NCBI GenBank assembly: GCA_002506275.1
Contig: DAXG01000022.1
Location: 12,347 to 36,113, forward strand
Reading direction: 5' to 3'
Origin: Euryarchaeota archaeon UBA259
GTDB taxonomy: Archaea > Thermoplasmatota > Poseidoniia > Poseidoniales > Poseidoniaceae
DNA length: 23,767 nt
Shown: one piece after another, positions 1-23,767 of the stretch
Layout of the letters: each line of letters begins with the position of its first letter
Numbering within the stretch: position 1 is the first letter of the stretch
Program-made: the position numbers and the translations under genes
Notes under the pieces: model-generated
Database searches by the model: none
Told to the model about the DNA's origin: nothing
What the model saw: the letters and a program-made list of their open reading frames with translations, nothing else

Positions 1-66
1 GCCAAGCGACAGGCTGAGCAGGAAATTGAAGACGCCAAGCGACAGGCTGAACAAGAACTCGTTGCC
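1..66 (+). repeat. Two tandem 33-bp units encoding an 11-residue coiled-coil repeat
   Basis: Bases 1-33 and 34-66 both begin gccaagcgacaggctga and encode AKRQAEQEIED and AKRQAEQELVA. A degenerate relative recurs near base 181 (DAKRQAEAELEQ). An 11-residue (hendecad) period fits coiled-coil growth by duplication. The array may continue upstream of the window. Confidence 0.65.
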
Positions 67-459
67 GCTCAAGAAGCAGCCCAACAAGCACAAGCGGAGA
101 TTGAGAGGGAAGAAGCCTCTCGAAAGCAAGCTCAAGCCGAACTTGATGAAGCGAGGCGCCTTGCAGAGGCTGAACTTGAAGATGCCAAACGTCAGGCTGA
201 AGCGGAACTTGAACAGGCAAAACGAGAAGCTGAAATTGAACGCTTGAAACTCGAGGCCCTCACCACTCCTGAGCCTGAGCCTGAGCCTGAGCCTGAGATT
301 GATGATTCGGGCGGAAAACTGGTGCCTGACCTTCCACCGCTTCAAGATGCATCATCACTCCCTCCTCCTGTTGTGGAAGAATCGAATAACATGGCTCGAA
401 TCCTTATCGCTGTTGGACTGGTTGTTGTTGTCGGGCTCGCTGCCGTATTCTTGTTGTGA
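1..459 (+). CDS. C-terminal part of a coiled-coil protein with a C-terminal membrane anchor
   Basis: The frame is open from the first base, so the 5' end lies outside the window; 152 residues are visible. About the first 80 residues are a charged Ala/Glu/Lys/Arg/Gln helix with recurring AKRQAEQE-type units, a clear long coiled coil. A Glu-Pro run (EPEPEPEPEPE) and a proline-rich linker follow. The last ~22 residues (ARILIAVGLVVVVGLAAVFLL) form one hydrophobic helix ending at the stop. This is a rod-plus-tail-anchor layout, with most of the protein probably on one face of the membrane. Coiled coils of this type give unspecific matches to SMC, TolA-like and IF-2 N-terminal regions, so no function is assigned. 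An 81-base gap separates it from the chaperonin gene downstream on the same strand. Confidence 0.8.
   Translation, partial: AKRQAEQEIEDAKRQAEQELVAAQEAAQQAQAEIEREEASRKQAQAELDEARRLAEAELEDAKRQAEAELEQAKREAEIERLKLEALTTPEPEPEPEPEIDDSGGKLVPDLPPLQDASSLPPPVVEESNNMARILIAVGLVVVVGLAAVFLL
271..297 (+). repeat. gagcct hexanucleotide run encoding a Glu-Pro linker
   Basis: Four gagcct units plus a final gag encode alternating Glu-Pro between the coiled coil and the membrane anchor. Such runs form stiff extended spacers and are prone to slippage, so copy number may vary between strains. Confidence 0.7.
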
Positions 460-540
460 GTTTGGTTGAAAATCTCCTTCCATTCCCACTCAGTTTGGTG
501 AAGAAAGGGTTCATCTATACGCTTCACGCCGGTTAAAACA

Positions 541-2139
541 ATGGCTCAACCGAACGACGGTTCTGGACGCGCACCCGTTGCTATTGTCCGCCCAACCACT
601 TCCATCACCAGCGGTCCAGCAGTCACGCAAAAATTAGTCAGCGCTTCGGTTGCATTTGGAGATCTACTCAAGGGAACTTTCGGCCCAAACGGTCTTGACA
701 AGATGATGTACAAGACCAGTGGCGAAACAGCAGTCACAAACGATGGTGCAAAAATTGTTGCAGAACTCCTGGTTAAACACCCAGCGGCAAAAGCATTTGT
801 CCAACTCGCAGAATCTCAAGAAAACGCATGTGGAGATGGCGTTACTGGCTGCCTCATTCTTGCCAGTGAGCTTATGCGTGAGGCTGGGCGGTTGCTTGAG
901 AAAGGCCTTCACCCACTTCTTTTGGTTGAAGGTTATCAAGCGGCTTTGCAAACAACCCTCGGTGTTTTGGATGCACGCGTTCAACGCCTCAACCCAACCG
1001 ATGTCGACCAATTAATTCTCGTCGCTCAAACCGCAATGACTGGGACTTCTGCTGAATCAGGCGGTCAACAGTTGGCTCGTTGTATTGTCGACGCTGCTCA
1101 AACTGTGGCTGGCGAGATGAACGGCGTGCTGCACGTACGCACTCAAGATGTTCGCATGACCAAGCGAGGCGTAGGTAGTATTGCAGATACCGAAATGGTT
1201 CGCGGCCTCATTCTTGAGCGGCGATTCGACTTGGATCGAATGCCGCGGCACCTCCCCTCTGGCAGCGTCGCAGTGCTTTCTTGCCCCATCGCTGTAGAGC
1301 AGAGCAGCAGGGACTCCGAGATTGAAATCTCATCTCCCGACCAATGGGTCGCCTTCATGGATGCTGAAGAAGCACTTTTACATAAAAAAGCAGAAATGGT
1401 TCTCTCAACAGGTGCATCCATCGTTATTTGCGCTGAAGAAATTGACCCCAGAATCTTGCACAAGTTCGTTGATTCGGGCTTGTTTGCCTTAGGTGGCTTG
1501 GAACGGTCCGGTGCCGAAGATGTGGCCAAAGCCTCTGGAGCCCAACTTATTGACCATCTTGAGGACCTTGATGCTCAATCGCTTGGAACGTTCGAATCCA
1601 TGCGTGTTGAAACCTTTGAGGGTGATGAAACTCGGAGAGAACGCCTCCATCTTGACTTCGGCCTCAACGCAGGCCTTGCCACTGTGGATGTTGGCGGTGG
1701 CGATGGTGTGGCCAGTGAAGAGATTATTCGCGGTCTTTACGATGCCTTGTGTTCCGTGACCAGTGCTATGGAAACAGGCGAGGTACTGCTTGGCGGCGGT
1801 AGCCTGCACATCGCAGCAAGTTTAGCCGTCAAGGATGCAGCAGAGGAACGCGGTGGAAGAGAGCGACTCGCAATGGAAGCGTTCGCTCGCGCTTTGGAAT
1901 CTATTCCTTCGACACTGATTTCTAATTCCGGTAACGATCAATTGGACCGGCTCTTGGAACTCCGTTCACAGCATCGCCAAGGCAACAGTGACTACGGCGT
2001 GACACACTCAGGTCTATGTGGGTCTGTGACTGAGGCTTGGGCGAGTGCAGAAACACTTGCGCATGCGTTTGAAGCGGCCTGTGAAACCGCTTGTGGGCTG
2101 CTTCGTGTGGACCAGGTGATTTCGTCTCGTGGCGATTGA
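541..2139 (+). CDS. Divergent group II chaperonin (thermosome/CCT) subunit
   Basis: 532 residues, the usual thermosome length. Recognisable blocks in order: GPNGLDKM (48-55), VTNDGAKI (65-72), HPAAK (80-84), GDGVT (98-102), an apical-domain segment near 240-345 containing ITSPDQ-like ISSPDQ (264-269) in the helical protrusion, YDALC (400-404) with D401 at the place of the family's catalytic aspartate, GGG (418-420), and a C-terminal LRVDQVI. The protein should form part of a double-ring ATP-driven folding chamber in the cytoplasm. Oddities: the nearly invariant GDGTT is GDGVT; the GGM-rich tail is absent; the apical and equatorial blocks are far from consensus. This suggests a second, specialised paralogue rather than the main thermosome. 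The ATG at 541 has no clear SD. A TATA-like tctatac at about 513-519 fits a leaderless or short-leader transcript. Confidence 0.9.
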   Translation: MAQPNDGSGRAPVAIVRPTTSITSGPAVTQKLVSASVAFGDLLKGTFGPNGLDKMMYKTSGETAVTNDGAKIVAELLVKHPAAKAFVQLAESQENACGDGVTGCLILASELMREAGRLLEKGLHPLLLVEGYQAALQTTLGVLDARVQRLNPTDVDQLILVAQTAMTGTSAESGGQQLARCIVDAAQTVAGEMNGVLHVRTQDVRMTKRGVGSIADTEMVRGLILERRFDLDRMPRHLPSGSVAVLSCPIAVEQSSRDSEIEISSPDQWVAFMDAEEALLHKKAEMVLSTGASIVICAEEIDPRILHKFVDSGLFALGGLERSGAEDVAKASGAQLIDHLEDLDAQSLGTFESMRVETFEGDETRRERLHLDFGLNAGLATVDVGGGDGVASEEIIRGLYDALCSVTSAMETGEVLLGGGSLHIAASLAVKDAAEERGGRERLAMEAFARALESIPSTLISNSGNDQLDRLLELRSQHRQGNSDYGVTHSGLCGSVTEAWASAETLAHAFEAACETACGLLRVDQVISSRGD

Positions 2140-2215
2140 AGCCTTCGAAGTTCCAACATTCTTCGTCGCTATGTTCAATATCATCGGACCGATGGATTCG
2201 ATAACGGGAATCTCG

Positions 2216-3859
2216 ATGAGCAGCACCTCAAATCCAACACCCCGAGCCCTCCTCAGCGTTTTTGATAAAACAGGAATCGTTGACTTCGCAACATCACTTT
2301 CCCAACTTGGGTTTCAAATTGTTTCTACTGGAGGAACCGCTCGTACATTACGTGACGCTGGACTTGAAGTGATTGGAGTTTCAGAAGTTACCGGCCATCC
2401 GGAAATTTTTGACGGCAGAGTGAAATCACTCCATCCAGCGATTCACGGCCCACTTCTCGCTCGACTTGAGTCCGAAGAAGATCAAAAAGGATTGGAAGAA
2501 CTCGGCTATCCTCCGATTCAAATCGTCGCATGTAACCTCTACCCTTTCTCAGCCGCCGCAGCCCAACAACCCCCACTGGAAGATTCAGACCTTTTGGAAA
2601 TGATTGACATTGGCGGACCGACGATGGTTCGCGCTTCAGCCAAAAATCACCGCAACGTCATTATTGCATGCAACCCGCAAAGGTACAATGAGATTGTATC
2701 CGCACTGCAAACTTCCGGTTCAGCAGATGGAGTTTCCATCGACATGCGCCGCAGCCTTGCACTTGATGCATACGAACACACCGCTGCATATGATTCAGCC
2801 ATTGCAGATGAACTTCATGCCCGATGGATTGGGAGGCCTGAGCTCAGCGATGATACCGATGTCCAGACCTTGCGCCTTCCAACAACTCTCCTTGCTTCAG
2901 CGGTCAAAACGCATGCGCTCCGTTACGGTGAAAACAGCCATCAAGCAGCTGCAATGTATACTGACCCGCGTGAATTTGGCAGCCACACCACCCTCGTTAC
3001 AGCGCACGTTGAGGGTGAAAAGGACATGTCGTACAACAATTATTCTGATGCGGATGCCACCCTCCGATTATGCCGTGCACTGTCGACCGATGAGTGGCCC
3101 AAGACCCCCCACGCCTGCGTTATCGTCAAGCACAACAACCCCTGCGGTGCAGCCCTTGGAGCAACCCAAAAAGAAGCGTATGAGGCAGCATTAGCCAGCG
3201 ACCCCGAATCTGCTTTTGGCTCAATAATTTGTTTTAACGAACCTCTTGAAGCCGATACGGCGGAAGCCATGTCTGGGCTATTCATTGAAGTTCTTATGGC
3301 CCCTGCCTACGACCAAGAAGCAAAACAAATCGTGATGCGGAAGAAGAATCGTCGTATATTGACCATCGATTCTCCAAACAACCGTCTTGCTTCCTTGGAG
3401 CGAGTATTGGTTCGTAAGCCCATTGAGGGCGGATGGTTGGTTCAGACTGAGGAAGCACCGGTCATCGATTGGGAAAAAGCGAGGGTCGTCACTCAAAAGG
3501 CTCCGAGTGAATCTGAAATTGCAAGTATGAAATTCGCAGTCCGAATCTGTGAACAAGTTAAATCGAATGCTATTGTAATGGTTCAAGGCACAGCAACTGT
3601 AGGCATTGGCCCGGGCCAAACCAGTCGAGTTGAGGCTGTTCGAATTGCTGCACGTAGAGCCGGAGATAGGGCCCAAGGATGCGTGCTTGCGTCAGACGCC
3701 TTCTTCCCCTTCAAAGACGGATTAGAACAAGCAGCGAATGCAGGAGCATCTTCGATTGTACAACCAGGAGGCTCAATTCGAGACCAAGAAGTCATTGATG
3801 CTGCAGATGAGAAAGGCATTTCTATGCTGTTTACAGGGCACCGCCTTTTCCGGCATTGA
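2216..3859 (+). CDS. purH: Bifunctional AICAR formyltransferase / IMP cyclohydrolase
   Basis: Catalyses the last two steps of IMP synthesis: formylation of AICAR with 10-formyl-THF, then ring closure. The N-terminal IMP cyclohydrolase (MGS-like) domain shows LLSVFDKTGI, STGGTARTL, and FDGRVKSLHPAIHG (about 66-78). The formyltransferase domain has LRYGENSHQ (235-243), SYNNYSDADA, KHNNPCG with the catalytic Lys-His pair (305-306), then GPGQTSRVEA, LASDAFFPFKDG, QPGGSIRD and the terminal FTGHRLFRH, so it is full length (547 aa). The reading frame stays open upstream to 2129, overlapping the chaperonin stop, but those residues (Phe/Ile rich) do not match the family. The ATG at 2216 puts MSSTSNPTPRALLSV in register with known PurH N-termini. 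No SD is visible. Most archaea use PurP for AICAR formylation, so a full PurH points to a bacterial origin. Confidence 0.96.
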   Translation: MSSTSNPTPRALLSVFDKTGIVDFATSLSQLGFQIVSTGGTARTLRDAGLEVIGVSEVTGHPEIFDGRVKSLHPAIHGPLLARLESEEDQKGLEELGYPPIQIVACNLYPFSAAAAQQPPLEDSDLLEMIDIGGPTMVRASAKNHRNVIIACNPQRYNEIVSALQTSGSADGVSIDMRRSLALDAYEHTAAYDSAIADELHARWIGRPELSDDTDVQTLRLPTTLLASAVKTHALRYGENSHQAAAMYTDPREFGSHTTLVTAHVEGEKDMSYNNYSDADATLRLCRALSTDEWPKTPHACVIVKHNNPCGAALGATQKEAYEAALASDPESAFGSIICFNEPLEADTAEAMSGLFIEVLMAPAYDQEAKQIVMRKKNRRILTIDSPNNRLASLERVLVRKPIEGGWLVQTEEAPVIDWEKARVVTQKAPSESEIASMKFAVRICEQVKSNAIVMVQGTATVGIGPGQTSRVEAVRIAARRAGDRAQGCVLASDAFFPFKDGLEQAANAGASSIVQPGGSIRDQEVIDAADEKGISMLFTGHRLFRH

Positions 3860-3872
3860 ACCCCATTCAGTT

Positions 3873-3892
3873 AAGGAGGGGGTACGAGCCCC
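3873..3892 (+). promoter_or_regulatory. SD-like sequence and short hairpin ahead of the 60-residue gene
   Basis: aaggagg (3873-3879) is a strong SD-like sequence but lies 20 bases before the ATG at 3900. A GAGGGG/CCCCTT stem (G-T at its base) around loop tacgag sits between them and, if formed, would shorten the spacing. An in-frame tag at 3894 rules out a start closer to the SD. Confidence 0.3.
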
Positions 3893-3899
3893 TTAGAGC

Positions 3900-4082
3900 A
3901 TGGGCCATCTTAAGGACTTGAATATTTCTTATTTTCAGCATCTCCTCCAAGCTTGGAAGATGGCTTTTTGGTTCGGATTGGGGGCTTTTCGTCTTATCCT
4001 TCACGGAATCATACCTGATTTTGACATTCAAGCCGGCCATTCAACTGTGCAGAAATATACGGGCACGCCCAAGGAAGATTAA
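3900..4082 (+). CDS. Small membrane-associated DUF6356-like protein
   Basis: 60 residues. The pattern YFQHLLQAWKMAFWFGLGAFRLILHGIIPDF followed by a short tail with a ST(V)QKY-type ending resembles DUF6356, a family of 60-75 residue proteins in bacteria and some archaea with a central hydrophobic segment and an HG(L/I)xPxxF motif. This is recognition by pattern, not a search. One amphipathic-to-hydrophobic helix (about 17-41) could lie in or on the membrane. Function unknown. The stop overlaps the end of the convergent DUF454-like gene by 4 bases. It follows purH by 40 bases and may be cotranscribed with it. Confidence 0.65.
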   Translation: MGHLKDLNISYFQHLLQAWKMAFWFGLGAFRLILHGIIPDFDIQAGHSTVQKYTGTPKED

Positions 4083-4585
4083 GCGGTGGTTGGAACTTTC
4101 CAACCGACCCACCAAATTCCAATAATGGCGACGACGGCAATCAAAGCCTGACCAAACCCCGGGTCGCCTGCTTTTGTGATGATGTAAATTGAACCGGTTG
4201 AGGCGATACAAATGATGCCGCCAATGACGACCTTTGAATGAAATGGCAAAGACCTTCCAGTTCTGTAATATTCCAGTAAACCCGCACCAAACAGTCGGTT
4301 TGTAAGCAACCATTTGAACATTTTTTTACTCGACCGAGCGTAGCAGTAGGCTGAGAGCACGAGCCAAGAGGTCGTTGGCCACCCTGGCACGAAGATTCCA
4401 ATAACGGCGAAGAGAACACCTATGCTTCCGACCGTAATCCATAGACCTCGCACAAATGGGTTACGAGATGGCTTGTGTTCATCCAAGACCGCTCTAATTA
4501 TTGCTTCTTCAGATAAACCCTCGAAGGGATTTACTTTGAGGGCCTCTAAATCGTCAGTAGATTGGGAATGAGGAACCTCCACCAT
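4079..4585 (-). CDS. DUF454 (YbaN-like) small membrane protein
   Basis: 168 residues from the ATG at 4585. The frame extends to a GTG at 4624, but the ATG has a purine-rich gaggggg nearby and leaves room for the divergent purN promoter. The core matches the YbaN/DUF454 pattern: a hydrophobic helix RGLWITVGSIGVLFAVIGIFVPGWPTTSW (PGWPTT replacing the usual LPxLPTTPF), then LSAYCYARSSKKMFKWLLTNRLFG, an RSLPFHSKV segment, and two further hydrophobic stretches at about 117-136 and 145-162. Three to four membrane segments are likely. An N-terminal ~45-residue acidic soluble part is extra to the short bacterial proteins. Family function is unknown. Confidence 0.8.
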   Translation of the reverse strand: MVEVPHSQSTDDLEALKVNPFEGLSEEAIIRAVLDEHKPSRNPFVRGLWITVGSIGVLFAVIGIFVPGWPTTSWLVLSAYCYARSSKKMFKWLLTNRLFGAGLLEYYRTGRSLPFHSKVVIGGIICIASTGSIYIITKAGDPGFGQALIAVVAIIGIWWVGWKVPTTA

Positions 4586-4638
4586 GTGCCATTCCCCCTC
4601 AACTGCGCCTGCGGGCCAACCCACAAAAAAGCATGGGC

Positions 4639-4645
4639 AATATAT
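4639..4645 (+). promoter_or_regulatory. Candidate TATA box for purN
   Basis: aatatat lies 38 bases before the ATG at 4683. Archaeal start sites fall about 25 bases after the TATA box, giving a leader of roughly 15 bases. It sits inside upstream purN-frame sequence (open back to 4584), which supports the shorter protein start. Confidence 0.4.
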
Positions 4646-4682
4646 CCGAAGACCTCAAGTTGTTCTCGCTCCACCGCAAGGC

Positions 4683-5309
4683 ATGGGCAGTAGCCAGTGG
4701 GCGTTACGACAAGGCTCAGCACAGGAGCCGATACGGTGTGCGATTTTCATCTCGGGCTCAGGTTCTGGTATGGAGGCCATGATTCGTCATCAGCAAGTAA
4801 ATTCTGCTTGCGGCCATGAAACGGTCCTGGTCATTTCCGATCGCCCAGGCGTCAAGGGACTTGAACGTGCAGAAGCATTGGGCGTTAAATCAACCTGCAT
4901 CCCCCTCCCTCAAGACAAAACTGACGCAAATCAAAGGCGGTTGACCCATGAAGAAAACATTCAACAACTTCTCGATGATTCTAGTATTGAACTGATTCTC
5001 TTGAGCGGCTATATGCGATTAGTATCGCCTCGTTTTGTGGAGAAATGGTCCCCTTATCTGATTAATATCCATCCATCACTTCTTCCAGCATTCCCCGGGG
5101 CACATGCGCATCGCGATGTCATCAATTCGGGAGTTCATGTTTCAGGCTGTACGGTCCATCATGTCGATGCAGGAATGGACACCGGCGAGATACTCGGCCA
5201 GTGCAGAGTGCCGGTATTTTCTGATGATGACGAGCACTCGCTTGCAGAACGGGTGAAGTATGAAGAACACCGACTCTATCCAAAAATCATCGACCAACTT
5301 GTGAAGTAA
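4683..5309 (+). CDS. purN: Phosphoribosylglycinamide (GAR) formyltransferase
   Basis: 208 residues from the chosen ATG, close to the usual ~200. Transfers formyl from 10-formyl-THF to GAR, step three of purine synthesis, in the cytoplasm. Visible blocks: CAIFISGSGSGMEAMI (the phosphoribosyl-binding SGxGSN loop, here SGSGSG), LSGYMRLV, NIHPSLLPAFPG with catalytic N128 and H130, and GCTVHHVDAGMDTGEI with catalytic D162. The frame is open upstream to an ATG at 4584, but those residues are low-complexity, lack family similarity, and would cover the divergent promoter region. An unusual ~15-residue N-terminal extension precedes the first beta strand. Its end lies 4 bases from the end of the convergent MobA-like gene. 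With purH 800 bases away, it completes a folate-dependent formylation pair. Confidence 0.95.
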   Translation: MGSSQWALRQGSAQEPIRCAIFISGSGSGMEAMIRHQQVNSACGHETVLVISDRPGVKGLERAEALGVKSTCIPLPQDKTDANQRRLTHEENIQQLLDDSSIELILLSGYMRLVSPRFVEKWSPYLINIHPSLLPAFPGAHAHRDVINSGVHVSGCTVHHVDAGMDTGEILGQCRVPVFSDDDEHSLAERVKYEEHRLYPKIIDQLVK

Positions 5310-5313
5310 CAAT

Positions 5314-5805
5314 TCAATCGTTTGGACTGTTGAAGTTTTTCATTTGACGGGCTAAAGGGCCCAAGTCAAGGCTTGGTAGATGGGCAAATAAAGAGGAGAC
5401 AGAACCGTCGTTCTCTGCAGCAGACCAATCTGCTGGGCAATTGGCCAACAACGGCTGCCGCAGCCCACATTCATCCACAGGAACGCAGCCTTTACTTGCA
5501 AGCAAGAGATCAAGGCCATCTTTTTCGAGATTAAAAGCATCGCAACATATGAGCTGAACAGCCCCTTCAATTGAAGAGAGCGCCCATTCCAATACCTCGC
5601 TCAATACGTTACAAGACACGGGGTCTGTCCAAACTTCACCTTCAAACATATGTTCACGCTCTTTACCTCCACACAACGTGATAACCCGTTTAGCATTGCA
5701 TTGAACCGCCAATTGACGTAATCTTGCAATTCCTCCACGCATGTGAGCTTTGTCTGCGCCCATGCGCTGACTTTTCCCACCAGCGAGCAGTAACACCGTC
5801 ACCAT
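5314..5805 (-). CDS. MobA-like nucleotidyltransferase (molybdopterin guanylyltransferase family)
   Basis: 163 residues. The N-terminus VTVLLLAGGKSQRMGADKA is the MobA/GlmU-type nucleotide-binding signature LAGGxSxRMGxDK. ICCDAFNL occupies the position of the metal-binding PCDxPF block, and RQPLLANCP matches the QPLFALY block. The family uses GTP to make guanylyl-molybdopterin or related nucleotidyl cofactors. The protein is shorter than E. coli MobA (~194) and has Cys-Cys-Asp instead of Pro-Cys-Asp, so substrate is open: MobA, or a CofC/MocA-like transferase. No other molybdenum cofactor gene is in the window. It is the last gene of a four-gene minus-strand operon, 9 bases after the 69-residue ORF. 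Confidence 0.75.
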   Translation of the reverse strand: MVTVLLLAGGKSQRMGADKAHMRGGIARLRQLAVQCNAKRVITLCGGKEREHMFEGEVWTDPVSCNVLSEVLEWALSSIEGAVQLICCDAFNLEKDGLDLLLASKGCVPVDECGLRQPLLANCPADWSAAENDGSVSSLFAHLPSLDLGPLARQMKNFNSPND

Positions 5806-5814
5806 CTGACAACC

Positions 5815-6024
5815 TCAAGTGAGTGTTTCAAGCCCATCGAGGGCCGACTCTAATTCTGCTAAGAGGCTTCGAACCCTGTCCAGCAATGCCTTTCTTTCAC
5901 GGCTTGAGCGCGCCTCTGGTAACCATTCAAGCAATCTGCGAACATCTTGAGCATCTCGAGCTACTGTCCATTGCAGAACCGCTTCAAGGACCGGGTCTTC
6001 GGTAGGGAGAAACCGTTCACTCAT
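5815..6024 (-). CDS. Small helical hypothetical protein
   Basis: 69 residues, not recognised. It is rich in Leu, Arg, Glu and Ala with heptad-like spacing (RRLLEWLPEARSS, then RVRSLLAELESALDGLETL), so two or three helices are expected, the last possibly a short coiled coil. It is soluble, with no signal peptide. Support for being real is positional: ATG start, 26 bases after the 212-residue gene and 9 bases before the MobA-like gene on the same strand, filling the only gap in the operon. A cofactor-binding or adaptor role for the MobA-like protein would be a guess. Confidence 0.65.
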   Translation of the reverse strand: MSERFLPTEDPVLEAVLQWTVARDAQDVRRLLEWLPEARSSRERKALLDRVRSLLAELESALDGLETLT

Positions 6025-6050
6025 GCAACAATCCTAAACGAGGAAGGGCT

Positions 6051-6689
6051 TCAATTCTCCTGTGAAAGCAAACGGTTACGAATCCTTTCGAACAGTTCAC
6101 CTCCGCCCGGAGCGGTCGTTACCACTCCTCGGACAGAACCGAGTTTTTCTGCTCGTAATGAAAGGAACAAGACCGCCACTTGGTGCCATAGCTTGCTTTG
6201 ACCGGCCATAGCCATAATCCATTCATCGTCGGGTATTTCATGGCCTCCTCGCAGCATTTCCTCTCCGATTTCAAGCAAGGCACCGAGGGGTTCACTTTCT
6301 CCGAGCATATGGATGAGGGCAATCCATGGTGAATCGCCTAATTCTTCTTCAGACATATTTGCCAACAGAAGTCCCACCATGACCAAATCCTCCTGACCGT
6401 GTCGTTTCCACAGCGCCGGGATGAGTTTGGCTACGCGACGATGTTGCCCCTCGCCACTTGTAAGGACCCAAGAGGCGATATCTCGTAATTCTGGATTTGG
6501 GCAGCCATAGTGGAAAGCGTAACCACCAGTATTAGCGAGCAAGTCCGTCGAGGGTTTGGCCATCATTCCCGGTACGCCTGCAGCGTACGCCCCTCTCAAA
6601 AATTTGAGTAATTTCCGTTTTGAGCGAAGAAGTTTTGGTTGCGGCTCACCGAGGTACAGCGCTACCTTTTCATTCACTTCGACCACCAT
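6051..6689 (-). CDS. Hypothetical helical protein, possibly HEAT/AlkD-like
   Basis: 212 residues, predicted almost all helical. The central part (about 45-110: NPELRDIASWVL, then AKLIPALWKRHGQEDLVMVGLLLAN) alternates paired amphipathic helices. It loosely recalls the HEAT-like solenoid of AlkD-type DNA glycosylases, where PxLRxxA and LWxxxxxEDxxxA patterns occur; this is a weak resemblance only, and catalytic residues cannot be assigned. The C-terminus has a TTAPGGGELFERIRNRLL segment that may close the solenoid. Its start overlaps the end of the TerB-like gene by 20 bases, which implies translational coupling with that protein. No membrane segment or signal peptide. Confidence 0.75.
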   Translation of the reverse strand: MVVEVNEKVALYLGEPQPKLLRSKRKLLKFLRGAYAAGVPGMMAKPSTDLLANTGGYAFHYGCPNPELRDIASWVLTSGEGQHRRVAKLIPALWKRHGQEDLVMVGLLLANMSEEELGDSPWIALIHMLGESEPLGALLEIGEEMLRGGHEIPDDEWIMAMAGQSKLWHQVAVLFLSLRAEKLGSVRGVVTTAPGGGELFERIRNRLLSQEN

Positions 6690-7161
6690 CAGTGGTCTTT
6701 TTCCTTACCGTATCAAAGATATCGCCAACCAAGCCTACCGAATCGCGGAGTGTGTGGAGCATTTTGTCAACAACGCCGGGGTCCTCGAATTTTTCTTTGA
6801 CGATTTCCCGGAGAGTGGTTTCGATTGTCTCGTGTTCCTCATCATCGATCTCAAAGGCTGAACGTAGATGGGCCAAGACTCGAAACTCGTCTCTTGAAAG
6901 GGATGCGTTGACGATAGCGACTTCGAAGACTTTGGTATAGACTTCTCGTGCTTCTTCAATGGTCACAAGTTCGCCAGGCTCGGACTCTTCGCCGTTTTGA
7001 ATCGCTTTGTAGATTTCAGCAGGCTGATGTTCGGTGAGTCCTAACGCACTTGCTAATTTGATGGTTAGCCTTTTTTCTTCTCGTGTGAGACGTCCGTCTC
7101 CGAGCATCACTTCCACGGTGCTGCGGAACACATCTAAATTCCGAGAATTCGAGGTCGTCAC
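6670..7161 (-). CDS. TerB-like helical protein
   Basis: 163 residues, starting at GTG 7161 (an in-frame stop lies two codons upstream). Two related helical halves carry the TerB pattern: MLGDGRLTREEKRLTIKLASALGL (about 19-42) and VFEVAIVNASLSRDEFRVLAHLRSAFEID (about 78-106). The first has the acidic DG(R/x)LT..E motif that binds metal in TerB/DjlA N-terminal domains; in the second the motif is eroded to NASLSRDE. Such domains act as metal-binding or membrane-stress scaffolds; the exact role here is unknown. It leads the four-gene operon. agaggaggg at 7176-7184 (minus strand) lies 14 bases before the start, a long spacing for an SD. Confidence 0.75.
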   Translation of the reverse strand: MTTSNSRNLDVFRSTVEVMLGDGRLTREEKRLTIKLASALGLTEHQPAEIYKAIQNGEESEPGELVTIEEAREVYTKVFEVAIVNASLSRDEFRVLAHLRSAFEIDDEEHETIETTLREIVKEKFEDPGVVDKMLHTLRDSVGLVGDIFDTVRKKTTDGGRSE

Positions 7162-7203
7162 GCGTCAATGGAGAACCCTCCTCTTCTTGAATCTCTTGTA
7201 TGG

Positions 7204-7220
7204 TAAAAATTTAATTTTTT
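7204..7220. promoter_or_regulatory. AT-rich divergent promoter block shared by the TerB operon and dnaG
   Basis: taaaaatttaatttttt is the only long AT block in the 215-base divergent region and can be read as a TATA element on both strands. A plus-strand start would fall near 7237, just ahead of the upstream ORF's SD at 7245. A minus-strand start would fall near 7185, ahead of the TerB-like start. Sharing one block could make the two directions compete. Confidence 0.45.
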
Positions 7221-7243
7221 GACGAAATATGTAAGAGCATTGA

Positions 7244-7317
7244 AAAGGAGTCGGCCCGTGGAGCAACCATCCACCTCCCTTTCACGCATTGTGACTTCGT
7301 CGCATATGCAGCAAATA
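7244..7317 (+). promoter_or_regulatory. Structured 5' leader of dnaG: two hairpins before the terminator-like hairpin
   Basis: Hairpin 1: aaaggag (7244-7250) with ctcc(c)ttt (7275-7282) enclosing gtgga (7258-7262) / tccac (7270-7274); it sequesters both the upstream SD and the GTG. Hairpin 2: gcat-t-gtgac (7287-7295) with gtcgc-at-atgc, one bulge and loop ttc. ggccc at 7253-7257, unpaired in hairpin 1, repeats the 3' arm of the next hairpin and can pair with its 5' arm (7322-7328), so two exclusive folds exist. Folds were worked out by eye; no energies were computed. Confidence 0.35.
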
Positions 7318-7362
7318 TGTGATGGGCTTCGGCCCATCTTTTTTGGAACGGGGTGTCGATAG
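7258..7362 (+). CDS. Putative 34-codon upstream ORF / leader peptide of dnaG
   Basis: aaggag at 7245-7250 is followed 7 bases later by GTG (7258), opening a frame of 34 codons that ends at tag (7360-7362), the base before dnaG's own SD (7363). The peptide starts MEQPSTSLSRIV and ends FFGTGCR. It is not recognised and has no run of one amino acid of the kind used by classical attenuators. The frame reads straight through the UUCG hairpin and T6 run at 7321-7344, so a translating ribosome would prevent that hairpin from forming. Evidence is only the SD, the spacing and the neat junction with dnaG; it could be chance. Confidence 0.35.
   Translation: MEQPSTSLSRIVTSSHMQQICDGLRPIFFGTGCR
7321..7344 (+). 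terminator. Perfect 7-bp UUCG hairpin plus T6 (attenuator-like) inside the dnaG leader
   Basis: gatgggc-ttcg-gcccatc (7321-7338) is a perfect 7-bp stem with the very stable UUCG tetraloop, followed at once by six T (7339-7344). This is the textbook layout of a bacterial intrinsic terminator, although archaeal polymerases need mainly the T-run. No plus-strand gene lies upstream for it to end, so it would act within the dnaG leader. The minus strand has no T-run after the stem, so orientation is plus. Confidence 0.55.
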
Positions 7363-7368
7363 AAGGAG
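7363..7368 (+). promoter_or_regulatory. Shine-Dalgarno sequence that fixes the dnaG start
   Basis: aaggag lies 8 bases before the ATG at 7377. It decides against the in-frame GTG at 7353, which has no SD and would place the SD inside the gene. Confidence 0.8.
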
Positions 7369-7376
7369 AAATACAT

Positions 7377-8621
7377 ATGGCTCGAAAACACAACTCAGGA
7401 GGCCGCTCAGGCGGTCAAAAGCAAGGCAAGGCAATGAAATATCAAATCCGCGCCGATATCAAAGTAAACGGAACAGTCCAGCGCAAGGACATTATTGGCG
7501 CCATCATGGGTCAAACAGAAGGCCTTCTTGGCGACGAACTTGAATTGCGTAAACTGCAACGAACTGCACGAATAGGACACGTCGATGTCGAAACAGAATC
7601 CAAAGGTGGAAAAGTCCACGGACTCATCTTGATTCCGAGCAGCCTCGACAATGTTGAAACAGCAATCATTGCTTCAGCACTTGAAACAATTGACCGAATT
7701 GGCCCATGCAACGCTATTATCAAAGTTGTCGAAATACAAGATATTCGAGCAACTAAGAGAACCGCTGTCGTTGACAGAGCAAAGGAACTGTTGCTCAGCC
7801 TCGTGAATTCAGGCGAAGCAGCCTCCAAGACAATTATTGAAGAAGTTCGTTCAGTAATGACGACTGGAACGGCGACCAATTTCCACGGACTAACCTGTGG
7901 GCCAAACATTGAATCTTCATCTTCACTGATTATTGTCGAAGGTCGAAACGATGTTCGCAACCTCCTCAACTGCGGCGTTAAGAACGCCATTAGTGCAGAC
8001 GGTGCAGGCACCATGAAGCAAGAACTGATCGATTTGGCAAACGGTAAGGAAACCGTCATACTCGCCATCGACGGTGACCGTGGTGGCGAGATGTTATTCA
8101 GCCAACTCATGGACACTATGAAAGTTGACTTTGTCGCTCAAGCCCCAGTTGGGCAAGAATGGGAATTACTTCCTCAAAAGACCGTTACAAAGTGCCTCTC
8201 TATGAAAGTGGAAGCCAAGAAATTCGCTCATTCACTCAGCAAGAAACAAGCTGAAGATGATGAGAAAGCGGGTGTACCGGACAAGAACTGGGCCGAAGAC
8301 ATGGGCGAAGTCTACGAAGTAGCTGAAGCCCCTGCTGAAGTTCAAGAAATGTTCGATCACCTCGATGCTCTTGACAAGAACAAAGCCGTTTTCGTTATGG
8401 TTGACGGTACCGTTTCAGAACCGGTCGGCCCATCGACTCTATCGAAGGCTGCTGGCAGTGCAGACGGCGCTGTTGCCATCGTGTTCAACGGGCCAGTGAG
8501 CGAACGCACTCTGGAGATTGCTTCCGAATCAGCTATTGAAACTGTTATCGGTACGAAAGCGGGTAAAGGATACGCTGAGCGTGAAGACGTTAAGTCTTGG
8601 TTGGCAGAAATTCATCGCTGA
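7377..8621 (+). CDS. dnaG: Archaeal DnaG-type primase (TOPRIM)
   Basis: 414 residues. The conserved core begins at MKYQIRADIKVNG (20-32) and runs through AIMGQTEGLLGDELELRKLQ, as in archaeal DnaG. The TOPRIM fold follows: LIIVEGRNDVRNLLNCGVKNAIS with catalytic E188, and VILAIDGDRGGEML with D232 and D234. A charged linker and a C-terminal ~90-residue domain (KAVFVMVDG to the end) complete it. The archaeal protein has been linked both to primase activity and to the exosome, where it binds Csl4/Rrp41-Rrp42 and favours poly(A) RNA. A 19-residue Gly/Ser/Lys/Gln N-terminal extension precedes the usual start and may contact nucleic acid. The gene follows a long structured leader and is 41 bases ahead of the proline-rich membrane protein. 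Confidence 0.95.
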   Translation: MARKHNSGGRSGGQKQGKAMKYQIRADIKVNGTVQRKDIIGAIMGQTEGLLGDELELRKLQRTARIGHVDVETESKGGKVHGLILIPSSLDNVETAIIASALETIDRIGPCNAIIKVVEIQDIRATKRTAVVDRAKELLLSLVNSGEAASKTIIEEVRSVMTTGTATNFHGLTCGPNIESSSSLIIVEGRNDVRNLLNCGVKNAISADGAGTMKQELIDLANGKETVILAIDGDRGGEMLFSQLMDTMKVDFVAQAPVGQEWELLPQKTVTKCLSMKVEAKKFAHSLSKKQAEDDEKAGVPDKNWAEDMGEVYEVAEAPAEVQEMFDHLDALDKNKAVFVMVDGTVSEPVGPSTLSKAAGSADGAVAIVFNGPVSERTLEIASESAIETVIGTKAGKGYAEREDVKSWLAEIHR

Positions 8622-8662
8622 GAACTGCTACCTTCATCTAATGCGTTAACTCTCGTCCATGC

Positions 8663-9889
8663 ATGGGCGAGGACGCGGCAACCGAGTGGCCTGATGATGC
8701 AGACCCGTTTGATGCCAAGACATCGAACGAGGAAGCGACCGAACAATCGAGTGCTGCAGTTGAGGAGCCCCTTGCTTCGATTGAGCCTGAAGACTCCGAC
8801 GATGAATTAACACCTGTTCCCTTGGAAGGAGCGCCTTCGCCAGAAGGCGTGCAATGGACACTCCCCGTTCGCGCTGCACCCTTACTCGAACAGTTTCATA
8901 ACGAGTCAGTCACCGAATACCCACTCCTGCAAACTTCAGATGGAATGAAATCTACCTCATTGGTTCTCGATGAGGATCTTCTGCGGATTATCGAAACGCG
9001 TTTAGATGCCGATGGACAACGTCGAATGAACGTTTCACTTTCAATGAAGAGAGAGTTGACAGGTTTCAAACACCATCATAATGAATTGATGCACAAGCAC
9101 CAGTACCTGTGGTTGGGATCGGCTTTCCTTGGAGCCGTGCTCTTACTGTCAAACATCCTCGTTTTCACTCTATTGGGCCTTGTTTTTGTCAGTGCCGGCT
9201 TATGGAATTGGACGAAGATGCACCTTGAGACACATCGGTTGGAATTCGCCAATTCCGGCGGTGTTCTCACCCATACACTTCGTGGCTACGGTACAGACCG
9301 CCCCTTTTTCCGGGCAAGCATGGCTTACCTTGGTTCAGAGATGGCGGGTCTTTTGAGAACAGGGATTCTTGAAACTTCAGCGGTTGAGGAACTCCATGCA
9401 AGCCTTGCAGCCCCCCCTCCACCGCCTCCTGCGCCAGTCGCCTTGCCCGCACCCCATCCTGCAGCACCTTTGGCAATCCCCGAACCAGCAGCACAGCAGC
9501 AACTCGGTCAGCCGCTGGCCCCGTCACCTCTTGTAGCCACAGTTCCCGAGCCTTTACCCGTGCCCGCAACTCCACAAATAATTCCGGGCCCACCTATAGC
9601 GCCACCCCTTCCAAGCGCCCCTATACCGCCGCCGCAGAACATTCCACCGCCGCCAATCGCAGGCCCTCCAGTGGCTGCAACACTCCCAACTGCGCCCCTC
9701 CCGCCGCCAGCGCCGCTTCCTCAGATAGCAGGGGGTATGCCAATGCCACCGCCACTCGGCATACCTGGCGCGCCAATTCCACTCGATGCACCTATGCCTA
9801 ACGCTCCAGAAGTAGCCGTAACGGCATCTCCAGTTGAGGGCACACTGAGTGAAGAAGAACAAAACAGTCTTCTCAATGAACTCTCTTGA
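8663..9889 (+). CDS. Membrane protein with acidic N-terminus and long proline-rich C-terminus
   Basis: 408 residues, not recognised. Residues 1-60 are acidic and disordered. 95-145 form a soluble helical part with a His-rich stretch (FKHHHNELMHKHQ). 149-182 are hydrophobic (YLWLGSAFLGAVLL then NILVFTLLGLVFVSAGLW), one tight hairpin of two membrane helices. 185-245 form a second soluble part. About 250-395 are almost all Pro, Ala, Leu and Ile in PPPPPP and APxPxP runs. A short acidic end (LSEEEQNSLLNELS) follows and looks like a docking helix. The two-helix hairpin places both soluble parts and the proline tail on one face, probably cytoplasmic. It ends exactly where the convergent 969-residue gene ends. 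Similar proline-rich tails in archaeal membrane proteins have no defined role. Confidence 0.75.
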   Translation: MGEDAATEWPDDADPFDAKTSNEEATEQSSAAVEEPLASIEPEDSDDELTPVPLEGAPSPEGVQWTLPVRAAPLLEQFHNESVTEYPLLQTSDGMKSTSLVLDEDLLRIIETRLDADGQRRMNVSLSMKRELTGFKHHHNELMHKHQYLWLGSAFLGAVLLLSNILVFTLLGLVFVSAGLWNWTKMHLETHRLEFANSGGVLTHTLRGYGTDRPFFRASMAYLGSEMAGLLRTGILETSAVEELHASLAAPPPPPPAPVALPAPHPAAPLAIPEPAAQQQLGQPLAPSPLVATVPEPLPVPATPQIIPGPPIAPPLPSAPIPPPQNIPPPPIAGPPVAATLPTAPLPPPAPLPQIAGGMPMPPPLGIPGAPIPLDAPMPNAPEVAVTASPVEGTLSEEEQNSLLNELS

Positions 9890-12799
9890 TTATGCTTTGA
9901 TTCCGCCCGCCGTAGGGAGATTCAAGTGATCAATAAGTTGCTTTACTTCGGATTCTAAGGCTTTGATGTCGTTTGCATTAGGGAGGTCGTAATCATCTGC
10001 ACTCAATGGAACAGGGTAGCCTGGCCCAGGTATGCGCTTGAGAGCAACCCCAAGTTGACGGGCATCCTCGAGAAAATGGTCACCGGAGCCGGAGTGCCGA
10101 TGTTCCAGTCGAGACCGCATCCACCGTTGCATTGTTTTCAAATTTCCAGCCATCAGGGCCAAAAGTTCGGATTTCTTTTCGTCGAATTCGTTGTTCTGCG
10201 GTAGTAGGCGAAGGGCGAGTCTGAGCATCCGGTCAACCCGTGTGTCGCGCGGAGTGACACCAACATGTTTTGCCAAGCCTCGGCGAACATTCGGTAGAGA
10301 ATCCCCGCCATTCAATTCCATATCGTCTGCATAATCATCTAAATTTATGGCATGTAAGAACTGAACGATGTTCTTGTAAACGCCGAGCGGCACGGGGGAG
10401 TCGGAGGATTTGGGTTCAACCTTTACCGCCAATTCAGCGGACGGATTCTCAATACGAGACTCATGTTTAACGATAGGTCGTTCCGCGATTTTTTCTGTTG
10501 TCGCTTGAACATCTGTTGCGCTTAGTTCTGCAACGGGAGTTACGACTTCCGCTTCTTGTTCGATGGACTCTGAATCTTCCGATGCATCGCTGTTATGTTC
10601 TTCATCGGAAGCGGGTTGAACTGGAGCCGAATCACTCATCGCCTCTTCTTCCCCCTGTTCACCTTCCTCTGAAGTCTTGTCTTCCATTGCCTCAAGTATC
10701 GCTTCGTAAGCATCACCTAAAGCGTCCTTTGGAACCATTGTTTGGAGGGCTGTGTGTTCAGGAACTGGAACAAGAGTTTGTCGAATGGGTTGAGGCGTCC
10801 AAGCATCAAAGACGAACTTTCCATCTTCACTTTTACGAGATGCGAGGTGTTGTGCGAATGAAGCAATACTGCCGAAGATCGAGTTCAATTGAGTGGGATC
10901 TCGTAGTTGCTGTTGTACTTCCAATGCAAGTGCCACATCTCGATGCCATGGAAGATGCTTGAGTCGTCGAGATTGGCGAGAGTACGTTTCGATGTAGGTT
11001 CTGAAAGCATTCAATTTTTGAGCGACATCAACCGGGTTGTCCTCAACATCGATCAGCAATTGATGAACGTTCCACCCAGCAGATTGCAACACAGCAAGCT
11101 CTTGCTGCGTTCTCCGAATAAGACGCTGGTGGACTTCACCTGCCACAATTGACCCACCCGTTCTTGAAGCCGAACTCGAAGTGCCAAACCGTCGGACATG
11201 ACCTATTTCACTTTCAAATTCTGCAAGCGAGAGACTCGAAGTAGCCAATGAATCCTGTGCTTTTCCTTCTGTAACAAGTTGTCTCCAATCTTGCTCCAGC
11301 ATTCTTCGATGCCGAGCACCTCTTCGAGCCATTCTTTCAATCAACTCTTTGGTATGTTCAAGAATTTCAAGGTCGACATCCATTTCTTTCAGCAATTCAA
11401 TACGTGCTTCAATCTCCATTTTCCCTTCGAATGAAGTGTCAATACTTGCTAATTTCTCAATGCACTCAAATCGGATGTCGAACCGATGTTGGTTCTTTTT
11501 CAGTTGTTGGACAGCGCCCCGAGGGTCTCGTTGAATCTCATCGCTCCAATCGCCCATCGCCAGTCCCATTTGCTCGTATTTTTCAACAAACATGAGTGCT
11601 TCAAGCTCATACTGTTTCCATTTTTGGTCAAGATGGTCGACATGATCGATAAATTGCTCAGTTTGCTCCAAAACCCCGGCATATTTTGCTCCGGAACTGC
11701 TTTCATCTTGCCAAGCATGCGTGATAGTTTCCCATCGGCTTAACGCTTGGAGGTGGAGTTCCAAAGTTGCTTCAATCTCTGGCAGGTTTGTTTCCCATTC
11801 AAGTAATTCTGGGGGCCGGACACTGTCGCCGTGAGGGAATACAATTCCGCGTTCACGCCATTCATTGAGTAAGTCATTCAGCCGAGCCAACCGTTGGTGT
11901 AAATTATCAGCAATTGAATCCATTTGTAATCTGAAGTTCCGCAATTCAGGATGGGAGTTTTCACGAAGCAATCCCCTTCTACGCGCTTCGTGATGCTGGG
12001 CCAGCCCCGGGTCAAACACTCCAATTTGTTCAAGAATTAACAGCCGCAACTCTTCATGCACATCATGAAACTCATGCAACTGTGTAATCCAATCCAATCC
12101 TTCGATGATGGACATCTTCTCAACATGGCCGACGTTGAAACCGGCATCAGCAAGCATCTCTGCCGCGTTGGAAATCGCCGTTCTCTGTCGCCGTTCATCT
12201 TCTTCCAACCCGCTTAAAACGCGGTGAATTTCTTCAGTCTCCTCGGGTTCAGACAACAGCGGGGCTAGAATCCGAGCCGAAGGGAGAGATGAAGCATCTA
12301 AAGCGTCAAACCGTGCTAGATAAGAAGCGTAATCTTCCTCCATTTCAGCATCTCGCCAGGCGATAAGCCCGCGATTAAGTTCCAATTCCCATGGACGCCA
12401 TTCTTTTGCCCACGCACTGTATTCTTCAAGAACTCGTTCAGCGTTCATAGGGTCTCGTAGTTCTTGTTCCCACACATCGCTTTGTTCCATTGAACGGAGA
12501 TTCACCGATTCCCCAAGGTACCCTGTTCTTTCAAGCAGTTCTTGGGCCAAGTCCACTGCAAAATCGACGTATACGATACGTTCGCTTGCAAGTTCGATAT
12601 CTTCTTCGAGATACGCTTCGATGGAATCAACAACCCATCCTTCAAGACTCAAATCTTGAATTCGTTGGGCATACCAAGGGCCTTCGAATTCGTCATCAAC
12701 ATTGTCCACGACTTCGACCCCAACACTCCAAGAACTACGAGAGCCTTTGAATGTGAGCAAAGAAACAACCGAATTCGCTACCTTTTGAATCAGTTTCAT
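9890..12799 (-). CDS. Large acidic coiled-coil protein with degenerate internal repeats
   Basis: 969 residues, no family recognised. Roughly 40-640 are helical and strongly charged, rich in Glu, Leu, Arg and Trp. A recurring unit can be seen: a short helix, then G(W/F/L)xV or similar, a D/E-rich turn and a long helix, at about residues 54 (GWVVDSIEAYL), 220 (GFNVGHVEKM), 318 (GIVFPHGD), 412 (GLAMGDWSDEI) and 575 (GWNVHQLLIDV). Residues 700-800 are a disordered acidic linker. 805-900 form a compact helical domain (IVQFLHAINLDDYADDM, then NLKTMQRWMRSRLEH), and the last 60 residues carry a PGPGYPVPL segment. No signal peptide; the first 20 residues are amphipathic and could touch the membrane. 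The ATG at 12799 follows a TATA-like aattt element by about 35 bases. A cytoplasmic scaffold is plausible but unproved. Confidence 0.85.
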   Translation of the reverse strand: MKLIQKVANSVVSLLTFKGSRSSWSVGVEVVDNVDDEFEGPWYAQRIQDLSLEGWVVDSIEAYLEEDIELASERIVYVDFAVDLAQELLERTGYLGESVNLRSMEQSDVWEQELRDPMNAERVLEEYSAWAKEWRPWELELNRGLIAWRDAEMEEDYASYLARFDALDASSLPSARILAPLLSEPEETEEIHRVLSGLEEDERRQRTAISNAAEMLADAGFNVGHVEKMSIIEGLDWITQLHEFHDVHEELRLLILEQIGVFDPGLAQHHEARRRGLLRENSHPELRNFRLQMDSIADNLHQRLARLNDLLNEWRERGIVFPHGDSVRPPELLEWETNLPEIEATLELHLQALSRWETITHAWQDESSSGAKYAGVLEQTEQFIDHVDHLDQKWKQYELEALMFVEKYEQMGLAMGDWSDEIQRDPRGAVQQLKKNQHRFDIRFECIEKLASIDTSFEGKMEIEARIELLKEMDVDLEILEHTKELIERMARRGARHRRMLEQDWRQLVTEGKAQDSLATSSLSLAEFESEIGHVRRFGTSSSASRTGGSIVAGEVHQRLIRRTQQELAVLQSAGWNVHQLLIDVEDNPVDVAQKLNAFRTYIETYSRQSRRLKHLPWHRDVALALEVQQQLRDPTQLNSIFGSIASFAQHLASRKSEDGKFVFDAWTPQPIRQTLVPVPEHTALQTMVPKDALGDAYEAILEAMEDKTSEEGEQGEEEAMSDSAPVQPASDEEHNSDASEDSESIEQEAEVVTPVAELSATDVQATTEKIAERPIVKHESRIENPSAELAVKVEPKSSDSPVPLGVYKNIVQFLHAINLDDYADDMELNGGDSLPNVRRGLAKHVGVTPRDTRVDRMLRLALRLLPQNNEFDEKKSELLALMAGNLKTMQRWMRSRLEHRHSGSGDHFLEDARQLGVALKRIPGPGYPVPLSADDYDLPNANDIKALESEVKQLIDHLNLPTAGGIKA

Positions 12800-12915
12800 T
12801 GCCGGCCAAGTTCGACAATCACTCTTTCTGGATAATTTTTAGGGGTGCGCAAATCATCGTTTGAACCCCCAATTCCTCCGCAGACCATAAAGGGGCAAAG
12901 TGCGGGTGAAGGCCA
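12800..12915. promoter_or_regulatory. Divergent promoter region between the 969-residue and TPR genes
   Basis: 116 bases with starts leaving in both directions. Minus strand: taaaaattatc (revcomp of 12831-12841) is a good TATA candidate for the 969-residue gene. Plus strand: cataaag (12885-12891) lies about 25 bases before the ATG at 12916, which predicts a leaderless TPR transcript; no SD is present. Between them ggggt (12842-12846) and acccc (12865-12869) with inner caaa/tttg form an imperfect inverted repeat that could be an operator for both genes. Confidence 0.45.
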
Positions 12916-15207
12916 ATGGACCCCATAACTGCAGTATTTGGCCTCGCTTGTCTTGGTGCCGGCGGTGGAGCAGGATTTTGGCTGAAGAAGGCAGACGCAC
13001 GCCTTGATTCACTCACCGATTCCTCTCTTGTTCTTCAACAGGCACAAGCAGCTCACTTCTCTCACCTCAACTCCGAAGTGAACGCTTTGAGGAGCCAGTT
13101 ATCGCAGATGACCGACTTAGTCCAGGCATTACGCGCTACCCATCCTGAAATTGATGGGGCTCTTCTCGTCCATTCTGTTTTGCATCAATATGAATCCCAA
13201 TCCGAGTTTGATTTGGAAACCACTCATGAAGAAGCACTTGCGGCATTAGAGGCGTTAATTTCTGCTATTTCTCCAGAGACCGCCGTTGGCGGGGAAGGCC
13301 TGCTCGCATCAACGACCGAAAGCCTCCTCTCCCGATTACTCGATGTTTTTGCTGTTCGGAATGTTTCTGCGGAGATGCTTGGACTTAGCCCTGTAGCCGC
13401 TCATCGCTTTGGCCACGCTTGCCTTCATCTACGACGGTACGATTGGGCAGAGTCATGCTTTGGAATTGCATACAGGTCGTCTCCGGGAAACAAGAACATT
13501 CTCGAAGCACTCGAACACATCGCTCTATTACGGGGCGATGAAGAATTGCGTAGGCACTGGCTTGAAGCTCGCATGACGGTATCTCCCGACCAACCAGATC
13601 TGCTTCGCGCACACGCTCACTTACTCGCCAAACTTGGGGATGCAGGTGCTGAGCGAGACGTACGACGGCTTGAAGCATTGGGCGTTGAAACCGCTGCTGA
13701 CCGCTCCCTCCTTTCGGGCCTACGGGCGCGGGCTGGTTCCCGCTCCGAAGCGCTTGAAGCCATTGAATTGGCTTTAGCTGAAAACCCAAGCCGCTCTGAT
13801 GATTGGTGCAGTTATGCCCAACTTTTGTTTGCTGACGACGAACTTGGCAAAGCTCAGCAGGCTGTTGAACGGTGTTTGGAACTCGACCGACAGAACGGTG
13901 AGGCTTGGGGATTGCTTGCTCAACTTCTTGCTCCTATGTCGAACAAACTCGATGAAGCCCTCAAGGCAGCTGTGCACGCAGTGGCCCTATCTGCTGGCGG
14001 AACAAAACTCATTTTCCTTAAGTCCGACCTGTTGATGGCCAGCGGCAAGATTACTGAGTCAGAAGAGGCCCTGAACCGTGCTTTACTTGAGTCTCCAGAT
14101 AACGCAGAACTTCGCGCACGAATGGCGAGCCGGAAACTCATCAACGGACATATCGACGAAGCGCAGAAACTGCTTGATGAAACTCCCTTGGGTATTGACC
14201 ATTCACTCCTTCATGTCATCGAAGGTCGCCTTCATTTGGCTCGCGCAGACCGTCAAAGAGACGGCACTGGAGAAACAGATCAAACCCTTCTCTCCGAAGC
14301 CATCACCGCTTTCAATGACGCATTGCGACTTGACCGAGAATCCGGTGTTGCTTGGTTGGGCCTTGCTCGAACAAAGCGCTTGGTTTCAGATTACGAAGGC
14401 GCCCAAGAAGACATTGCTCGCGCTCTTCGGTTGTTGCCAAGTGAAGACCCATCCGCCGCTTCCGAAGCAGCACTCCTTGCTTTAGATTTGCAAGACCCGT
14501 CCGCAGCGAGTAAGCACATCGAGGCCGCCGCAGTCCACGGGCATACTGCAACTGTTCACTATGTACGTGGCAATATTGCTGCACAAACCGGTTCACTGGA
14601 TAAGGCACTCATGCATTATGACGAGGCGCTTACGTCAGACCCTTCTCACATCCGCGCCCGAATAAACCGCAGCGGCATATTACTGGCCCTCAATGAAGGC
14701 CGAAAAGTTCTCGATGATTGTGAAATTCTCCTTGACCTCGCTCCATCTCTTGTTCTGGCACGCTTCCGTAGGGCGGAAGGATACATGCATTTGTCGGAAT
14801 GGGAGAATGCACGTGACGACCTCAAAATGGTTCTTGAATCAGCGCCACATCACTATCAAGCTTTGACAAAGCTCGGCTCATGTTATCTTTCATTGAAACG
14901 ACCTGAGCGCGCAGAAGGCCCATTGAATGAAGCAATCCGTCTCAATCCAAACCACGCACCTGCATGGCACCAACGCGGACTTTTGTATCTTGACCTCAAG
15001 GAGTCAGATGCTGCCTTTGACGACTTCCAGGCTGCCGTAAAGTGTGATGGCAACCATCTTGATTCACGCCTTCACATCGCGGCTACACTTCATCAACAAG
15101 AACGCCATGTCGAGGCTGCTGCCGCATGGAGAGCAGTTCTTGCTATTGATCCGGATCACCGGGTGGCTCGAACGCGCCTCGGGCATTGCGAAGTGAATCT
15201 TGTATGA
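12916..15207 (+). CDS. N-terminally membrane-anchored TPR-repeat protein
   Basis: 763 residues. MDPITAVFGLACLGAGGGAGFWLKK is a short glycine-rich membrane or signal-anchor helix, followed by a coiled coil (about 27-75) and a helical spacer. From about 155 to the end there are many TPR-like helix pairs; the clearest are AWGLLAQLL, NRALLESPDNAELRARM, AITAFNDALRLDRESGVAWLGLA, ALMHYDEALTSDPSHIRARINRSGILLAL, LTKLGSCYLSLKRPERAEGPLNEAIRLNPNHAPAWHQRGLLYL and the final WRAVLAIDPDHRVARTRLG, with the usual A8/G8/Y11/A20/P32 spacing. TPR solenoids bind partner proteins, so this is a scaffold facing one side of the membrane. The leaderless start matches the TATA at 12885. The two DUF4190-like membrane genes follow after 40 bases and may be partners. 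Confidence 0.9.
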   Translation: MDPITAVFGLACLGAGGGAGFWLKKADARLDSLTDSSLVLQQAQAAHFSHLNSEVNALRSQLSQMTDLVQALRATHPEIDGALLVHSVLHQYESQSEFDLETTHEEALAALEALISAISPETAVGGEGLLASTTESLLSRLLDVFAVRNVSAEMLGLSPVAAHRFGHACLHLRRYDWAESCFGIAYRSSPGNKNILEALEHIALLRGDEELRRHWLEARMTVSPDQPDLLRAHAHLLAKLGDAGAERDVRRLEALGVETAADRSLLSGLRARAGSRSEALEAIELALAENPSRSDDWCSYAQLLFADDELGKAQQAVERCLELDRQNGEAWGLLAQLLAPMSNKLDEALKAAVHAVALSAGGTKLIFLKSDLLMASGKITESEEALNRALLESPDNAELRARMASRKLINGHIDEAQKLLDETPLGIDHSLLHVIEGRLHLARADRQRDGTGETDQTLLSEAITAFNDALRLDRESGVAWLGLARTKRLVSDYEGAQEDIARALRLLPSEDPSAASEAALLALDLQDPSAASKHIEAAAVHGHTATVHYVRGNIAAQTGSLDKALMHYDEALTSDPSHIRARINRSGILLALNEGRKVLDDCEILLDLAPSLVLARFRRAEGYMHLSEWENARDDLKMVLESAPHHYQALTKLGSCYLSLKRPERAEGPLNEAIRLNPNHAPAWHQRGLLYLDLKESDAAFDDFQAAVKCDGNHLDSRLHIAATLHQQERHVEAAAAWRAVLAIDPDHRVARTRLGHCEVNLV

Positions 15208-15233
15208 CGGCGTAACATCATTTTATCAGTGAA

Positions 15234-15239
15234 AAGGAG
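15234..15239 (+). promoter_or_regulatory. Shine-Dalgarno that fixes the first DUF4190-like start
   Basis: aaggag ends 8 bases before the ATG at 15248. The in-frame GTG at 15239 overlaps this SD and is rejected as a start. Confidence 0.75.
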
Positions 15240-15247
15240 TGCCGAAT

Positions 15248-15685
15248 ATGCAGGGCCAGGAACCGAACAACCAATCCCCCCCGCCTCAACAAGTCATTGC
15301 TAGCGTTTGGGATTCGCAACAGCCTCAACAGCAACAGCAACAGTACCAGCAGCCGTTTCAACAACAGTACCAGCAGCCGTTTCCTCAACAAGGGATTCCA
15401 ATGGGTGGATTCTACCCAAAAACAAGTGCATCCACAGCACTCGGGTTGTCAATCGCAGGGCTGGCTTTAGGGCTCCTTTGTTTTCCTCTGTGCGGTGTTC
15501 TGGCAATACCCGGGGTGTTCATGGCCCGCTCATCCGGTGCAATTGCCCGTTCAATGCCCGGCCATCCAGACGCGAACACAGCCAAATCTGCCGAAGTAGT
15601 TGGTTGGATAACACTCGGACTAATGCTGCTGGCACTCATGGCTTTCGTGGCACTCGTGATGCTAGATGAGAGTGTAGTACTTTAA
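15248..15685 (+). CDS. Q-rich DUF4190-like double-membrane-pass protein (copy 1)
   Basis: 145 residues. The N-terminal ~55 residues are Gln/Pro/Tyr-rich and disordered (QQPQQQQQQYQQPFQQQ). The C-terminal domain is typical of DUF4190: a first membrane segment (STALGLSIAGLALGLLCFPLCGVLAIPGVFMA), a polar hinge with SMPGHPDANTAKSAEVVGWI, then a second membrane segment (LGLMLLALMAFVALVML). Both termini are predicted on the same side. The function of the domain is unknown; it often carries a disordered Pro/Gln N-terminal part that may recruit partners or phase-separate. The next gene is a paralogue 16 bases downstream. Confidence 0.8.
   Translation: MQGQEPNNQSPPPQQVIASVWDSQQPQQQQQQYQQPFQQQYQQPFPQQGIPMGGFYPKTSASTALGLSIAGLALGLLCFPLCGVLAIPGVFMARSSGAIARSMPGHPDANTAKSAEVVGWITLGLMLLALMAFVALVMLDESVVL
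15341..15388 (+). repeat. Two tandem 24-bp units in the Q-rich region
   Basis: cagtaccagcagccgtttca at 15341 is repeated at 15365 with one substitution block near its end (caacaa against cctcaa). The units encode QYQQPFQQ and QYQQPFPQ. This looks like recent slippage or duplication. Confidence 0.75.
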
Positions 15686-15701
15686 CGAAGAGGGAAAAAA
15701 T

Positions 15702-16097
15702 ATGCAACCTGGACAGCAACCACGACAGATGCAGCCTTCGGGCGTAGCATCAAAATACGGAGACGGACAACAAGCTTGGGCTCAAGTTCCAAATCAAATC
15801 CCCATACAACAAGGCATGTCAATGGGGGGATATTACCCACCTACCCAAGCCGTTTTGGCTTTGGTGCTGTCCATTTTAGGGGTTGTAGCCTGTTCAATTT
15901 GTACTGCGATCCCAGGCCTAATCTTAGCGAATAGCGCACTGAAAGTTACCGATTCAATGCCCGGTCACCCAGATGCAGGTATGGCAAAGGCAGCTCAAGT
16001 CGTGGGATGGATTGTCATCGGCCTAACGCTACTTGGAATCATTGGCTACGCACTGTTATTCGGCGTCCTCATTGCTTCAGAAAGCGGAAGCATGTGA
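15702..16097 (+). CDS. DUF4190-like double-membrane-pass protein (copy 2)
   Basis: 131 residues, clearly paralogous to the previous gene: SMGGYYPPTQAVLALVLSILGVVA aligns with PMGGFYPKTSASTALGLSIAGLAL, and SMPGHPDAGMAKAAQVVGWIVIGL with SMPGHPDANTAKSAEVVGWITLGL. The hinge SMPGHPDA is identical, whereas the N-terminal tail is only moderately Gln-rich and has lost the tandem repeat. agaggga lies 6 bases before the ATG. It is cotranscribed with copy 1 and probably with the TPR gene. It stops 2 bases before the end of the convergent secreted-protein gene. The pair may form a heteromeric membrane complex; this is inference. Confidence 0.8.
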   Translation: MQPGQQPRQMQPSGVASKYGDGQQAWAQVPNQIPIQQGMSMGGYYPPTQAVLALVLSILGVVACSICTAIPGLILANSALKVTDSMPGHPDAGMAKAAQVVGWIVIGLTLLGIIGYALLFGVLIASESGSM

Positions 16098-16099
16098 AT

Positions 16100-17017
16100 C
16101 TAGCCGAGCAGATAGTTTGAATCCGCACCGGCAATACGCTTCTCTTCAAACAGAGCTACGACCGTAACAGTACATTCGCCTTCACAGATACTGATTCCAT
16201 TCTCTTGCAGAGAAATTACTTCTTCTGCACCCCAAATACCATCGCCGTTTTCTACAATGGAACAAGGCGTAACCTGGACCATCGATTCATCGGTGAGCGC
16301 TGGTATGCTGAAGTTTCCGAGTGGAGCAGCGAGTAGTGTGTAATGACGGGGTTGGCCATCTGAGTTGTAGTAATTCAAGAATTGAACTTTGAACATGACC
16401 CCGCGATCTTCTACAATGTAAACTTCGGAATCAGGTATGATATGATGGTTGGTTAAATCATAGGTGTACCAATCCAGTTTTTCCTCATTCGACTCGTCCA
16501 TGACATAACTGGAATTGTATTTGATTTCATCGAAATCGCTCTCTAAAGCAACTCCGGTTATATTTTCCCCGAGTAGAACGGTTGTTGTAAGGATACTAAA
16601 TGTCGATGATGTTTTGTTTGAAGCCGACATAGTGTGCAAATTGACATACTGTGTATCTTCACTGTTGGTGTCGATGTTGATTGTGAATGTTTTACCGTCC
16701 GCATTCAACTTTGAAAGCACGGTTCCGTTGTCTTGCGCCACCGAACTCATTCCTCCAACCATGCAAGGATATGTGTTTTCTTCAACGTTTAATTCCAACT
16801 GAATGGAATTCCAGCTGAGGTTCTCTCCGCCTTTCGCAAAACTCAAATCGAGCAACACATCTTCGGTTGATTCAGTCGAGACTCCATTCTTGACAGCGAG
16901 AGTATTTTTCGTTCCTAATGTGTTTTCATAGTTCACAATATTCAGGTAATAGCCGGTGGAAACGATGGACACCATGAAGAGAGCCATTAGCGCGATGCGT
17001 CGGTCAATGCGAGGCAT
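16100..17017 (-). CDS. Secreted or membrane-anchored protein, possibly HmuY-like
   Basis: 305 residues from the ATG at 17017. The frame runs up to 17128, but the shorter start places MPRIDRRIALMALFMVSIVSTGYYLN, a classic N-terminal signal anchor, at the front. The rest is rich in Asn, Ser, Thr and aromatic residues with many NxS/T sequons, typical of archaeal surface proteins. The segment at about 195-240 (LDWYTYDLTNHHIIP, then RGVMFKVQFLNYYNSDGQP) recalls the beta-rich HmuY domain of haem-binding lipoproteins, but the haem-ligand histidines cannot be placed and the match is weak. The C-terminus has a CEGEC pair. It diverges from the GSDH gene across a 93-base gap with a GC-rich hairpin. Confidence 0.6.
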   Translation of the reverse strand: MPRIDRRIALMALFMVSIVSTGYYLNIVNYENTLGTKNTLAVKNGVSTESTEDVLLDLSFAKGGENLSWNSIQLELNVEENTYPCMVGGMSSVAQDNGTVLSKLNADGKTFTINIDTNSEDTQYVNLHTMSASNKTSSTFSILTTTVLLGENITGVALESDFDEIKYNSSYVMDESNEEKLDWYTYDLTNHHIIPDSEVYIVEDRGVMFKVQFLNYYNSDGQPRHYTLLAAPLGNFSIPALTDESMVQVTPCSIVENGDGIWGAEEVISLQENGISICEGECTVTVVALFEEKRIAGADSNYLLG

Positions 17018-17064
17018 GGTGAGCGGTTCAGCCGGGACTACTTGAATACAGGCAATATGAACCA

Positions 17065-17082
17065 ACCCTCCGAGGGGAGGGT
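17065..17082. promoter_or_regulatory. 18-bp GC-rich palindrome in a divergent promoter
   Basis: accctcc-gagg-ggagggt is a perfect 7-bp stem. Flanking atga (17057-17060) and tcat (17083-17086) extend it with a 4-base bulge on one side. It lies between the secreted-protein start (17017, minus strand) and the GSDH start (17111, plus strand), so it could be a shared operator or a hairpin in either leader. Confidence 0.4.
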
Positions 17083-17110
17083 TCATAGACACCACTTCTG
17101 TCAAAATTTT

Positions 17111-18184
17111 ATGGGCGTCCGCAAGCATCTCGTTCCAATCGTATGTTGCCTTTTTTTCCTCCTCATCGCTAGAGAGATCTATCCCTATGTGGAGCCGTTT
17201 AACAGCGAGGTCGCTGACGGATTCTCCATAGAAAAGATTGATTCTGGATACGGCGGGCCGACTTGTTTAGAATGGGCCGACAACACCTCCTTGCTCATGT
17301 GCGATCGTGATTCAGGACGAATACTGTTGCTTGACGCTGAGGAGGATTTCTCACCGACAACCCTGCTCACGGATTTAGACCATCCCCACGACATTCATTT
17401 GACGACAGAGCACCTCTTCGTTTCTGAAGAAGGGAAACTTACGCGTTACAACCGTTCTAATTTTTCATTTTCTGGACCAGTTGTGTTGGTCGATAACATC
17501 CCTTCAGGTAATCACCAAACCAACGCCATCAATGCTTTTCCAAACGGGACATTGATTTGGCACAGTGGTTCAACATGCAATGTTTGTCAAGAGAGTGATG
17601 AACGTAATGCTGCGTTGCTTTGGGTTCATCCAGTTACCGGAGAACACGGTGTTTTAGCGTCCGGAGTTCGCAATTCCTTTGATGGTGTTTGGGTTCCCGG
17701 CATGGGGTATCTTTTTTCCGATAACGGCAGGGATTGGGACGGTGACCATCCCGATGAAGAGGTCAATTTGCTGGTGGAGGGTGAAGCCTACGGTTGGCCT
17801 GACGATGACCCAGACAACCCGATTCCATCAGGAACCCTTGGTCCAATCGCCCAATGGACGCCGCATACATCGCTGAACGGACTTGCACTACGACCGAACA
17901 ATTCGTCAGTACCTGGCCTCTTGCCCAGTGAGGGTTTTACTGTCTATGCAAGCGTATACGGTTCTTGGAATACCATACTCCCTCAAGGCCATGAAATTGT
18001 TCGGATTGATTTCACCTCGGGACAATCTAACGCCTCTACGCCCAGTGAACAATGGAACAGTACAGTTACACGGTTTGCAACCGATATTGGTACGCCTTTA
18101 CCTTTGGTTTTTGGACCTGAAGGCAATCTCTACTACGCGACCTTTGGGGGCGGTGGGACGCTGTATCGTATCACAGCGAATTAA
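17111..18184 (+). CDS. Extracellular glucose/sorbosone dehydrogenase-like (GSDH) beta-propeller protein
   Basis: 357 residues from ATG 17111. The frame is open from 17042, but the shorter start gives a signal anchor, GVRKHLVPIVCCLFFLLIARE. The rest is a six-bladed propeller with GSDH marks: GPTCLEWADNTSLLMCDRDSGRI, the H(P)HDI segment, SGNHQTNAINAFPNGTLIWHSGS, ASGVRNSFDGVWVP, DNGRDWDGDHPDEEVNLL and YGWP, then LRPNN and VYGSWN near the end. Bacterial homologues oxidise sugars with PQQ on the periplasmic side. The catalytic His, the RN pair and the calcium/PQQ-binding Asp-Asn region appear present, but PQQ synthesis genes are not in the window. A lone CNVC pair (about 156-159) may form a disulfide. 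The 3' end overlaps the convergent aminotransferase by 14 bases. Confidence 0.85.
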   Translation: MGVRKHLVPIVCCLFFLLIAREIYPYVEPFNSEVADGFSIEKIDSGYGGPTCLEWADNTSLLMCDRDSGRILLLDAEEDFSPTTLLTDLDHPHDIHLTTEHLFVSEEGKLTRYNRSNFSFSGPVVLVDNIPSGNHQTNAINAFPNGTLIWHSGSTCNVCQESDERNAALLWVHPVTGEHGVLASGVRNSFDGVWVPGMGYLFSDNGRDWDGDHPDEEVNLLVEGEAYGWPDDDPDNPIPSGTLGPIAQWTPHTSLNGLALRPNNSSVPGLLPSEGFTVYASVYGSWNTILPQGHEIVRIDFTSGQSNASTPSEQWNSTVTRFATDIGTPLPLVFGPEGNLYYATFGGGGTLYRITAN

Positions 18185-19307
18185 GCCATTCACGCAGTCG
18201 TCGAACACCTTCATGGATGTCTTCTGTAGAGGTAGCGTATGAAATCCGAACAAACCCTTCTCCCCCTTCGATGAGTGATCCAGGAATGAGCTGAACACTC
18301 GCTTCATCAAGCGCACGTGTAGCAAATTCGAGGTCATCCATTCCAGTGCCTGTGATATCACAGAAGGCATAAAACGCCCCTTCCGGTTTAGGCACCACGA
18401 TGCCGGGGAGTTCAGAAAGAAGAGAATGCATTAACCCTCGGCGTTCTTTGAATGAAGCAGCCATCCTGGCAGTTTCTTCTTCAAGCCCCAAAGCAACTGT
18501 TGCAGCAGGCATCAAGAATGTAGCAACGTGGGTTGCGGCGCTAACGTTGATTTTTTTGACGCCGTCCATGACTTGTTTTGGACCAGTAATCCATCCAAGA
18601 CGCCACCCCGTCATTGCCCAACCTTTCGACCAACCGCCGATGGTGATGGTTCGCTCAGCACCGCCTTCAAGCGATGCTGGCGAGGTGTAAGGGTAATCTG
18701 TCCATACCAATGTGGCGTAAATCATGTCGTCAAGAATCCATAAATCATGCTTGATTGCAAAATCGAGAATTCGTTGAATTTCTTCAGGTTCGTAAACTGC
18801 GCCTGTGGGGTTGTTCGGAGAGTTCAGCAATATCGCTTTGGTTTTCGAAGTGATTGCTGCTTCCAATGCCTCGAAGTTCGGGTGGTAATTTTCTCGCTTG
18901 ACTGGAACATGAACTGGAACACAATCGAGCAATTTGAGCATTCCGTCATAGGACGGCCAAGCGGGAGATAAAAGAAGAACTTCGTCGCCAGCGTTGAGAG
19001 TCGCCATAAGGCCATACAAGATGGCCTGTTTACAACCTGGAGTCACTAAGACATCATCAGGCACAGCAACAATGTCGTGTTTTGACAGATGTTGGGCCAC
19101 AGCTTCGCACAATTCAACCGAACCTTGGGTCCGCGTATAGGCAGTTTCTCCACGGTCCAATGCCGCTTTGACTTCATCGACAACCGGTTTAGGGGTGTCA
19201 AAGTCCGGTTGACCAACGGTGAATCGGATGACCTCAGGCCCTGGTGGAGCTAAGAATGCAGCAAATCCAATTCCAACATGCTCTAATGAACGATTTATCT
19301 CTGGCAT
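18171..19307 (-). CDS. Class I/II PLP aminotransferase (aspartate aminotransferase-like)
   Basis: 378 residues. Fold type I with the usual marks: VGQPDFDTP near the N-terminus, YTRTQGSVELCEAVA, NSPNNPTGAVY (162-172), ILDDMIY with D193/D194 and Y197 contacting the PLP pyridine, the Schiff-base lysine K228 in GGWSKGWAMTGWRLGWI, and the carboxylate-binding arginine R354 in GFVRISYATS. The motif SKGWAMTGWRLG matches the Ib subgroup, which covers aspartate, prephenate or branched-chain substrates; specificity cannot be read from sequence. The frame reaches back to a TTG at 19325 but the first ATG is 19307, which I prefer. A 15-bp palindrome lies 18 bases upstream. It overlaps the GSDH gene end by 14 bases. 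Confidence 0.93.
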   Translation of the reverse strand: MPEINRSLEHVGIGFAAFLAPPGPEVIRFTVGQPDFDTPKPVVDEVKAALDRGETAYTRTQGSVELCEAVAQHLSKHDIVAVPDDVLVTPGCKQAILYGLMATLNAGDEVLLLSPAWPSYDGMLKLLDCVPVHVPVKRENYHPNFEALEAAITSKTKAILLNSPNNPTGAVYEPEEIQRILDFAIKHDLWILDDMIYATLVWTDYPYTSPASLEGGAERTITIGGWSKGWAMTGWRLGWITGPKQVMDGVKKINVSAATHVATFLMPAATVALGLEEETARMAASFKERRGLMHSLLSELPGIVVPKPEGAFYAFCDITGTGMDDLEFATRALDEASVQLIPGSLIEGGEGFVRISYATSTEDIHEGVRRLREWLNSL

Positions 19308-19324
19308 AGGCCCATCCCCATCCA

Positions 19325-19339
19325 ATAGACAGTGTCTAT
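19325..19339. promoter_or_regulatory. 15-bp palindrome, candidate operator of the aminotransferase
   Basis: atagaca-g-tgtctat has perfect 7-bp arms around one base, beginning 18 bases before the start codon. On the minus strand a ttttatc TATA candidate lies at about 19342-19348, directly upstream, so the palindrome covers the expected transcription start region, where archaeal repressors commonly bind. Confidence 0.55.
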
Positions 19340-19361
19340 GTGATAAAAGAAACGAAACGCT

Positions 19362-19376
19362 TCTTGAATATCAAGA
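19362..19376. promoter_or_regulatory. Second palindrome upstream of the aminotransferase
   Basis: tcttga-ata-tcaaga has perfect 6-bp arms. It is 37 bases centre to centre from the first palindrome and differs in sequence, so it may serve another factor, or be a chance AT-rich palindrome. Confidence 0.3.
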
Positions 19377-19384
19377 CTGCGCGT

Positions 19385-19390
19385 AAAAAA
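19385..19390 (-). terminator. Oligo-T terminator after tRNA-Cys
   Basis: Read on the minus strand, six T follow the tRNA 3' end by about 23 bases. Archaeal RNA polymerase terminates at such runs without a hairpin. Confidence 0.5.
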
Positions 19391-19412
19391 CCCTTGAGGC
19401 CACGATTAGAAG

Positions 19413-19483
19413 AGCACAGGCTGGGATTTGAACCCAGGTAAGAGGATTTGCAATCCCCGACGTAGCCGCTCCGACACCCGTGC
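19413..19483 (-). tRNA. tRNA-Cys (anticodon GCA)
   Basis: 71 bases, no intron. Acceptor gcacggg pairs with cctgtgc (one G-T); the anticodon arm ggggatt-gca-aatcctc folds fully with U33 before GCA; the variable loop is four bases; the T arm ctggg-ttcaaat-cccag is perfect. The discriminator is U73, the characteristic identity base for cysteine. The D stem is weak: 10-25 is T-T and 13-22 is G-A, leaving two clear pairs. A mismatch at 13-22 is also seen in bacterial tRNA-Cys. CCA is not encoded (ctt follows). Confidence 0.93.
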
Positions 19484-19524
19484 AGTGTTTCCCCGATTGA
19501 GCAGTTCTATTTCAACGCGACCGA

Positions 19525-19542
19525 GCATAAATCCATAATTTC
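19525..19542 (-). promoter_or_regulatory. Candidate TATA/BRE for tRNA-Cys
   Basis: Read on the minus strand, gaaattatggatttatgc lies about 42-59 bases before the tRNA 5' end. Start sites 25 bases further on would leave a ~20-base 5' leader for RNase P. Confidence 0.4.
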
Positions 19543-19622
19543 CTAAGCGTTATACGACGGTGTTTGAATTTGGTTGAATAAACCGGGCGACCCATTAAAC
19601 GCTAAGCCGGGCTACACTGGCT

Positions 19623-21674
19623 ATGGGCCTTGAATCACCCTTGACGCCAAAGGGCTCGGATTCTACCCAGCGACCAGCCTCAATCGTTTTGAACGAACCA
19701 ACAGCGCCGATTGGTTTTTTGCAGGGTGAAACGAGTTCCCCTTCCTCACAACCCTATCTTGCCCCTTCATTTGTGAAACAACCGGACTCTACGGGGAAAT
19801 CCATTTTCATGTTTCTGCTCGGAGTTTTCCTACCCATTGCCCTTCTTATTTTAATTCAAATCATCGGCTTTAGCATGGAGGATTCCCAGCGCGATAGGGA
19901 AGAGCGTGAACATGAAGAATACGTGGAATACGGGCAACAATTCCCAGACCCATACGAAATGACATTTGTTCGCAACGAGACCGGAGAATATTCGACAACG
20001 ATTGATTTACCTGACACACATGAACTTTCACAATGCTACATTGATTTGAATGGAGAGCCAGGAAACAGGTATTCTCTTGAACCCATCTTCAATGAATACT
20101 CTCCTGAATCGATTATATGCGGTACAACGGAACCATCCCTTTATGCTGAATTTTATGTTGAACCGAGCGGAGAATTACTCGTTTGGCAACTCATACAAGA
20201 CACACCTACAGGCGGCGAGCAAACCACTCTGGTCGGTGCTGAGTACAGTTTTCAGGAGAGGAACCTTACCTTGTCGTTCGACAATAGTTTTTCTGAAAAC
20301 CTTTCTCTCGATGCTTTTTTCTTGAACGATGAAGGCCAGTACTCGAAACTTTCCACCCTCGGAGAAACAGTGGATGGCCTAAACTACACATTCGACATCC
20401 AGACGAATTCGACCGAAGAATTCTATATGGAGATGAGTCTAAAAGATTCAAGTTATTTTTTCTCTGCTGAAGCATGCGACTCTTGTCCTGATGAGGAGTT
20501 TGCGTTTCTTGACTGGGCTCAGTTCTACCGAACTGAAAAATGGGTTGAAATTGGGGCATATGATGCCGAGTTGAATCGACTTTCGTTTGAACCCTTACCG
20601 ATGGCTGATGGCTCTGCTTTTCCAAATCAATTGGAATTTGATATCGGTATTGACTGGGCTCCGGTTTCTATTGACAACAGCACAACTTGGGAAGAATCGT
20701 ATGTGTACGGGTACAACTCAGCCATTGAGGTCACGTCTTCAGCCAATGGAACATATGCGTCTCAGATTTTGATTTCAAGCGATGCTAACCCTTGGAGTGT
20801 ATTGGGCTGTGAAGTAGATTCGTATCAATGGCCAGCATACTACGACCAAAGTCAACGCTTCCCAATTTATTGCATGGATGACACCCTCAGCGAAGGTTAT
20901 GATGCCGTAATTTATCAAGATTCGACCTTTGAAATCGATGAACATATCTCTCTTGAATATCAATCATGGGACCCAGAGACGCGTGAATTCCATGTCGAAT
21001 TTAATCGAACACTCCATGTTCGTAACGACGATTTTTCTGCCTATGAACTCTATTCGTCACCGATCACTGAACGCCCGGATAGCGTAGGCGAGCGTACGAA
21101 TTTCACTGTAACCTTTGAAGAGTCAGATGGTGGTGGAGAATGGGGATATTTCCAAATGGAATTTGAAATCGTCAACAGCACGCCTCTTCGAGCTGGCGGC
21201 CATAGTTTTTCTTGGTTGGTTTGTGATGATTGCGACAGTAATCTCAGTGAACCGATTTATGACGGCATCTCAACTCAAACAGAAGCCATAGGTGGTTATA
21301 ATTCATCGAATCAGACCATGTGGTTTTTGCCCTTGGGCCCCATCCCGCCCACTGTTGAAATGTCGCTCAATCTGATGCCAGAATCATCTCCGCAAAACAC
21401 CGGCTACTTCGATTATAACGCATATCTTTACGGTGAAGAGTACATAGAATACCAAAAAGAATACTACTATGATGACTACGACGATTACTCAAATCCAGTC
21501 GACAACTTCTACACCTTTGCATTCATCGCGTATCCGATTTCCTACATTGGGGCGATTATTTACTCCTTCGTGCGTGGTAACAAAGCCTTCGGCAAGGGTC
21601 TAATCGCATCTGCAATTTTGGGTTTGGCACTGGTGGGTGTACTCGTCGTGTCCGTGGCTTTGTACTTCCTTTAA
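19623..21674 (+). CDS. Large extracellular-domain membrane protein, Asp/Glu/Tyr rich
   Basis: 683 residues, not recognised. Residues 1-58 are a disordered Ser/Pro-rich cytoplasmic part. 60-83 form one membrane helix (IFMFLLGVFLPIALLILIQIIGF). About 90-615 are an acidic, beta-rich ectodomain with many N-glycosylation sequons (NETG, NLTL, NSTE, NSTT, NRTL, NSTP). The end holds two more membrane segments (FYTFAFIAYPISYIGAIIYSF and LIASAILGLALVGVLVVSVALYFL). Two Cys pairs in similar settings, ACDSCPDEEF (about 287-296) and VCDDCDSNLSE (about 533-543), point to duplicated ectodomain modules. A YYYDDYDDY patch precedes the C-terminal membrane part. The strong acidity fits a marine surface protein. 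The GNAT gene starts in its stop (taatg). Confidence 0.75.
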   Translation: MGLESPLTPKGSDSTQRPASIVLNEPTAPIGFLQGETSSPSSQPYLAPSFVKQPDSTGKSIFMFLLGVFLPIALLILIQIIGFSMEDSQRDREEREHEEYVEYGQQFPDPYEMTFVRNETGEYSTTIDLPDTHELSQCYIDLNGEPGNRYSLEPIFNEYSPESIICGTTEPSLYAEFYVEPSGELLVWQLIQDTPTGGEQTTLVGAEYSFQERNLTLSFDNSFSENLSLDAFFLNDEGQYSKLSTLGETVDGLNYTFDIQTNSTEEFYMEMSLKDSSYFFSAEACDSCPDEEFAFLDWAQFYRTEKWVEIGAYDAELNRLSFEPLPMADGSAFPNQLEFDIGIDWAPVSIDNSTTWEESYVYGYNSAIEVTSSANGTYASQILISSDANPWSVLGCEVDSYQWPAYYDQSQRFPIYCMDDTLSEGYDAVIYQDSTFEIDEHISLEYQSWDPETREFHVEFNRTLHVRNDDFSAYELYSSPITERPDSVGERTNFTVTFEESDGGGEWGYFQMEFEIVNSTPLRAGGHSFSWLVCDDCDSNLSEPIYDGISTQTEAIGGYNSSNQTMWFLPLGPIPPTVEMSLNLMPESSPQNTGYFDYNAYLYGEEYIEYQKEYYYDDYDDYSNPVDNFYTFAFIAYPISYIGAIIYSFVRGNKAFGKGLIASAILGLALVGVLVVSVALYFL

Positions 21675-22261
21675 TGCTGAATTCCCACATCTTCCTTGAG
21701 ATATTTCTTAAGACACGCCCCCAACCGATTCCCATGGAGCATCACGCCCAAATTTCGCTCCCCCCCTCGACCCCTGCGTCAGCCTATTACGATTGTCGAT
21801 TTTCAGTCCTACGTGCACCTCTTGGCTTCCAGAAAGGTGCTGAATTACTGGAAGACGATGATCGGGCAATTCACGCTTGGGTGGCTGATGGTGAGCAGAT
21901 TGTCGCTGTAGGGAGGGCTCATCTGATTGACCCAGAAAGTGACGGCTCTGCCGCAGACCATGCTGGGCCTGGCGCGACGCAATGTCCAAGCTTTGGCCCT
22001 TTATCCAGTCCAGATAATCGTCCAGCGATACAAATTCGGCAAATGGGTACGCGTCAAGAAGCACGCCGAAAAGGACTCGCAGCTAAGGTTTTACACTCAT
22101 TGGAACACGCCGCAGTAGCCCATTTCGGGGCGAAAGTAGGGCTTCTTCAAGCCCGGGAAGCAGCCATTCCTTTTTATCAGTCACAGGGATGGATACTTGT
22201 CGATGAACCGTACACAATTTCCGGAATTGGGCCGCATAGGTCGATGATGAAACAGTTCTAA
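21674..22261 (+). CDS. GNAT-family N-acetyltransferase
   Basis: 195 residues from an ATG that overlaps the previous stop by one base (taatg). An in-frame ATG at 21734 would give 175 residues starting MEHHAQISL and may be the true start, because the first 20 residues are hydrophobic and unlike the family. The acetyl-CoA-binding motif A is IQIRQMGTRQEARRKGLAAKVL (Q/RxxGxG/A form, here RRKGLA), preceded by a beta strand and followed by helix LEHAAVAHFG. Motif B is AIPFYQSQGW. AIHAWVADGEQIVAVGRAHL is the typical N-terminal beta region, giving an ElaA-like look. A Gly/Ala/Pro/Asp insert (about 96-118) lies between strands. Substrate unknown; coupling suggests joint expression with the membrane protein, not necessarily a shared pathway. 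Confidence 0.85.
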   Translation: MLNSHIFLEIFLKTRPQPIPMEHHAQISLPPSTPASAYYDCRFSVLRAPLGFQKGAELLEDDDRAIHAWVADGEQIVAVGRAHLIDPESDGSAADHAGPGATQCPSFGPLSSPDNRPAIQIRQMGTRQEARRKGLAAKVLHSLEHAAVAHFGAKVGLLQAREAAIPFYQSQGWILVDEPYTISGIGPHRSMMKQF

Positions 22262-22338
22262 ACATGAATCGTTCATATACGGTCAGAAAACTGTCATCTC
22301 AAGAAATGTGAACGGAGGGGCCCAAACCCTTCAAAAAT

Positions 22339-22363
22339 AAAACAAACCCACTGCGTTGTTTTT
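22339..22363 (+). terminator. Candidate terminator after the GNAT gene
   Basis: aaaacaa (22339-22345) pairs with ttgtttt (22356-22362) around a 10-base loop, and the 3' arm runs into a T-rich stretch. Either the weak stem or simply the T-run could end transcription about 80-100 bases after the GNAT stop. Confidence 0.4.
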
Positions 22364-22369
22364 CCGGCA

Positions 22370-22411
22370 TAAATATTGATTTTATAGAAAAACGGCGCTA
22401 AAACCGAGGAG
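22370..22411 (+). promoter_or_regulatory. TATA box and SD for the 244-residue gene
   Basis: taaatatt (22370-22377), with ttttata (22380-22386) as an alternative, lies 31-47 bases before the ATG. gaggag (22406-22411) sits 5 bases before the ATG at 22417 and fixes the start. Confidence 0.5.
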
Positions 22412-22416
22412 ATACG

Positions 22417-23151
22417 ATGAAACTTCAGCAAATCAACAAGAAACAACCTTATTATGGAACCGGGCACAACGAAATTACGATGCCGCCGGAGCAGACCCTG
22501 CAGAAAGCGAAGAATGAAAAATTTTTGAAGGCGTTGCAAACCCTTGCCGAGAGGGATCCGGAAGGTTTCTCCAACGTCGCTCCTGAATTGATTAAACGGA
22601 GCGTTTGGAACTGGAGAGGCGCAGACCCTTTCTTTGCAGAACGCCTTTCCAATTGGATTGATACCGCTCATAAATGGAGCGAATTCAAAGAAATATTGCC
22701 CAAAGAGGCTCATTTACCTCGCAGGAAGGCAGTTGAACAGATTTCTTACGATACTTTACCAAAAGAATACAGCGGCTTTCTTCACCATTTGACGGAACGA
22801 TTTGAAGGCGATTATACCCGTTGGGATGCTTCCAAAAGAGACCAGTTTACCATATTGGGTATGCTTGCCCTCGAAGGCAAAGAAGGCGTTCGACAAGGGC
22901 GCCTCATCCACCACCTTGGCTTGGACAGTTCCGTAAGTGTCGGCCTCCCAGGATCAAACGCCATCCGAGCGGCTAAAATCGCACTTAGTCGATCCGCTAA
23001 ACCCCTTCACCTTTGGGCGCCTGCCTCTGGGAACGGTAGTGAAAGACTTCACGCCTTTGCCGATTCCAATCTTGCAGATCTTGTCGCTCGATTTGTTCTT
23101 AATCAGCAGGCAGCAATTCTCTTGCCTCCAGCTTATACCCTTGAAGGATAG
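22417..23151 (+). CDS. Orphan soluble protein
   Basis: 244 residues, not recognised. The N-terminal half is basic and helical (EKFLKALQTLAERDPEGF, then FFAERLSNWIDTAHKWSEF). Residues about 140-195 (DQFTILGMLALEGKEGVRQGRLIHHLGL, then GLPGSNAIRAAKIALSR) could form a winged-helix-like module with a helix-turn-helix spacing, but this is a guess. The C-terminus is HLWAPASGNGS followed by a helix and a hydrophobic strand. No signal peptide, membrane helix or metal motif is visible. It has its own TATA, SD and possible terminator (hairpin 23154-23171), so it looks like an independent single-gene unit. A cytoplasmic location is expected. Confidence 0.75.
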   Translation: MKLQQINKKQPYYGTGHNEITMPPEQTLQKAKNEKFLKALQTLAERDPEGFSNVAPELIKRSVWNWRGADPFFAERLSNWIDTAHKWSEFKEILPKEAHLPRRKAVEQISYDTLPKEYSGFLHHLTERFEGDYTRWDASKRDQFTILGMLALEGKEGVRQGRLIHHLGLDSSVSVGLPGSNAIRAAKIALSRSAKPLHLWAPASGNGSERLHAFADSNLADLVARFVLNQQAAILLPPAYTLEG

Positions 23152-23500
23152 TTGGCGCATTGCGTCGCGCCTTTGATATAGGGTCGGTATGTTCCAGTAT
23201 GTAGAGGGAACGTTGGGTTCCCTAGAACCAACCCGTGAAAAACGATGCATTTGGAGGAACAATACAAGGACAGTTACAAGAGTGAAAAACGCATGACTCA
23301 GAAGCAGTCATCGCTCAACAACATCAACAGAGTTGTTGCTAAAAACACGCTTGTAAAAACCTTGAAATCAACCACATTCCAGTGCGCAGCATCGTTTGAA
23401 TCCCAAAAAGCCACTCCCACCATGTGGGCTGGGCTTTTGGAAAGAGAGAACAGCGGGTTCTCTGTGTAAAAACACCAAAAACAAAAGGAAGTGAAAAAAC
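23152..23500 (+). other. 349-base gap rich in hairpins, no convincing gene
   Basis: By eye it holds six to seven stems in series, all in plus orientation: ggcgc/gcgcc (23154-23171, probably the end of the 244-residue gene); gttgg(g)ttc/gaaccaac with loop ccta (23212-23232); gc-atgact/agtcat-gc (23291-23314); caacaac/gttgttg (23316-23338); ccaaaa(a)gcc/ggcttttgg enclosing cccac/gtggg (23403-23440); agagaac/gttctct (23445-23463); and a small gtgt/acac (23464-23474). Between them lie A-rich stretches. A frame at 23245-23469 exists but its hydrophilic product has no family look and no SD. The gap most likely is a long leader of the downstream secreted-protein gene or an uncharacterised small RNA. 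Confidence 0.5.
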
Positions 23501-23767
23501 ATGAAAACGAAAATGATGAGCGTGCTACTAGCTTTGTTCCTCGCCCTTTCAGCAGTTTCGGCTGCTTCAGGCGACGGTTCTGACCCCCTCGACCCTTCAG
23601 ACGGCGGTGCCGACTGGGACGGCGATGGTTTGACGAACTCTGAGGAGCAATCTCAAGGCACGAATATGAACAATGCAGACAGCGATGGCGATGGTCTACC
23701 CGATGGTTGGGAAGTTGCTAACGGACTGAACCCCACCAATGGTGGTGACGGAAACGCAGACCCTGAT
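23501..23767 (+). CDS. Secreted protein with thrombospondin type 3-like calcium-binding repeats, truncated by the window
   Basis: 89 residues are visible; the frame is open at the window end. KTKMMSVLLALFLALSAVSA is a clean Sec signal peptide with an AxA-like cleavage site. The mature part is acidic and carries repeated DxDxDG loops (DWDGDGLTNSEEQ, DSDGDGLPDGWEVANGLNP), the TSP3/dockerin-like calcium-binding pattern common in large archaeal and bacterial surface proteins. The usual TNxEE and GWExxxGLNP spacing is present. aggaag lies 10 bases before the ATG. The protein probably continues for hundreds of residues, with adhesin, peptidase or matrix roles equally possible. Confidence 0.85.
   Translation, partial: MKTKMMSVLLALFLALSAVSAASGDGSDPLDPSDGGADWDGDGLTNSEEQSQGTNMNNADSDGDGLPDGWEVANGLNPTNGGDGNADPD

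Follow-up and report, generated by a model that had tools for sequence, protein, structure and literature searches.

The dnaG gene in the window, as we call the whole stretch of 23,767 nucleotides that was analysed, is preceded by a conserved structured leader RNA (7266–7362, +), and this folded leader of about 100 bases probably sets the amount of DnaG, judging from comparisons with related genomes. It was delimited by searches with three RNA models (R1 to R3), by covariation and by its folding energy, and it ends with a closing stem, P1, set against the Shine-Dalgarno (SD) sequence of dnaG. The explanation that we favour, with some reserve, is that this cis-acting leader would control dnaG translation by the opening and closing of P1 beside the SD. 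The original prediction of a regulatory RNA hairpin ahead of an archaeal dnaG was borne out to the extent that the region appears structured and probably regulatory, but not in the mode of action proposed, namely translation-linked attenuation through a short upstream open reading frame (uORF).

The dnaG Locus and Its Promoter

Archaeal DnaG, a primase-like protein and, in other archaea, a subunit of the exosome, is encoded at 7377–8621 (+) with an ATG at 7377 as start codon. The product carries a Toprim domain and matched the NCBIfam model NF003108, “DNA primase DnaG”, over its cut-off (E 5e-109), and its closest relatives among the 80 oriented loci retrieved included Candidatus Poseidoniaceae records. 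The SD of the gene, AAGGAG (7363–7368, +), abuts P1, and in 38 of 50 leaders an SD motif began 0–1 nt beyond the final column of P1. The upstream neighbour, a frame at 6670–7161 with a weak TerB similarity below the Pfam cut-off, lies on the minus strand, and therefore the dnaG promoter was expected between position 7162 and the dnaG start. The next gene after dnaG (8663–9889) gave no Pfam match.

DnaG was found in 57 of the 62 genomes of the genus and in 157 of the 170 genomes of the family, as well as in 57/60, 54/60, and 56/60 of the genomes sampled from the order, the class and the phylum, respectively. A set of 110 loci was reduced to 85 distinct leaders, and further leaders were read in sets of 62 loci (some from the same genomes), 14, and 20. 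One leader in the collection, L111, comes from a contig (CALDQY010000250.1) whose title names an uncultured Rhodobiaceae bacterium; its dnaG is nevertheless Poseidoniaceae-like, with 75% identity to the query, and its upstream region resembles that of its archaeal relatives, so that the contig is probably misbinned.

The sequence ATTGAAAAGG at 7239–7248 (+) was read as a TATA-like core promoter box owing to the presence of similar boxes ahead of tRNA genes. Across 800 kb of G001, a genome of the same genus, an A+T peak was observed about 30–36 nt before the mature 5′ ends of 15 tRNA genes, with boxes such as GTTTGAAAGG, AATTGAAGAG, and GTTGAAATAT, and the box of the window's own tRNA-Cys was GTTGAAATAG. 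In the 85 distinct leaders, a box resembling (A/G)TT(C/G)AAAAGG or TTCAATAA came first, then some 20 bases of variable sequence, and after these a conserved stretch up to the SD. The spacing between box and RNA was fixed, since the first T of the box and the first position of the RNA model were 26–27 nt apart in 49 of 50 aligned leaders and 23 nt apart in one. This fixed distance places the predicted transcript start at about 7266–7270, and transcription of dnaG most likely begins there, directed by the box at 7239–7248. As a separate observation, some of the tRNA promoter boxes of G001 read TTGAAAGG or TTGAAGAGG and could be mistaken for SD sequences.

Secondary Structure and Covariation

The consensus structure is a multi-branch junction that carries the hairpins P2 and P3 and is closed by P1. 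In the window, the 5′ strand of P1 (7267–7279, +) pairs with its 3′ strand (7350–7362, +) with two 1x1 mismatches, P2 occupies positions 7286–7309 (+), and P3 (7321–7338, +) corresponds to the UUCG hairpin of the original prediction.

The broadest alignment, A6 (50 sequences), was fitted to R2 and covered several genera; like the other model-fitted alignments (A2, A3, and A4), it is biased towards the structure of its model, and in it 87.2% of the cells were paired, compared with 35.0–44.5% when the partners were slid. In A6, 23 of the 27 pairs were changed on both sides versus 17.2 in shuffles, none of 500 shuffles being as high, and 245 cells were changed on both sides versus 80.5 in shuffles. 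Such changes affected 8 of the 9 pairs of P2, all 7 pairs of P3 and, in A6, 8 of the 11 pairs of P1, whose outermost two pairs were unpaired in 26 and 23 of the 50 rows and two of whose inner pairs were unpaired in 20 and 14. Alignment A3 (40 sequences, fitted to R1) had 89.2% of its cells paired, compared with 28.5–44.8% after sliding, and both sides had changed in 18 of its 27 pairs versus 15.4 in shuffles, 18 being reached by 21 of 500. Among 20 close relatives aligned with MAFFT (A1), for which the structure was drawn from RNAalifold and by hand, 95.3% of the cells were paired versus 26.6–44.8% after sliding, and four pairs were changed on both sides, with 13 of 500 shuffles reaching four. 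Taken as comparative evidence, these alignments indicate that the leader structure is under selection, with a secondary structure backed by covariation.

A1 comprised 20 of the 21 leaders of its subclade, the divergent L021 being left out. Antisense matches were present in A2 (two) and A4 (four), and A3 and A6 were built without them, A3 from 42 sources less L039 and L077, and A6 from 56 sources less L009, L043, L062, L072, L100, and L104, with the E-value limit lowered to 0.08, and also without L039, L042, L075, and L077.

Folding energy was uninformative for the interval 7238–7377 (z –1.33) and became informative only once the sequence was trimmed to the conserved ends: in seven examples of our choosing, the trimmed RNA had z values of –2.35 (the window, 7266–7368), –4.40, –4.16, –3.74, –4.01, –2.77, and –2.69. 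At minimum energy, the leader of the window has both P2 and P3 but shifts its closing stem to a partly different register, while the minimum-energy fold of leader L041 reproduces the consensus P1 exactly. There is wide sequence variation in P2, P3, and their loops, and a UUCAC- or CUCGC-like stretch recurs before P2, as judged by eye.

The Short Upstream Frame

According to the original prediction, an SD-led uORF spans a UUCG hairpin followed by a T run and regulates dnaG by attenuation. The letters are indeed in place: AAGGAG at 7245–7250 is followed by seven bases, a GTG at 7258, and a frame of 34 codons (7258–7362, +) that closes with TAG at 7360–7362, directly before the AAGGAG at 7363–7368; the hairpin GATGGGC-TTCG-GCCCATC at 7321–7338 is followed by T6, and GGCCC is found at 7253–7257. 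By themselves, these features are weak and unremarkable. In 1 kb, two terminator-like sites were counted versus 1.2 (sd 1.2) in shuffles, and GGGCTTCGGCCC with a T run close behind it occurred once in the host genome (1.17 Mb, 57% complete). The hairpin at 7321–7338 is nevertheless in excess of chance, with its support coming from the comparison of related leaders.

That comparison separated the parts of the prediction, as the hairpin and its covarying pairs were kept among relatives, but the GTG, the upstream “SD”, the frame and T6 were not conserved across the genus. Most of this “SD” lies within the TATA-like box, which in other subclades reads TTCAATAATG or TTCAATAAGT, with AAGGAG gone. 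Of the 21 leaders that make up the nearest subclade, 10 have a GTG at this site, and 4 of 53 same-genus leaders have the frame of 34 codons (L001, which is the window itself, L003, L004, and L018), so that a conserved translated uORF, as expected of a leader-peptide attenuator, was rejected. The “stop codon” of the frame is supplied by the GATAG of the 3′ strand of P1, which is invariant in the 20 sequences of A1. Likewise, neither the UUCG loop of P3 nor the T6 behind it was conserved. A run of at least five T followed P3 in 8 of 50 leaders, and at least five T were present among the eight bases past P3 in 11 of 50, which speaks against an intrinsic terminator between the frame and dnaG.

Moreover, the predicted transcript start at 7266–7270 would leave both the GTG at 7258 and the GGCCC at 7253–7257 outside the transcript. 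The two mutually exclusive folds that had been proposed need GGCCC, which lies in a stretch that varies among the leaders of the genus and, preceding the predicted start, is probably not transcribed. The window happens to resemble bacterial leader-peptide attenuators in having an SD-like AAGGAG, a GTG, a short frame open across the hairpin, and T6; it differs from them in that frame, start and T run are not conserved and in that the frame would begin ahead of the predicted RNA start. It is thus highly improbable that dnaG is attenuated through the 34-codon uORF and a terminator formed by the UUCG hairpin and T6, and the frame, judged to have arisen by chance, is probably a coincidence with no role in dnaG control. 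The corrected reading carries a more general caution, as promoter boxes in these marine archaea can resemble SD sequences.

Restriction of the Leader RNA to dnaG

Searches with the RNA models returned dnaG leaders and little else. With R1, only the window being in the seed, 97 sources were searched, and 24 of the 25 matches up to E 10 were dnaG leaders in the right orientation, 16 of them at E ≤0.005 and 8 at E 0.04–0.96; 73 of the 97 sources had no match at the leader. When R2 was applied to 96 sources outside its seed, all 21 matches, three genomes fetched twice being included among them, were at dnaG (E 0.0014–1.2, nine of them at E <0.01) and extended to genera g4, g6, and g9, with no match at the leader in 75 of the 96 sources. 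R3 gave 14 matches in 99 further sources, 13 of which were at dnaG (E 4e-7 to 0.85; six at E <1e-4 and seven at E 0.012–0.85, one corresponding to a genome fetched twice), and 86 of the 99 had no match at the leader. The control sequence, 380 kb of G001 that excluded the leader, produced a single R3 match, at E 3.4.

A genome-wide scan with R2 (E ≤0.05, strict filters) matched 41 of 165 family genomes, once each and always directly upstream of dnaG, and no second copy away from dnaG was found in the 165 genomes at this threshold. The 41 genomes all belong to the genus of the window, and most of them were in the R2 seed, so the scan mainly shows the absence of copies elsewhere; the other 124 genomes gave no match, a sign of how narrow the range of the model is when strict filters are applied. 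In the host genome, as far as it is complete, R1 and R2 each gave a single match and no second copy.

A comparison of the window with Rfam 15 yielded only the tRNA at threshold, and for the leader alone the best match had E 0.18 and 19.1 bits, against a cut-off of 80. In the literature searched, no report of such a leader before dnaG was found. A structured leader is a known kind of element, and the dnaG leader RNA itself appears to be undescribed.

Proposed Mechanism and Alternative Explanations

Gating of the SD by P1 is the most economical reading of these data, and the switch itself is what we infer from them. The RNA would fill the interval from the predicted transcript start to the SD, with the junction of P2 and P3 closed by a stem that ends against the SD. 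A closed P1 and junction, or a factor bound to them, would keep the 30S subunit off the SD, and their opening would allow dnaG to be translated. The trigger might be a small ligand or else a protein, for instance DnaG itself or the exosome acting in a feedback loop. Such feedback is the hypothesis to take up first, given that in the genomes searched the element turned up at dnaG alone.

A second structural state, in which a CCUCC-like 5′ strand would sequester the SD, is tempting by eye, but in 114 leaders, 5′ strand–SD pairing showed no excess over 5′ strands with single bases shuffled (group mean z from –0.26 to +1.11 in ten groups) and lent no support to such a state. In the subclade of L062, L064, L070, L071, L078, and L079, the SD region ATGAGGAAT has its complement in a 5′ strand that reads ATTCC(A)TTCAT, which is suggestive of SD pairing, though there was no excess over shuffles in this subclade either (z below –1 in 0/7).

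In a specific form of P1 gating, with the gene product as trigger, DnaG, alone or within the exosome, would bind the leader and lower its own synthesis, which can be proposed only tentatively. It would agree with the occurrence of model matches only at dnaG in the 165 family genomes, with the RNA-binding N-terminal domain described for Sulfolobus DnaG (PMC4227792), and with the clustering of Sulfolobus exosome crosslinks at RNA 5′ ends (PMC7667871), but DnaG is reported to prefer A-rich RNA and the leader is not A-rich. A riboswitch sensing a small molecule or an ion would account for the compact multi-branch fold adjoining the SD and for the recurring UUCAC- or CUCGC-like stretch before P2; the wide variation of P2, P3, and their loops and the non-metabolic nature of the adjoining gene make this rather doubtful.

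There are two further possibilities. The structure might do no more than shield the message from decay at its 5′ end, without regulation, as P1 begins at, or a few bases from, the predicted 5′ end; a simple hairpin would suffice for this purpose, however, and several helices with compensating changes would rather suggest recognition, which makes protection alone an unlikely account. A free-standing small RNA gene that ends by chance at the SD of dnaG would fit a promoter box of its own at constant spacing and the compact, closed folding of the RNA, but is hard to reconcile with the T run behind P3 not being conserved, with the position of the SD motif next to P1 in most leaders, and with no match apart from dnaG in the 165 genomes (E ≤0.05, strict filters), and we regard it as quite improbable.

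Control of dnaG by P1 would have parallels in several known systems. Translational riboswitches are a general kind of element in which the aptamer abuts the SD, and they resemble the dnaG leader in that the closing stem adjoins the SD, the latter being without an Rfam match at threshold. In bacteria, RNase E and PNPase lower their own synthesis through their leaders. The bacterial rne and pnp 5′ leaders are, like the dnaG leader, structured and placed before a gene for RNA-decay machinery, which makes autogenous control a natural hypothesis; the dnaG leader differs in being archaeal, and the likeness is one of kind, with no kinship in sequence or structure claimed. A motif named rne-II is listed in PMC2864571. 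Covarying leader RNAs of archaeal ribosomal protein genes (eL15, S15, and L4) have been predicted by comparative means (PMC7247131); they share with the dnaG leader a covarying RNA before an archaeal gene and differ in the gene. Neither the word dnaG nor the word primase occurs in the main text of PMC2864571 or PMC7247131.

The conserved dnaG leader would provide a well-defined entry point for studying how an exosome subunit is kept at its proper amount in archaea, and, being short and having defined ends, it is directly testable. The role of DnaG, in RNA metabolism, in priming, or in both, was still an open question in PMC4227792.

Leaders of Other Families

Beyond the leaders considered so far, some upstream regions bear a resemblance to the leader RNA. 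In family f2, ACTC followed by a GC-rich hairpin was common to the 15 aligned leaders, an alignment made without six of the 21 f2 leaders (L153, L154, L155, L159, L172, and L173). RNAalifold recovered P2 and three more pairs in these 15 leaders, with one pair changed on both sides, and folds of single f2 leaders presented a stem closing just before the SD, most clearly in L155. An AATTCAC-like stretch occupies a comparable place in many f3 leaders. It is plausible that f2 and f3 leaders are akin to the f1 leader RNA, a resemblance judged by eye only, and R3 gave no match at the f2 and f3 loci supplied to it.

A wider proposal would be that of a Poseidoniia-wide RNA family through which the exosome, via DnaG, sets its own amount, with f2 and f3 as diverged members; this seems to us somewhat unlikely. 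If true, archaea would possess, with a separate origin, an equivalent of the leaders through which RNase E and PNPase regulate themselves in bacteria.

Among 20 dnaG upstream regions from other families of the phylum, a few look structured by eye. L209, L214, L217, L223, and L226 have TCAC- or TCAT-rich stretches and hairpins upstream of dnaG, such as GTGCATCAT...ATGATGCAC in L217, and they may be distant relatives of the leader RNA.

Two minor observations concern other parts of the window. A second terminator-like hairpin with a T run was noted at 6681–6697 (+), within the 3′ end of the minus-strand gene at 6670–7161. In addition, positions 541–2139 encode a chaperonin-like protein, of the thermosome family by eye and possibly a diverged paralogue, which carries GDGVT at the position of what is presumably the usual motif of that family, GDGTT.
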